Assembly (NCBI RefSeq): GCF_000737575.1
Contig: NZ_CP006270.1
Location: 1,925,163-1,989,162 of the forward strand
Source of the DNA: Synechococcus sp. KORDI-49
Lineage (GTDB): Bacteria; Cyanobacteriota; Cyanobacteriia; PCC-6307; Cyanobiaceae
Reading direction: 5' to 3'
Length of the DNA: 64,000 nucleotides
Positions within the stretch are counted from its first letter, which is position 1; each line of letters opens with the position of its first letter. Positions 1 to 64,000 of the stretch are shown one piece after another. A model generated the notes under the pieces. That model saw nothing but the letters and a program-made list of their open reading frames with translations, made no database searches and was not told the DNA's origin. Both the position numbers and the translations under genes were made by a program.

Positions 1-148
1 GGAACCGTTCACAGCCGAATTCGGCGAAGTCTCCCTCGATCCTGTTGAAGTGGAGCAATCGGAACGCGATCGTGAAGAACCCGGCGATCTCGCGATCGTC
101 CTGTCGCCGCTGGGCCAGCGATGCAGCGAGGAAGCGGATTCTCTCCAT
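1..148 (-). CDS. TylF-like methyltransferase, N-terminal fragment (runs off window)
   Basis: A minus-strand frame starts with ATG at 148-146 and stays open to the left edge (49 codons visible). It contains FNRIEGDFAEFGCER, which matches FNGIDGDYVEFGCDR in the methyltransferase at 1996-2655. The start overlaps the stop of the upstream glycosyltransferase-like gene by one base (TGATG), so translation is probably coupled. By homology it should be a class I SAM-dependent O-methyltransferase of the TylF/macrocin group, acting on a sugar or a small glycan. Only the segment leading into the SAM-binding motif is visible, so catalytic residues cannot be judged. This is the second copy of a glycosyltransferase-methyltransferase pair. 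Confidence 0.7.
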   Translation of the reverse strand, partial: MERIRFLAASLAQRRQDDREIAGFFTIAFRLLHFNRIEGDFAEFGCERF

Positions 149-1236
149 CACGGCTCGGTCTGCGGCCGCATCGTGCCGGGTTTCACCTCGATCGACTGGA
201 GCAGCTCCAATCCCTCCCGCAGGGTCGTCTGCCAGTCCCTTCCCCGGCGCCGGATCAGGCGTGTGTTGGGGTAGAAGGGCGATCGCTCCTGATGATCCGG
301 CCAGGTGGTGACACTTTCATCGTCAAGCACCACGACACAGGGGATCCCCAGCGCTCCTGCCAGGTGGGCTGTGGTGTTGCTGATGGTGAGTACCCGGCGC
401 ACGGAGGCGATCTGACCGGCATAGCCATCAAGGTCCAGGAACTGATTCACAGGTTGTGAGGTGCGGATCGGCCTGCCGCTCCGTTCAGCGAGCATCCTGC
501 GGCCGGCGGCCCGCTCGCGGTACTGCAGCGATTGAATCCGTCCCTGCACCGTTCTCAGCACCTCGGCCCAGTCGTCGAGATCCGGCAGGTTCTTGTACAT
601 CGCCTTCGAATACCAGGAGATGCCCAGGCCGCGGCGCTCGGTCTGGAGCGATGGCGGTGGCGTGAGCGGCAGAAAGCCATTGCGGATGCTTTCCTCATCG
701 CGACCGTAGAAGTAGGCGAGTTGCTCGTAACTGGTGACGGGCATGCGCAGCTCGGCGTCGATCTCCGAGATCTCGCTGATGAAGCGCACGGCAGGAAAAC
801 TGCGCTCGAACAGAGGAACCAGTCGTTCTTCGGTCAGAACCACCACGACCGGGACCTCCTGAACTGCCCGGGCAGCCAGGTGCACCTGGCGCAGTTCATC
901 GCCGAGATCCCTCAGCCGACGTTGCACGAACAATCCCTCGACGCGCTGGCGCGGACCCCGCCACGGCTGTCCGGAGCCTGGATTCTCCAGTTCGGAGATC
1001 TGGTGGAACGTGCGCCAGGCCTCCTTGTAGTACCCGAAGCGCTCCATCTTGTTGGCGCTTTCACGCATGCTGCGCAGATCCCCGACCGATCGCGCCAGTG
1101 CGGCCTGTTCCGCATGCCAGCAGAGATTGTTGAAACTGATCCGCTGGACCGGCCTCGGCGGACGGAACCGTTGGATCAGTCGTCTTCCGATGCCATTCAG
1201 CTCAGGCGGCACCGGCGGTTTCCTCACCAGGGTCAC
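148..1236 (-). CDS. Glycosyltransferase-like protein (GT9/heptosyltransferase-like C-terminus), copy 2
   Basis: A 362-aa protein with a helical N-terminal third and a C-terminal segment, SNTTAHLAGALGIPCVVVLDD followed by SPFYPNTRLIRR, that resembles the nucleotide-sugar-binding end of heptosyltransferase-like proteins. It is clearly paralogous to the protein at 2652-3650 (shared YGRDEESIRNGFLPL/YGTDDEAIRTSFLPL, GRIQSLQYRER and ISNTTAH segments). A sugar-transfer role in surface glycan assembly is inferred; donor and acceptor are unknown. The frame begins at GTG 1236 and overlaps the end of the hydroxylase gene by 35 bp. Its stop overlaps the next methyltransferase start. The start site is uncertain because the two paralogues differ at the N-terminus. 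Confidence 0.75.
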   Translation of the reverse strand: MTLVRKPPVPPELNGIGRRLIQRFRPPRPVQRISFNNLCWHAEQAALARSVGDLRSMRESANKMERFGYYKEAWRTFHQISELENPGSGQPWRGPRQRVEGLFVQRRLRDLGDELRQVHLAARAVQEVPVVVVLTEERLVPLFERSFPAVRFISEISEIDAELRMPVTSYEQLAYFYGRDEESIRNGFLPLTPPPSLQTERRGLGISWYSKAMYKNLPDLDDWAEVLRTVQGRIQSLQYRERAAGRRMLAERSGRPIRTSQPVNQFLDLDGYAGQIASVRRVLTISNTTAHLAGALGIPCVVVLDDESVTTWPDHQERSPFYPNTRLIRRRGRDWQTTLREGLELLQSIEVKPGTMRPQTEP

Positions 1237-1963
1237 TTTTCAGAAGCGCGCGTTGGCGCATGCACTGCACGTGCTGCCAGAGCTGGGCTCCCCAGAGGAA
1301 CAGCCATCCAAGTCCGACCAGCCAGAACGGCTGGTCGTGGCGAAACACGTCGAACAGCAGCACCACCCGTGGCTGATCCGACCGGTTCACGGCCGAATGC
1401 AGGAACGTGTCATCCCACAGCAGACCTTCACCTTCATGGAGGTGATATGTCGTTCCATCGATGAGCAGTTCGCAGGAGGTCCGCCCATCCGCGAGTATCT
1501 GCACATAGAGCGGCAGGTGGTAGCGCCATACGCCCTTGAACGGTCCTCGGTGGGGGCGGAGCACCTTGCCGGGAGGGAACAGGCTCACCGCTGCGGAGAC
1601 AACATCGCGATGGCGCGCCAGAAAACTCCTCAGGGTGGGGATCAGGGCCTGATTGGCGGGGTAGTCGTAGCCGTAACCCCGCAGCGGCAGCATGCCCCAG
1701 ACCTTCCGGTCGAATTCATAGAGCGTCCGCTGCTGCTCCATGATTTCGTGGTTCGCCGGCAGGCGACCGGAGAGTGCCACCTCCAGGGTTTCACGACGGA
1801 TGTCGGTGTACGCGTTCTGCAGTTCTCCGCTGGCGGGGAAGTGAGCCGACGTGTTCACCACCGGCGGGTTCTTCAGCCCCTGCTCGTAGCACCAGCGTGT
1901 CAGCTCCCTCCAGAATCTGTAATTCCAGGGGCCCCAGCGGAGCAGCGTCTTCCGCACCTGCAT
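1202..1963 (-). CDS. Aspartyl/asparaginyl beta-hydroxylase-like dioxygenase
   Basis: A 253-aa protein with the signature of the Asp/Asn beta-hydroxylase family, a 2-oxoglutarate/Fe(II) oxygenase fold: LRPHRGPFKGVWRYHLPL (His138) and later FLHSAVNRSDQPRVVLLFD (His189, Arg199). These fit the two iron-ligand histidines and the 2-oxoglutarate-binding arginine. Near residues 212-231 there is a hydrophobic stretch (FWLVGLGWLFLWGAQLW) that could anchor it to a membrane. It lies between two glycosyltransferase/methyltransferase pairs on the same strand, 32 bp after the methyltransferase stop, so the substrate may be a lipid, a glycan or a protein made by this cluster. ATG at 1963 is the only sensible start. 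Confidence 0.85.
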   Translation of the reverse strand: MQVRKTLLRWGPWNYRFWRELTRWCYEQGLKNPPVVNTSAHFPASGELQNAYTDIRRETLEVALSGRLPANHEIMEQQRTLYEFDRKVWGMLPLRGYGYDYPANQALIPTLRSFLARHRDVVSAAVSLFPPGKVLRPHRGPFKGVWRYHLPLYVQILADGRTSCELLIDGTTYHLHEGEGLLWDDTFLHSAVNRSDQPRVVLLFDVFRHDQPFWLVGLGWLFLWGAQLWQHVQCMRQRALLKSDPGEETAGAA

Positions 1964-1995
1964 GGCTCAGATTGGGCTGAAGCTTGGCATGCGCG

Positions 1996-2655
1996 TCATG
2001 CAAAGCGTTCGGCAACCAGAAAGGATGCTCCTGTGAGACCGAAGGTCCGATACGGGTGGAACTGGAATGCGTCGTTGATCTGCGAGAACTGATCCAGCGC
2101 TGCCTGATCCCCTGAACGATGAAAGCGTGACCAGGCGAAATGGTTCTCAAAGGCAATCAGCATCCCCTGTTTCAGGCGGGGTGCAAGGCACTGCAGAACG
2201 GAGCTGACGCTGCTGTGCAGCGGGCAGTTGATGTAGGCGAAGGAGATGTTGTGCGGCAGCCTCTCCGGTGCCAGATGGGGCAGCTGTTCCCACGTCGCCC
2301 GCACCACCGTGCGCGCGCCTGCAGGAATGCCGGCCCGGCGGCAGAGACGCCTGAACTGTTCCTCGCTGGTTTGGCGTTCACCTTCGCTCCAGCGTGGGTG
2401 CAGATCGCGAAAGCCCTGTGGAGCCGGAATGCCGCTGAAGCTGTCGATGGCCCAGAGGTGGCGGTGAGTCTCTAGATCACGGCTGAAGCGATGGGCCAGT
2501 CGGAAGGTCTGTGCCCTGTCGCAGCCGAATTCCACGTAATCACCGTCGATCCCGTTGAACTCCAGCAGATGCATCGCATCCTGAAGAAACGTCCGTCGTG
2601 ACGCCTCGTGACGTCGGCGGCAGTTCTGCCTCTCCAGCCAGCGCCGCAGCCTCAT
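1996..2655 (-). CDS. TylF-like class I SAM-dependent methyltransferase
   Basis: A 219-aa protein resembling macrocin-O-methyltransferase (TylF) relatives. The SAM-binding motif is GDYVEFGCDRAQTFRLA near residues 39-55, followed by WAIDSFSGIP, the AFDSFEGLP-like segment of the family, and a metal-site-like region FAYINCPLHSS. It probably methylates a sugar hydroxyl in a surface polysaccharide or glycolipid. Its ATG overlaps the stop of the upstream glycosyltransferase-like gene by 4 bp (ATGA). The partial gene at 1-148 is its paralogue. The specificity is unknown. Confidence 0.8.
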   Translation of the reverse strand: MRLRRWLERQNCRRRHEASRRTFLQDAMHLLEFNGIDGDYVEFGCDRAQTFRLAHRFSRDLETHRHLWAIDSFSGIPAPQGFRDLHPRWSEGERQTSEEQFRRLCRRAGIPAGARTVVRATWEQLPHLAPERLPHNISFAYINCPLHSSVSSVLQCLAPRLKQGMLIAFENHFAWSRFHRSGDQAALDQFSQINDAFQFHPYRTFGLTGASFLVAERFA

Positions 2656-3650
2656 CGGATCTCTGAATCGATCATCGCGAGCAACTGTGCCCGGCCAGCC
2701 AGCAGCGCCTCCCGCCAGGTCCCCTGTTCCCGGCGGATCAATCGGCAGTGGGGGTAGAAGGGCGTGGTGGTGGCGACATAGGGCCAGGTGGTCACGATGC
2801 CGTTGTCCAGCACCACCACACTGGGGATGCCGAGGGCGCCTGCCATGTGGGCTGTGGTGTTGCTGATGGTCAGGACACCGCGGACTCCAGCCACCTGAGC
2901 GGCGAATTGATCCAGGTGTTTTTTCTGGTTGACCCGACGTGCCGTTTTGATCGGACGACCCGCCTTGGCGCTGAGCTGATGAAACATGGCGTCCCGCTCG
3001 CGGTACTGCAGGGACTGGATCCGGCCAGGCAAGTCAGAGAGCACGTGGGCCCAGTCGTCGATGGAGGGGAGGGATTTGCCGATGGCTCTGGAGTACCAGG
3101 CAATGCCGATGCCCTGTGCTGGTTCTTCGGCGTCCGGAGGGACCAGCGGCAGAAAGGATGTTCGGATCGCCTCGTCATCGGTGCCGTACCAGTAGGCGAG
3201 TCTCTCCTGAGCAGCCATGTGGCTGAAGGTCGTTGGATCCAGTGGTTGCTTCCTGTCCACGAACTCCACGCTCGGGAAGCTTCTCTGCAGCAGAGGGATC
3301 AGCCGCGCCTCCACGCGCGCGGTGACCTGGGGAACGTCGCGGGCGGCATGGGCGACGAACCGGATGATGCGCAGCTCGTCTCCAAGATCTCGTGTGCGCT
3401 CCAGGATCAGCAGTCGACGGCAGGGGTGCTGCGGCCCCTGCCAGATCGGCAGGGTCAGCTCCGTCTGCCCTTCCGTGCAGGCAGCCAGTGATTTCCACGC
3501 TTCCCGGTAGCAGCTGCCGCGTTCGAAGCGGTTGCCCACGTAGCGAAGACAGTTCCAGTCTTTCTCCCAGATTCCCCGGCGCATGCGATCCGCGATGCGA
3601 CTGGCAGTCCGATAGTCCATCCAACCTGTTTGATGCAGAGACAATCGCAC
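2652..3650 (-). CDS. Glycosyltransferase-like protein (GT9/heptosyltransferase-like C-terminus), copy 1
   Basis: A 332-aa paralogue of the protein at 148-1236. Shared landmarks are the LERTRDLGDELR segment (QRRLRDLGDELR in the other), a GIAWYSRAIGKSLPSIDDWAHVL block, GRIQSLQYRER, and the C-terminal ISNTTAHMAGALGIPSVVVLD with TPFYPHCRLIRR. This architecture resembles heptosyltransferase-like proteins, so sugar transfer is likely but unproven. It is the first gene of the leftward cluster and follows the psbA terminator. The open frame begins with GTG at 3650; an in-frame ATG at 3620 (MDYRTASRIAD) is an alternative start. Confidence 0.75.
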   Translation of the reverse strand: MRLSLHQTGWMDYRTASRIADRMRRGIWEKDWNCLRYVGNRFERGSCYREAWKSLAACTEGQTELTLPIWQGPQHPCRRLLILERTRDLGDELRIIRFVAHAARDVPQVTARVEARLIPLLQRSFPSVEFVDRKQPLDPTTFSHMAAQERLAYWYGTDDEAIRTSFLPLVPPDAEEPAQGIGIAWYSRAIGKSLPSIDDWAHVLSDLPGRIQSLQYRERDAMFHQLSAKAGRPIKTARRVNQKKHLDQFAAQVAGVRGVLTISNTTAHMAGALGIPSVVVLDNGIVTTWPYVATTTPFYPHCRLIRREQGTWREALLAGRAQLLAMIDSEIR

Positions 3651-3675
3651 GAGGCGGACCCGTTGCTGTCACAAC

Positions 3676-3705
3676 AAAAAGCCCCCACCTTGCGGTGAGG
3701 GCTTT
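3676..3705 (-). terminator. Rho-independent terminator of psbA
   Basis: On the minus strand an AGCCCTCACC/GGTGGGGGCT stem with a GCAA tetraloop and one mismatched pair is followed by a run of T. It sits about 60 bp beyond the psbA stop and before the next minus-strand gene, so it should end the psbA transcript. Confidence 0.85.
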
Positions 3706-3763
3706 CCGATTCAGTTGATCTGAATCGTTTGGTCTGTTCCAGAAGGAACAGGTTGATTCCAGA

Positions 3764-4843
3764 TCAACCGATGGCAGGTGCCTGCAGAGCCACAGGAGTG
3801 GACTCAGCAGCAGCCAGGTCGAGGGGGAAGTTGTGAGCGTTGCGCTCGTGCATCACTTCCATGCCGAGGCCGGCACGGTTCAACACGTCGGCCCAGGTGT
3901 TCAGGACGCGGCCCTGACCATCAAGGATGGACTGGTTGAAGTTGAAGCCGTTCAGGTTGAAGGCCATGGTTGACACGCCCAGGGCGGTGAACCAGATGCC
4001 GACAACAGGCCAGGCAGCCAGGAAGAAGTGAAGGCTACGGCTGTTGTTGAAGGAGGCGTATTGGAAGATCAGGCGACCGAAGTAACCGTGGGCAGCCACG
4101 ATGTTGTAGGTCTCTTCCTCTTGGCCGAACTTGTAGCCGTAGTTCTGGGACTCGGTCTCGGTGGTTTCACGCACCAGGGAGGAGGTCACCAGGGAGCCGT
4201 GCATGGCGGAGAACAGGGATCCACCGAACACACCTGCGACGCCCAGCATGTGGAAGGGGTGCATCAGGATGTTGTGCTCAGCCTGGAACACCAGCATGTA
4301 GTTGAAGGTGCCAGAGATGCCCAGGGGCATGGCGTCAGAGAAGGAGCCCTGACCGAAGGGGTAGACCAGGAAGACAGCAGAGGCTGCAGCGACAGGTGCG
4401 CTGTAGGCAATGCAGATCCAGGGGCGCATGCCCAGGCGGTAGGAGAGTTCCCACTCGCGGCCCATGTAGGCGTAGATGCCGATCAGGAAGTGGAAGACAA
4501 CCAGCTGGAAAGGACCGCCGTTGTACAGCCACTCATCGAGGGATGCAGCTTCCCAGATGGGATAGAAGTGCAGGCCGATGGCGTTGGAGGAGGGAACAAC
4601 AGCACCAGAGATGATGTTGTTGCCGTAGATCAGGGAGCCAGCGACAGGCTCGCGGATGCCATCGATGTCGACCGGGGGAGCGGCGACGAAGGCGATGACG
4701 AAACAGATGGTGGCAGCCAGCAGGGTGGGGATCATCAGCACACCGAACCAACCGACATACAGACGGTTGTTGGTGGAGGTGACCCACTCGCAGAAGGACT
4801 GCCAACTAGAAGCGCCGGAGCGCTGCTGGATGGTGGTGGTCAT
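3764..4843 (-). CDS. psbA: Photosystem II D1 protein, D1:2 (Glu130) form
   Basis: A 359-aa D1 reaction-centre protein of photosystem II in the thylakoid membrane. It binds P680, pheophytin, QB and the Mn4CaO5 cluster. Tyr161, Asp170, Glu189 and His190 are present at canonical positions, and the tail ([18 protein letters not shown]...) carries the Mn ligands and the CtpA-processed extension. Residue 130 is Glu ([10 protein letters not shown]). That marks the D1:2 isoform, which marine Synechococcus uses under high light, as opposed to the Gln130 D1:1 form. Start ATG 4843 gives the invariant [10 protein letters not shown]-terminus. The gene is monocistronic with its own terminator and is divergent from a PSII-linked radical SAM gene. 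Confidence 0.99.
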
Positions 4844-4909
4844 GAGAACGGAAAGAAGTGCCCCCGAAGGGACGGTTTAAGGAAGGGCAGGGATGCCCTG
4901 CCTCCATCC

Positions 4910-4917
4910 AATGTAAC
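4910..4917 (-). promoter_or_regulatory. HLR1-like half site / possible -10 of psbA
   Basis: About 70 bp upstream of the psbA start the minus strand reads GTTACATT. This matches one repeat of the HLR1 element that RpaB binds at high-light-responsive cyanobacterial genes, and it overlaps a possible TACATT -10 hexamer. The adjoining repeat (GCAAACTT, two bases further upstream) matches only about half the consensus. No convincing -35 is seen. Confidence 0.3.
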
Positions 4918-5026
4918 GGAAGTTTGCGGTGTGTATCGCCGGCTTTATGAAGTTGATGTGAAGTCAGCTTGAGCCCCGCCGGCGGACGCGCTTGTTAGCG
5001 TCCCGGAACGCCTTGCAGCATCAGCG

Positions 5027-6604
5027 TTGTCGCCACAACAGGAACGGGTGCTGCTTGTGCGGCTGCCCTGCAATCCCATCTTCCCGATCGGGCCGATTTA
5101 CCTCGCGGACCATCTCCACAAGTGTTTCCCGGAGATGCCGCAGCGGATCCTCGATCTCGCTGCCCTTCCGGTGCTGGACGTGCGGCGGGTGCTGCTCCAG
5201 ACGATCGATCAGTTCCGCCCATCGCTGCTGGTGTTCTCCTGGCGGGACATTCAGATCTATGCCCTGTTGGATGGTCGCGGAGGCAATCCGCTGCAGAATT
5301 CATTTGAGGTCTTCTATGCCCGCAACCCGCTGAAGCGTCTGCACGGTGCTCTCGGTGGCCTGCGGCTGATGACCAGTCATTACGGCGAACTGCACCGCAA
5401 CCAGAGCCTGGTGAGTCAGGGTCTCAAGCGAGCCCGCCGCCATCAGCCGTCAGCCCGTGCGGTTCTGGGTGGAGGTGCGGTCAGCGTCTTCTACGAACAG
5501 CTCGGACGGTCTCTGCCGAAAGGAACGATCGTGTCCGTTGGGGAAGGGGAGCCGCTTCTGGAAAAGCTGCTTCTGGGTCAGTCCCTTGAGGCGGAACGCT
5601 GCTTTGTGGTGGGCGATCCACCCCGCCCCGGTCTGATCCATGAACAGCCGGAGAGCCGTCCGAAAACGGCCTGCGATTACGACTACATCGCCTCGATCTG
5701 GCCTCAGCTCACCTGGTACCTCGAAGGCGGTGATTTCTACGTCGGCGTTCAGACCAAGCGGGGATGCCCCCACAACTGCTGTTACTGCGTTTACACCGTT
5801 GTGGAAGGAAAGCAGGTGCGACTCAACCCCGTGGAGGAGGTGGTGAAGGAAATGCGCCAGCTCTACGACAGGGGTGTTCGCGGTTTCTGGTTCACCGATG
5901 CCCAGTTCATCCCGGCACGCCGCTACATCGAGGACGCCAAGGAACTGCTGCGGGCGATCAAGGCCGAGGGGCTCACAGGCATCCGCTGGGCCGCTTACAT
6001 CCGTGCCGACAACCTGGATCCCGAGCTGGCACAGCTGATGGTGGAGACCGGCATGAGTTATTTCGAGATCGGCATCACCTCGGGCTCTCAGGAGCTCGTG
6101 CGCAAGATGCGCATGGGCTACAACCTGCGCACCGTTCTGGAGAGCTGCCGGATGCTGGCCGATGCCGGTTTCCGGGATCACGTCTCGGTGAATTACTCCT
6201 TCAACGTGATCGACGAACGACCCGAGACCATCCGCCAGACCGTGGCGTATCACCGTGAACTTGAGGCGATCTTCGGGGCAGACCGGGTTGAGCCGGCCAT
6301 CTTCTTCATCGGCCTGCAGCCCCACACCCACCTGGAGCAGTACGGCTTCGAGCAGGGTCTGATCAAGCCTGGCTACAACCCGATGAGCATGATGCCCTGG
6401 ACGGCTCGGAAGCTTCTCTGGAATCCGGAGCCGATGGGCAGCACCTTCGGGCGTGTGTGCCTGGAGGCCTTTGATCGCAATCCCGGCGATTTCGGCCGCA
6501 CCGTGATGAGCCTGCTGGAACGGGATTACGGCGTTGCACCGCTTCAGGACTCCCTGCGGGCTCCTGTGTCAGGTCGTGCTGCTTTGGCGACAGCCGTGAG
6601 CTGA
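5027..6604 (+). CDS. Radical SAM protein of the photosystem II high-light-acclimation type
   Basis: A 525-aa protein with an N-terminal B12-binding-like domain (RVLLVRLPCNPIFPIGPIYLA...) and a radical SAM core. The CX3CX2C cluster ligands are Cys247, Cys251 and Cys254 (KRGCPHNCCYC). It resembles the cyanobacterial family annotated as photosystem II high light acclimation radical SAM protein; the reaction is unknown. Its position divergent from psbA, with 183 bp between, supports a PSII-linked role. The start is TTG at 5027: the frame is stopped by TGA at 4970 and has no ATG or GTG between, and translation from this TTG gives the expected N-terminus. The 3' end overlaps the convergent CPBP gene by 61 bp. 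Confidence 0.88.
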   Translation: MSPQQERVLLVRLPCNPIFPIGPIYLADHLHKCFPEMPQRILDLAALPVLDVRRVLLQTIDQFRPSLLVFSWRDIQIYALLDGRGGNPLQNSFEVFYARNPLKRLHGALGGLRLMTSHYGELHRNQSLVSQGLKRARRHQPSARAVLGGGAVSVFYEQLGRSLPKGTIVSVGEGEPLLEKLLLGQSLEAERCFVVGDPPRPGLIHEQPESRPKTACDYDYIASIWPQLTWYLEGGDFYVGVQTKRGCPHNCCYCVYTVVEGKQVRLNPVEEVVKEMRQLYDRGVRGFWFTDAQFIPARRYIEDAKELLRAIKAEGLTGIRWAAYIRADNLDPELAQLMVETGMSYFEIGITSGSQELVRKMRMGYNLRTVLESCRMLADAGFRDHVSVNYSFNVIDERPETIRQTVAYHRELEAIFGADRVEPAIFFIGLQPHTHLEQYGFEQGLIKPGYNPMSMMPWTARKLLWNPEPMGSTFGRVCLEAFDRNPGDFGRTVMSLLERDYGVAPLQDSLRAPVSGRAALATAVS

Positions 6605-7347
6605 CGGTTCAGCACCACCGTCAGGCTTGCTGCCGCCACAAGACCGCCGAGGGGATTCGGGTTCAGGCCGCCAGGACCGACCAGCCAGGCAGGAGCATCC
6701 GGTGACAGCTGCAGCAGGCTGCTCTGCAGCAGGAACCATCCCCCCACAAGTCCGCCGTGCAGGCCGATGGATCCCCACAGCGATCCCCCATCCAGCTGCC
6801 GTTGCACCGCCAGCACCAGACCGAGAACAAACAGTCCGCTCAGCAGTCCGAGCATCGGCCAGACACCGAGGTTGAAGCGGGTGTGTACCAGGCTGAAGCA
6901 TGCCGCCTGGGCCAGCACACCGCCGGTCGAGCCAAGCAGCTGATTCAGTTCCTCCCAGAGCCAGGCCCGGAAGATCAGCTCCTCCGCCAGTCCCACTCCG
7001 ATCGCGAGCAGCAGGGCATTGAGACAGCGCCCCAGCGACCATTCCCCAAGCCAGTGTCCCCAGCTGCCCGCCAGCACCGGGATCACCACCAGCAGCAGCA
7101 AGCCCCCGGCCAGACCGGTGCCGCGCAGCCAGGCGACCGGCGGAGCCGGTCGTCCGCCCTGCCCACCTCCGCTGAGGCCCAAAGCCCGCCAGCCATTGCG
7201 GGCGCCCCAGCGCAGACGGCTCCAACGGGGAAGCAGGAGCACGAACAGCAGGAAGCTGATCAGGGTTCCGATCAGGGCCAGATGTTCCGGCGTGAGCCCG
7301 AACGGTTCCAACGGCCGAACGGCGATCCATCCCAGGCCGTAGAGCAC
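6544..7347 (-). CDS. CPBP family intramembrane metalloprotease
   Basis: A protein of about 267 aa with several hydrophobic helices and the CPBP (CAAX protease and bacteriocin-processing) motifs: EELIFRAWLWEEL (EExxxR) and FSLVHTRFN (a later His). Members are intramembrane endopeptidases; targets in cyanobacteria are unknown. The listed start is GTG 7347. The frame continues upstream without ATG, GTG or TTG as far as the clpS stop and encodes further hydrophobic residues, so the true start may be a rarer codon just after clpS. The 3' end overlaps the convergent radical SAM gene. Confidence 0.8.
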   Translation of the reverse strand: MLYGLGWIAVRPLEPFGLTPEHLALIGTLISFLLFVLLLPRWSRLRWGARNGWRALGLSGGGQGGRPAPPVAWLRGTGLAGGLLLLVVIPVLAGSWGHWLGEWSLGRCLNALLLAIGVGLAEELIFRAWLWEELNQLLGSTGGVLAQAACFSLVHTRFNLGVWPMLGLLSGLFVLGLVLAVQRQLDGGSLWGSIGLHGGLVGGWFLLQSSLLQLSPDAPAWLVGPGGLNPNPLGGLVAAASLTVVLNRQLTAVAKAARPDTGARRES

Positions 7348-7424
7348 GGGGATCAGCAGAAGGGTGGGAAGTCCTTTCGGTTTGAGCTGAATCAGGGAAT
7401 CCAGCAGCGTCAGAGGGATGCGGC

Positions 7425-7739
7425 TCAGCTTTCCGGTTCGATCGTGCTGGTGAGTCCCTTGGCCTTGAGGGTTTCGCAGTAGAACTCCGCCGGCTCCAGA
7501 TCACAGACGATCACAAGGCCGACGCCTGTGTTGTGGGCTTCCATCATCACCGCCATGGCGTCCTGTTCGCTCAACTGGGGTACCACCTGCTGCAGGGTGG
7601 TGACCACGTATTCCATGGTGTTCACCGGATCGTTGTGAAGCAGCACCTTGTAGCGGGGGGATTGCTTGCGCACCCGCTCGGGAGCTTTCTCCATCACCGC
7701 AGCGCCGCCGGGGCTGCGGCTGGGGGTCTCCACCGCCAT
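7425..7739 (-). CDS. clpS: ATP-dependent Clp protease adaptor ClpS
   Basis: A 104-aa adaptor that delivers N-degron substrates to ClpA/ClpC-ClpP. The core PRYKVLLHNDPVNTMEYVV carries the conserved NDPVNTMEYV substrate-pocket motif, and EAHNTGVGLVIVCDLEPAEFY is the typical C-terminal half. The start was set at ATG 7739 (MAVETPSRS); the longer open frame extends back into dapL and does not resemble ClpS there. It follows dapL by about 50 bp and precedes the CPBP protease gene on the same strand. Confidence 0.95.
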   Translation of the reverse strand: MAVETPSRSPGGAAVMEKAPERVRKQSPRYKVLLHNDPVNTMEYVVTTLQQVVPQLSEQDAMAVMMEAHNTGVGLVIVCDLEPAEFYCETLKAKGLTSTIEPES

Positions 7740-7791
7740 GGCCTGATAACTCGGCTGATTCAAACCTAAAGGAATCCGAAACACAGCGCTG

Positions 7792-9018
7792 TCAAAGAGC
7801 CTTGATGCGTGCCATGGCGTCATCCACGTTGGCGCGGCTGTTGAAGGCAGACAGGCGGAAGTAGCCCTCACCCGCCGCTCCGAAGCCGCTGCCAGGGGTG
7901 CCCACCACATTGGCCTTGTTGAGCAGATGATCGAAGAAGCCCCAGGAGTCCATGCCCTCCGGGGTCTTGATCCACACGTAGGGCGCATGCTCCCCGCCGT
8001 AGATGGTGAGCCCTGCGCTGCTGAGCTCATGCCGAATGATCGCTGCGTTCTCCATGTAGAAGCTCACCAGCGCCTTCACTTCTGCCTGACCGGCGTCGGA
8101 GTACACGGCTTCGGCGCCTCGCTGGATGATGTAGCTGACGCCGTTGAACTTGGTGCTCTGTCGGCGGTTCCACAGGCCCCAGAGCTCCACGTCCTCACCG
8201 TTGGCGGCCTTGCCCTTCAGGCCTTTGGGCACCACGGTGAAGGCACAGCGGGTTCCCGTGAAGCCGGCGTTCTTGGAGAAGGAGCGGAATTCGATGGCGC
8301 AGTCGCGCGCACCCTCGATCTCAAAGATGGAGTGCGGCAGGGCCGGATCCTGGATGAAGGCCTCATAGGCCGCATCGAACAGGATCAGGGCCCCGTTGCT
8401 GCGGGCGTAGTCGACCCAGGCCTTCAGCTGCTCCCGGGTGGCCACCGCTCCGGTGGGATTGTTGGGGAAGCACAGATAGATCAGATCCACCGGTTCGCTG
8501 GGAATCTGAGCGGCGAAGCCGTTATCGGCGCTGATCGGCAGGTAGGTGAGCCCGGCGTAGCGGCCCTCATCCCCGGCATCACCGGTGCGACCTGCCATCA
8601 CGTTGGTGTCCACATACACCGGGTAGACCGGATCGGTCACGGCGATGCGGTTGCCCTCACCCAGGATGTCGAGGATGTTGCTGCTGTCGCATTTGGAGCC
8701 GTCGGAGACAAAGATCTCGTCGGCACTGATCTCGCACCCGCGGGCCTGGAAATCGTGCTTGGCAATCGCCTCCCGCAGCCAGCCGTATCCCTGTTCGGGG
8801 CCATAGCCGTGGAAGCCTTCGGCGGTTCCCATGGCATCGATGGCTGACTTCATCGCTTCGCGACAAGCCAGGGGCAACGGCTCGGTCACATCGCCGATGC
8901 CGAGGCGGATCAGGGCGGCATCAGGATTGGCGGCACTGAAGGCCTTCACGCGACGACCGATCTCGGGAAACAGGTAGCCCGCCTTGAGCTTGAGGTAATT
9001 GCCGTTGACCTGCACCAC
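7792..9018 (-). CDS. dapL: LL-diaminopimelate aminotransferase
   Basis: A 408-aa PLP-dependent aminotransferase that converts tetrahydrodipicolinate directly to LL-diaminopimelate in lysine and peptidoglycan synthesis, the usual route in cyanobacteria. DapL features visible are [21 protein letters not shown] at the N-terminus, [33 protein letters not shown], and the PLP-lysine region [13 protein letters not shown]. The start was set at GTG 9018, giving the family-type [10 protein letters not shown]; the 25 extra in-frame codons upstream have no match to the family. It is divergent from the TIGR03960-type radical SAM gene, with 53 bp between. Confidence 0.96.
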
Positions 9019-9071
9019 GGAACCTGAGGAGCTTCTGTCGGGGCATCTTGCCTTGCCAGCAGCTCCATACG

Positions 9072-11741
9072 ATGCATCCAGGAGTGAGGACATCCGCCGT
9101 GGTTGTGTCTGCCTTGGATCACCCGGTTGATTTCCATGCGCTGGTGGACAGCGGCATCAACAAGCCGGCCCGGTACATGGGGCACGAGCTGGGGGTGGAA
9201 CCACGGGACTGGTCGTCCGCCTCCGTCCGGTGGGCTCTCACGTATCCCGAGATCTACGAGGTGGGCTCCAGCAACCTCGGTCACATCATTCTCTATTCGA
9301 TCCTCAATGCCGTTCCCGGGCAGCTGTGTGATCGGGCCTATCTCCCTGCCGGGGATCTGGCGAGTCGGCTGCGGGAGCGACAGCAGGCGTTGTTCGCGGT
9401 CGAGAGCCGACGCCCACTGCCGGCCTTCGACATCCTCGGTTTCAGCCTCAGTTACGAACTCGGCGCCACCAATATCCTCGAGATGCTGGATCTCTGCCGG
9501 TTGCCGATCCGAGCGGAGGATCGCGGCGATCTGCCGCTCAGCGATCCGGCCGCGCCACCACTGATCTTTGCCGGCGGTCCCACGGCCACCAGTAACCCGG
9601 AGCCCTACGCCCCCTTCTTCGATTTCATCGCTCTCGGTGATGGTGAGGAGCTGCTGCCGGAGATCGGGCTGGTGGTGGCCCAGGCCAAGGCGGCTGGGTC
9701 GCGACGTTCCGAGCTGCTGCGGGATCTGGCACAGGTGCCTGGGGTCTACGTCCCGGCGCTCTATGCCCCCGGAGCCGATGGCGTCACCCTCGAACCACTG
9801 CATCCGGAACTGCCACCGCGCGTTCTGCGCCGCGTGGCCACACCGATGCCCCATTACGCCATGGGTCTGGTGCCCCATGTGGAGACGGTGCATGACCGGC
9901 TCACGGTGGAGATCCGCCGCGGCTGCACCCGCGGCTGCCGGTTCTGCCAGCCCGGGATGCTCACCCGACCGGCCCGGGATGTGGAGCCCGAGGCGGTGAT
10001 CGAGGCCGTGGAGACCGGAATGAAGCAGACGGGTTACAGCGATTTCTCGCTGCTGTCGCTGAGCTGCAGCGATTACCTGGCCCTGCCGGCTGTGGGCGTG
10101 GAGCTGCGCAACCGTCTGGCGGATCAGAACGTGACGCTGCAGCTGCCCAGCCAACGGGTGGATCGCTTTGATCAGGACATCGCCCACATCCTCGGAGGCA
10201 CGCGGCAGGCCGGCCTCACCTTTGCCCCGGAAGCGGGCACCCAGCGGCTGCGCGACATCGTCAACAAGGGACTGACGGATGACGACCTGCTCAACGGCAT
10301 CCGTACCGCCATGGAGAACGGTTACCGCAAGGTGAAGCTCTACTTCATGATCGGTCTGCCGGGGGAGACCGACGCCGATGTGCTCGGCATCGCCGAGACC
10401 TGCGTGATGTTGCAGCAGCGCTGCCGTGATCTGGGTCGGCTGAACCTCAACATCACCATCAGCAACTTCACGCCCAAGCCCCATACCCCGTTTCAGTGGC
10501 ACAGCGTCTCAACGGCGGAGTTCGAACGTCGTCAGCAGCTGTTGCGGGATGCCTTCCGGCGCCTGCGAGGGCTGAAGGTGAACTACACCGACGTGCGGCT
10601 CTCGGCCATGGAGGACTTCGTGGGCCGCAGCGATCGCCGTCTGGCCCCTGTGATTGAAGCTGCCTGGCGGGCTGGGGCCGGGATGGATGCCTGGTTTGAA
10701 TCGCTTGATCGCACCTACGCGGCCTGGACCGGGGCGATCGCCGAGGCGGGTCTGGAAGGCCGGTACCGCCAGATGGAAGTGGGCGGCTGGAGCGCGGTGG
10801 CGGCACTGGACCGGGACGACCTCGACAGCTTCTGCCGGCAGCCGCTTCCCTGGGATCACATCGACACCGGCATTGACAAGGCATGGCTGGCGGAGGATCT
10901 CAAGCGAGCCCTGGCTGCGGCGGTGGTCCCCGACTGCTCGTTCGAGGGCTGCAGCAGCTGCGGCGTCTGCGGTCCGGATCTGGGCCACAACGTGGTCGTT
11001 CCTCCACCGCAGGTGCCCACGCAGGTTCCCACCAAGGCACCACCGAGTGCACGGGTCTGCCGGCTCCGTATCCGTTTCGCCAAGACCGGTTCCATGGCCC
11101 TGCTCAGCCATCTGGACCTGGTGCGGATGCTGGAGCGTGCCCTGCGCCGCAGCGGCCTTCCGATCAGCTTCACCGGCGGTTTTCATCCTCTGCCACGCCT
11201 TCAGATGGCTCTGGCGCTTCCCCTCGGGGCGGAAGCCCATGGCGAATGGATGGATATGGAGTTCAGCGAACCTCTGGACTCCGGGACCTTCCAACAGACC
11301 TTGCAGCCTCTCATTCCCCAGGAGATCCGGTTGCTGCAGGTCAGCGACGTGCCGGTCAGTGGTCCCAGCCTGTCCCAGCAGATCCGGGCGGCGGTGTGGA
11401 GTTTCGATCTCCTGAGGCCCGCCCTCCCTCATGACCACGACGCCCCGTCGGATTGGTCATCGGCCCTCACGGCTCTGATCGCTTCCGAGCAGTTGATCTG
11501 GCATGACACCGACAAGAAGGGCCGGCCGCGCCAGCGGGACTGCCGGCCAGCACTCAGGAGTCTGAAGCCGCTCGGCGAGCCAGGCGGTGAACGCATTCGC
11601 CTGCGGCTCGAGGCGGAGGTGGATCCGATGGGCCGCAGTCTCCGTCCGGCACAGATCCAGCATTGGCTGTCGGAGCAGCTGGGGGTGGCGCTGGAGCTGC
11701 GAGCGCTCTGCCGGGATGAGCTGCAGCTGGTGCAGTGCTAG
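9072..11741 (+). CDS. B12-binding-like radical SAM protein fused to a DUF2344 domain
   Basis: An 889-aa fusion. The N-terminal two thirds match the TIGR03960-type B12-binding radical SAM family, with cluster ligands Cys285, Cys289 and Cys292 ([11 protein letters not shown]) and the downstream [18 protein letters not shown] block. The last ~240 residues ([31 protein letters not shown]..., FTGGFHPLP) match the TIGR03936/DUF2344 domain, often encoded separately next to it. The function is not established; association with rne is common in bacteria, as here. ATG 9072 was preferred over TTG 9048; GTG codons a few residues later are possible. Confidence 0.9.
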
Positions 11742-11999
11742 TTTGTTCCCAGGACGACCAAATGCATTCCCTGCATTTCGTTGCTCCCGGTCTTTTTTGA
11801 TCCATTCAGGACACAAGACCCCAATGCTCTAGCGGCGGTCTGAATGCTCTGACCGGAACCGCGAGCCTGGAAACAGAGGAGTTCCGACTCCGCACTATTT
11901 CTGCCGATCCGGCGTTTTTCCTTTCATCACCCGATGCAGATCGTCTGATGACGACTGATCGGTTCCGAGGTCCATCAAGGGCTCCTATTCCGTTTGTTT
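11742..11999 (+). promoter_or_regulatory. Long rne leader with an AAATGCA inverted repeat
   Basis: A non-coding stretch of 258 bp precedes rne, unusually long for this gene-dense window. At 11760-11778 there is a perfect 7-bp inverted repeat (AAATGCA-TTCCC-TGCATTT), followed by a T-run at 11792-11797. It could terminate the upstream gene or fold in an rne leader. rne messages in other bacteria autoregulate through long U-rich leaders; applying that here is inference. Confidence 0.35.
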
Positions 12000-13964
12000 A
12001 TGCCCCAGCAAATTGTCATCGCGGAGCAGCTGCGTATCGCAGCGGTGCTGTCCGATGAGCGCGTCGATGAGCTGATTGTTGCCCAAGGCCGTTATCAGAT
12101 AGGCGATGTTTATCTCGGCACTGTTGAGAATGTTCTCCCGGGAATTGATGCGGCTTTCGTCAACATCGGAGAGAGTGAGAAAAACGGCTTCATCCATGTC
12201 ACCGATCTGGGGCCACTGCGCCTGAAGAAGGGGGCTGCCGGCATCACCGAACTGCTGGAACCGCGCCAGAAGGTGCTCGTTCAGGTGATGAAGGAGCCGA
12301 CAGGAACGAAGGGGCCCAGGCTCACCGGCAACCTTGCCCTGCCGGGTCGGTATCTGGTGCTGCAACCCCACGGCCAGGGCGTCAACATCTCCAGGCGGAT
12401 CAGCGCGGAGACGGAGCGCAACCGGCTGCGGGCACTCGGTGTGCTGATCAAGCCGCCTGGAGCGGGTCTCCTGATCAGGACCGAGGCGGAGGGCATCAGT
12501 GACGAGCTGCTCATCGACGATCTCGAGGCCTTGCTGCGCCAGTGGGAGGCGATTCAGCAGGCCGCTGAGACCGCCAGCCCTCCTGTGCTGCTCAACCGGG
12601 ATGAGGACTTCATCCACCGGATCCTGCGGGACCACATGGGCCCGGATCTGGCCAGGGTCGTCGTGGATGATCCCGCTGCGGTCGAGAGGGTGACGGGATT
12701 TCTCGGTGCTGATGGCAGCACCGTTCTGGTGGAGGCTCACAGCGAGCCAGACGAGCTGCTGGAGCACTACAAAGTCAACGCCGCTATCCGGGATGCCCTG
12801 AAGCCAAGGGTTGATTTGCCATCGGGTGGATACGTGATCATCGAGCCCACCGAGGCTCTGACGGTGATCGATGTCAACTCCGGCTCGTTCACCCGTTCTG
12901 CGAACGCCCGCGAAACGGTGCTGTGGACCAACTGCGAGGCGGCCATTGAGATCGCCCGTCAGCTGAAGCTGCGCAACATCGGCGGCGTGATCATCATCGA
13001 TTTCATCGATATGGATTCGCGGCGCGATCAGCTGCAGCTGCTCGAGCACTTCACGGGGGCGGTTCGTGATGACGCGGCTCGGCCGCAGATTGCTCAGCTC
13101 TCTGAACTGGGACTGGTGGAGCTCACCCGCAAGCGCCAGGGCCAGAACATCTATGAACTCTTCGGTCGTGCCTGCCCAAGCTGCGGCGGCCTCGGTCATG
13201 TCGCTGTGCTGCCGGGCAAGGATCTGCTGCAGCCGCTGGCCACCGCGAGCGGTCTGGTGCGGTCCGCCGCCTCCGCCCGCGCTGAGGTGCTTTCCCCAGC
13301 CGAGGGAGGCAACGGCCGTCGACGCCGGGGTGGCCGTGGACGCAGTGGGCCGGACACGACGCCAGTGGTCGCAGCTGCGGGCGCGGAGACCGTGGTCAGC
13401 GATGAGAACGGTGTTGACGATTCCCAGGAGGACACGCAGAACACAGCGGCCACCCGTCGCCCCGAGCCCGAGCTGGTGGCGGTGCCGATGACGGCGGAGC
13501 AGCAGGAGGTTTACGGCTGGCTGGGGCTCAATCCGGCTCTGCTGCTGGAGTCTCCGCCGGAGTCGGACAACGTTCTGGTGCGGGTGGTGAGCCCGGGAGA
13601 GGATCCTGAAGCGGTGCTCGAGGAAGCGCGTCAGCAGCTGGCCGCCAGCTCAGGTCGCCGGCGACGGCGCGGGCGTGGAGGCCGCGGATCCGGCCGCAAT
13701 GGTCAGTCGGCTCCGGTGGCGGTGAGTGAACACGAGTCGTCCGTCCCGGACAGGGTTTCGTCTGAAGCCGAGCCGGAAACGGCGCCGCTGATGGTGGAGA
13801 TCACCCCCCTGGAGATCACCCCGCAGGTGCTGCCTGAGCCGGAGTTGCCCTCCGTTGAGCCGGAGATCGCTGCCATCGCGGTTGCAGAAGAGGAGAAATC
13901 GGAGGAGGAGCTGGAGGAACCCCGCCGCCGCCGGCGGCGCTCATCAGCGACGGCATCCAGCTGA
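12000..13964 (+). CDS. rne: Ribonuclease E/G
   Basis: A 654-aa endoribonuclease that starts decay and processing of most RNAs. It has an S1 domain near the N-terminus (GDVYLGTVENVLPGIDAAFVN), catalytic Asp291 (VIDVNSG) and Asp334 (IIDFIDMDS) with the 43-residue spacing found in E. coli RNase E, and a Zn-link CPSC (Cys392/Cys395). The non-catalytic tail has basic Arg/Gly patches and acidic Pro-rich stretches. It ends with RRRRRRSSA, the cyanobacterial nonapeptide known to bind polynucleotide phosphorylase. ATG 12000 was chosen over the TTG two codons earlier. The rnhB start follows the stop codon directly. Confidence 0.97.
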   Translation: MPQQIVIAEQLRIAAVLSDERVDELIVAQGRYQIGDVYLGTVENVLPGIDAAFVNIGESEKNGFIHVTDLGPLRLKKGAAGITELLEPRQKVLVQVMKEPTGTKGPRLTGNLALPGRYLVLQPHGQGVNISRRISAETERNRLRALGVLIKPPGAGLLIRTEAEGISDELLIDDLEALLRQWEAIQQAAETASPPVLLNRDEDFIHRILRDHMGPDLARVVVDDPAAVERVTGFLGADGSTVLVEAHSEPDELLEHYKVNAAIRDALKPRVDLPSGGYVIIEPTEALTVIDVNSGSFTRSANARETVLWTNCEAAIEIARQLKLRNIGGVIIIDFIDMDSRRDQLQLLEHFTGAVRDDAARPQIAQLSELGLVELTRKRQGQNIYELFGRACPSCGGLGHVAVLPGKDLLQPLATASGLVRSAASARAEVLSPAEGGNGRRRRGGRGRSGPDTTPVVAAAGAETVVSDENGVDDSQEDTQNTAATRRPEPELVAVPMTAEQQEVYGWLGLNPALLLESPPESDNVLVRVVSPGEDPEAVLEEARQQLAASSGRRRRRGRGGRGSGRNGQSAPVAVSEHESSVPDRVSSEAEPETAPLMVEITPLEITPQVLPEPELPSVEPEIAAIAVAEEEKSEEELEEPRRRRRRSSATASS

Positions 13965-14573
13965 GTGGTCGATGCCGGCGATGACCCGATTCCTTCGGGA
14001 TCGGCGATCGCCGGCATCGATGAAGTCGGTCGTGGCTGTCTGTTCGGCCCTGTCTTTGCGGCCGCTGTGGTGCTCGATGGGGAGGCCGCTGACACCCTGC
14101 AGGCCGCTGGCCTGACGGACAGCAAGAAACTCACGCCGCGGCGCCGGGCCGCCCTTGTTCCCAGGATTGAAGAGCGCAGCCTGGCCTGGGCTCTCGGTCA
14201 GGCCTCGGCGCGTGAGATCGATGGAATGGGCATCCGTGGGGCCACGGAGCTGGCCATGCTGCGGGCCCTGCAGCGGCTTCCCTCTCGCCCTGAGCTTGTG
14301 CTGGTGGATGGCACCCTGCCTCTGCGCTTATGGACCGGACCTCAGCGCACCGTGGTGCGAGGGGACAGCCGATCAGCGGCGATCGCGGCCGCCAGTGTGA
14401 TCGCCAAGGAAGCCAGGGATGCCTTGATCCGACGGTTGGCAGTTCGTTTCAGGGGGTATGGCCTGGAGAAGCATGTCGGGTACGGCACGGCTCTGCACCG
14501 TGAGGCTCTGCTGGCCTCAGGGCCCACCGCTCTGCATCGCCGCAGTTTCCTGACGCGCCTGTTGAAGAGCTGA
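13965..14573 (+). CDS. rnhB: Ribonuclease HII
   Basis: A 202-aa enzyme that removes ribonucleotides and RNA from RNA-DNA hybrids. Active-site acids are visible as GIDEVGRG (Asp19, Glu20) and LVDGT, with [20 protein letters not shown], the conserved GD...S-ASI-AK block, next. It starts at GTG 13965, immediately after the rne TGA, so it is probably translated by reinitiation from the rne message. The 3' end overlaps the convergent DUF1997 gene by 57 bp. Length and motifs are normal. Confidence 0.96.
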
Positions 14574-15116
14574 GTTGCCCGCATCGGTCTCCCGGCACCA
14601 GCGGCGGAAATCAGCCATCAGCTGCTGGCCCACCCGGGCCTTGATGCCCACCAGGATGCCTTTGAGAAGCGATTCCCCGGTCGTCTCCAGTGCACGGCGG
14701 GGCACCAGCCTGAGCAGCGGCGGCTGACTGACACTCACCGACAGCCTGGCGTCGCCGCAGAGGCCACGGGGTGTCGCTTTGAGGATGGCTTCGAGGCTGA
14801 GCTGAAAGTCATCCACCAGACCCAGCCCTTCCAGTTCGCAGTCAACGGCGCGCATCTGCAGGCAGGAGGGATCAGCCTCGATCTGCAGGCAGACGATCGG
14901 TTTCACCTGCAGCTGGAACACCTGAAGGCTCGTGACCACGTAGCGATAACGACCGGGGCTGAGCCTGGTGAGCTGATGGGCATCCAGCAGTGCCGCGAGC
15001 AGGCGTTCCTCCTGCTGCAGGTAATTCGGCAGCCGCTCGGCATGACGCTTGACAGGGAGATCAAGCTGCTGACTGGCTTTGAAGGCCAGAGGCATGAACA
15101 TCACCTGACACGGCAT
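14517..15116 (-). CDS. DUF1997 family protein
   Basis: A protein of about 199 aa resembling the DUF1997 family of cyanobacteria and plastids, whose members have a START/lipid-binding-like beta fold with unknown ligand. Recognisable stretches are [26 protein letters not shown] and [11 protein letters not shown]. There is no signal peptide or membrane helix. It is divergent from pheA. With ATG 15116 only 30 bp separate the two genes, so the internal ATGs at 15101 or 15095 ([10 protein letters not shown]) may be the true start. Nothing here points to a specific pathway. Confidence 0.75.
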
Positions 15117-15146
15117 GATCCTATCGAGTCCCAGCCTTTTGCCCCG

Positions 15147-16013
15147 ATGCCGACACGCATCGCATTCCTTGGCCCGACGGGGACCTACGGCGAGCAGGCA
15201 GCCCAGTCGCTGATCGCCCTGGAACAGCTGCCGCAGCCTGAGCTTGTTCCCTGCGTCGGTCTGCGGGCGGTGGTGGAGCAGCTGGCCTCCGGCGGCTGCG
15301 ATGCTGCGGTGGTGCCGGTGGAGAACTCGGTGGAGGGTGGGGTCACCGCCACCCTCGATGCGCTCTGGTCACACCGGGACCTGTGCATCCGACGGGCGCT
15401 GGTTCTGCCGATCCGTCATTCGCTGCTCAGCAGCGGTTCTCTGGACAGCATCACCGAAGTGCTGTCGCATCCGCAGGCGCTGGCGCAGTGCTCCGGATGG
15501 CTGGCCCGCCAGCTGCCCCAGGCGTTGCACCTGCCGACATCCTCAACCGCAGAGGCTGCACGCATGGTCTGCGGCAGTCGTTTCCGGGCCGCGATCGCTT
15601 CCCGCAAGGCAGGAGAGGAGCACGGCCTGAAGGAGCTGGCTCATCCGGTCAACGACGTCGCGGGCAATCGCACCCGGTTCCTGCTCCTGCAACGGGGGGA
15701 GCGCCGCTGCTCCGGTGATGTGGCCAGTCTGGCCTTCTCGCTGCGGCGCAATGCCCCCGGAGCTCTGCTGGAGGCGCTGGCCAGCCTGGCCCGTCAGAAC
15801 CTGAACATGAGCCGGATCGAGTCCCGACCGTCCAAGCGTGAACTCGGTGAATACGTGTTCTTCGTGGATGTGGAGCTTCCCGTCGACAGCCAAGTGGTGC
15901 TGGAGGCCCTTGTTGCCGAGCTGACACCGCTCTGCGACCACCTGGCGAATCTGGGGGCGTATCCCAGCAGCGAGCAGATCAACGACGCAGACGGAACACC
16001 CCGAACTGCATGA
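15147..16013 (+). CDS. pheA: Prephenate dehydratase
   Basis: A 288-aa enzyme converting prephenate to phenylpyruvate in phenylalanine synthesis. The catalytic half begins FLGPTGTYGEQAA and has VPVENSVEGGV, the substrate segment VLPIRHSLL, and GNRTRFLLL with the TRF motif. The C-terminal ACT domain carries ESRPSKRELGEYVFFVD, the ESRP phenylalanine-binding signature, so feedback inhibition is expected. No chorismate mutase domain is fused. The start was set at ATG 15147 (MPTRIAFLG); the frame is open upstream but runs through the opposing gene. The tail overlaps the convergent methyltransferase gene by 35 bp. Confidence 0.97.
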   Translation: MPTRIAFLGPTGTYGEQAAQSLIALEQLPQPELVPCVGLRAVVEQLASGGCDAAVVPVENSVEGGVTATLDALWSHRDLCIRRALVLPIRHSLLSSGSLDSITEVLSHPQALAQCSGWLARQLPQALHLPTSSTAEAARMVCGSRFRAAIASRKAGEEHGLKELAHPVNDVAGNRTRFLLLQRGERRCSGDVASLAFSLRRNAPGALLEALASLARQNLNMSRIESRPSKRELGEYVFFVDVELPVDSQVVLEALVAELTPLCDHLANLGAYPSSEQINDADGTPRTA

Positions 16014-16908
16014 GTCCGGTGGCGAAGGCCCATCGCATCAGCAGCAGGGTGGGGGTTTCACGCAATCCCTGAAGCACGGCTGCCGGGCCGAGACCGAGCA
16101 CGGCTCCAGGTCGGCGCAATCCTTCGGCGATGGAGTCGATCCAGGAGGGGAGGGTGGCGGCGGTCCAGTCCCCGGTGACGACGTCACCGCGTCGATGGCA
16201 GCTGGCTTCCAGGTTGCCGCTGAACCCCTTGATGCTGGCGAATTCAGGATGGGCCCACTGGTGAAGCAGCTGGCGCATCACCCAGCGTTCAGAGCGGTTC
16301 ATGGCGCCGTCGGAGGGGTCCCGTCGATTCCAGTCAGCCACTGCGAGCGTGCCACCGGGACGCAGCACCCGGAGCAGTTCATCGGCGTAGCGCTGCTTGT
16401 CCGGCATGTGGGGACCGGCCTCCACACTCCAGACGGCATCGAAACTCTGGTCGGCACACTGCAGATCCAGAGCATCCATCACAGCGAAGCGACAGCTGAG
16501 CCCCTCGGCTGTGAGCTCCGTGGCCCGTCGCACCTGGGCAGGGCTGATGCTGATGCCAAGAACGTCAAAACCGTAATCACGGGCCAGGATCCTGGCGCTG
16601 CCGCCGATGCCGCAGCCCACATCGATCAGCTTGGAGCCCGGCGGGAGTTGGTCCAGGCCGCTCCAGCGCACCAGCTCATGGACGAACGCTTCTTTGGCGG
16701 CGCGGAAATCGCTGGATTGCGGAGGATCTCCGTAATGACCCAGATGGACATGCTCTCCCCAGAGCCGTTCCAGCAGTCGGTCATCGGTCCAGGCGTCATA
16801 GGCCGCTGCGACACTGTCTGATGATTCGTAGCGGCGATCCCGGCGCAGCCAGAGCAGCAGGGCAGCACCACCACCTGCGGCGGCAATCAGCAGAAATTGG
16901 CTCAGCAT
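15979..16908 (-). CDS. MPBQ/MSBQ methyltransferase (tocopherol/plastoquinone pathway)
   Basis: A 309-aa SAM methyltransferase with an N-terminal membrane helix (LLIAAAGGGAALLLWL) and a strong match along its length to Synechocystis Sll0418, the 2-methyl-6-phytyl/solanesyl-benzoquinol methyltransferase. Shared landmarks are YESSDSVAAAYDAWTDD, HVHLGHYGDPP, the SAM motif LIDVGCGIGGSARIL, WSVEAGPHMPDK and PTLLLMRWAF near the end. It should methylate plastoquinol and tocopherol precursors at thylakoid or envelope membranes. Its ATG shares one base with the stop of the LON-domain gene upstream (TGATG), suggesting coupling. Confidence 0.92.
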   Translation of the reverse strand: MLSQFLLIAAAGGGAALLLWLRRDRRYESSDSVAAAYDAWTDDRLLERLWGEHVHLGHYGDPPQSSDFRAAKEAFVHELVRWSGLDQLPPGSKLIDVGCGIGGSARILARDYGFDVLGISISPAQVRRATELTAEGLSCRFAVMDALDLQCADQSFDAVWSVEAGPHMPDKQRYADELLRVLRPGGTLAVADWNRRDPSDGAMNRSERWVMRQLLHQWAHPEFASIKGFSGNLEASCHRRGDVVTGDWTAATLPSWIDSIAEGLRRPGAVLGLGPAAVLQGLRETPTLLLMRWAFATGLMQFGVFRLRR

Positions 16909-17582
16909 CAGGCGTCTGTGCTGTCGGTGTCGCTGTCGCTGTCGGACAGGGTGTCTTTCAGAACGGTCCGTGCCGCCAGCTGCCGGCGGGTGTGATCGAG
17001 CATTTCAAACTGACGCTTGAGGCGTTCGTGGGTGTCGGTGAGCTCCAGCAGGGCCTGCTGTTCTCCGGCCGCATGGGGGTCCAGATGGGCACCGATCCAG
17101 AAGGAGAGCTCACGGGGGAGATCGGGCAGATCGTCGGGCAGGGTCACCTCCTGCCCCTGCAGCTTGCCGGTGAGGGTGATCACGTCGTTGAGGGCGTGGT
17201 TGACCGAGTCGCTCAGATCGTTGAGGCCGCTGTGGTCCTCCACCTGCTCGTCTTCCATCCAGGTGACCATTGCGCTGCGGAACGGGGTTTCGCGGGTGAT
17301 GTTCAGAACGCGGAACCGCTGCTGGCCGAGCGTGACGATGTAGCTGCGACCGTCGTCGGTGGTCTGGTGCTGGAGCACTTCGGCGCAGCAGCCGACCTCT
17401 GCCATCTCACGGGTTTCGGGATCGATGCGGACCACGCCGAAACGCTTGTCGGACTCCAGCACCGACTGCAGCAGCATGCGGTACCGGGATTCGAAGATGT
17501 GGAGCGGCAGCAGCTGCTGCGGGAACAGAACGACGTCCGGCAGGGGGAACAGGGGCAGCTCCCTGACGGCGTAATCAGACAC
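16908..17582 (-). CDS. LON peptidase substrate-binding domain protein
   Basis: A 224-aa protein made of the N-terminal substrate-binding (PUA-like) domain of Lon proteases without ATPase or protease: RELPLFPLPDVVLFPQQLLP, LHIFESRYRML, GCCAEVLQ. The C-terminus ends in an acidic Ser/Asp repeat (SDSDSDTDSTDA). Such stand-alone proteins are widespread in cyanobacteria; the role is unknown. It starts at GTG 17582, 57 bp after rpsJ and on the same strand, so it may be read from the ribosomal operon. Its stop overlaps the methyltransferase start by one base. Confidence 0.9.
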   Translation of the reverse strand: MSDYAVRELPLFPLPDVVLFPQQLLPLHIFESRYRMLLQSVLESDKRFGVVRIDPETREMAEVGCCAEVLQHQTTDDGRSYIVTLGQQRFRVLNITRETPFRSAMVTWMEDEQVEDHSGLNDLSDSVNHALNDVITLTGKLQGQEVTLPDDLPDLPRELSFWIGAHLDPHAAGEQQALLELTDTHERLKRQFEMLDHTRRQLAARTVLKDTLSDSDSDTDSTDA

Positions 17583-17639
17583 GAACGTCGTCCAGAACAG
17601 TGTGTGAATCGTAGGAAGTGATGTCTGTCTCCGTCGGGA

Positions 17640-17960
17640 TCAGAGCTTCACTTCGATGTCCACACCACTGGGTAGATCAAGCTTCATCAGCGCATCGATC
17701 GTCTTGGCGGAGGGGCTGTAGATGTCGATGATGCGACGGTGGGTGCGGGTCTCGAAGTGCTCGCGGGAATCTTTGTCCACGTGGGGTGAACGCAGCACGC
17801 AGTAGATCTTGCGTTTCGTGGGAAGAGGAATCGGGCCGATCGCTGTCGCAGCGGTGTTGTCGGCCGTCTCAATGATTTTGTCGCAGGAGAGATCCAGCAT
17901 GCGGCGGTCAAACGCCTTCAGGCGGATGCGGATCTTCTGCTGAGCGATGGCAGTGGACAT
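17640..17960 (-). CDS. rpsJ: 30S ribosomal protein S10
   Basis: A 106-aa small-subunit protein also used as NusE in antitermination. [21 protein letters not shown] at the start and the [26 protein letters not shown] block are diagnostic. It lies downstream of tuf, the arrangement found in cyanobacteria where S10 closes the str cluster. A strong hairpin lies between tuf and rpsJ, so part of the transcription may stop before it. Confidence 0.98.
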
Positions 17961-18052
17961 AGGAAGCGCAGACGGTGTCCCCTAGGGGAAGGAGAGGGTG
18001 AATTGTCGAGGTTCTGAAGGTGCTGGAGCCATGGCCGTTAGCACTCCTGGAG

Positions 18053-18082
18053 TTTAAAAGATGGGGGATCCGCGGATCCCCC
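18053..18082 (-). terminator. Terminator between tuf and rpsJ
   Basis: A perfect palindrome on the minus strand (GGGGGATCC-GC-GGATCCCCC, 18063-18082) is followed by ATCTTTT. It begins about 25 bp after the tuf stop. It should end or attenuate transcription of the str operon before rpsJ. Confidence 0.75.
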
Positions 18083-18106
18083 GCCTCAGTCATCGGTTGA
18101 TGACGA

Positions 18107-19306
<1,200 letters not shown>

Positions 19307-19349
19307 TTTTTGTGAAGAATCGAGGGGGTGAATTAAGGGGGGTTAGAGA

Positions 19350-21425
19350 TCAGGAATTGCCCTGATTCTTGGAGATGATGGCCTCGGCCACGTTGCGAGG
19401 AACATCCTCGTAGTGGCTGAATTCCATCGAGAAAATACCCCGACCCTGGGTCATGGATCGGAGTTCGGTGGCGTAGCCGAACATCTCGGCCAGGGGCACC
19501 TTGGCCGAGACTTTTGACGTGCCATCGTCAATCGCCTGACCTTCAACCTGACCCCGACGGGAGGACAGGTCGCCGATGACCGAGCCGAGGAAATCCTCGG
19601 GAACCTCGACCTCGACCTTCATCATCGGTTCAAGAAGTACAGGATTGCACTTCTTGACGGCATCTTTGAAGGCCATGGAGCCGGCGATCTTGAACGCCAT
19701 CTCCGAGGAGTCGACGTCGTGATAGGAGCCGTCGACCATCGTGACTTTCACGTCGATCAGCGGGTAACCGGCGATAACGCCGGATTCGCAGGTCTCCTTC
19801 ATGCCCATCTCAGAGGGCTTGATGTATTCCTTGGGGACAACACCACCAACAATCTTGTTGACGAATTCGAAACCGGATTCCGGCTCTCCGGGCTCCATTT
19901 CGATCACCACATGGCCGTATTGGCCCTTACCACCGGTCTGGCGGGAGAACTTGCCTTCGCCACCGGCTGAACCGCGGATGGTCTCCCGGTAGGACACCTG
20001 CGGAGCGCCGATGTTGGCTTCCACCTTGAACTCGCGCAGCATGCGGTCCACCAGGATTTCCAGGTGGAGTTCACCCATGCCGGCGATCACGGTCTGACCG
20101 GTTTCCTGATCCGTGTTGACACGGAAGGTCGGGTCTTCCTCAGCCAGTGCAACCAGGGCTTTGGAGAGCTTCTCCATGTCGCCCTTGGTCTTGGGCTCAA
20201 CGGCCACGGAGATCACCGGTTCGGGGACGAACAGGGTCTCGAGGACGATCGGGTCTTCGACGGAACAGAGGGTGTCGCCGGTCGTGGTCGCCTTCAGGCC
20301 GAGCACGGCGCCGAGGTCACCGGCGCGCAGTTCGTCAACTTCCTCGCGGTCGTCGGCCTTCAGCACCACGAGGCGAGAGATGCGTTCCTTGGAATCCTTC
20401 GTGGAGTTCAGCACGTAGCTGCCCTTGGACAGGATGCCGGAATACATCCGAACGAAGGTGAGCTTGCCGTAGGGATCGGCCATGACCTTGAAGGCCAGAG
20501 CACTGAAGGGCGCGCTGTCGTCGGAGGGGCGCACCGCCTCACTGCCGTCGGGCAGCACACCCTGGATGGGGGGAACGTCGATGGGCGCGGGCAGGTAGTC
20601 GACCACGGCGTCGAGAACCAGCTGAACACCCTTGTTCTTGAAGGCGGAGCCGCAGAGCACCGGCACCAGACCGTGCTTCAGCACGCCCTGACGGATGCCA
20701 CTCTTCAGTTCTTCATTGCTGAGTTCGCCGGTTTCCAGGAACTTCTCGATCAGGGTCTCATCGGTTTCCGCAACCGTTTCCATGAGGATGTTGCGCCACT
20801 CGGCGACCTGATCCTTCATGTCGTCGGGAACATCGGTGACTTCGATGTCCTGACCCAGGTCGTCCTTATAGATGTGGGCCTTGTTCTCCACCAGGTCGAT
20901 GATGCCGCTCAGCTCCCCTTCAGCACCGATCGGCAGTTGGATCGGTGCAGCATTGGCTTTCAGGCGGTCCTTGATCTGACTGTGAACCTTCAGGAAGTCC
21001 GCTCCGGTGCGATCCATCTTGTTGACGAACACCATGCGGGGCACGGAGTAGCGATCCGCTTGCCTCCAGACCGTCTCGGACTGGGGCTGAACGCCGCCGA
21101 CCGCACAGAACACAGCGATCACACCATCGAGAACGCGCATGGAGCGCTCCACCTCGATAGTGAAGTCGACGTGCCCAGGCGTGTCGATGATGTTGATTCG
21201 GTGGTCCTGCCAACTGGTGGAGATGGCTGCTGCCGTGATGGTGATGCCACGCTCACGCTCCTGGGCCATCCAGTCGGTTACGGCGGCGCCATCGTGCACT
21301 TCGCCGATTTTGTGCACCACTCCTGAATAAAACAGGATCCGTTCAGTCGTGGTGGTCTTACCAGCGTCAATGTGTGCTGCAATACCAATATTTCTGACGC
21401 GTTCCAGGGGAAAAGCGCGGGCCAC
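19350..21425 (-). CDS. fusA: Elongation factor G
   Basis: A 691-aa translocase GTPase of the ribosome. The G domain shows [38 protein letters not shown] and [10 protein letters not shown]. Domain III-V landmarks include [14 protein letters not shown] and the C-terminal [27 protein letters not shown]. It is co-directional with rpsG and tuf. Nothing unusual was noted. Confidence 0.99.
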
Positions 21426-21516
21426 AGGAAAATCTCCGGGGGTGAGGCGTGAAAAGGCGGGGTGACTCTACAGGGAAGCCCATGAACAAGTGTGTTGATG
21501 GGCTGGCTGCTCAGCC

Positions 21517-21987
21517 TCAGTAGCGGTAGTGGGCGAAAGCCTTGTTGGCTTCTGCCATCTTGTGGGTCTCTTCGCGCTTGCGAACGGCGCTGCCGGCTTC
21601 GTTGGCGGCGTCCATCAGTTCGCCGGCGAGTTTCTGAGCCATGCTGCGGCCGTTGCGGGAGCGGGAGAAGCTCACCAGCCAGCGCAGGGCCATGGCGGTG
21701 CCCCGTTCCTGACGGACTTCCATCGGCACTTGGTAGGTGGCACCACCCACCCGGCGGGCCCGCACCTCGACCAGCGGCGTGGCGTTCTTGACCGCGGTCT
21801 CGAACAGTTCGAGGGGATCACCACCGGTGCGCTCGTTGATCAGGCCGAAAGCATCCGAGAGGATCCGCTGGGCCGTGGACTTCTTGCCGTGCTGCATCAA
21901 CCGGGCCACCATCATCGAGGCCAGTCGGCTGTTGAACTGCGGGTCCGGAAGGATCGGGCGTTTTTCAGCGGCGTTGCGGCGGGACAT
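21517..21987 (-). CDS. rpsG: 30S ribosomal protein S7
   Basis: A 156-aa primary 16S-binding protein of the small-subunit head. Diagnostic segments are [48 protein letters not shown] and FAHYRY at the end. It is the second gene of the str operon, 54 bp after rpsL. S7 is the known autogenous regulator of this operon in E. coli; whether it is here cannot be seen. Confidence 0.98.
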
Positions 21988-22041
21988 GAAAGCTCAGGAC
22001 GTTTGTGTGGTGTGACGAGGTGGTGATGGGGTGATCGGAGA

Positions 22042-22416
22042 TCACTCCTTCGGAGTCTTGGCGCCGTACTTGGAGCGTGACTGACGACGGTCTTTCACGC
22101 CGGAGGTGTCCAGGGTTCCGCGAATGATGTGATATCTCACACCGGGTAGATCCTTGACACGACCGCCGCGGATCAGCACAACGGAGTGCTCCTGAAGGTT
22201 GTGGCCGATGCCCCCGATGTAAGCGGTGACCTCGAATCCGGAGGTGAGCCGTACACGGGCCACCTTGCGCAGAGCCGAATTGGGTTTCTTCGGCGTGGAG
22301 GTGTACACCCGGGTGCACACGCCCCGGCGTTCGGGACAGGCTTTCAGGGCCGGGGACTTGGTCTTGGCCTTGAGGCGCTGGCGCTCCGTGCGGATCAGCT
22401 GTTGGATGGTTGGCAT
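22042..22416 (-). CDS. rpsL: 30S ribosomal protein S12
   Basis: A 124-aa decoding-centre protein. [16 protein letters not shown] is the conserved N-terminus, which fixes the start at ATG 22416 rather than 17 codons upstream. [16 protein letters not shown] carries the Lys at which streptomycin resistance arises, and [18 protein letters not shown] contains the methylthio-Asp site. It is the first gene of the leftward str operon. Confidence 0.98.
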
Positions 22417-22489
22417 CGAGGGTCGGCGAGCGGTCGGACGCTCCGACCTGATTCGACAATCCAACACGATACCGGTTGACCGGCCCCTT

Positions 22490-22822
22490 CTATCCCTGAC
22501 GACTGAATGCGCTGCCGCAGGCGCAGAGTTGGATGGCGTCGCCGCCGCGGATCAGAAAGCCTCCACCGCTGAGGTCGCCCCGGTAGTCGAGGATCAGGCC
22601 CTGCAGCAGGCTCAGCTGCTCGCGCGGAGCATGCAGGGTGACACCATCGGCACGGGCGATGGCCACACCGGCGAGATGGCCGGGACGGATGCGGATCACA
22701 TGCTCGGCACACTCACCGGGCGTGAGATCCAGATGCATCTGGCCGGGAGTGCCGGCCACGGATGCCTGGCGCCCCAGTTCCGCTGCTGCCGTCGGGGTCA
22801 GGCGCAGGTTGGCGGCAGCCAT
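22490..22822 (-). CDS. HesB/IscA-like protein (divergent)
   Basis: A 110-aa protein with the A-type Fe-S carrier layout: a first Cys in TPGECAEH (Cys38) and a terminal CxC in [10 protein letters not shown] (Cys100, Cys102), plus [21 protein letters not shown] and GGGFLI. Classic IscA/SufA proteins deliver or scaffold Fe-S clusters. This one departs from the usual GGCSG and TCGCGESF wording, so its cluster role is plausible but not certain. The start was set at ATG 22822 ([10 protein letters not shown]); the longer frame runs antisense into the neighbouring gene. It is 73 bp upstream of rpsL on the same strand. Confidence 0.75.
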
Positions 22823-22857
22823 CGGCGATGGAAATGCGGCCACCACAATGACAGGCC

Positions 22858-24543
22858 TCAGCCGGGGACCAGGCCCAGGCCGTTGTGGATCCGGGGCGAG
22901 CTGCCGCGTCCGTTCATCAGGCTGCGGCCGGCCACGTCCATGGTGGTCGAACTGCCGCCATCCAGGTTGAGGGCATCCCGCAGCCCCAGCTGCTGCATGG
23001 CCAGGGTCGTCTCCAGCAGGGTCGGATCGCTGCCGGTGGACCCGCGCAGGGTGAGCAGCCACGTGCCGCCCTCGCCGCTGCCGACCACGGTGCGGGGCGC
23101 CGACAGGCGGAGAAACCCCGGACTGAATCCTTCTCCGCGGCCGTTGAGCACCACGCGGCCCTCCTGCAGCAGCAAGGGGCCGCCTCCGAGCACGTTGCTG
23201 GATTCCCCGAGCATGCTGTTCGCCCGCAGCCGCAACGTGACCCTGTCCCCGGGTTGAGCCGGCAGCGGAGCACCACCGCGGGCGACCACCAGATCCGTCT
23301 GTGCCGCCAGGGGAACCCCCCGACGCAGTGCCGCGGACGCATAAACGGTCTCGACGATGCCGTCGCGCACCAGCAGCGCCTGCTCCTCTCCGCTGAGGGC
23401 CCGGTACACCGGTCCCCAGGCGCGGGTGTAGCGGCTGAGGCCCTTCTGCACGTAGCCGCTGTTGAGATAGCCGAGACCCCAGCGGCGTCCTCCATTCACC
23501 ACCAGGTCCTGGTCCAGCCGCAGCCGTCCGAACTGCAGCGCGCTGTCCTGGTCCCAGGCGATCACGCCACGATTGAGGATCGGTCCGGACAGCCAGACAC
23601 CATCACGCCGCAGGGCACCGAGCGGGAGCTGGCGGATCCGGTTGAAGAACCCACCGTTGATCCCGATCACCGCACCGGCGGGGCGCGCCAGCTGAGGAAG
23701 GAAACGCAGGCCCTGCTGGCTGCCCACCATCGTCAGGGGTTTGAGCTTCAGTCCGAGGTTCGGCAGGTCGCCTCCGGCGCGCAGCACTTCCAGCGGCTTC
23801 ACCCCAACGGTCACCTGGCGGCGCTCCAGCACCAGCCCGCGGCGCACCAGGCCCGCAACAGCGGGATGGCTCAGGGGCAGGGGGGTCTGTTGCTGAGCCC
23901 TCACGGCCTCGGCTGCCGGCCCCCCGAGGCCGTCGAGCACTACGCGCCAGGGATCGGCCAGGGTGAGTGTGCTCAGCCGGGTTGCCTGGCCCTGCAGGCG
24001 CAGTCCGTTCGCGGTCTGGCGCGGTTGCAGCCCCAGGGTCCGCAGCAGGCGTTGCTGGCCAGGGTTGCTGCGGAGATCCAGAAGCAGATCGCTGCCGAGC
24101 CGTTGCACGAACACCGGTCCATCGAGGTCGAACACCACCCGGCCGGCGTTGCTGCCCTTGCCACGTCTGAGGCGCTGCAGCAGTGGTGCCGGAAGCTCCA
24201 GCAGCAGCTGACGGCCGCGGGTGCTGCTCCGGACCCCCACCGCCGCCAGCCAGTCCGCCACCTCCAGCGCCACTTCATCACCGAGGGGCCGCTGCGGAAT
24301 GCTCTCCAGAGGGCGTTGCTCGCCGTACCACTCCAGGTTTCCGTCCTCGAGACGGCTGAAGCCCAGCTGACCCTCCAGCAGATCCAGCGGCAGCCAGAGT
24401 TCTTCGGGCAGGTCATCGCGCTGCCCCTGCCACTGCCAGCCTCCCGTCAGGCGCTGGCCGGCGATCACGATGCGGTCGCCGCTGCGGCTGGCAGCAGAAC
24501 GCACCTCCGGCAGAGGTTCAGGCAGCTGGGCGAGGGGCAGCAT
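22858..24543 (-). CDS. Phosphodiester glycosidase (NAGPA-domain) family protein
   Basis: A 561-aa protein. The C-terminal half carries the phosphodiester glycosidase/NAGPA-like domain: GINGGFFNRIRQLPLGALRRDG, then LRDALNLDGGSSTTM, the typical LDGGGS-like motif, and RIHNGLGLVPG at the end. The N-terminal ~250 residues are Leu-rich, and the first 30 (MLPLAQLPEPLPEVRSA) do not form a clear signal peptide. Such proteins may cleave sugar phosphodiesters in envelope polymers; the substrate is unknown. It is divergent from the glutamate synthase gene (103 bp between) and precedes the IscA-like gene. Confidence 0.8.
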   Translation of the reverse strand: MLPLAQLPEPLPEVRSAASRSGDRIVIAGQRLTGGWQWQGQRDDLPEELWLPLDLLEGQLGFSRLEDGNLEWYGEQRPLESIPQRPLGDEVALEVADWLAAVGVRSSTRGRQLLLELPAPLLQRLRRGKGSNAGRVVFDLDGPVFVQRLGSDLLLDLRSNPGQQRLLRTLGLQPRQTANGLRLQGQATRLSTLTLADPWRVVLDGLGGPAAEAVRAQQQTPLPLSHPAVAGLVRRGLVLERRQVTVGVKPLEVLRAGGDLPNLGLKLKPLTMVGSQQGLRFLPQLARPAGAVIGINGGFFNRIRQLPLGALRRDGVWLSGPILNRGVIAWDQDSALQFGRLRLDQDLVVNGGRRWGLGYLNSGYVQKGLSRYTRAWGPVYRALSGEEQALLVRDGIVETVYASAALRRGVPLAAQTDLVVARGGAPLPAQPGDRVTLRLRANSMLGESSNVLGGGPLLLQEGRVVLNGRGEGFSPGFLRLSAPRTVVGSGEGGTWLLTLRGSTGSDPTLLETTLAMQQLGLRDALNLDGGSSTTMDVAGRSLMNGRGSSPRIHNGLGLVPG

Positions 24544-24646
24544 GGAAGCGCGTGGGAAGCGAAAGGCGCCTGCCTAGGATCACTGGAACAGATGGTTTCT
24601 GCAGAGGACATCGCTGCAGACCCAAGCGTTTGTCCGATCTCCGCCC

Positions 24647-29251
<4,605 letters not shown>

Positions 29252-29268
29252 TCCGGCCGCGGCGACCT

Positions 29269-29577
29269 GTGGCCTGGTTCATCAAGCACGAAACCTTCAC
29301 GCCGCAGACCGCCGAGCTGTCCCTGGACCAGCGGCGGCCGCACCTGGAGGCCCACCGGGCCTGGGTGGAGCAGCAGGGTGCAGAGGGCCGGCGGATCCGC
29401 AGCGGCTTTCTGGTGGATGAACAGCGCCGCCCCGGTGGCGGCGGGCTGCTGATCTTTGAGGCGGCGTCCTACACCGAAGCCCTGGCGTGGGTGCAGCAGG
29501 ACCCGATGATCCAGGCCGGCCTGGTGAGCTGGACGTTGCAGCAGTGGATTCCCGTCAGCGGGGATGGCTGGCCATGA
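29269..29577 (+). CDS. YciI family protein
   Basis: A 102-aa protein of the YciI/dimeric alpha-beta barrel type: [39 protein letters not shown], then [16 protein letters not shown]. The conserved His in the R-x-x-H-L segment is present. Family members are small enzymes or ligand binders of uncertain role. It starts at GTG 29269, only 17 bp after gltB, so it is probably cotranscribed with it. Its last 23 bp overlap the end of convergent lipA. Confidence 0.8.
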
Positions 29578-30424
29578 GCCGCTGCACCTCACCGGCGTGA
29601 TAGCTGCTGCGGGTGAGGGGGGTGCTCACCACCTGCAGGAAGCCCAGCTCCTCTTCGCCGACGTGGCGGTAGTGGTCGAACTGCTCGGGCGTCACGAAAC
29701 GGTCCACCGCCAGGTGCTTGGGGCCGGGGGAGAGGTACTGGCCGATGGTGACGATGTCCACCCGGTGGGCGCGCAGGTCGCGCAGCACCGTGATCACCTC
29801 CTCGTCGGTTTCACCGAGTCCCACCATCAGGCCGGATTTGCTGTATACGCTTGGCCAGCCCTGGCGCACCCGTTGCAGCAGCTCCAGTGAGCGCTCGTAA
29901 ATGCCCTGGGGGCGAGCCAGCCGGTACATGCGCGGCACCGTTTCGATGTTGTGGTTCAGCACATGGGGGGCGGCGGCCATCACGGTGGCCAGGGCGTCCC
30001 AGTTGCCGCAGAAATCGGGGATCAGCAGCTCGATCGTGGTGAGCGGTGAGCGCTGCTTCACCTGCTCGATGCAGGCCACGAACTGGGAGGCACCGCCATC
30101 GGCCAGGTCGTCGCGGTTCACCGAGGTGATCACCACGTGTTTGAGGCCAAGGCGGGCCACCGCCTCCCCCAACCGTTCCGGTTCTGTGGGGTCGAGCTCA
30201 CGGACGCTCTTGTCGAAATCGATGTCGCAGTAGGGGCAGGCTCGGGTGCAGCCAGGCCCCATGATCAGAAAGGTGGCGGTGCCGCCAGCGAAGCACTCAC
30301 CGATGTTGGGGCAGCTGGCTTCCTGGCAGACCGTGTTCAGCTTGAGGTCGAGCAGCAGGTCGGCGACAGCGCCGATCCTTTCCCGCTGCGGGGCTTTGAC
30401 GCGCAACCACTCGGGCTTGAGCAC
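29555..30424 (-). CDS. lipA: Lipoyl synthase
   Basis: A 289-aa radical SAM enzyme that inserts two sulfurs into octanoyl groups on lipoyl domains. The auxiliary cluster ligands CX4CX5C are Cys33, Cys38 and Cys44; the radical SAM CX3CX2C ligands are Cys59, Cys63 and Cys66. The C-terminal SSYHAGE provides the conserved Ser ligand of the auxiliary cluster. It starts at GTG 30424. Cyanobacteria often carry two LipA-type genes; this is a complete one. It is convergent with the YciI gene. Confidence 0.96.
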
Positions 30425-30507
30425 GGCTGATCAGGGTCAATCTCTGACCTTAATGGGGGCAAGGGATCTGCTGCCCGGCTGAGGGTCGTCTTCTACGATG
30501 GAACCAA

Positions 30508-30581
30508 CGGGATGTAGCGCAGCTTGGTAGCGCACTTCGTTCGGGACGAAGGGGCCGCAGGTTCGAATCCTGTCATCCCGA
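30508..30581 (+). tRNA. tRNA-Pro (CGG)
   Basis: A 74-nt cloverleaf with acceptor CGGGATG/CATCCCG, a D-arm with AGCTTGGTA, anticodon stem CTTCG/CGAAG around loop TTCGGGA (anticodon CGG), a T-arm with GGTTCGAATCC, and discriminator A. It closely resembles E. coli tRNA-Pro(CGG). The 3' CCA is not encoded. A short hairpin follows. Confidence 0.97.
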
Positions 30582-30585
30582 TTTT

Positions 30586-30604
30586 CAACGCCGATGGCGT
30601 TTTG
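30586..30604 (+). terminator. Short hairpin after tRNA-Pro
   Basis: AACGCC-GAT-GGCGTT followed by TTG lies five bases beyond the tRNA. It could end the tRNA transcript, but the T-run is very short, so read-through into the small membrane genes is possible. Confidence 0.45.
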
Positions 30605-30625
30605 AGTTGCTGAACAAGACTGGAG

Positions 30626-30820
30626 ATGCTGGTGCAGGCTCTGCTGGCGCTTTTGATTCCGACGCTTCTGTTGCTGGGGCTGACCGCTTTAGTGGCGACG
30701 GGTCGATTGCATTGGTCGAGCTCTGCTGAGTGGTTGCTGGCTCGCCAGAACAGGCTCTGGATGGGCGGAATCATCGCTCTGGCGGCGGCCGGTGCGGTGG
30801 CAGCGCTCAGCCGGAACTGA
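30626..30820 (+). CDS. Small two-helix membrane protein
   Basis: A 64-aa hydrophobic protein with two predicted membrane helices: roughly residues 3-25 (ALLALLIPTLLLLGLTALVA) and 45-60 (GGIIALAAAGAVAALS), joined by a polar linker with two Trp. I do not recognise the family. Codon use matches its neighbours, and a second tiny membrane ORF follows after one base, which supports a real operon. It lies 44 bp after tRNA-Pro(CGG). Its size suggests an accessory subunit of a membrane complex, but this is inference. Confidence 0.55.
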   Translation: MLVQALLALLIPTLLLLGLTALVATGRLHWSSSAEWLLARQNRLWMGGIIALAAAGAVAALSRN

Positions 30821-30821
30821 C

Positions 30822-30932
30822 ATGGCTCCGGATGTGCAGCGTTTCGTGATCGCCCAGCTGCTGGTGATCATCGTTCCTGTCGGGGCCCTGTTCTTCGTCT
30901 GGATTCGCATGCTGGGCAGATCCAGGCCCTGA
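30822..30932 (+). CDS. Very small single-helix membrane protein
   Basis: A 36-aa ORF starting at ATG 30822, one base after the stop of the 64-aa gene. It has a polar start (MAPDVQRFVIAQ), one hydrophobic helix (LLVIIVPVGALFFVWI) and a basic end (RMLGRSRP). This is the shape of low-molecular-weight thylakoid subunits such as PsbM or PetN, but the sequence matches none that I know. The tight spacing to the preceding gene suggests coupling. Confidence 0.45.
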   Translation: MAPDVQRFVIAQLLVIIVPVGALFFVWIRMLGRSRP

Positions 30933-31033
30933 TCAACGATGCAATGCCAGCCAACGACTGTTGATCCGATGGCTTTGCTCGGAACCTGTAAAAGCAACAT
31001 GCGTGAGCAAGTGATTCCAGTGCAGATTTTCCG

Positions 31034-31101
31034 CCAAAAATAAAAACTCCCCTGGCCTTCACACCAAGGGAGCAGTCCCTGAACCTGGACACCTCTCCAG
31101 G
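31034..31101 (-). ncRNA. Candidate small RNA 3' end with terminator
   Basis: On the minus strand a hairpin (CCTGGA/TCCAGG, 31084-31101) is followed by a second one (CTCCCTTGG/CCAGGGGAG, 31047-31072) and then TTTTTATTTTT. This has the form of a rho-independent terminator. The nearest upstream minus-strand gene ends about 400 bp away at 31481, so a separate short transcript is possible. The 5' end is unknown; I could not match it to Yfr1, Yfr2, 6S or tmRNA. Confidence 0.35.
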
Positions 31102-31269
31102 CAATCCCATTAAACAGCAAGTGCTACAAAGCATGCTTCTGTTTGTGGCAGTTTGCGAAGGCGGTCTTTTTGACGCTCATTGAATGAATGTTGGACATGG
31201 CGGTGTCATCCCCGATCAACACAAGATGTGCTGTCGTAAGCGTTTTCAGTCACTACCAATAGCGTTGGA

Positions 31270-31300
31270 TCAGCCTGTGCAGATCATCTGCACAGGCTGA
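31270..31300. repeat. 31-bp near-perfect palindrome
   Basis: Arms TCAGCCTGTGCAGAT and ATCTGCACAGGCTGA pair perfectly over 15 bp around a single C. Neither side has a T-run, so it is not a standard terminator. It lies between the first porin gene and the candidate small RNA. Confidence 0.8.
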
Positions 31301-31480
31301 ATTCTTCTGCTTTGTCAGAAAATTGTGGTCGTCATTCGTTCCTTTTTCCTGCTCGAGCTGATGCCCACTGCCAGCAATCAAGATTGAAAAAACTGCCGGA
31401 TCGAACCTGGTCGTCTCACTCCACGCGCGCGAATGATCTGATGCTCTGGCTCGGGGTGATGGTCAGGCTCGGGGACGTTC

Positions 31481-32938
31481 TTAGAACCGGAAACTGGTCT
31501 TCACCAGGGCTCCGAGTTGCTGAACCGTGCGCTGCGATGGTGTTGCCTCCCCCAGCGGTCGCGTCAGCAGAAACAGCGCGGGAGTGACGCTGATGGAGTC
31601 GCTGATCGGCCAGGAGGTCCACCATTCCCACACCAGGCCGTCATCGATCGTGCTGGCGATCACCGGTTGTCCCACCCCCATGCCGATGCTGTGTCCATCG
31701 ATCAGCACATCGCTCCACTCCAGCCCGAGGCTCCAGGATTGACTGTCGCTGTCACGGCGGTTGTAGCCCCAGCCGCCGCTGATCGAGGGAAGCCAGCCAC
31801 TCTGCTCCGGCTGCCAGGAGCCACCGACGCCGAGGGCATGGGTGAATCCCGGTGCGAGCTGCTCCTCACCGCCCATCAGGGCTGAGTAGGTCACCGCCAG
31901 CCGCCAGGCCTCTTGCTCGTAGCCGACCTGCAGCGTCGCGGCACTGTCGGCATGGGCTGTGGCGATCCCGCCAGCGAGCGGGGAACTGCTGTTGCCGTTC
32001 GCTGCCACGTAGTTGAGCGACAGGCTCAGGTTGTCTCCTGGGCTCCAGCTGATGCCTGCCCCGGCGCCCAGTGTTTTGTTGTACGCCCCTGGAGCGCCAT
32101 TGAGAGTCAGCACATCGAGGATGGCATCACTGGGGTACACGCTTGGCCAGAGAGCGAGCATGTCTTCCTGCCCCACCCGGGGTCCGGCGGTGATGGTGAA
32201 GGCGTCACCGATGGGGAAGGCGTAGAAGATCTTGTCGATCGCCAGAAGGTTCGGCGTGGCGCCTTCCTGAAACGCCGTTTCCAGGGTGGCGAGGCTGCTG
32301 GGTCCCGCCCCACCGAACACATTGCTGTCGCCATCGAAGTTTCCAGCACGCAGAACGGTGGTCAGCAGGTCTTTCCCCGTGAAGCTGGTCTCCAGGCTGA
32401 GCTGCAGATCGTTGTTGAAGCTGGTCGCTCCGAAGCGTTGGTTGTTCTGATTCACGAGGGCGTCGGCGGACCCCATGAACCGGTTGGCCCCCAGCACGAA
32501 CGTCGCCAGACCGCTCAGCTTGGTGGTGGTGGAGAAAGACGTCGCGTCCAGTTCCCCGACACGGGCCTCCACGGCGTCCGCGCGGCCCTTGAGGATGGCC
32601 AGTTCCGCTTCGAATTCCCAGATCAGACGCCTGATGGCATCCGTCGTCACGCTCACCTTGTTCAAGCAAGCCTGCAGCAGAGCCGCTGCTTCGTTGCGTG
32701 TCATGGCTGCTGGGCTCCGGGCCATGCCATCGGCTTGGCCGGAGACGCAGCTGTGCTGCTGGTTCAGCTGCGCCAGCTCCCGATAGGCCCAGTCCTCAGG
32801 GGTCAGATCCATCCATCGGTTGAGGCGGTTCAGTGGCTCGCTGGCTTCGGCCGCCAGCGGTGCCAGCAGGCTGAGGGTCAGCGGAACCATCAGGCATCGG
32901 CGGAGATGAGGCAAGCGGTGTCCTGACGACGTGAGCAT
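31481..32938 (-). CDS. SLH/OprB-type iron-uptake porin (first copy)
   Basis: An outer-membrane porin of about 485 aa of the cyanobacterial Som type. A basic N-region and hydrophobic core ending LAAEAS form the signal peptide. An SLH-like region follows (DLTPEDWAYRELAQLNQQHSCVSG, MTRNEAAALLQACL), then a coiled stretch AELAILKGRADAVEARVGELDATSFST and an OprB-like beta-barrel ending in SFRF, an outer-membrane C-terminal signature. The SLH segment is worn: the YPNGTFRGNRAMTR wording of the second porin becomes DGMARSPAAMTR. The start is ATG 32938; ATG 32890 would shorten the signal peptide. It may pass metal ions and small solutes. Confidence 0.9.
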   Translation of the reverse strand: MLTSSGHRLPHLRRCLMVPLTLSLLAPLAAEASEPLNRLNRWMDLTPEDWAYRELAQLNQQHSCVSGQADGMARSPAAMTRNEAAALLQACLNKVSVTTDAIRRLIWEFEAELAILKGRADAVEARVGELDATSFSTTTKLSGLATFVLGANRFMGSADALVNQNNQRFGATSFNNDLQLSLETSFTGKDLLTTVLRAGNFDGDSNVFGGAGPSSLATLETAFQEGATPNLLAIDKIFYAFPIGDAFTITAGPRVGQEDMLALWPSVYPSDAILDVLTLNGAPGAYNKTLGAGAGISWSPGDNLSLSLNYVAANGNSSSPLAGGIATAHADSAATLQVGYEQEAWRLAVTYSALMGGEEQLAPGFTHALGVGGSWQPEQSGWLPSISGGWGYNRRDSDSQSWSLGLEWSDVLIDGHSIGMGVGQPVIASTIDDGLVWEWWTSWPISDSISVTPALFLLTRPLGEATPSQRTVQQLGALVKTSFRF

Positions 32939-33238
32939 CAACCCTACTCAACCGAATTCGCAATTGGATCTGTGATCAACGGGGTCGCTGTTCGTATTGC
33001 CCTCCTGCAGATGCCGCACAGCACCCATCCGGCGTGCATCGGCGTCAAGCCGTGGTGCTTTTTGCACCGCAGCTCCCCTTCAGTGCGCTGAAGTTTTGGG
33101 CCGACTTGTCAGTCCTGGCCTCCGCTTGAGCAAGGTCGAGGGGGAACGTTGCCCTGTCGCGAGCCTTATTGCGAATGACTTGCAATCGCGACTTGATCTC
33201 TGTACTCTTGCAATCAATTCTCAGTCGCGTTAGCTGTG
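32939..33238. other. Divergent intergenic region, porin / Crp-type regulator
   Basis: A 300-bp region between divergent genes. It holds an ATTGC-N9-GCAAT inverted repeat at 33168-33186 and a second TGCAAT half at 33209-33214, close to the regulator start. These could be operators; nothing else stands out. Confidence 0.4.
33168..33186. promoter_or_regulatory. Inverted repeat upstream of Crp-type gene
   Basis: A 5-bp ATTGC/GCAAT inverted repeat with a 9-bp spacer, about 50 bp before the start of the Crp-type gene. The shape suits a dimeric regulator, and autoregulation is possible. It is short enough to be chance. Confidence 0.25.
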
Positions 33239-33838
33239 ATGGTTTCTGCGTACAGGTTTCTGCCGGATGACCCGGCAGCTCCGATGGCAATGCCGCGGCT
33301 GCAGACCGTGCTTCTCGATCCGACAGCGCGAGGCCAGGCCAGTGTTCTTGAGGTGATGGAAGGGGTTTGCAGGGTCTATTGCCCCTGCGAGGAAACAGAG
33401 GGGATGACCTTGGCCTTCCTGCAGTCCGGTGATCGGCTTCGTACGGATCGCCTTTGCAGTGATGGAGCCTGCGTCGAAGCCCTCACGGCTCTGCGCTGTC
33501 GCCGGGATGCCGTTGGTGAGAACGAGATCGGAATTGATGCGGTGAACGAATGGACGTTGCAGCTCTTACGCATCCGCCATCTCGGTCAGGCCGAACAACG
33601 GCTACATGCATTGCTGGCCTTGCTGGTCAATCGTCTTGGTCTGAGGTGCAGTGATTCCTTCCAGCTGCCATTCCGCCTCACCCACGACCGATTTGGTGAA
33701 TTGATCGGAGCAACAAGGGTGACGACAACTCGCCTGATGTCGAAGTGGCGACAGTCTGAATTGGTCGATTTCAGTGGTGGGAATCTTTCGATGAGCTTTT
33801 CACCGGAACTCATTGAAAGCGCACCGCTCTCATTCTGA
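33239..33838 (+). CDS. Crp/Fnr-type transcription regulator (divergent)
   Basis: A 199-aa protein with the C-terminal winged-helix HTH of the Crp family near residues 140-180 (LTHDRFGELIGATRVTTTRLMSKWRQSELV). The preceding helix RHLGQAEQRLHALLALLVNRLG is the Crp dimerisation/linker type. The N-terminal half is a shortened effector domain without the cAMP-binding GE...R-A pattern, so it probably senses something else or only protein partners. ATG 33239 was chosen over the GTG one codon earlier. Its stop overlaps the start of the 99-aa gene (TGATG). Position next to porin and ferritin suggests control of the iron genes. Confidence 0.85.
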   Translation: MVSAYRFLPDDPAAPMAMPRLQTVLLDPTARGQASVLEVMEGVCRVYCPCEETEGMTLAFLQSGDRLRTDRLCSDGACVEALTALRCRRDAVGENEIGIDAVNEWTLQLLRIRHLGQAEQRLHALLALLVNRLGLRCSDSFQLPFRLTHDRFGELIGATRVTTTRLMSKWRQSELVDFSGGNLSMSFSPELIESAPLSF

Positions 33839-34137
33839 TGGCCCCAACGAACCGGTCGGAAAGCATTCTTTTGAGCCTTTGTGAGGAGGCTGAATGGATA
33901 TGGAGGCGAATGACAGCATGCGAACGCTCGCTGACCCGTTGCCATGACCACATCCTGCAAGGCCGGCTTTGCGCTGAATGCCGCTCTCTTCGTGCACGAT
34001 GCCAAGAACTGAATGCGGCCAGTTGCGCTCTGGCTCGGTATGGACACGCTGATTCCTGGCAACTCAATCTACTTAACGAGCTCCTAGGGCGGATCAAGAT
34101 CCACTCATCCAAGTCTCAGATGTCTCCGCTTTATTGA
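33838..34137 (+). CDS. Cysteine-containing hypothetical protein coupled to the Crp gene
   Basis: A 99-aa protein with no family that I recognise. It is mainly helical, with SLCEEAEWIWRRMTACERSLTRC and a cluster RLCAECRSLRARC that could bind a metal or a cluster. There is no signal peptide or membrane helix. Its ATG overlaps the Crp stop by one base, so the two are translated together and may work as a pair. The last 7 bp overlap the end of convergent ferritin. Confidence 0.65.
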   Translation: MAPTNRSESILLSLCEEAEWIWRRMTACERSLTRCHDHILQGRLCAECRSLRARCQELNAASCALARYGHADSWQLNLLNELLGRIKIHSSKSQMSPLY

Positions 34138-34715
34138 AGAGACGCGGGCTGATGCTGATCCTGAGATAACTCATTGTCAATAATTAAAAGCGCTGCAGCC
34201 TGGCTGTCAGCGAAGCGAACACGCCCGAGAAGATGAGCAAACTCGTGTTCAGACTGCAGCTGTTGCTCAATGATTGGATCAAGAAAAACTGTGGTGCGGA
34301 TGTCAGTGGCTCTCTCCGCCATCGCGTAGAGCTGTTGAAGTGAAGCTGTGAGGTCACATTCCATCAGGAATGATGTGGCCATGAGATCCACAGGAGCCTC
34401 CCAAGTTTGATTCGGTGCCTCAAGAGCCTGAAGCACGACTGTTTGTCCACGGGCAATGAGATAGTCGCCAACGCGACCCGCATGTGAGTGCTCGCTGGCT
34501 GATTCCTTTTGGAAAAAGCGAGAGAATCCGCGTAATTCTCTTTCGGCGAACCAGATTGACGCTGCAAAGTAGGCGGTATGCGCCTGCCTTTCCATGTTCA
34601 GGTGTTGCTGGAGTCCACTCAGAAGATCCGCATCCATGGACTCGGCCATGGCCCTCCCCGTAGGTCCAACTGCAACAGATTGAGTTTTGGCCGGACCGGC
34701 TGTTGAGAACGCCAT
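34131..34715 (-). CDS. Ferritin
   Basis: A 194-aa ferritin similar to the Synechococcus SynFtn group. It stores iron as a mineral in a 24-subunit cytosolic cage after oxidising Fe(II). Segments LLSGLQQHLNMERQAHTAYFAASIWFAERELRGFSRFF and ESASEHSHAGRVGDYLIARGQ provide the ferroxidase glutamates and the EHSH (ExxH) motif. RTTVFLDPIIEQQLQSEHEF and ALLIIDNEL are as in SynFtn. The N-terminus is some 10 residues longer than in close relatives, so a later start is possible. A Fur-box-like sequence lies about 100 bp upstream, and futA is the next gene upstream. Confidence 0.95.
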   Translation of the reverse strand: MAFSTAGPAKTQSVAVGPTGRAMAESMDADLLSGLQQHLNMERQAHTAYFAASIWFAERELRGFSRFFQKESASEHSHAGRVGDYLIARGQTVVLQALEAPNQTWEAPVDLMATSFLMECDLTASLQQLYAMAERATDIRTTVFLDPIIEQQLQSEHEFAHLLGRVRFADSQAAALLIIDNELSQDQHQPASLQ

Positions 34716-34810
34716 GACTCCCCATCAATGTAGTCGACACTTATCTTGCACACAAAACTGTCTGCGTGCGCTGTTCAGTCGACAGGGTGTGCGATTTTCA
34801 CCGCTTAGAT

Positions 34811-34829
34811 GTTAATGATTGGCATTCTC
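34811..34829 (-). promoter_or_regulatory. Fur-box-like site upstream of ferritin
   Basis: The plus strand reads gttaatgattggcattctc, which matches the 19-bp Fur consensus GATAATGATAATCATTATC at 14 positions, including TAATGAT and CATT. It lies about 100 bp upstream of the ferritin ATG and about 50 bp beyond the futA stop, so it most likely serves ferritin. Confidence 0.5.
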
Positions 34830-34877
34830 AGTTGCCCTTCACGTGTTTGGGTTTTTAAATAAATAAAGCTTGAATTT

Positions 34878-35891
34878 CTACTGCCATCCGTTCTCAGCCA
34901 TGAGCTGTATGGCTTTTTTTTGCGTATTGCCTAGCTTACTGATTGGCACATTATCAGGGTTGACAGATCCAAAGGCTTTCAGTTCTGCTGAGGTTCCGAA
35001 GCCGCGCAAGGGATATTCGAAGGTTGGTCCAGCCAAGGCATCACTTCCTTTTGGGGAAGCCAAATATTCAATGAGTTGGATGGCTTCGGTTTTGTTTTTT
35101 GCGGAGGTGGCAAGACCGGCTGCGCTCACATTCACATGAGCTGGGTTGGGCATGATGAGCTTGATTGCTCTCGCAAGTGACTGATCCTTGTGTCCACTTT
35201 GACCAGCTTGCATTCTTGCAAGATAATAATGATTAACAACTCCGATGCCACATTTACCTTGCCCGACTGCCCTGATCAATGACGAGTCGCCGCTGTAAAA
35301 GGGTTGATTGATGTTCGCAACCATGCCTTTGATCCAATTCGAGGCGTTGGCTGTTCCTTTTAGGATTATTTGATCAGCGACCAATGATTGATTGTAGACA
35401 TTTTTTCTTTTTCTCAGGCACAGCTTCCCCTTGAACTCAGGCTTTGCAAGGTCGGCATATGTTTTGATCGAACTTGTTTTGACAATCGCTGGATTGACGA
35501 TGATTGCTCGAACACGCCGTGTCAATCCAAACCATCGACCCTTGGGGTCTCGATATTCTTTGGGTACAAACTGATCCAGTTTTTTAGATTGAATTGGAAT
35601 TAACAGGCCTGCCTGAGCTGCATTATTGATCCTCGCTGCATCTACTAGTAGAATTATATCAGCTTTGGAATTTTTACCTTCGCGCTTCAATCTTTCAATC
35701 AATGAAATGCCAGTTGCTTCAATCAAGCGAATTTTGATCCCTGTTTCTTTGCTGAAGGCTTTGAAAGCTTTTCTATCCGTATTGTAATGCCTTCCTGAAT
35801 AAATACGAACTTCTCTGGCTTCGGCTGGTGACGCTGAAACCAGTTGGCCAATAATGAGCCCAAGGCCGCATATTATTGCTGCTTTCTTCAT
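34878..35891 (-). CDS. futA: Fe(III) ABC transporter substrate-binding protein
   Basis: A 337-aa periplasmic ferric-iron-binding protein (FutA/IdiA/AfuA). A signal peptide (KKAAIICGLGLIIGQLVSASPAEA) is followed by EVRIYSGRHYNTDRKAFKAF. Tyrosine ligand regions are visible as SGRHYNTD, NVYNQSLVADQ and VVNHYYLARM, the latter with the adjacent Tyr pair that holds iron. It hands iron to a FutB/FutC permease, which is not in this window. The start was set at ATG 35891 because this gives the signal peptide. Codon use is AT-richer than in most of the window. It is divergent from piuC, and a Fur-like site abuts the start. Confidence 0.95.
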   Translation of the reverse strand: MKKAAIICGLGLIIGQLVSASPAEAREVRIYSGRHYNTDRKAFKAFSKETGIKIRLIEATGISLIERLKREGKNSKADIILLVDAARINNAAQAGLLIPIQSKKLDQFVPKEYRDPKGRWFGLTRRVRAIIVNPAIVKTSSIKTYADLAKPEFKGKLCLRKRKNVYNQSLVADQIILKGTANASNWIKGMVANINQPFYSGDSSLIRAVGQGKCGIGVVNHYYLARMQAGQSGHKDQSLARAIKLIMPNPAHVNVSAAGLATSAKNKTEAIQLIEYLASPKGSDALAGPTFEYPLRGFGTSAELKAFGSVNPDNVPISKLGNTQKKAIQLMAENGWQ

Positions 35892-35893
35892 AG

Positions 35894-35912
35894 AACAATG
35901 ATTATTTCTCAC
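35894..35912 (-). promoter_or_regulatory. Fur-box-like site at the futA start
   Basis: The plus strand reads aacaatgattatttctcac; its complement carries ATAATCATT exactly and matches the 19-bp Fur consensus at about 12 positions. It ends 3 bases before the futA ATG, within the leader. A TGCATT-N5-AATGCA inverted repeat at 35939-35955 in the same divergent region is a second possible operator. Confidence 0.4.
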
Positions 35913-36015
35913 CTTAGCCTGGTCGCTCACAAGGTTTGTGCATTTTGACAATGCATGGTGTGTCAAATGATGCGTGACGCTTTGGTCTTACGATTGCTTT
36001 TCTCCTTCCCCAGGC

Positions 36016-36681
36016 ATGGATTCTCTCATCACTTCGCTTTTTGGTGTTGAGGAAGCGTCTTCGCTGCGATTGTCTCTTGAGGATGACGAGCAGTTTTGGC
36101 TGGATGGCCGTTTGACGGCTGGCAGTCAGGCCGCTGAGGTAAAACGCAATCGCCAGCTTTCCCCGGTCTGTCCGACAGCAATGAAGGCGGTTCAGTGTGT
36201 TAAAGATGCGCTATGTGCCAATCCATTGATCAAGACTTATGCCTTGATTAAAAAGGTTCATGGTGTGATGTTTTCTCGTTGTGATCCAGGTGATGGATAT
36301 GGCTTGCATGTAGATAATCCTTTCACAAAGGAAGGCCGGCGCGATCTTTCCTTCACGCTCTTCCTGAGTGACCCCTCCCAATATGAGGGTGGGGCTCTTC
36401 GCATCCAAGGCTTACAAGATTCGAGTGAGCATCGCCTCCTTCCAGGACAGGTGATTCTTTATCCCAGTTCCAGCCTGCATGCTGTGGATGGCGTCAATCG
36501 GGGAAGACGCATTGTTTGTGTGGGTTGGATTGAGAGTCATGTGAAATCAAGTGAAGATCGTGCATTGCTTTTTAATCTTGAATGTGGCGCAAGAGGATTG
36601 CTTGCTCGTCATGGTCGTTCAGACGAGCTTGATTTGATTTATCAAGCCTATGCCAACGCAGTTCGGAGGTTGGCCAACTAA
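36016..36681 (+). CDS. piuC: PiuC-type Fe(II)/2-oxoglutarate dioxygenase (PKHD-type hydroxylase)
   Basis: A 221-aa protein of the YbiX/PiuC group. Iron ligands are the HxD in GYGLHVDNPF and the distal His in SSSLHAVDGVNRGRRIV, with Arg following as the 2-oxoglutarate contact. SFTLFLSDPSQYEGGALRI is the typical strand block. PiuC genes accompany iron-uptake systems in many bacteria and are iron-responsive in marine picocyanobacteria; the substrate is unknown. The start was set at ATG 36016 (MDSLITSLFG). It is divergent from futA, with 124 bp between the starts. Confidence 0.92.
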   Translation: MDSLITSLFGVEEASSLRLSLEDDEQFWLDGRLTAGSQAAEVKRNRQLSPVCPTAMKAVQCVKDALCANPLIKTYALIKKVHGVMFSRCDPGDGYGLHVDNPFTKEGRRDLSFTLFLSDPSQYEGGALRIQGLQDSSEHRLLPGQVILYPSSSLHAVDGVNRGRRIVCVGWIESHVKSSEDRALLFNLECGARGLLARHGRSDELDLIYQAYANAVRRLAN

Positions 36682-36776
36682 GCATCAAGTAGCTTTTGTT
36701 ACAAGGCTATGTAGTCAATGCGGTTCTTGACTTCGCCTGTCTTTTCGATAATGGTATTGATAAGCTCTTCGAGTTC

Positions 36777-37007
36777 ATGGCTAAGGTTTCTCCGGTCTCA
36801 ATGTTCCTTGCAGCCACAACACTTCTTGTCTCTGCAGGTGTTCACGAAGCAGTGCATGCTCAAGCCGCAGGTGGCTTAAAAGAGTGGTCCACCGATCAGG
36901 CTGTGGATGAAAAAAGCAAGCCGGATGCGGACGCGGCTGCCTTGTTGAAACAAGCTGAGCAGGAGGATGTCTGTGTACCGATCGGTGAAGGCGAGAATTG
37001 TTGGTGA
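36777..37007 (+). CDS. Small secreted hypothetical protein in iron cluster
   Basis: A 76-aa protein. The first ~30 residues (MAKVSPVSMFLAATTLLVSAGVHEAVHAQA) look like a signal peptide with an AQA-type cleavage site. The mature part is acidic, with KEWSTDQAVDEKSKPDADAAALLKQAEQ, and ends CVPIGEGENCW with two Cys that could form a disulfide. I do not recognise the family. The start at ATG 36777 was preferred over the longer frame because it gives the signal peptide. It follows piuC by 95 bp and is closed by a strong terminator. A periplasmic iron-related role is only inferred. Confidence 0.65.
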   Translation: MAKVSPVSMFLAATTLLVSAGVHEAVHAQAAGGLKEWSTDQAVDEKSKPDADAAALLKQAEQEDVCVPIGEGENCW

Positions 37008-37024
37008 TTCAAACTTGAATCAAT

Positions 37025-37058
37025 AAAAAGCGGAGGCAACGAGTTGCCTCCGCTTTTT
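37025..37058 (+). terminator. Bidirectional terminator after the 76-aa gene
   Basis: A perfect stem AGCGGAGGCAA/TTGCCTCCGCT with loop CGAG is flanked by five A on the left and five T on the right, so it can act in both directions. Confidence 0.9.
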
Positions 37059-37067
37059 ATGAGATAA

Positions 37068-37108
37068 CAAAATAGGGGGAGGCAGAATGTTTTCTCCCCC
37101 CTATTTTG
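37068..37108 (-). terminator. Terminator of the second porin gene
   Basis: An inverted repeat CAAAATAGGGGGAG/CTCCCCCCTATTTTG (one extra C) lies just past the porin stop. With the adjoining hairpin it separates the convergent 76-aa gene and the porin. Confidence 0.8.
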
Positions 37109-37122
37109 TTTGATGGAGTCAA

Positions 37123-38712
37123 TTAGAACTTAAAGGTGGTCTCAACCAGACCGCCAAACTTATTGGATCCATCAGCAGTCTCTTTGCCGTATGCATTGTC
37201 GACCCAGAACACAGCTGGTTTGATCGAAATGTTATCGGTGACTTTGAAGTCGTAATAACCTTCGATCGCGAAGCTAGGCTCACTGCCTGAACCTTCATCC
37301 TGGATTTCGGTGGCATAGCTGGAATAGGATCCGAATCCGATCCCCAGCTTGTTGCCATCCATGAAGGCGTCATTCCAATTCAAGCCAACCATCCAGCCTT
37401 TAACGGCCTCAGCGTTGCCATCGTATTGACCCTCAGCGAAGCCGAAGTCGATACCAGCACTGATGGTAGGGATGAAACCAGAGTCCTCAGGCTGCCAGTA
37501 GCCACGAAGACCGATGGCATGCATTGGGTGGCCAAGATTTTTCGCATGGGGAGTGGAATACCCCATGGCGGCCTTCGCACCAGTCTTGATGTCGTCGCAG
37601 TCGCCGTCATCATCGATTCCAGCGCAGTGCTGACCTGCATTCTTCAGGGCATACAGCGCTGAAACATGCCACTTACGGTTGCCGTAGCCAATTTGGCTCA
37701 GCCAGTAGGCGTCGGTATTTTCACCGAACATGCCCTCTTTGGGATCACTCTTTGCACCGTCACCACCGTCAGCAACGTAGTTGGTGGCAATGTTCAGAGC
37801 TGCCTCACCCCGATCAACATTTTGACGCCACTGGAGACCAAAACCCTGGCCTGTGCTGGCACCGAGAACGGCTCCGTAACCACCGAGTTTGAAAGCCTTC
37901 AGAACAGGCTTGTATCGGGTGGGAGTCTCAATCATGTAGTAGTTCTCAACCAGGGCACCCACTGTTGCCTTGAATTCAGAACCAATTGGAAAGGAGTACC
38001 AGAGTTTGTCAACCTTAAGGGTGTTGTCACCACTTTTGGCGTCAGCCAGATAGGAATCGGTCTCTGTCCAGACGTTTGTCATGTTGCCCGCGCGTAAACG
38101 GGTGTACAGACGGTCTTTGCCAGTGAAAGACGTATTCAGGTTGAGAGTGAGCCTGTAAGAGAAATTGAAGGCATCGCTGTTGCAGCCGCCGGCATTTTTA
38201 CCTGTCGTGTCTTCGTCGTTGCACTCATCGCGATCGTCATACGTGACGCCACCGACGAAAAAGTTGGCCTTGCCTTGCAGCTTGGTGGTGGTGGAGAACT
38301 GGGTGGCTTCCAGTTCGCCGACGCGGGCTTCAAGGCCGTCGACACGTCCGCGCAGGATGGCGAGTTCGGTCTCGAACTCCTTGATCAGGCGACGAAGCTC
38401 GTCGGTGATTTCAGTGATGCGATCGAGGCAAGCGTTCAGAAGCGCTGCAGCCTCGTAGCGGGTCATGGCACGGTTGCCACGGAAGGTGCCGTTGGGGTAG
38501 CCGGCGACGCAGCCGTACTGCTCAACCAGGTTGCTCAGAGCCTGGTAGGCCCAATCGGTCGGGTAGACGTCAGAAAACTGGGTGACGCTGGTGACCTGCT
38601 CTTCGACGGCATAGTCCGAGACGCCGGCGATGTTCAAGTCAGTAGCATGTGCCACAGGAGCCAAAAGGCCCAGAGCAGCAGGAGCCACCAGCAGTTGCTG
38701 GAAAAGCTTCAT
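37123..38712 (-). CDS. SLH/OprB-type iron-uptake porin (second copy)
   Basis: A 529-aa outer-membrane porin of the Som/iron-uptake porin type. It has a signal peptide MKLFQQLLVAPAALGLLAPVAHA, an SLH domain (FSDVYPTDWAYQALSNLVEQYGCVAGYPNGTFRGNRAMTR), a coiled segment ELAILRGRVDGLEARVGELEATQFST, and a beta-barrel ending TTFKF. Unusual Cys/Asp-rich loops occur at DDRDECNDED and HCAGIDDDGDCDD, possibly surface loops that bind divalent cations. The start was fixed at ATG 38712 by the signal peptide. It is likely an abundant general porin that also passes iron; the neighbours support the latter. Confidence 0.93.
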   Translation of the reverse strand: MKLFQQLLVAPAALGLLAPVAHATDLNIAGVSDYAVEEQVTSVTQFSDVYPTDWAYQALSNLVEQYGCVAGYPNGTFRGNRAMTRYEAAALLNACLDRITEITDELRRLIKEFETELAILRGRVDGLEARVGELEATQFSTTTKLQGKANFFVGGVTYDDRDECNDEDTTGKNAGGCNSDAFNFSYRLTLNLNTSFTGKDRLYTRLRAGNMTNVWTETDSYLADAKSGDNTLKVDKLWYSFPIGSEFKATVGALVENYYMIETPTRYKPVLKAFKLGGYGAVLGASTGQGFGLQWRQNVDRGEAALNIATNYVADGGDGAKSDPKEGMFGENTDAYWLSQIGYGNRKWHVSALYALKNAGQHCAGIDDDGDCDDIKTGAKAAMGYSTPHAKNLGHPMHAIGLRGYWQPEDSGFIPTISAGIDFGFAEGQYDGNAEAVKGWMVGLNWNDAFMDGNKLGIGFGSYSSYATEIQDEGSGSEPSFAIEGYYDFKVTDNISIKPAVFWVDNAYGKETADGSNKFGGLVETTFKF

Positions 38713-39136
38713 GGAATTCCTCACACAGAAAATGCCCAGAATGGGCTGCCTAATTCTGTTTAAAGGGTCTCTTTGAGGATGCAAGAAAAGAAGTGCTTGC
38801 GTGTAACATATGTCGCTTGCTGGCGTGATATTTGATGAGTATTTGGCCTTTGGGGATTGCCTTCGAATGTTGCCTGATCCTACGTTCAAGCATCATTAAA
38901 AGTTCACGGCTTGACATGGCCCGAAGTCTTTGGACGCCTGGCTCATCGTGGTGATAAAGTTCAAAAACAAAGGACTACGGAGCTGAGGCTTTGAAATCTG
39001 GTCTTCGCAACCTGTCGGTATTTTTATCCCTTAAGAAAAAGGGTTGTAAAAAATCAAAATGTTCGAAGTGGAAAGGTGGATCATGCCGTTGCGGTCGCGA
39101 GTGATGTGCTTGTTGGGTTGGAATCGGGTTGTCAGT
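38713..39136. other. Intergenic region upstream of the second porin
   Basis: A 424-bp region between the porin and the Crp-type gene, both on the minus strand. It should contain the porin promoter; a TATGTT hexamer (minus strand, near 38805-38815) is a possible -10. A short CCCTT/AAGGG hairpin lies near 39028-39044. No protein gene can be supported. Confidence 0.4.
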
Positions 39137-39709
39137 TCAGTCTTTGATGGTGAGTAATCCTTTCGACTCTTCGATCGAGATGAATCCGTTTTCCCTGAGT
39201 TTTCCCATGGAGCGGCTTACCGTCGAACGCGTTGTGCCAATGATTTCGGCAAGCCTTGAATGAGACAGTAAAAAACTGAGTGTGCAGCCCTCTCTTGTCC
39301 TCCTTCCGAGTCTGTAGACCAGAAGCTTCAGGAGATTGAAGAGTCGTTCTTCTGCTTTGACGGGATGACGTACGACGTGCAGTGCCATGAGCCATTCTGT
39401 CAGGAAGTCATCTTGTTGACTGATTAACTCTTGCCCGTACTGAATGGTCAATGTTGTCTCTGACAAGGCTTCTAATTGGAGGTTGCAAGTCTTCGGATGC
39501 AGGAATCCGCCTCCCTCCATCGGCGACATCAAGGCAAGAGTTGTCTCAGGGATTTGATCTCCATGGTGTGCACTCAGGCGGATGAATCCGTCGATGACTT
39601 GGATCGACACCCAACGATTCCCATGGGGAGGTGTCAGGACGAGTTGCTGTGAGTTCCGCAGATGCAGTGATTGAGCCTCCGATGGCCCAGCAGGGCTTGG
39701 AGTGCTCAT
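39137..39709 (-). CDS. Crp/Fnr-type transcription regulator (second)
   Basis: A 190-aa regulator with a Crp-type winged HTH near residues 145-185 (LLSHSRLAEIIGTTRSTVSRSMGKLRENGFISIEESKGLLTI), preceded by KAEERLFNLLKLLVYRLGRRTR. The effector domain is short and lacks a recognisable cNMP-binding pattern. It resembles the marine picocyanobacterial Crp-like regulators that sit next to nutrient-stress genes; which nutrient this one reads is unknown. It is 424 bp upstream of the porin and on the same strand. Start ATG 39709 is supported by the length. Confidence 0.88.
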   Translation of the reverse strand: MSTPSPAGPSEAQSLHLRNSQQLVLTPPHGNRWVSIQVIDGFIRLSAHHGDQIPETTLALMSPMEGGGFLHPKTCNLQLEALSETTLTIQYGQELISQQDDFLTEWLMALHVVRHPVKAEERLFNLLKLLVYRLGRRTREGCTLSFLLSHSRLAEIIGTTRSTVSRSMGKLRENGFISIEESKGLLTIKD

Positions 39710-39826
39710 TGAGTGCTGGCCTCTTTACATTTGATACCTGCAATTGATTCATATATTGTGCGGCCGATCTGAGGGTATGTAGTTATGAGGTGTGCCATTT
39801 AAGTCAAAGGTTTGGCTTTTGTGTCA

Positions 39827-39979
39827 ATGGTCATAACACGCTGCGCCATTCCTGTGATTCTGTTGATTGCGATGTCGGCTTACGCGGGAGTGCGTTGGCA
39901 ATCTTGTGGCCAGGAGGGTGCAATTAAGTCGTCTTCTCGATGTGCATCCACAGAGTTGATCTCGAGTCAATCTGTCTGA
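39827..39979 (+). CDS. Possible 50-aa secreted peptide
   Basis: ATG 39827 opens 50 codons. The N-terminus (MVITRCAIPVILLIAMSAYAG) resembles a signal peptide, followed by VRWQSCGQEG and a Ser-rich tail with another Cys. It overlaps the opposing 67-aa ORF at 39924-39979, so at most one of them is likely to be real there. I recognise no homologue. Confidence 0.3.
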   Translation: MVITRCAIPVILLIAMSAYAGVRWQSCGQEGAIKSSSRCASTELISSQSV

Positions 39980-40127
39980 GCATCTCCATGTGTTCCTCTG
40001 TCAAGGCTCTGGCGTCGTCATGGGAGCCAGACAGCGAATGAATGGAGATTCGGTCCATGCACCAATCTCTGACTCCGGTGAGATTGAGCATTCGTTCCAG
40101 ATGGACTCTGTCTCCGGATTCGGCCAT
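39924..40127 (-). CDS. Possible 67-aa hypothetical protein
   Basis: A 67-aa minus-strand ORF starting MAESGDRVHLERMLNLTGVRDW, with a polar, helix-prone composition (DDARALTEEHMEMLRQIDSRS) and no signal peptide. The amino-acid make-up looks protein-like, but there is no recognisable family, and the ORF overlaps another candidate. Confidence 0.4.
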   Translation of the reverse strand: MAESGDRVHLERMLNLTGVRDWCMDRISIHSLSGSHDDARALTEEHMEMLRQIDSRSTLWMHIEKTT

Positions 40128-40234
40128 TGTTAATGGGGATCGTCGCCTCTCAGGCTGCTCTCAATAAGCGGCGACTCTTTTTCAGTCTTTACATCTGATT
40201 GTGATGATTTCTACGTGTCGGAGGTCTGGTTGAT

Positions 40235-41956
40235 TCAGCTCAGACTGGCTCCCGGATAGCCGCGCGGTGTCACCATGCGGCCGTCGCTGACCCGGCTGCT
40301 GCTGTTGCCGATCAGAACCAACGTGAGCATGTCCACGCTCTCGATTTCAAGGGCCTCCAGGCTGGTGAGTTCCACCACCTCCTCCGCACGGCCGAGTTGA
40401 CGAGCCAGCACCACCGGGGTCGTGCCTGCGCGTTGCTCGCGAAGAAGCGTTCTGGCCCGTTCCAGCTGCCAGTTGCGATCCCTGGAACGGGGGTTGTACA
40501 GCGCCACAACAAAATCGCCGGCGGCAGCTGACTGCAGCCTCTGCTCGATCACCGGCCATGGCGTCAGTCGATCACTGAGGCTGATGGTGCAGAAGTCGTG
40601 CATCAACGGAGCTCCTGCTTTGGCGGCAGCCAACTGCAGTGCCGAGATGCCGGGATGCACCTCAAAGGAAGGTCTGGCGTCAGCGGGTTGCTGCAGCCAG
40701 AGCTCAAGGGCCAGGCCGGCCATGCCGTAAATACCGCTGTCACCCGATGAGATGAGGGCCACCTTCGCTCCCTGCCGCGCCAGGCCCAGAGCCTGCTCGC
40801 AGCGATCCCACTCACGGGTGAGCTGACCGTCACAGCGCACCTGGTCGCTGCGTCGCAGCGGTTCCAGCAGGTCGAGGTAGAGGCCGTAGCCCACCCAGAC
40901 GCAGCAGCGGGCCAGGGCCCTCCGGGCATCCCCGCTCAGCAACGCGGGATCTCCAGGGCCGCTGCCGATCAGGTGCAGTTCCCCCCGTTGCGGGGCGAAA
41001 GGCACGGCTGCTTCCGCAATGGCCACGGTCACCGCTCCATGCTCGTTCGCTTGCGCCTTGCTGATCCGTTTCTTCAGCCTCAGACGGGCGTCGTCTCCAG
41101 CGGCGAGCAGGGCAGCGGCCTCCGCCACGGAGGCTGTGCCCAGCTCGGATCGCACCACCTCAGAAGGCGTCGGCACGTCGATGGCATCCAGCCTTTCGGC
41201 GCTGTACGTGCGAAAGGGCCAATCCCTGCTGTCACGCACCTGCAACAAGGCGGCTTCATCAGCCTTGCGATCAGCGCTGGCCAGACCGGCGACGGCCTCG
41301 ACGGCCAGTCCGGCTTCCGCGAGGGCCTGATCGATGGCGCGTTCCACCAGGGTCAGACTGGTGTTGCGCTCGCAGCCCACCCCCAGCCAGAGGCTGGCCG
41401 GATGCCAGCGGCAAGGGGCTTGCAGCTCCGCTCCGATGCTGAGCTCTGCTGAATCGGGGCTTCCTTCCACCAGGTCCTGTCCCGCTGAGATCCGCTGCCA
41501 GTCGGTCGCACCATGGCTCTGGTGGACACGCACAGCGTGACCGCGGGCATGTGCCTGCATCAGGGTTCGCCAGGCGTCCGGACTTCCGCCCCGTCGCCAT
41601 CCCCAGCCTTCGCCGAAGCTGTCGAGTGCCAGCCGTCGGTCGCTGGCACAGGCTCCTGTCAGAACGGCCTGTCCGCCGAGATCGGCGGCGAGTTCCCTGG
41701 CCAGCTGCTCGGCACCGCTGCTGTGACCCCCGAGCAGCGGGATCACCCACTGACCCTTCGGATCGAGCACCAGCACAGCCGGATCCTTCTCTTTTCCCTG
41801 TAGGTACGGAGAGATCAGTCGGGTGATCGCCCCCACGGCGCCCACCATCAAAAGAACACTGTCGTGATGCCAGTGCTTCTGGAGAACGGGCTGCAGGCCG
41901 TTGCCGGCCTGCAGCGTCTCATCGGCATGATGGCGCTGCATCAGGCGCTGCAGCAT
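40235..41956 (-). CDS. cobJ: CbiG-CobJ fusion: cobalt-precorrin-5A hydrolase / precorrin-3B C17-methyltransferase
   Basis: A bifunctional corrin-ring enzyme for (pseudo)cobalamin. Residues 1-~310 are CbiG: LLMVGAVGAITRLISPYLQGKEKDPAVLVLD, PLLGGHSSGAEQLA, then LWLGVGCERNTSLTLVERAI. From ~330 the CobJ/CbiH methyltransferase follows: LHLIGSGPGDPALLSGDARRAL, ALISSGDSGIYGMAGLALE, and VALYNPRSRDRNWQLERA. The first ATG is at 41956. The same frame is open for 31 more codons back to the stop of the upstream gene and reads AIGLSIAAEP just before this ATG, with no ATG, GTG or TTG, so a rare start codon there is possible. Confidence 0.93.
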   Translation of the reverse strand: MLQRLMQRHHADETLQAGNGLQPVLQKHWHHDSVLLMVGAVGAITRLISPYLQGKEKDPAVLVLDPKGQWVIPLLGGHSSGAEQLARELAADLGGQAVLTGACASDRRLALDSFGEGWGWRRGGSPDAWRTLMQAHARGHAVRVHQSHGATDWQRISAGQDLVEGSPDSAELSIGAELQAPCRWHPASLWLGVGCERNTSLTLVERAIDQALAEAGLAVEAVAGLASADRKADEAALLQVRDSRDWPFRTYSAERLDAIDVPTPSEVVRSELGTASVAEAAALLAAGDDARLRLKKRISKAQANEHGAVTVAIAEAAVPFAPQRGELHLIGSGPGDPALLSGDARRALARCCVWVGYGLYLDLLEPLRRSDQVRCDGQLTREWDRCEQALGLARQGAKVALISSGDSGIYGMAGLALELWLQQPADARPSFEVHPGISALQLAAAKAGAPLMHDFCTISLSDRLTPWPVIEQRLQSAAAGDFVVALYNPRSRDRNWQLERARTLLREQRAGTTPVVLARQLGRAEEVVELTSLEALEIESVDMLTLVLIGNSSSRVSDGRMVTPRGYPGASLS

Positions 41957-42049
41957 CGGTTCCGCTGCAATGGACAGGCCGATGGCCAGTCGCCGGGATG
42001 TCGTGGACGGGATCGTGGCAGTCAGTTCAGCAGGGGCGATGGGACCGGC

Positions 42050-43321
42050 TCAGGCCTGGCGCAGGCTGCCATCGGGGTTGAGCAGCTCTCGGGCTGATCC
42101 TCCCAGGCTGGACTTCGGTGTGAGGGTTTCATCCCCGGGCGCCGGCTCACCGCTTTCAACCATGCCGTTCTCACCGATGCCCTCTTCGACGATGGGTTCC
42201 TCAGTGATCGGTTCCTCAGTGATCGGTTCCTGAGTGCTGGGTTGCACGGCGCTGGCTTCCTCGGATGGCTGCGGTTGTTCAGCTGAAACGGGATCAGGCT
42301 CCTCGCTCACAACAGGCTCCGGTGCTGCGACCGGCTCCGGTTCGGGCTCCGGCTCCGGCTCCGGCTCGGGCTCGGGCTCCGGTTCCTCCTTCACAGGCAG
42401 GGGGTCTCCGCTGAGCAGGGCAAGGTCGCGCTCATTCAGATGCTCTTTCATCCAGGCCGGACGTGGGGCCGTGGCGGGCGCAAGTCTCAGCAACCGATTG
42501 TTGAAAACAGGGTTGATCGGTTCGCCCCTGCCATCCAGCAGCTCCATCTGCAGCGTCGCCCCTTCCCGTCCGTTGCTGCCTTTCAGCCACAGAGCCTCCT
42601 GATGGTCAACGAGAAAGCTGTCTCCGTTGAGACTGATACGAAGGCGCCAGCGTTGGTCGCCATCCCGAAGGTTCTGCAGCGGCGCGTTCCAGAGCAGCCA
42701 GTCCACCAGAATTGGTTGGTCGCTGGTCCCCGTCGCAGCTCCGATCGGCACCAGCCACGGTTCATCGGCATCCGGCTGTGTGGAGGCAAGCCGCTGCCAG
42801 AGATGCAGCCGGCTCTGGATCGTCGCTCCCGGTGAGGTCACCGCCTCACCCCATGGGTAGGCCGCCCATGCACTCAAGCGATGGCTGCCGGGGGCCAGGC
42901 TCTCGAGAGTCAGACGCACCTCGCCGTCCGGGGCTTCGCTGATCCGCATGGGCGGCTGCCCATCGATCTGGACGGCCACATGCGGCCCGAGTCCGAGATC
43001 GCCGGCATCGCGCAGCGGCCAGTCTTCGATCTCCAGCACCAGGTCAACCTGGTCAGCCCGGGTCACCGTGCTGTCATCCGGGCTGCGAAGACGCAGCTTC
43101 GGTCGATGTTGATCCAGCTGCCGGCGCAGTTGCTCGACAGCTCCCGGCGGGGCCACTTCCTGCAGCCTCGCGCCGGTAGGCCCACTCAGCCCCGATGGTT
43201 GGCCGTCGCCGCCACCAGGGTTGAACCAGCCCCCCCGAGCCTGCACCTGAACCGGCACGGCCACCAGCAGCAGCATGGACAGCAGCACCCCCAGCAACGG
43301 CTTCAGGACCGGCTTCGGCAT
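42050..43321 (-). CDS. Secreted Pro/Glu-repeat protein, unknown function
   Basis: A 423-aa protein with a signal peptide (KPLLGVLLSMLLLVAVPVQVQA). The middle ~270 residues look like a folded beta-rich domain (VDLVLEIEDWPLRDAGDLGLGPHVAVQIDG...SLAPGSHRLSAWAAYPWGE). The C-terminal third is a run of Glu-Pro pairs (residues ~317-330) and three EEPIT-type repeats (coding repeats at about 42195-42235). I do not know the family; the shape suggests a periplasmic or envelope protein with a stiff acidic linker. It lies upstream of cobJ in the same frame and orientation, and is divergent from psaA. Confidence 0.7.
   Translation of the reverse strand: MPKPVLKPLLGVLLSMLLLVAVPVQVQARGGWFNPGGGDGQPSGLSGPTGARLQEVAPPGAVEQLRRQLDQHRPKLRLRSPDDSTVTRADQVDLVLEIEDWPLRDAGDLGLGPHVAVQIDGQPPMRISEAPDGEVRLTLESLAPGSHRLSAWAAYPWGEAVTSPGATIQSRLHLWQRLASTQPDADEPWLVPIGAATGTSDQPILVDWLLWNAPLQNLRDGDQRWRLRISLNGDSFLVDHQEALWLKGSNGREGATLQMELLDGRGEPINPVFNNRLLRLAPATAPRPAWMKEHLNERDLALLSGDPLPVKEEPEPEPEPEPEPEPEPEPVAAPEPVVSEEPDPVSAEQPQPSEEASAVQPSTQEPITEEPITEEPIVEEGIGENGMVESGEPAPGDETLTPKSSLGGSARELLNPDGSLRQA
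42332..42386 (-). repeat. Glu-Pro codon repeat
   Basis: A run of GGCTCC/GGCTCG hexamers (plus strand) encodes alternating Glu-Pro in the secreted protein. It is a coding microsatellite-like tract that could change length between strains. Confidence 0.85.
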
Positions 43322-43724
43322 GGCGGTAACGATGATTCACCCATTCTGGACAGCCTCATGGCGTCTTCACCAGTTTTTGTCAACCAAGTTCTGTAATCGG
43401 TCTTTTTTGTGTAGTTAATGCGTCTGAATCTTCCAGATTTCAATGATTGCGAGCGATTGGCAGACCCCTGTTCCTGACTGGTCCATGGCGGGATTGAACC
43501 TTTGTAACTCACTGTCCGGAAACGTCGTCATCAGCCCCTATGCTTCCGCCAGCGGTCCCCTTTTTGGGGCCCCAGCTTCAGTGCAGCAAAGGGGTTTCGG
43601 CTCCCAAGCGGCCTGACGCCCTGTCACGGTTTCCCTGCGGAGCTGTGCCCGGGGCCCCGACGGATTCCGGTCCGTCGCAGGGGTGGCCCTCCACCTCGAT
43701 ACCCGTCCCTCGAGGAACGACTCG
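43322..43724 (+). promoter_or_regulatory. psaA upstream region
   Basis: A 403-bp region between the divergent secreted-protein gene and psaA. It contains TATGCT at 43539-43544 (a possible -10) and a GGTCCCC-TTTTT-GGGGCCCC palindromic stretch at 43554-43573 that could fold in the leader. No protein gene is supported. The exact promoter cannot be fixed by eye. Confidence 0.35.
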
Positions 43725-46028
43725 ATGACCATCAGCCCACCAGAGCGTGGGAGTGACGCGAAAAGCCAGGTCGAGAAGGTTGACAATCCAGCAACCTTTG
43801 AACTGTTCGGCAAGCCCGGACATTTCGACCGCGCTCTCGCGAAGGGTCCCAAAACCACTTCCTGGGTTTGGAACCTTCACGCCAACGCTCACGACTTCGA
43901 CGCTCACACGAGTGACCTGCAAGAGGTCTCTCGGCGGATCTTCTCCGCTCACTTCGGCCATCTGGCCGTCATCTTTATCTGGTTAAGCGGTGCCTTCTTC
44001 CATGGCGCCCGTTTCTCCAACTACTCCGGCTGGCTTGCCGACCCCACCCACGTGAAGCCCAGCGCTCAGGTGGTGTGGCCGGTGTTCGGCCAGGAAATCC
44101 TCAACGGTGATGTTGGTGCCGGTTTCCACGGCATCCAGATCACCTCAGGCCTGTTCCACGTCTGGCGTGGATGGGGCATCACCAGCGAAACCCAACTCAT
44201 GGCTCTGGCCATCGGTGCCCTGGTGATGGCCGGCCTGATGCTCAACGCTGGTGTTTTCCACTACCACAAGGCAGCGCCGAAACTGGAGTGGTTCCAGAAC
44301 GTTGAGTCGATGCTGAACCACCACCTGGCAGGCCTGCTGGGTCTCGGTTCACTGTCCTGGGCTGGTCACCTCATTCACGTGTCCGCTCCCGTCAGCAAGT
44401 TGATGGATGCCATCGACGCCGGCCAACCGCTGGTGCTCGATGGCAAAACCATCGCCACCGTGGCGGACATCCCTCTGCCGCACGAGTTCTTCAATCAGGA
44501 CCTGCTGGCACAGCTTTATCCCGGCATCGGTGCAGGGATCGGAGCCTTCTTCTCCGGTAACTGGGCTGCCTACAGCGACTTCCTCACCTTCAAAGGTGGA
44601 TTGAATCCTGTCACCGGCAGTCTGTGGATGACCGACATCGCCCACCACCATGTGGCGATTGCCGTCCTGTTCATCGTCGCCGGTCACATGTACCGGACGA
44701 ACTGGGGCATCGGTCATTCCATCAAGGAGATCCACGAGGGTCAGAAGGGAGATCCCCTGCTGTTCCCCGCTCCCAACGGTCACGACGGTCTCTATGAGTT
44801 CCTGACCACCTCCTGGCACGCCCAGCTGGGTGTGAACCTGGCGATGCTTGGTTCTCTGAGCATCATCGTGGCTCAGCACATGTACGCCATGCCTCCCTAT
44901 GCGTACATGGCTGTCGACTACCCGACCCAGATCGGTCTGTTCACCCACCACATGTGGATCGGTGGATTCCTGATCGTCGGTGGCGCCGCTCACGCGGCCA
45001 TCGCCATGGTGCGTGACTACGACCCCGCCAAGCACGTCGACAACGTTCTGGACCGGGTGCTCAAGGCGCGCGACGCGATCATCAGCCACCTGAACTGGGT
45101 GTGCATCTGGCTCGGAGCTCACAGCTTCGGCCTCTACATCCACAACGACACCATGCGTGCCCTGGGGCGTCCCCAGGACATGTTCAGTGATTCGGCGATC
45201 TCGATCCAGCCGATTTTCGCTCAGTGGATTCAGAACGCCCACGCTGCAGCAGCCGGCAGCACCGCGCCCAATGCCCTCGCCGGCGTGAGCGAAGTGTTCA
45301 ACGGCTCTGTTGTGGCCGTCGGCGGCAAGGTCGCCGCGGCTCCCATGCCGCTCGGCACTGCCGACTTCATGGTGCACCACATCCACGCCTTCACGATTCA
45401 CGTGACGGTGCTGATCCTGCTGAAGGGTGTGCTCTACGCCCGCAGCTCCCGCCTGATTCCAGACAAGGCCAACCTGGGCTTCCGTTTCTCCTGCGACGGC
45501 CCCGGTCGCGGTGGTACCTGTCAGGTGTCCGCCTGGGACCACGTGTTCCTGGGCCTGTTTTGGATGTACAACTCCCTGTCGATCGTGATCTTCCACTTCA
45601 GCTGGAAGATGCAGAGCGACATCTGGGGAACGGTGAATGCAGACGGTTCCGTCCAGCACATCACCAACGGCAACTTCGCCCAGAGCGCCATCACCATCAA
45701 TGGCTGGCTGCGTGACTACCTGTGGGCTCAGGCCGTGCAGGTGATCAACAGCTACGGCTCTGCCACCAGTGCCTACGGAATCATGTTCCTGGGCGCCCAC
45801 TTCATCTGGGCCTTCAGCCTGATGTTCCTGTTCAGCGGCCGCGGCTACTGGCAGGAGCTGATCGAGTCCATCGTCTGGGCTCACAACAAGCTGAAGGTGG
45901 CTCCCGCCATCCAGCCCCGTGCGCTGTCCATCATCCAGGGCCGTGCCGTGGGTGTCGCCCACTACCTCCTGGGCGGAATTGCGACCACGTGGGCCTTCTT
46001 CCACGCCCACATTCTTGTGGTCGGCTGA
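43725..46028 (+). CDS. psaA: Photosystem I P700 chlorophyll a apoprotein A1
   Basis: A 767-aa core subunit of photosystem I with 11 membrane helices. With PsaB it binds P700, A0, A1 and the FX cluster. The FX ligand loop is [15 protein letters not shown]. His-rich antenna helices are visible throughout (for example [35 protein letters not shown]). The start was set at ATG 43725 ([11 protein letters not shown]), the family N-terminus, not 14 codons upstream. It is followed by psaB after 21 bp in one operon. Length and motifs are normal. Confidence 0.99.
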
Positions 46029-46049
46029 CCTCACTGACCTTTCCCTCTA

Positions 46050-48263
46050 ATGGCAACGAAATTTCCTTCGTTCAGCCAGGGTCTGGCTCAGGACCCGACA
46101 ACCCGTCGTATCTGGTACGGGATCGCCACGGCTCACGACTTCGAGAGCCATGACGGAATGACCGAGGAGCGCCTCTATCAGAAGCTCTTCTCGACTCATT
46201 TCGGTCACCTCGCGATCATCGGCCTGTGGGTTTCGGGCAACCTGTTCCACATCGCCTGGCAGGGCAACTTCGAGCAGTGGGTCGCTGACCCTCTGCACGT
46301 GCGCCCCATCGCTCACGCAATCTGGGATCCCCACTTCGGTCAAGGCGCCATTGACGCCTTCACCCAGGCGGGTGCGTCCTCCCCGGTGAACATTGCCTTC
46401 TCCGGTCTGTACCACTGGTGGTACACGATCGGGATGCGCAGCAACGCCGAGCTGTACCAGGGTTCCATCTTCATGATGATCCTGTCGGCCTGGGCCCTGT
46501 TCGCCGGTTGGCTGCATCTGCAGCCCAAGTTCCGTCCCTCCCTGGCCTGGTTCAAGAACGCTGAATCGCGTCTGAACCACCACCTCGCCGTTCTGTTCGG
46601 CTTCAGCTCCATCGCCTGGACCGGTCACCTGGTTCACGTGGCGATCCCCGAAGCCCGCGGACAGCACGTCGGTTGGGACAACTTCCTCAACGTTCTGCCT
46701 CACCCCGCCGGTCTTGGACCCTTCTTCACCGGCAACTGGGGTGTGTATGCCGAGAACCCTGATTCTCTGAACCAGGCCTTCGGCAGCGCCGATGGCGCAG
46801 GCACGGCGATCCTGACCTTCCTCGGCGGTTTCCATCCCCAGAGCGAAGCTCTGTGGCTCACCGACATCGCCCACCACCATCTGGCCATCGGTTGCATCTT
46901 TGTGATCGCCGGCCACATGTACCGGACCAACTTCGGGATCGGTCACTCCATCAAGGAGATCCTCGAGACCCACAACCCGCCCAAGGGCACCCCTGGTGAC
47001 CTCGGTGCTGGCCACAAAGGTCTCTACGACACCATCAACAACAGCCTGCACTTCCAGCTCGGTCTGGCTCTCGCCTCCCTCGGCGTGATCACCAGCCTGG
47101 TGGCGCAGCACATGTACTCGATGCCGTCGTACGCCTTCATCGCGAAGGACTACACGACTCAGGCAGCCCTGTACACCCACCACCAGTACATCGCCATCGC
47201 GCTGATGTGCGGTGCCTTCGCCCACGGTGCGATCTTCTTCATCCGTGACTACGACCCCGAAGCCAACAAGGACAACGTCCTGGCTCGGATGCTCGAGCAC
47301 AAGGAAGCGATCATCAGCCACCTGAGCTGGGTCTCCCTGTTCCTCGGTTTCCACACCCTGGGCCTGTACGTCCACAACGACGTCTGTGTGGCCTTCGGTA
47401 CGCCTGAGAAGCAGATCCTGGTGGAGCCCGTCTTCGCCCAGTTCGTCCAGGCCGCTTCCGGCAAGGCGATCTATGGCTTCGACGTGCTGCTGTCCAACGC
47501 CTCCAGTTCCGCCAGCCTGGCCTCCCAGAACATTCCGGGTGACCACTACTGGCTGGATGCGATCAATGGCAACACCGATGTGTTCCTGCCCATCGGCCCT
47601 GGTGACTTCCTCGTGCACCACGCCATCGCTCTGGGTCTGCACACCACCACCCTGATCCTTGTGAAGGGTGCGCTGGACGCCCGCGGCTCCAAGCTGATGC
47701 CCGACAAGAAGGACTTCGGTTACTCCTTCCCCTGCGACGGCCCCGGCCGTGGCGGTACCTGCGACATCTCGGCCTGGGACGCCTTCTATCTGGCTGTCTT
47801 CTGGGCGCTGAACACCGTGGGTTGGGTCACCTTCTACTGGCACTGGAAGCACCTGGCCATCTGGTCCGGCAACGTGGCTCAGTTCAACGAATCCAGCACC
47901 TATCTGATGGGCTGGTTCCGCGACTACCTCTGGCTCAACTCCTCCCAGCTGATCAACGGCTATAACCCGTTCGGCAGTAACAACCTCGCCGTCTGGGCCT
48001 GGATGTTCCTGTTCGGTCACCTGGTCTGGGCCACCGGTTTCATGTTCCTGATCTCCTGGCGGGGTTACTGGCAGGAACTGATCGAAACCATCGTCTGGGC
48101 TCACCAGCGCAGCCCCATCGCCAACATGATGGGCTGGCGCGACAAGCCTGTGGCTCTCTCGATCGTTCAGGCTCGTGTGGTCGGCCTGGCTCACTTCTCA
48201 GTGGGCTATGTCCTCACCTACGCGGCGTTCCTGATCGCGTCTACATCAGGCAAGTTCGGTTGA
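46050..48263 (+). CDS. psaB: Photosystem I P700 chlorophyll a apoprotein A2
   Basis: A 737-aa partner of PsaA in the photosystem I core. The N-terminus [20 protein letters not shown] is the family standard. The FX ligand loop is [35 protein letters not shown] and [15 protein letters not shown] are conserved chlorophyll-binding helices. It is cotranscribed with psaA and is followed by a strong terminator. Confidence 0.99.
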
Positions 48264-48311
48264 TCCATATCAGTCCAACGGTCTGAATCACGAGTCGTTC
48301 CTCGTTTCTTG

Positions 48312-48342
48312 CCCTGTCCGGCGTTGTCCGGACAGGGTTTTT
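48312..48342 (+). terminator. Terminator of psaAB
   Basis: A perfect 10-bp stem CCCTGTCCGG/CCGGACAGGG with a 6-nt loop, followed by TTTTT, about 50 bp after the psaB stop. Confidence 0.95.
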
Positions 48343-48433
48343 CATTGTTTACTGACGAGCGAGGCTTCCAATCGTCATCTTGAGGACAAGCGCGACAAAA
48401 AATAAGTACTGTTCCAGTGCGTTTGAATCCTCG

Positions 48434-49417
48434 ATGCAGACCGTCAGCGCTGGAAAAGATCTGCATTTCTGCCTGGATAGGCAGTTCACCAGCGCAGAGC
48501 AGTGCACGGAGATCTGGAGACTTCTGGGTTGCGATTACAAGTGGCTTCAGATCTCTCCCGGACCGCTGAACGGGCGAATCCGGGTCGAGCGTCAGCAGGG
48601 CATGATCCTGGTTTCGATCCAGGCGGATCAGGCTCTGCTCGTTCAGGGAGCCCGAAACCCGGACTGGGTCCCCTTCACCATCGAGCACACGGACAACATC
48701 GCAGAGCATCGCCATTTCGGAGAAGCTCTGTCTCCAAGGACGCTGGGGGGATTCAACACCCGACTTGATCAGACCCTGCTGCGGACATCGCCCGGGGGCA
48801 GTCAGATCGGTGCGGTGTTGTTGGATCGTCGGCGCATCGAGCAGATGGCTGCCCTCGATCCCTTCGGGCGCCTCCAGGATCACCTTGATGGCAGCAACAC
48901 AGCCGTTCTGAGTGAGGCGTCCCATCAGGGGCTCAAGCAGCTGATGGAACCGCCGGCATGGCAGGGCGTCGACGCTCACGGATGCTTTCAGGCAGACCTG
49001 CTGGAAGCTCAGCTGTTCGACGCTCTCGCTTCAGAGCCGGACAGTTGTCTGCGTCCCGTCACTCAGACCCACCGCAGCGATCTTGTGCGTGAGGTCGTTG
49101 AATTCTCCTTCAGAAACAGACAGACCCCGATGACGCTCCAGGAGGTCTGCCGGGCGCTGTTCACCACGAAGACCACTCTCACGGTGAGCTGCCGGGAGAT
49201 GTTCGGCTTCGGGCCGATGCTGCTGTTGAAACGCGTTCGCCTTCAGCAGGTGCACCACGTGCTGAGCAACCCCGACCTCCAGCGTCAGCTCGGTTGCCGC
49301 ACGATTCATGCGGTCGCCTCCTACTTCGGCTTCTACAGCCGCAATCATTTCTCGCGTGACTACCGAGCACTGTTCGGGGAGTCTCCACGCGACACGCTGC
49401 ATCACAGCGCTGCATAG
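48434..49417 (+). CDS. AraC-family transcription regulator
   Basis: A 327-aa protein with a C-terminal double-HTH AraC domain: PMTLQEVCRALFTTKTTLTVSCREMFGFGPMLLLKRVRLQQVHHVL, then TIHAVASYFGFYSRNHFSRDYRALFGESPRDT. The N-terminal ~210 residues are a non-cupin-like sensing region without a clear ligand motif. ATG 48434 was preferred over a TTG 18 codons earlier. It stands alone between psaAB and the DUF3598 gene, 26 bp before the latter and on the same strand, so that gene may be its partner or target. Confidence 0.88.
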   Translation: MQTVSAGKDLHFCLDRQFTSAEQCTEIWRLLGCDYKWLQISPGPLNGRIRVERQQGMILVSIQADQALLVQGARNPDWVPFTIEHTDNIAEHRHFGEALSPRTLGGFNTRLDQTLLRTSPGGSQIGAVLLDRRRIEQMAALDPFGRLQDHLDGSNTAVLSEASHQGLKQLMEPPAWQGVDAHGCFQADLLEAQLFDALASEPDSCLRPVTQTHRSDLVREVVEFSFRNRQTPMTLQEVCRALFTTKTTLTVSCREMFGFGPMLLLKRVRLQQVHHVLSNPDLQRQLGCRTIHAVASYFGFYSRNHFSRDYRALFGESPRDTLHHSAA

Positions 49418-49443
49418 GCTCTCGGCAGTTCTCTGCGGTTTCC

Positions 49444-50199
49444 TTGACCAGTCAGTGGGATCAACTGCTGCTCAACTGCGGACACTGGCGTGGCAGCTTC
49501 GACACACTTGCCGACGACCTGCAGCCGATCAAGCGGCAGCCGTCGCTGCTGTTGCTGGAACCCGCTCCGGCAGGTGTGCCTCTGGAGCTGACGCTGCTCT
49601 TCTGGCCCAATGATCCGGATCCGAACAGCGACCCCCATCAGGGTGAGCCAGTGCGGACGATCCGTCAGAGCTTTCATGGCCCTGACCGTCAGCTGGTCTT
49701 CTTCCCCTCGGGAAGCTTCAGCCGCGGCTCATGGCAACTTGCTCCGATGGTCCGGGCCCATACCGAGTTCGGATTCCTGTTCCGCGACAGGCGGCACCGT
49801 CTGGTGCTGTTCTGGGATGGAACCGGCCGCTTCGAGCATCCAGTGCTCATCCGCGAGCATCGAGACGGAAGCCCTGCTGATGAGCGGCCATTGCTGACCG
49901 CGGAGTCACTGCTCGGTTCCTGGCAGGGGCAGCAGTCGGAACTGTTGAGCACAGCTGGGTTGTCAGAGCCTGAGATCCGCCCATGCCGACTGCATCTGAC
50001 GGAGAGGGAACTGGAGGGTCTGCGCTGGCTGCCGGATGGTGGAGCGATCCGGGTGCCGGATCCGCTCCACCACCGGGAGAGGTTCGCGATCGAGGCCTGG
50101 TGGCTTGCGGCACCGGATCGCCTGGAACGGATGGAGCGGGTTTACGACGCGAATGGTGCCTGGCAGTGCAGCCGCTGCCTGACCCTCAGACGCTCCTGA
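49444..50199 (+). CDS. DUF3598-like protein (lipocalin/phycobiliprotein-lyase-like fold)
   Basis: A 251-aa protein resembling the cyanobacterial DUF3598 family, whose folds are of the calycin type also used by CpcS-like chromophore lyases. Landmarks are WDQLLLNCGHWRGSFDTLADDLQPI near the N-terminus, FFPSGSFSRGSWQLAP in the middle, and a C-terminal half with LLGSWQGQQSELL and WLPDGGAIRVPDPL. The ligand is unknown. The start is TTG 49444, the only start codon that keeps the conserved N-terminal block. It directly follows the AraC gene. Confidence 0.7.
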   Translation: MTSQWDQLLLNCGHWRGSFDTLADDLQPIKRQPSLLLLEPAPAGVPLELTLLFWPNDPDPNSDPHQGEPVRTIRQSFHGPDRQLVFFPSGSFSRGSWQLAPMVRAHTEFGFLFRDRRHRLVLFWDGTGRFEHPVLIREHRDGSPADERPLLTAESLLGSWQGQQSELLSTAGLSEPEIRPCRLHLTERELEGLRWLPDGGAIRVPDPLHHRERFAIEAWWLAAPDRLERMERVYDANGAWQCSRCLTLRRS

Positions 50200-50246
50200 G
50201 GCACGATATGTTCACGATTTATTTACGATAAAGTGTATTTATCGTG

Positions 50247-51362
50247 CTATATCAAAGCAGAGCTGAGTCGTTCCAGGGGTTCCCGCAGCAGGTGCAAAGG
50301 TCGGGGTTCCAGCCGCCGGGCCACCCTCAGCAGCAGGTGGTCAGCGATGTGATTCATGCGAACCGCCTCGGAAGGAGAGGAGGGGCTGAAGGTGCTCTGG
50401 GGCCGTTTGCGCAGCTTGTCATCGTGAACGAACACCTGCTTCCAGGGCTTTCCCCAGGCCGCTTCCGCGAACTGATTGTTGTTGCTTTTGAAATGGCGGG
50501 TCACACGACGGCTGTGATCGCTGTCGTAGCCCCAGAAGGAGGGATCCTTCCAGCCGCGGAACCGCTCTTCGCTCGGAATGATCGCGGAGGAATTCCTGAT
50601 CACCCGATGGGAGATGCCGTGTTCGGCCAGGCGCAGTCCGAGAGCCCGGGCCAGCCAGGTGCCGCGGGTCCCCGGGCTGCGGTTGCGGGAATCGTCCGAG
50701 CTCATCGCCCAGGGCAGGCCTGGATCCAGCTGCAGGGCCTGAAGCAGTTGCACGAACGGATCGCGATCCGTCTGCCGGAAGGGAATGAACGTCACCTCGA
50801 GGCCGTCTCGGCGTGCCTCCAGAAGAGCGGAGAAGTAGTTCCAGAAATCGAACACGTCCTGGCGTTTCGCCCGCGGTCCGCTGAAGGTGCCGCAGGAGGG
50901 CAGGCGTCCCTCCAGCACTTCCGTGAGATAGGTCTCGAAGGTCTGGGTGTGATAGAAGCGCTTGAGGGAGTAGGCGTAGCGCGAGTTGATGTAGTCGAGC
51001 TGCGAGCGGATGAAGATGACGATGTTCAGCACGTAGCCGTGTTTGCTCGCCACCTGACGCAGCCGGGCAATCACCTTCGGGTCGCACAGCCGCGGAGAGA
51101 ACTGTTCGGCACTGATCAGCACATCGTCAGATGAGTGGCTGCAGCTGCTCAGGTAAGCGTCCCAGAGCGACCAGGCGCCGTCGCTGATCGCCTTGGTCAG
51201 CGATTTGAATGTGGTGCTCTCGGAGCTGGGAAAGCGGTAGGTGATCCCCTGCGACAGCAACCGATCACGGTTGAGATCAAGGCGAGCCTGGATGTATGTC
51301 GATGCGGTCTTGTGGGTACCGGCGTGAATGATCAGCCGGCGGGGCCGTGATGGATCGGTCAT
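50247..51362 (-). CDS. Sulfotransferase-like P-loop protein
   Basis: A 371-aa protein beginning RRLIIHAGTHKTASTYIQARL, a phosphosulfate-binding P-loop as in PAPS-dependent sulfotransferases. A later VLNIVIFIRSQLDYINSRYAYS block matches the 3'-phosphate-binding R...S motif. It may sulfate a carbohydrate or a lipid of the cell surface. ATG 51362 lies only 3 bp beyond the stop of the RND pump gene, so the two are cotranscribed. The acceptor is unknown. Confidence 0.75.
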   Translation of the reverse strand: MTDPSRPRRLIIHAGTHKTASTYIQARLDLNRDRLLSQGITYRFPSSESTTFKSLTKAISDGAWSLWDAYLSSCSHSSDDVLISAEQFSPRLCDPKVIARLRQVASKHGYVLNIVIFIRSQLDYINSRYAYSLKRFYHTQTFETYLTEVLEGRLPSCGTFSGPRAKRQDVFDFWNYFSALLEARRDGLEVTFIPFRQTDRDPFVQLLQALQLDPGLPWAMSSDDSRNRSPGTRGTWLARALGLRLAEHGISHRVIRNSSAIIPSEERFRGWKDPSFWGYDSDHSRRVTRHFKSNNNQFAEAAWGKPWKQVFVHDDKLRKRPQSTFSPSSPSEAVRMNHIADHLLLRVARRLEPRPLHLLREPLERLSSALI

Positions 51363-51365
51363 GGG

Positions 51366-54300
51366 CTATGCCTCCGGCAGCGGCGATGCTACGGATCCTC
51401 CTTGGCCGTTCCATCGCTTCAGGATCAGGTAGACCGCCGGCACCACGAACAGAGAGAGGGCGGAGGACACCAGCAGACCGCTGAACACCACGGTGCCGAT
51501 GCTGATGCGGCTGGCTGATCCCGTGCCCTGAGCCAGCAGCAGAGGCAGAAAGCCAGCCAGTGAGGTGACCGCCGTGAGCAGAATCGGCCGCATCCGATTC
51601 ACGGCCGCCCCCAGGATCGCTTCCCGCAGCTCCATGCCCGAGGCCAGTCGCTGGTTGGCGAACTCCACGATCAGGATGCCGTTCTTGGCGGCAAGGCTCA
51701 CCAGCACCAGCAGACCCATCTGGCCGTAGACGTCCAGAGGCAGACCCCGCAGTTTCAGACCGATCAAGGCTCCCATCAGGGCGATCGGCACCGTGAGCAG
51801 GATGATCAGCGGATCGAGAAAGCTCTCGTAGAGAGCCGCCAGCAGCAGATACACCACCGCCACCCCCAGGCTGAACAGCACCCAGGTCGAGCGGGCTGCC
51901 TTCTGCTCCTCCTGGGCCAGGCCAGTGAAGGCCAGTCCGATGTTGTTGCCCCCCACCGCATCGCCGGCGGCCTGGAGTTGCCGGATCGCCTGACCGCTGC
52001 TCACCCCAGGCGCCGGCACGGCTGTGACCGTGATGGCTCGGTTCAGGCCGTAGTGGCGGATGCCATTGGCTCCCTCTGCCCGGGTGAGGGTGGCCACGTT
52101 GTCCAGAGAGACCAGTTCCCCTCGGCGGTTGCGCACCATCAAGCCGCTGAGATCCTCGGGGCCTGTTCGGTTCTCTCCGTCCAGTTGCACATAGATGCTG
52201 CGGATGCGGCCCCCGTCGTAGGTGTCGTCGATGTAGCGGCCCCCGATGGCCGTGCCGATGTCGCGCAGTGTGGTGCTCAGATCAAGGTCGAGCCCAGCCA
52301 GTAGATCGCGATCGAGGCTGAGGCGCCAACGGGGGGAGCTGGCGTCAAAGCGGGTGCTCACCCGTTCAAAGCGGTTGCTGGCTTCGGCGGTGTTGATGAA
52401 GCGCTGAGCGACGGCTTCGAAATCCTGCAGGCTGAGCTGTCCACCGCTGCGGTCCAGCAGTTCCAGTTTCAGGCCGGATTCGCTGCTGAAGCCCCGCACG
52501 GTTGGTGGGGTTGTGACCACCACGCGGGCGTCGCCGACCTGGCTGCGGATGGCACGGGTCAGCCGTCGTTTCACAGCCTCACTGCTCTGATCGCGACCGG
52601 AGCGCTCCTCCAGCGGCTGAAGCCGCAGATAGAACGAGCCCCGGTCCTCGCCGCTCTGGCCGAAGGATCGGCCGGCGTAGAAGTTGCCCGTGCGCACCAG
52701 AGGCTCTTCCGCCACTACGGTGCGGATCCGGTCCATCACCGCCACCGTGCGCTCCAGGCTCGCCCCCTCCGGCAGGCTGAAGTAACCCCGGATCTGGCTC
52801 TGGTCCTCGTCGGGAATGAAGGCGGTGGGCATCGCCGCCAGCCCGCCGCCGGTGAGCAGCAGTCCCGCCAGCAGCAGTGCCAGCACCAGCGGGGCGCGCC
52901 GCAGCCAGCGCTCCAGTGTGTTCGAGTAGCGCCCTTGCAGATCACGCATGCCCTGACGCAGCCGTCTGCTCAGCTGACGCAGCGGACCCGGCAGCCGCCC
53001 CTCACCTGAGTCCAGCACCCGGGCGCAGGCCATCGGTGTGAACGAGAGGGCATTGAGGGTGGAGAACAGAATCGCGCCGCTGATCGCCAGGGCAATCGGT
53101 TGATACAGCCGCCCCACGGAGCCGGGGATCAGCAGCACCGGCACGAACACGGCGGCCAGCACCAGGGAGGTGGCAACAACCGCTCCGGCCAGTTCGGCCA
53201 TGGCATCTTCTGCGGCGGCCCGGGGCTCATCCCCCCGTTCGATCCGACCGGCGATGTCCTCGCTCACCACGATCGCGTCATCGACGACGATGCCGGTGGC
53301 CATCACCATCCCGAACAGGATCAGGCTGTTGAGGTTGGACCCGCTCAGCTTCACCAGCACCAGGCTGCCCACCAGGGCCACCGGGACAGCGAGACCAGGG
53401 ATCAGAGCCAGGCGCCAGCGTCCCAGAAACAGCACCAGCACCACCAGCACCAGCACGACGGCATCACGCAGGGTGGCGATGGTGCGGTCGAGATTGGCCT
53501 GGACGTTGTCGGCCACATCCACGATCATCGACAGTTCGATGCCCGGAGGGAAGCTGGGTTCCAGCCGCTTCAGTTCGGCCTTGACGGCCCGGCTCACGTC
53601 GAGGGCGTTGGCGCCATCCCGCTGGTACAGGCCCACGGCCACGGAGCGTTCCCCGTCGAGATTCATCGCCTGGTTGCCGTAGCTGCGTTGTCCCAGCTCG
53701 ACGCGACCCACATCCTTGAGCCGCAGCAAGCCGCCGTTGTCGAGGCGGCGCAGGATCAGGTTCTCGAAATCCTCCTGACTGAGCAGCCGTCCCTCCGCAT
53801 CCACAGGCAGGCTGATCAGCTGACCATCCGGAGCCGGTGAGGCGCCGAGGCTGCCGATGGCTGCCAGCACGTTCTGCTCGGCCAGGGCGCGGCTGACGTC
53901 GGTGATGGTGAGGTTGGCCTGTTCCAGTCGATCCGGATCGAGCCAGAGGCGGAAGGAAAGCTCACTGCTGCCGAACACCAGCACATCACCAACCCCAGGT
54001 GTGGTCAGCAGCGACTCGCGCAGGGATTGATCCAGCCAGCCCGCCAGAAAGGTGGGAACGTACTGCTCGGGTGGATGGCTGAAGCCGAGGATCATCAGCA
54101 GGTCATCCGAGGAACGGCGCACCCTCAGGCCCTGACGGCTCACCGCCTGAGGCAGGCGGCGGGTGGCGAGGTTCACCTCGTTCTGCACCTTGATGGCATT
54201 CAGCTCGGGAGCGCCTTCGCTGAAGCGCAGGCTGATGCTGGCGCCTCCCTGGCGGCTGTTGGAGCTGATGCTCTCCAGCCCCTCCAACCCTTTGAGCTGT

Positions 54301-54509
54301 TGTTCCAGCACGGCGGTGACGCTTTGCTCCACCACCTCCGGCGAGGCGGCCGGAAAGGTGGCTCCAACGCTGACCCGGGTTGGTGCCAACTGCGGCAGAT
54401 CCTCGAGTCCGAGTCCGGTGAGGGCCACCAGGCCCGCCAGCAGGATCAGCAGGCTGCAGACAATCGTGAAGACCGGTCGGCGCAGAAACGGCTGGGAGAG
54501 CGACCGCAC
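51366..54509 (-). CDS. RND-type efflux transporter (HAE1/AcrB-like)
   Basis: A 1047-aa inner-membrane pump with the AcrB layout of 12 helices and two large periplasmic loops. The proton-relay pair is in TGIVVDDAIVVSE (two Asp near residue 405), and VSVGATFPAASPEVVEQSVTAVLEQQLKGLEG opens the porter domain. SLAAKNGILIVEFANQRLASG is the second-half counterpart with the relay Lys. Such pumps need a membrane-fusion adaptor and an outer-membrane channel; neither is encoded nearby. Downstream is the sulfotransferase-like gene; upstream is the psaL terminator. Confidence 0.95.
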   Translation of the reverse strand: MRSLSQPFLRRPVFTIVCSLLILLAGLVALTGLGLEDLPQLAPTRVSVGATFPAASPEVVEQSVTAVLEQQLKGLEGLESISSNSRQGGASISLRFSEGAPELNAIKVQNEVNLATRRLPQAVSRQGLRVRRSSDDLLMILGFSHPPEQYVPTFLAGWLDQSLRESLLTTPGVGDVLVFGSSELSFRLWLDPDRLEQANLTITDVSRALAEQNVLAAIGSLGASPAPDGQLISLPVDAEGRLLSQEDFENLILRRLDNGGLLRLKDVGRVELGQRSYGNQAMNLDGERSVAVGLYQRDGANALDVSRAVKAELKRLEPSFPPGIELSMIVDVADNVQANLDRTIATLRDAVVLVLVVLVLFLGRWRLALIPGLAVPVALVGSLVLVKLSGSNLNSLILFGMVMATGIVVDDAIVVSEDIAGRIERGDEPRAAAEDAMAELAGAVVATSLVLAAVFVPVLLIPGSVGRLYQPIALAISGAILFSTLNALSFTPMACARVLDSGEGRLPGPLRQLSRRLRQGMRDLQGRYSNTLERWLRRAPLVLALLLAGLLLTGGGLAAMPTAFIPDEDQSQIRGYFSLPEGASLERTVAVMDRIRTVVAEEPLVRTGNFYAGRSFGQSGEDRGSFYLRLQPLEERSGRDQSSEAVKRRLTRAIRSQVGDARVVVTTPPTVRGFSSESGLKLELLDRSGGQLSLQDFEAVAQRFINTAEASNRFERVSTRFDASSPRWRLSLDRDLLAGLDLDLSTTLRDIGTAIGGRYIDDTYDGGRIRSIYVQLDGENRTGPEDLSGLMVRNRRGELVSLDNVATLTRAEGANGIRHYGLNRAITVTAVPAPGVSSGQAIRQLQAAGDAVGGNNIGLAFTGLAQEEQKAARSTWVLFSLGVAVVYLLLAALYESFLDPLIILLTVPIALMGALIGLKLRGLPLDVYGQMGLLVLVSLAAKNGILIVEFANQRLASGMELREAILGAAVNRMRPILLTAVTSLAGFLPLLLAQGTGSASRISIGTVVFSGLLVSSALSLFVVPAVYLILKRWNGQGGSVASPLPEA

Positions 54510-54544
54510 CGGGACGACTCGGACTGGCCTGAATCCTGACAGTC

Positions 54545-54582
54545 AAAAACCCCTGGCTGTTCCGGGAAGGGACAGCCGGGGG
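54545..54582 (-). terminator. Terminator of psaI-psaL
   Basis: On the minus strand a stem CCCCGGCTGT/ACAGCCAGGGG (one mispair) with a loop of about 11 nt is followed by TTTTTG. It lies between psaL and the RND gene. Confidence 0.8.
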
Positions 54583-54642
54583 TCAGCGTTTCGATTGGTC
54601 AGGAGCGGTCCTGGAGACCGTGCTCAGACGAGCTAGGGCTGA

Positions 54643-55134
54643 TCAGCCCACACTCCAGACGCCGGCAGCGATCTTGAACAGATCCTGCACGTGCACGGTG
54701 CTGCAGAGATACCAGGCGAACACGGCGCCGCCACAGCCGCCCAGCCAGAAGCCGCTGGTGAAATCAGCCCAGCCGGTGCGGGTGAACAGATCGGAAGGGG
54801 GATTTTCGACGGTGGCGTCTGCAGGGGGGATGTTCGGCTGTTTGCCGGGCTGGTTGTAGAGCAGGAACAGCAGGGTGAGGATGTGCACCGCACCGATCGT
54901 CGCCAGCAGGCCGGCGGTCTGCTGATACTCGGTGTTGCGCAGCGGGCCGAGGATGGTGAAGGGGCCGTACAGCAGGTAGCCGAAGGCGGCTCCGGTTTCC
55001 AGTCCGCGGAAGTTGGGCGAGATGCCGGAGCGGTAGAAGGGCAGGTTGCTGATCAGGCCCTTGATGAAATAGCCGCTGTTCACCGGGGTGGCCAGGTTGC
55101 CGACGCAGGGATCAGAGACGGGGGTGACGGTCAT
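54643..55134 (-). CDS. psaL: Photosystem I subunit XI
   Basis: A 163-aa membrane subunit needed for PSI trimer formation. Typical stretches are [44 protein letters not shown] and the C-terminal helix [17 protein letters not shown]. The start was set at ATG 55134 ([10 protein letters not shown]); the longer frame runs into psaI. It follows psaI by 43 bp and shares its transcript; a terminator follows. Confidence 0.97.
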
Positions 55135-55177
55135 GGGGTGGGTGCGCTGATGGTGGGTGGAGATCCGCAGCCTGCGG

Positions 55178-55294
55178 TCATTCGGCAGCGGTGATGACGC
55201 GACCGACGAGGACAATGAACACGGCGGGGAAAACGATTCCCGTGATCGGCACAAAAATCGCAGGCAGCCAGGCGGCAGCGAACTCTCCAGTCAT
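55178..55294 (-). CDS. psaI: Photosystem I subunit VIII
   Basis: A 38-aa single-helix protein: [20 protein letters not shown], then [17 protein letters not shown]. The AAxxLPxIxxP start and the hydrophobic body fit PsaI, which sits next to PsaL in the PSI trimer interface. It lies 43 bp upstream of psaL on the same strand, the usual cyanobacterial pairing. Confidence 0.9.
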
Positions 55295-55384
55295 GTCAGG
55301 CCCAAAAGCTTCGCCGCTACTGTAGGGATCACCGATCTGGCGGCCTCTTCAGGCCCTCGACGGCGACATAAAAGTTCAATCCAG

Positions 55385-55852
55385 ATGCAGACCTTCCTCG
55401 CGAGCGTGTCGGCGGTCGTTCTTGTCGGTGCCCTGTGGCTGCTGCGCCGGCCGGTCAAACCGATGCTGAGCAGCACTGACGCCGGAGAGGTGGCTCGTCT
55501 CAACAGAGCCCAGCTGTCTCTGGTGCTCGAGCCGGAGGCCGATGCCTCGGAGGCTCCGGATCAGGATGCGCCGCTCTGGCAGCCGCCGACGGATGCCCGT
55601 GAGAGCCGGCTCCTGCTGATCTGTCTGCGCGCGGCCATGACGGAAGGCCCTGAACAGCGCCTCGAGGCGGTCACCATCGCCGGGCTGTGGGGGCATCGCA
55701 GTGTGCTGCCGCTGCTTCGCCGGGCCTTGCACGACAGCGATTCACGGGTGGTGACGGCGGCAGCCGCCGCCATTGCCCCGCTGCGGGGGGCGTCGCAACC
55801 CGGAGCGGTTCAGGCTTCGCGGCCACCCCGCAACGTCGCTCGGATGCGGTAG
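55385..55852 (+). CDS. Small membrane-anchored HEAT-repeat-like protein
   Basis: A 155-aa protein. An N-terminal helix (MQTFLASVSAVVLVGALWLL) may be a membrane anchor. The C-terminal half has a HEAT-like pair of helices: EQRLEAVTIAGLWGHRSVLPLLRRALHDSDSRVVTAAAAAIAPL. HEAT-like proteins in cyanobacteria include phycobilin lyase-related and scaffold proteins; the role is unknown here. ATG 55385 was chosen because it gives the helix. It is divergent from psaI, and its tail overlaps the convergent GT2 gene by 43 bp. Confidence 0.7.
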   Translation: MQTFLASVSAVVLVGALWLLRRPVKPMLSSTDAGEVARLNRAQLSLVLEPEADASEAPDQDAPLWQPPTDARESRLLLICLRAAMTEGPEQRLEAVTIAGLWGHRSVLPLLRRALHDSDSRVVTAAAAAIAPLRGASQPGAVQASRPPRNVARMR

Positions 55853-56790
55853 ATCGGCCGCCCCTGGCTTTCGTGATAGGTGCGGATCAGCAGCTCCCCC
55901 AGCAGCCCGAAGCAGAACAGCTGGATCCCCGCCAGGCCGAGCACCACCGCCAGGGTCAGCAGCGGTCTGTTGGCGATGTCCTGCCCCATCAGCTTCACAA
56001 CGAGCAGATAGGTGCTGGCGATCAGGCTGCCGACGATCGCCATCAGCCCCCCGAAGCCGAACACGTACATCGGTCGGGTGAGGAACCGCTTCATGAACCA
56101 CACCGTGAGCAGATCCATCAGCACGCGGAAGGTTCGATCGATCCCGTACTTGCTGGCGCCGAACTGCCGGGAACGGTGGTTCACCTTCACCTCCGTGATC
56201 CGAGCGCCTTCGATGAAGGCCAGGGCGGGGAGAAACCTGTGCAGTTCGCCGTAGAGGCGCATGTCGGCGAGCACCTCCCTCCGGTAGGCCTTGAGGGAGC
56301 AGCCGTAGTCGTGCAGCCGAACACCGGTGACCCGCCCGATCAGGCGGTTGGCGATCCGGGAGGGTAGTTTCCGCTGGATGGCGGCGTCCTGGCGCTGATG
56401 ACGCCAGCCGCTCACCAGGTCGTAGCCCTCCCTGAGCGTTGCCAGCAGCATCGGGATGTCGGCGGGATCGTTCTGGAGGTCTCCATCCAGGCTCACGATC
56501 ACCTCGCCGACAGCGGCATCGAAGCCGGCGGCCATGGCAGCGGTCTGGCCGTAGTTCTTGCGCAGCAGCACCGCGACCAGTTCCGGCACCTCAGCGCTGA
56601 GGCGTTGCAGCACGGTGGCTGTGCCGTCACTGGAGCCATCGTTCACCAGCACCAGCTCGAAGCGTTCACCGCTCGGTCGCAGGGCGTCCAGCAACTGCTG
56701 CACCAGATGCGGAAGGCTTTCCTCCTCGTTGTACAGAGGCACCACCACCGAAAGATCCATGGAGGTGGCCATCGATGCCGCGGTGTTCAT
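55810..56790 (-). CDS. Family 2 glycosyltransferase (DPM1/GtrB-like)
   Basis: A 326-aa GT-A enzyme: DLSVVVPLYNEEESLPHLV at the start, VLVNDGSSDGTATVL (donor site), and VIVSLDGDLQNDPADIPML with the DxD-type motif. Two C-terminal membrane helices (VFGFGGLMAIVGSLIASTYLLV and LLTLAVVLGLAGIQLFCFGLLGELLI) match undecaprenyl-phosphate glycosyltransferases of the GtrB/dolichyl-phosphate-mannose synthase group. It likely loads a sugar onto a lipid carrier for envelope glycans. The ATG 56790 start could also be a few codons later (MATSMDLSV). Confidence 0.92.
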   Translation of the reverse strand: MNTAASMATSMDLSVVVPLYNEEESLPHLVQQLLDALRPSGERFELVLVNDGSSDGTATVLQRLSAEVPELVAVLLRKNYGQTAAMAAGFDAAVGEVIVSLDGDLQNDPADIPMLLATLREGYDLVSGWRHQRQDAAIQRKLPSRIANRLIGRVTGVRLHDYGCSLKAYRREVLADMRLYGELHRFLPALAFIEGARITEVKVNHRSRQFGASKYGIDRTFRVLMDLLTVWFMKRFLTRPMYVFGFGGLMAIVGSLIASTYLLVVKLMGQDIANRPLLTLAVVLGLAGIQLFCFGLLGELLIRTYHESQGRPIYRIRATLRGGREA

Positions 56791-56868
56791 GGCGGGAAAC
56801 TTAATCGGGCCTGATCAGAAGGCTGTCCCGTGCTTGGTTATGGAGGCATCACCTCCTCTGATCCGACC

Positions 56869-57165
56869 ATGGCCCTGCTCTGGGAGAACCTCGTTCGCCA
56901 GCTGGATTCCGTCCGCGCTTCCGGGCAGACCCCGGCTGCGGTGGGCGCTGTCAGCTCAGACAGCCGTGAACAGCGTCTGCAGAAGGCCCTGGAGGCGATC
57001 AAGGATTCCGGCAACGCCATGATGATCGAGTCGCTGAAGGCTGCCCTGGAGGGGCGACCGGCGAATCTCGAGTTGCCGGAGCTGCCCATCCCCGGGCAGA
57101 ACGGCATGAGCGGCCCGGAGGTGTACCTGTCTCAGATCTCCGATCGGTTCAAGCCGGACCGCTGA
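56869..57165 (+). CDS. Hypothetical protein, 98 aa
   Basis: A 98-aa soluble protein (MALLWENLVRQLDSVRASGQTP...). It is helical, with QRLQKALEAIKDSGNAMMIESLKAALEG, a Pro-rich linker (LELPELPIPGQNG) and a polar C-terminus. I do not recognise the family; it looks like a conserved picocyanobacterial protein. The start was set at ATG 56869; the longer frame enters the promoter region of the divergent GT2 gene. It is convergent with the NlpC/P60 gene. Confidence 0.6.
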   Translation: MALLWENLVRQLDSVRASGQTPAAVGAVSSDSREQRLQKALEAIKDSGNAMMIESLKAALEGRPANLELPELPIPGQNGMSGPEVYLSQISDRFKPDR

Positions 57166-57174
57166 GGTCGCGCT

Positions 57175-57903
57175 TCAGGCCAGATGACGGCCGTCGTGGC
57201 AGCGCACGACCCGCCCGGCCCCTCGCAGTTGCGCGCGGTAGTGGCAGGCCACCGGGTGCCGGTCGGCGCTGAACAGGCTGTCCACGCCGATGCCGTTGCG
57301 GCCATGGTCCTGTCCCGAGCTGTGGCGATAGCGGCCACCGCCGAGGTGCAGGCCGACATGGGTGCAGCGCCGCGGGGATCCGAAGAAGATCAGATCTCCC
57401 GGTCTCAGCAGGCCCACCGCATCCGGCGCCACCGCCACCGGCTGGCAGTGCCGTTCCTGCTGGTAAGCGTCCCTCGGAATCCAGATGCCCTGGCTGGCAA
57501 AGGCCATCTGCATCAGTCCGGAGCAGTCCATATCCGGCTCCGTTGTGCCGCCCCAGAGATACGTGTTGGCCTGCTGTTCAGCCCGTTCCGTCCAGGCCAG
57601 CACCGCTGGTAGTCGAGAGGCGATCTGAACCTCCGGCAGCAGGGCCGGCCGCCAGGGGCTCCGCTGTTCGGCTCGGCCAAGCACGGCTTCCAGTTCAAAC
57701 CAGCAGCGGTAGCCGTCCTCAAGCAACTGAATCCACAGACGCGATCCACGCCGCTCCAGGATCCGGAAGCTGCGCCCGTTCGAGGCCTGGGTCACGAGGG
57801 CCTTGCCCACGGCCCGTTTGTAGCCGTTCGCGTTGGTCCGCAGCCTCCAGCAGCTTCCTGTGAGCGCGAGCTCCGGTGCCAGCAGGGTGCTTAGGGTCGC
57901 CAT
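57175..57903 (-). CDS. NlpC/P60 family peptidase
   Basis: A 242-aa C40 cysteine peptidase, probably cutting peptidoglycan stem peptides. The N-terminal ~100 residues are SH3-like (GRSFRILERRGSRLWIQLLEDGY). The catalytic domain has YLWGGTTEPDMDCSGLMQMAF (Cys), LRPGDLIFFGS, and THVGLHLGGGRYRHSSG (His). No signal peptide is obvious at the chosen start. ATG 57903 lies only 17 bp from the divergent serine hydrolase start, so transcription signals of the two must overlap. The domain combination matches a known cyanobacterial NlpC/P60 amidase type. Confidence 0.88.
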   Translation of the reverse strand: MATLSTLLAPELALTGSCWRLRTNANGYKRAVGKALVTQASNGRSFRILERRGSRLWIQLLEDGYRCWFELEAVLGRAEQRSPWRPALLPEVQIASRLPAVLAWTERAEQQANTYLWGGTTEPDMDCSGLMQMAFASQGIWIPRDAYQQERHCQPVAVAPDAVGLLRPGDLIFFGSPRRCTHVGLHLGGGRYRHSSGQDHGRNGIGVDSLFSADRHPVACHYRAQLRGAGRVVRCHDGRHLA

Positions 57904-57920
57904 GGCCCGATGCCGTTGCC

Positions 57921-58826
57921 ATGGCGTTCTACCGTCCCGACACCGCGATGACCTCCAGGCTGGAGAGCGTGTTGGACGACCTGGCGGCGGATGGCCGGCC
58001 GGGGCTGCGGAACAGTCTGGCCATCACCTGGATCCGGTACGACGACGACTCACCGCAGGCCGGTGCCGGAGTCGGTGCTGGCTGGAGCGAGGAGCGGCCC
58101 CTCTATCCGGCCAGCGTGGTGAAACTGTTCTATGCGGTCGCCGCGGAGCGCTGGCTGCAGCGGGATCTGATCCCCGAAGCCGAGGAGCTGCGACGGGCCC
58201 TCCGCGACATGATCGCCGACTCCAGCAATGACGCCACCGGTCTTGTGCTGGACCTTCTCACCGGCACGACCAGCGGTCCTGAACTTCAAGGGGATCGCTG
58301 GCAGCAGTGGCAGCGTCAGCGCAGGCTGGTGAATGACTGGCTCGCCGAACTCGCGTGGCCCGAACTCGAGCCGGTGAACTGCTGCCAGAAGACCTGGGGA
58401 GATGGCCCCTACGGCCGTGAGAAGCAGTTCTACGGTGCTGACAACAGCAACCGCAATGCCCTGACAACCGCTGCCACGGCCCGCATGCTGGAGGCGGTCA
58501 TGACCGGTGGAGTGGTCTCCCCGCCGGCCTGCCGGCGGTTGCGAGACCTGCTCGATCGTTCTCTGGACCCAGATCTGCGCCGCGCGGACCCGGAGAACCA
58601 GGTGGACGGTTTCCTGGGCGAGGGCCTGCCCCTGGGCACGCGGCTGTGGAGCAAGGCCGGCTGGATGAGCCAGGCCCGCCATGACGCAGCCTGGTGGCAG
58701 CTTCCGGATCAGCCCCCGACGATGCTGGTGGTGTTCAGCACCGGGCCCGATCGCGCCAGGGATGAGCGCCTGCTGCCTGAGCTGGCGAAGGCTCTGAACG
58801 GATTCAGCTCTCCAGAGGAGAACTGA
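57921..58826 (+). CDS. Serine hydrolase, class A beta-lactamase-like
   Basis: A 301-aa protein with the SxxK motif in YPASVVKLFYAV, followed by MIADSSNDATGLVLDLL (an SxN-like motif) and a KAGW triad-like box near the end (LWSKAGWMSQARHDAAW). These are features of class A beta-lactamases and related peptidases; no signal peptide is seen. It may hydrolyse peptidoglycan-derived peptides or beta-lactams, but activity cannot be told from sequence. ATG 57921 was chosen; another ATG nine codons later (MTSRLESVLDD) is possible. Confidence 0.8.
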   Translation: MAFYRPDTAMTSRLESVLDDLAADGRPGLRNSLAITWIRYDDDSPQAGAGVGAGWSEERPLYPASVVKLFYAVAAERWLQRDLIPEAEELRRALRDMIADSSNDATGLVLDLLTGTTSGPELQGDRWQQWQRQRRLVNDWLAELAWPELEPVNCCQKTWGDGPYGREKQFYGADNSNRNALTTAATARMLEAVMTGGVVSPPACRRLRDLLDRSLDPDLRRADPENQVDGFLGEGLPLGTRLWSKAGWMSQARHDAAWWQLPDQPPTMLVVFSTGPDRARDERLLPELAKALNGFSSPEEN

Positions 58827-58848
58827 ATCGTCGGCGCAGGGCCGGAAA

Positions 58849-58937
58849 CGGAGAGGGAGGGATTCGAACCCTCGACAGGAGTTGCCTCCTGTAACTCCTT
58901 AGCAGGGAGCCGCTTTCAACCACTCAGCCACCTCTCC
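58849..58937 (-). tRNA. tRNA-Ser (GCU)
   Basis: An 89-nt class II tRNA on the minus strand: acceptor GGAGAGG/CCTCTCC, anticodon loop CTGCTAA (anticodon GCU) in stem CTCC/GGAG, a long variable arm (TTACAGGAGGCAACTCCTGT region), T-arm GGTTCGAATCC and discriminator G. No CCA is encoded. Confidence 0.97.
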
Positions 58938-58992
58938 AGTGGCAACAACAGACTACCAACAGGCTGCCCAAAGCCAACCGCCTGCTTCGGTT

Positions 58993-60120
58993 TCACACCT
59001 CCAGACGCGGCAGCCGCTGCTTGAAGCCGCAGAGGATCTCCCAGGGAATCGAGTCGCAGCGCTCACTCCAGTGGCGCGGACTGATCTCGGCATGTCCGTC
59101 GCAACCGAGCAGGGTGACGATGGAACCGCGTTCCAGATCCGGAACCGATGTGGCATCCAGCATCAGCTGGTCCATCGTGATCGCCCCCACCTGCGGCAGC
59201 ACTCGGCCGCGGTGCAGGGCGTGGATCCTGCCGCTCAGGGATCGCACCACGCCGTCGGCGTAGCCGATGCTCACCACCGCCAGACGGCAGGGGCGATCGC
59301 TCACGAACCGTTGCCCGTAGCTGACACCCACGCCGGCAGGAACCTGGCGGATCAGGGTGACGCGGGCCCGAACGCTGAGGGCGGGCTGCAGGGGCAGCAG
59401 GTGATCGAGATGCTCGGCGGGCGCATGGCCGTAGAGGGCCAGACCCACCCGCACAAGGTCATGGTGCAGGGCCGGATCCCGCATGGTGCCGGCGGAATTG
59501 GCCAAGTGGCGGCAGAGGAAGCGGCCGTGATCCGGCAGCTGATCGAGAACGTTCTGAAAGCGGCTCTGCTGCAGGGAGGTGACGGTCTCGTCGCGCTCAT
59601 CAGCGCAGGCCAGGTGGCTGTAGAGGCCGCAGAGCTCCAGCTCAGGCAGGTTCTGGATGGCTTCGGCGATGGCGGGGCCCTCCCTCCAGTCGCAGCCGAG
59701 ACGGGTCATGCCCGTGTCCAGTTTCAGCTGCACCTGGAAGCGGCGGCCGCTGCCGTCAGCCAAGGCTGCACAGAGACGCGCCTCCTGCAGGCTGCTCAGT
59801 GTCGGCATCAGTTGCCAGTGCAGGCAGCAGCGCAGATCTTCCGCCTCGATGAGATTGCCCAGCAGCAGCACCGGGGCATCGATGCCCGCCCGTCGCAGGG
59901 TGATCCCCTCCTCCAGGGTGGCGACGCCGAGGCTTGTCGCTCCGCCGCGCAGGGCAGCTCGCGCCACGGTTTCGGCCCCGTGACCGTATCCGTCCGCTTT
60001 CACCACCGCCATCAGCGAGGCCCCGCCGGTCAGATGAGCGAGCAATGCCCTCGCATTGGCCTCGATGGCGGAGGGTGACACCTCCACCCAGGCGCGCTGT
60101 CGGGGGCTCGGCTCCGGCAT
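58993..60120 (-). CDS. alr: Alanine racemase
   Basis: A 375-aa PLP enzyme that makes D-alanine for peptidoglycan. The PLP lysine is Lys41 (AVVKADGYGHGA), and the second catalytic residue, Tyr, is in VGVSYGQRFV. HLANSAGTMRDPALHHDLVRVGLALYG is the conserved mid segment. The start was set at ATG 60120 (MPEPSPRQRAWVEV); the open frame extends 118 codons upstream into the antisense of the HNH gene and has no family match there. It is divergent from the HNH gene. Confidence 0.97.
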   Translation of the reverse strand: MPEPSPRQRAWVEVSPSAIEANARALLAHLTGGASLMAVVKADGYGHGAETVARAALRGGATSLGVATLEEGITLRRAGIDAPVLLLGNLIEAEDLRCCLHWQLMPTLSSLQEARLCAALADGSGRRFQVQLKLDTGMTRLGCDWREGPAIAEAIQNLPELELCGLYSHLACADERDETVTSLQQSRFQNVLDQLPDHGRFLCRHLANSAGTMRDPALHHDLVRVGLALYGHAPAEHLDHLLPLQPALSVRARVTLIRQVPAGVGVSYGQRFVSDRPCRLAVVSIGYADGVVRSLSGRIHALHRGRVLPQVGAITMDQLMLDATSVPDLERGSIVTLLGCDGHAEISPRHWSERCDSIPWEILCGFKQRLPRLEV

Positions 60121-60192
60121 GGTTTGCGTGCTCAGGGTTACCGAAAGGGCCTTGGTGGGATCGTTAGCATGGCAAGTAATCTGGGAGCTGGC

Positions 60193-60693
60193 ATGGGCCA
60201 GGTTCTCGTTCTGAACGCGTCCTACGAGCCGCTGAACATCACAACCTGGCGTCGGGCCATGGTGATGATGCTCAAAGGCAAGGCCGAGAGCCTCGAGCAG
60301 GATGTCACCCGCCAGATCCGTCAGGGCACCCATCTGCCCACCGTGATCCGACTCCGTCAGTACGTGCGAGTGCCGTTCCGACAGTTGCCGTTGACGCGTC
60401 GGAACGTGTTTCACCGCGACGGTCATACCTGTCAGTACTGCGGTGCCCGCGGCGAGCAGCTGTCGATCGACCATGTTGTGCCCCGCAGCCGTGGTGGCGG
60501 GGACACCTGGGAGAACGTCACCACCGCCTGTCTCAGCTGCAATGTTCGAAAGGGAAGCCGCACGCCCAAGGAGGCGGACATGCCCCTGTCACGGGTTCCG
60601 CGGCGCCCGCTCAGCAGCCTCAGCTTCGAAGCCAGCCGGCAGATCCACTCCGGACATCACAGTGAGTGGGCCAAGTACGTGATCGGCGCTTGA
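60193..60693 (+). CDS. HNH endonuclease family protein
   Basis: A 166-aa protein with a CxxC/HNH core: CQYCGARGEQLSIDHVVPRSRGGGDTWENVTTACLSCNVRKGSRTP. The histidine pair and the two Cys pairs are intact. The N-terminal GQVLVLNASYEPLNITTWRRAM is typical of a cyanobacterial and actinobacterial HNH group whose role (repair, restriction or RNA cutting) is unclear. ATG 60193 has a GGGAG ribosome-binding sequence at the right distance; ATG 60169 lacks one. Confidence 0.9.
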   Translation: MGQVLVLNASYEPLNITTWRRAMVMMLKGKAESLEQDVTRQIRQGTHLPTVIRLRQYVRVPFRQLPLTRRNVFHRDGHTCQYCGARGEQLSIDHVVPRSRGGGDTWENVTTACLSCNVRKGSRTPKEADMPLSRVPRRPLSSLSFEASRQIHSGHHSEWAKYVIGA

Positions 60694-60705
60694 GCGTCCT
60701 GGCAC

Positions 60706-61803
60706 TCAGATGTCGTCCTGATCGCTGAGAGCTTCGAGCTTCTGACGCTGCTCCTCGGCGATGCAGGCACCGATCAGATCCTCCAGCTGTCCTTCGAGCA
60801 CCGGCTCGAGGGAGAAATTACGGCCCAGACGGTGATCGGTGGTGCGGTTGTCCTTGTAGTTGTACGTGCGGATCTTCTCGCTTCGATCGCCGCTGCCCAC
60901 CTGGGCCCGTCGGTCGCTGCTCTCCTTCGCGGCCGCTGCCTCCAGTTCCCGTTCGAGCAATTTGGCGCGCAGGATGTCCAGAGCGCGTTCGCGGTTCTGC
61001 AGCTGGGAGCGTTCCTGGGTGCAGAAGACCCGAATGCCCGAGGGCTTGTGCAGAAGGTCCACAGCGGTCTCCACCTTGTTCACGTTCTGTCCGCCGGCAC
61101 CACCGGATCGGGCGGTGCTGATCTCCAGATCCTTCGGGTCGAGCTGCACTTCGACGGCATCTGCCTCCGGCATCACCGCCACCGTGGCGGTGGAGGTGTG
61201 CACACGGCCCTGGGATTCGGTGGCGGGCACCCGCTGCACCCGATGAACGCCGGCTTCAAATTTCAGCTGGCTGTAAACGCTGTCCCCCTTCACCGAGAGG
61301 ATCAGCTCCCGGAAGCCCCCAAGATCGGCTTCTGTTGAACTCACCGCCTGCACGGCCCAGCCGAGCTTCTGGCCGTAGCGCTCATACATCCGGGCCAGAT
61401 CCCCGGCCCAGAGACAGGCTTCATCGCCACCGGCGCCGGCGCGGATCTCCAGCATCACGCTGCGCTCATCCCGAGGATCCCGGGGCAACAGGGCCAGTGT
61501 CAGGCGCTCGAGCAGGGTCCCGCGATGCTCGGCCAGGGCGTCGAGCTCCTCCTGAGCCAGGGACTCCATGGCCGCATCCCCACGGCTGTCCCTGAGCAGC
61601 TGACGGGCATCGCCCTGCTCTTTCTCCAGCTGCTTCAACGCCGCGAAATCGAGCACGAGTGGCTCGAGCCGGGACCGCTCCCGCGCGATCGTCTCGAGCC
61701 GCTTCGGATCAGCAGCGACATCCGGGTCGGCCAGCTGGCGCTCGAGGCTCTGAAAGCTGGCCGTGGCTGTTTCCAGCCTGGTGATCAGGGTCGAGGCGTC
61801 CAT
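60706..61803 (-). CDS. prfA: Peptide chain release factor 1
   Basis: A 365-aa class I release factor for UAA/UAG. The GGQ motif is in [17 protein letters not shown], and the decoding loop region [18 protein letters not shown] is that of RF1 rather than RF2. The C-terminal block [20 protein letters not shown] is also typical. It is the last gene of the leftward truA-rplM-rpsI-rpmE-prfA set, 15 bp after rpmE. Confidence 0.98.
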
Positions 61804-61818
61804 GCCCCGTGCTCAGCC

Positions 61819-62085
61819 TCAGGTGCTGGCTTCCGCCTTGGCTTCGGCGGCCTGGGCCTTGTCGCCCCCAGCCTTCTTGCTGCCCATGCCGTACTTGCGC
61901 ATGAAACGGTCCACCCGGCCTTCGGTGTCGAGAATCTTCTGGGTGCCGGTGAAGAAGGGGTGATTGCCGCTCCACACATCAACGTGGATCTCCGGCTGGG
62001 TGGAGCCGGTGGTCATCACCACCTCTCCGTTGCAGATCACCTTGGCATCGGGATACCAGGTGGGATGAATGTCGGGCTTGGGCAT
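61819..62085 (-). CDS. rpmE: 50S ribosomal protein L31
   Basis: An 88-aa large-subunit protein: MPKPDIHPTWYPDAKVICNG, then VDVWSGNHPFFTGTQKILDTEGRVDRFMRKYG. Only one Cys is present, so it is the zinc-free type. The tail is a low-complexity Lys/Ala stretch. It lies between rpsI and prfA. Confidence 0.97.
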   Translation of the reverse strand: MPKPDIHPTWYPDAKVICNGEVVMTTGSTQPEIHVDVWSGNHPFFTGTQKILDTEGRVDRFMRKYGMGSKKAGGDKAQAAEAKAEAST

Positions 62086-62114
62086 GGGTCGGGAGCTGGC
62101 AGGAGCTGGAGTGA

Positions 62115-62516
62115 TCAGCGTTTGGAGAACTGGGGTGCCTTACGGGCTTTCTTCAGACCGTACTTGCGGCGTTCCTTGGCGCGCGGGTCGCGGCTCAGGT
62201 GACCTTCGGTCTTCAGCGGCTTGCGGTTGTCGGCCGAGAGTTCGCAAAGGGCACGGGCGGCCCCCTGCTTGATGGCACCGGCCTGGCCGGTGAGACCACC
62301 GCCGCGGACGTTCACCAGAACGTCGTACTCGCTGCCCAGCCCCAGTGTTTCAAGAGGGGCCTTCACCGCGGAGATGTAGGCGGGGTTGTAGTTCAGGTAA
62401 TTGTCACCAGGACGGCCGTTGATGGTGATCGTGCCGTTGCCGGGCACCAGGCGCACCCGGGCGACAGAGGTCTTGCGGCGGCCTGTGCCCCAGTAGACGA
62501 CGGTGTTGCTGCTCAT
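62115..62516 (-). CDS. rpsI: 30S ribosomal protein S9
   Basis: A 133-aa protein with the conserved [19 protein letters not shown] start, [22 protein letters not shown], and the basic end [18 protein letters not shown] that reaches the P-site tRNA. Its ATG overlaps the rplM stop by 4 bp-style contact (62513-62516), so translation is coupled. Confidence 0.98.
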
Positions 62517-62965
62517 TTGGCGGAAGCGGAGGGGTTGAGCTGGAGGGGCTGGGGCTGCTGGGCGGCGTGCGGGTGATCACTGCCTTTGTAGACCTTCAGC
62601 TTGCGGAACATCTGCCGGCCGAGAGCATTGTGGGGAAGCATGCCTTTGATGGCTTTCTCGACGATGCGCTCAGGGATGCGTTCCTGCAGGGCCTGGAAGG
62701 TTTCCACCTTCATGCCGCCCGGACGTCCCGAGTGGCGGCGGTACAGCTTTTGCTGTGGCTTCCGGCCGCTCACCTGAATTTTCTCGGCGTTCACAACGAT
62801 CACGAAATCACCGGTGTCCAGGTGAGGCGTGAAGCTGGGATTGTTCTTGCCGCGAAGCACGGCGGCAACCTCGGTGGCGAGGCGACCGAGGGTCTGATTC
62901 TCAGCGTCCACCACGTACCACTGGCGGTCGATCGAATCAATCGGAGGAAGGGAGGTCTTGTTCAT
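62513..62965 (-). CDS. rplM: 50S ribosomal protein L13
   Basis: A 150-aa protein with [37 protein letters not shown], and [19 protein letters not shown]. The start was set at ATG 62965 ([10 protein letters not shown]). The C-terminus extends by a Gln/Pro-rich tail ([18 protein letters not shown]). It precedes rpsI with an overlapping stop/start. Confidence 0.97.
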
Positions 62966-63086
62966 CACGCCGGCATGCCGGTTCGGAGGTTCTCCGCTGC
63001 TGGAACGGAGCTGGACAGCAGAGTCGGCCCGGAATCGGGCGCGACAAAAGCTCAAACAGTGAGCTTACGCTCCGACGGAGCCCCAA

Positions 63087-63980
63087 TCATGACGATGGGG
63101 TGGTCAGAGATTCTGGAGCGCTGTTCTTCGGCGGAGGAAGAGGATCCGGAGGGGGATCACAGTCCGCCAGAAAAAACCACGGTTGTGAATCATACCAACC
63201 AGCCCTGCTGAAGATCTCGTCCTGATAGCCGGCCCGCAGCAGGCAGAGCCCCTGACCCGGTGCCGCTTCCTTCACGTCGCAGCGGCGGCGTTCACGCCAG
63301 CGACGCTCGAAGTGCTCGAGGCTCAGCCGATGTTCTCCCACGGCCACCAGCTGTGCCATCAGGAGCCGCACCATGCCGTAGAGGAACCCACTGGCCTGGA
63401 TCTCCACCCTGACCATGTCTCCCTGACGTTCCACCAGAACGTCCTGCACCGTTGTGATGGCATCGGCACGGCGACTGCCTGCTTTCATGAAGGCGCCGAA
63501 GTCGTGCCGCCCGAGCATGCCTTCGAGGGCTGTCCGCATGCTGATCTCATCCAGGCGGAGCTGATAGCGGTGCCAGCTCCAGGCGCTGAGGAAGAGATTG
63601 GGGCGACGGCCGTTGTGAATCGTGTACCGGTAGCGCCGGTAGATGGCGTCGTAGCAGGCGTGCCAGTCGGCAGGACGCTCCACCGACTCCCGCACCCGGA
63701 TGCTGGCTGGCAGCCGTCCGTTGAGGGCAGGAGCCCATTTGTGTGCCGGAATGGGTCCGATGCAGTCGAAATGAACCACCTGGCCGGCGGCGTGCACTCC
63801 GGCATCGGTGCGGCCCGCAGCGAAGCAGTGAATGGGCCGGTGCGGATCGAGCTGCTCGATCGCGTTCTCCAGAACGGCCTGGACGCTGAGGCCGTTCCGT
63901 TGCCGCTGCCAGCCGCAGAATTCCGATCCGTCGTACTGCAGGCTGAGAGCGATCCGGTGGGGGATCGGCTGATCCGTCAC
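63087..63980 (-). CDS. truA: tRNA pseudouridine synthase A
   Basis: A 297-aa enzyme making pseudouridines at positions 38-40 of tRNAs. The catalytic Asp59 is in [31 protein letters not shown] and [14 protein letters not shown] are conserved. The C-terminus carries a Pro-rich tail ([18 protein letters not shown]). It leads the leftward ribosomal set, 121 bp before the rplM start. Confidence 0.97.
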
Positions 63981-64000
63981 TGCAGACGAAGATTCCGTCA

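Follow-up and report, generated by a model that had tools for sequence, protein, structure and literature searches.

Two conserved families of predicted small membrane proteins in picocyanobacteria, encoded side by side downstream of tRNA-Pro(CGG) in Synechococcus sp. KORDI-49

Two very short open reading frames, ORF1 and ORF2, follow the tRNA-Pro(CGG) gene of Synechococcus sp. KORDI-49 and are, judging by their conservation in sequence, genuine conserved genes of two unnamed families in Synechococcus and related picocyanobacteria. The reading that we favour, with somewhat better than even confidence, is that they are small membrane-protein genes, able to form a bicistron, whose products serve a larger partner as accessory subunits; the best candidate for this partner is the DUF1499 protein. 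The DNA analysed, here called the window, is a stretch of 64,000 nucleotides (NZ_CP006270.1, positions 1,925,163 to 1,989,162), and all positions given for it are counted from its first letter.

The original prediction, of a 64-aa two-helix and a 36-aa one-helix ORF lying next to each other behind tRNA-Pro with one base between them, was confirmed by the ORF list, ARAGORN, hydropathy and AlphaFold2 (Table 1); the stop codon of ORF1 (TGA) is followed by a single base (30821) and then by the ATG of ORF2. The divergent upstream gene, which we take to be lipA-like, served as anchor for comparisons of synteny. A 102-aa YCII-domain gene was also seen at 29269-29577, after the glutamate synthase gene. 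Less than 1 kb separates tRNA-Pro from the next minus-strand ORF, and the 486-aa minus-strand ORF at 31481-32941 is porin-like by eye only and has no Pfam match.

Table 1 Features of the window around the tRNA-Pro(CGG) gene
Feature	Position	Strand	Remarks
Divergent upstream gene	29555..30424	-	289 aa; radical SAM by Pfam; synteny anchor
tRNA-Pro (CGG)	30508..30581	+	ARAGORN
Hairpin AACGCC-GAT-GGCGTT	30587..30601	+	6-bp, then short T run; fold -6.9 kcal/mol for 30586-30606
GGAG, Shine-Dalgarno-like	30622..30625	+	6 nt before GTG 30632, directly against ATG 30626
ORF1	30626..30820	+	64 aa from ATG 30626, or 62 aa from GTG 30632; two predicted membrane helices
ORF2	30822..30932	+	36 aa; one predicted membrane helix; basic C-terminal tail
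Terminator-like hairpin	31046..31073	-	beyond end of the 486-aa minus-strand ORF

The hairpin directly behind the tRNA gene is a possible weak terminator of the tRNA-Pro transcript, and it is absent from the output of the terminator scan. That scan returned three terminator-like sites where 1.0 was expected, two of them inside the ORFs (30627-30649 and 30873-30886), which counts against reading the pair as a bicistron. No sigma-70-type promoter was found by the promoter scan in 30400-31300. As many as 49 ORFs of at least 25 aa overlap 29000-32500; short ORFs being this common, open frames alone mean little, and in-frame conservation is what exceeds chance. Two overlapping antisense ORFs (30493-30774 and 30689-31120) were set aside because the conservation runs in the plus-strand frames.

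For ORF1 the probable start codon is GTG 30632, since its relatives begin at the residue aligned with Val3, encoded by this GTG, or two residues earlier, and since the GGAG lies 6 nt upstream; GGAG stands 6 nt before the ATG of the ORF1 relatives in three other genomes as well (G013, G016 and G030). The predicted length of 64 aa thus holds for the frame from ATG 30626, and the protein itself probably has 62 aa. The AlphaFold2 model (mean pLDDT 79, pTM 0.41) has long helices at residues 2-24 and 41-63 and a short one at 32-39, and hydropathy agrees on the two long helices. The ORF1 family, as defined here, comprises two-helix proteins with P12 and W45 invariant and A8, L16 and G48 nearly so, and the window's ORF1 fits this description in the alignments and in the model; over 16 alignment rows, 14 of the 64 columns are invariant. 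Foldseek returned no match of the model in the PDB at E<=10. Among the relatives, genome G222 has two copies (L201 and L202) that lie about 0.39 Mb apart and differ in one residue of 61. At loci L203 and L208, from two small-genome relatives, ORF1 adjoins genes that look by eye like tetratricopeptide and Cas4-type nuclease genes, and a recombinase-like gene was likewise recognised near ORF1 at L208.

ORF2 is modelled by AlphaFold2 as one helix, residues 3-33 (mean pLDDT 93, pTM 0.50), and hydropathy again agrees. In the ORF2 family, also defined here, the proteins form a single helix with L13, W27 and L31 invariant and P19, V20 and L23 nearly so, which the window's ORF2 fits; a 24-row alignment keeps V15, P19, V20, W27 and L31. 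The window's protein has A2 and D4, most same-genus relatives D2 and E4, and some relatives begin with GTG, TTG or GTA, conservation of the M1 column not being meaningful. A cyanophage origin of ORF2 was rejected: 64 stretches of viral contigs fit the pattern and none of them is a relative.

The relatives sampled comprise 59 genomes, 34 of them from the same genus (the window's own included). At E<1e-5, ORF1 was matched in 17 and ORF2 in 27 of these 34, the own genome included, and neither in any of the 25 other relatives. Matches with E>1e-5 were left out of these counts as likely chance, as were two long unrelated ORFs (L206, L207) and a chance-level match in G057 (L058, E 0.11), whose locus has tRNA-Pro on the other strand. 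The median dN/dS by the Nei-Gojobori method was 0.19 for ORF1 (54 of 136 pairs usable) and 0.31 for ORF2 (137 of 406 pairs usable), where usable means enough, unsaturated synonymous change, the pairs are non-independent and those with the window copy are near saturation. Disruption of the frames in close relatives was looked for, and it amounts to a frameshift after about 40 residues in one of 16 ORF1 relatives (that of the draft genome G014, whose pairs reach dN/dS 0.82-0.92), an in-frame TAG in the short ORF1 relative of G017 and one ORF2 copy of G031 that lacks a start codon. In-frame conservation across genomes together with dN/dS well below 1 indicates that ORF1 and ORF2 are real genes, as had been supposed for the two small ORFs.

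Genome G031 has two ORF2 copies (L087 and L077). The startless one, at the DUF1499 locus described below, has GTA where its relatives have GTG, reaches a pair dN/dS of up to 0.87 and looks from its sequence as if it were decaying; the window's ORF2 is nearest to the second copy (73% vs 56%). In a search with the same-genus profile, 22 of the 23 same-genus genomes having a match have a single one.

A broadened ORF1 profile matched 157 of 300 genomes of the taxonomic family at E<=0.01, in 44 of 59 genera, some of which had supplied rows to that profile, and a broadened ORF2 profile matched 72 of 300 at E<=0.001, in 6 of 59 genera; several matches occur in some genomes with either profile. At least 85 of the 157 genomes with an ORF1 match have no ORF2 match. 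Over 145 genomes of the class the ORF1 profile gave seven matches, all in this family, and a scan of 84,980 species with a strict pattern gave six ORF1 loci, five titled Synechococcus and one from a Rubrivirga metagenome bin. The distant ORF2 relatives in genera g32 and g68 rest partly on their own rows in the profile, and the same-genus profile by itself gives them E values of 1e-7 to 0.008.

Full-length ORF1 was seen directly beside ORF2 only in the window's genome. Conservation of this adjacency across the genus was therefore rejected: in 15 other same-genus genomes with both genes, these are on different contigs or at least 0.8 Mb apart. Among the more distant genomes with positions listed, the nearest ORF1 and ORF2 relatives are about 1.5 kb (G307), 1.6 kb (G185) and 4 kb (G178) from each other. 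A shortened arrangement is found in G021 and G024, where 5 nt separate the end of a short ORF1 relative from the ORF2 that follows it on the same strand; GH57, DUF1499 and DUF2130 genes belong to this locus as well. The short form (30 aa in G024, with the same ATG used for G021) matches only the second half of the ORF1 profile; hmmsearch gave E 4.9e-6 and 1.9e-6 for the G021 and G024 forms among 15,673 peptides, and each beats 1,000 of 1,000 shuffles. Across the 34 genomes of the genus, full-length ORF1 is present in 17 (one frameshifted) and the short form in six (one with TAG), never both, whereas ten have neither and one more has a doubtful match only. An ORF1-type gene thus stands directly upstream of ORF2 in full length in the window and shortened in G021 and G024, and it is absent at the other same-genus ORF2 loci read. 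On these comparisons ORF1 and ORF2 seem to belong together at least in part.

It may be argued that the two genes are functionally unrelated and that both adjacencies are independent insertions into the same permissive sites, an explanation that we consider unlikely. The DNA 3' of tRNA-Pro(CGG) does vary among relatives, both genes change neighbours often, and over much of its range ORF1 is found where no ORF2 could be detected, all of which would suit insertions of this kind. However, the same order and strand with spacings of 1 and 5 nt at two places would be improbable by chance, as a 10-nt interval on one strand is, by our own estimate, a few millionths of a 2.5-Mb genome.

The GH57, DUF1499 and DUF2130 families were each confirmed by Pfam on one example, and ORF2 lies between the GH57 and DUF2130 clusters in 22 of the 28 same-genus ORF2 loci read. 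In 13 of these 28 loci, which exclude that of the window, the ORF2 stop codon and the inferred DUF1499 start overlap by 4 nt, as GTGA in 12 and as ATGA in one (G018, where DUF1499 was recognised by eye); at the rest of the 28, either some other sequence comes after ORF2 or the gene has another location. G006 and G027 each have a short ORF1 relative 40 nt ahead of the start of DUF1499. In G019 (L290), at a contig edge, a short ORF1 relative was seen by eye just before a DUF1499-like start, at a place where tblastn reported no DUF1499. What lies between these two resembles, by eye, the C-terminal part of ORF2 alone, as though the greater part of the gene had been lost there by deletion.

This neighbourhood thus holds ORF2, the short ORF1 relative or both in many genomes of the genus, whereas the genome of the window has both small genes behind tRNA-Pro instead. 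It keeps the GH57, DUF1499 and DUF2130 genes (C1:131-137 kb), and alignment to G024 shows that the stretch with short ORF1 and ORF2 is missing from that locus; the window copies are the only strong ORF1 and ORF2 matches in the genome. DUF1499 was found neither in the window nor around 34 ORF1-family loci (36 searched, two of them not ORF1), nor around 19 loci of ORF2 relatives from other genera, so that the link to DUF1499 is seen only in this genus.

ORF2 relatives of other genera were observed beside several further genes. In five genomes of genus g57 (L187, L190-L193) ORF2 follows about 30 nt after a gene for 121-136 aa, of which the one scanned encodes a YccF-domain protein. At L215 (G185), L276 (G214) and L277 (G118), an ORF2-like gene overlaps by 4 nt an ORF of 73-105 aa with a signal-like N-terminus and is followed after 16-64 nt by a large ORF, which Pfam identifies in G185 as a sulfate-permease-type transporter and which looks like one by eye in G214 and G118.

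In the reading that we favour, ORF1 and ORF2 of the window would be a bicistron (TGA, 1 nt, ATG), likely translationally coupled, and the helical hairpin of ORF1 and the single helix of ORF2 would dock with each other in the membrane. The docked proteins may then act as accessory subunits of a larger membrane partner or complex, perhaps with the DUF1499 protein in this genus. Coupled translation of membrane partners is suggested by the gaps of 1 nt in the window and 5 nt in G021 and G024 and by the 4-nt DUF1499 overlap. The DUF1499 protein is the best candidate partner, as no other gene is joined to ORF1 or ORF2 so often in this genus. The other close neighbours of ORF2 in other genera (YccF, sulfate-permease type and a 43-aa ORF) count against this reading.

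The divergent order of the lipA-like gene and tRNA-Pro(CGG) is kept in all 19 same-genus loci (22 genomes searched, three without match), and only in the window's genome do ORF1 and ORF2 follow. As to how the pair came to lie there, the two small genes are missing from the DUF1499 site and stand side by side at a second one. Either a single piece of DNA may have moved or earlier copies may have been lost and others acquired; ORF1 of the window is the long form. A scan for tRNA genes at 60 ORF2-family loci, reaching 3 to 6 kb to either side as far as the contigs extended, found one at five of them, which makes six with the window. All six are tRNA-Pro, upstream of ORF2 and on the same strand. 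ORF2 follows tRNA-Pro(CGG) at 240 nt in the window, tRNA-Pro(GGG) at about 1.1 kb in G012 (L088), and tRNA-Pro(TGG) at about 320 nt in G100 (L269) and G259 (L273), about 290 nt in G294 (L275) and 93 nt in G208 (L272). The four TGG cases belong to one genus and are probably one event, so that the six represent about three lineages; the pattern was noticed after the fact, and the counts cover ORF2-family loci and not all tRNA genes.

ORF2 is preceded in G100, G259 and G294 by a hydrophobic ORF of 43 aa that stops 4 nt short of it, in a layout like that of the window, and G208 has no such ORF. The 43-aa ORF was rejected as an ORF1 relative, as 823 (the G100 form, shared by G259) and 791 (the G294 form) of 1,000 shuffles score as high. 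Eight genomes (L061-L063, L065-L069) have a tRNA-Val(TAC) gene 0.7 to about 6 kb upstream of full-length ORF1, in the same orientation, and the DNA between the two varies.

Genomic islands flanking tRNA genes, and the tycheposons of picocyanobacteria, carry variable genes at the 3' side of tRNA genes, and the window likewise has variable genes 3' of a tRNA gene. Unlike such elements, the stretch in the window is shorter than 1 kb; the tRNA-Pro 3' end occurs in one copy only in the window, with up to 3 mismatches allowed, which leaves no repeat that could mark an attachment site, and inspection by eye of the listed ORFs next to the pair showed no recognisable integrase. A more far-reaching idea, which we put forward tentatively and hold to be doubtful, is that ORF1 and ORF2 make up a mobile membrane core for some picocyanobacterial complex as yet undescribed, with ORF2 recurring downstream of tRNA-Pro genes of different anticodons in an architecture of tRNA-Pro, tiny membrane ORF and ORF2, which either targeted insertion or use of the promoter of the tRNA might maintain.

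Low-mass subunits with one or two helices, such as PsbM, PsbX, PsbZ, Psb30, PetL/M/N and PsaM, are typical of photosynthetic complexes, and ORF1 and ORF2 are alike to them in length and in having one or two helices. One or both could accordingly belong to a thylakoid complex (photosystem, cytochrome b6f, NDH-1 or oxidase) as low-mass subunits not described so far, although this, too, is unlikely in our judgement. Besides size and helix number, the short N-terminus, conserved-proline helix and basic tail of ORF2 would fit, and a gene that shifts place and yet is retained may point to a product acting in trans. Matches to known families are weak: none of the Pfam or NCBIfam matches of the window proteins goes below E 0.099, and the best matches of their relatives are FixQ for one of 24 ORF2 rows (E 0.0051) and VMA21 for ORF1 rows (E 0.0075). 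The Pfam scans covered 24 + 24 and 16 + 26 alignment rows, and the NCBIfam scans two of those alignments plus the window proteins. Profile searches of the PDB gave nothing convincing (best E 0.15 for ORF1 and 0.29 for ORF2), and the ORF2 profile matched a PsbZ chain only weakly (E 0.55). Identity with PsbM was rejected, since the genome has its own PsbM elsewhere (G000:C1:2075545) and no profile match is convincing, and other photosystem, oxidase and toxin families were rejected for want of a convincing profile match.

Against a thylakoid subunit also speaks the distribution, as ORF2 was not found in 228 of the 300 family genomes and full-length ORF1 was detected in only half of the genus; with such patchy presence neither looks like a core subunit. 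Nor was any photosynthesis gene recognised among the neighbours read, many of which are without identity. The original suggestion, that the second protein has the shape of a low-mass photosynthetic subunit and matches none known, therefore stands as regards small membrane proteins by prediction without a convincing library match, and a photosynthetic role is a possibility at most. A literature search found no description of these proteins, including in the excerpts of PMC5126843, PMC10903887 and PMC2518516 that it covered. The excerpt of PMC5126843 gives a list of low-mass photosynthetic proteins and describes the micro-proteins Norf4, absent from alpha-cyanobacteria (mainly marine Synechococcus and Prochlorococcus), and HliR1, confined to Synechocystis. 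Likened by description, ORF1 and ORF2 share with these micro-proteins the very small size and the prediction of a membrane region.

Membrane-active peptides akin to type I toxins or selfish cargo, spread via tRNA-flanking sites, would also be small, hydrophobic, variable in place, present with several matches in some genomes and sometimes near tRNA genes, and a toxin-antitoxin role has been suggested, in the excerpt of PMC2518516, for other short peptides from overlapping RNAs of Prochlorococcus. The single ORF2 of nearly all same-genus genomes that have a match, the purifying selection and the operon-like overlap with DUF1499 nevertheless make such an origin quite improbable. That ORF1 and ORF2 are chance open frames is scarcely credible, for although short ORFs abound in the stretch, the two frames are conserved over many genomes, their dN/dS is low, and their starts and stops fall at similar places.

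Genome annotation covers small membrane proteins poorly, and picocyanobacteria rank among the major primary producers of the ocean. Two conserved families without a convincing Pfam or NCBIfam match, one of which, ORF1, was detected in about half of the sampled family genomes, would be targets for proteomics and knockout studies. The pair and its DUF1499 neighbour offer a testable guess at a binding partner, and the repeated placement behind tRNA-Pro raises the question of how such genes move or get transcribed.
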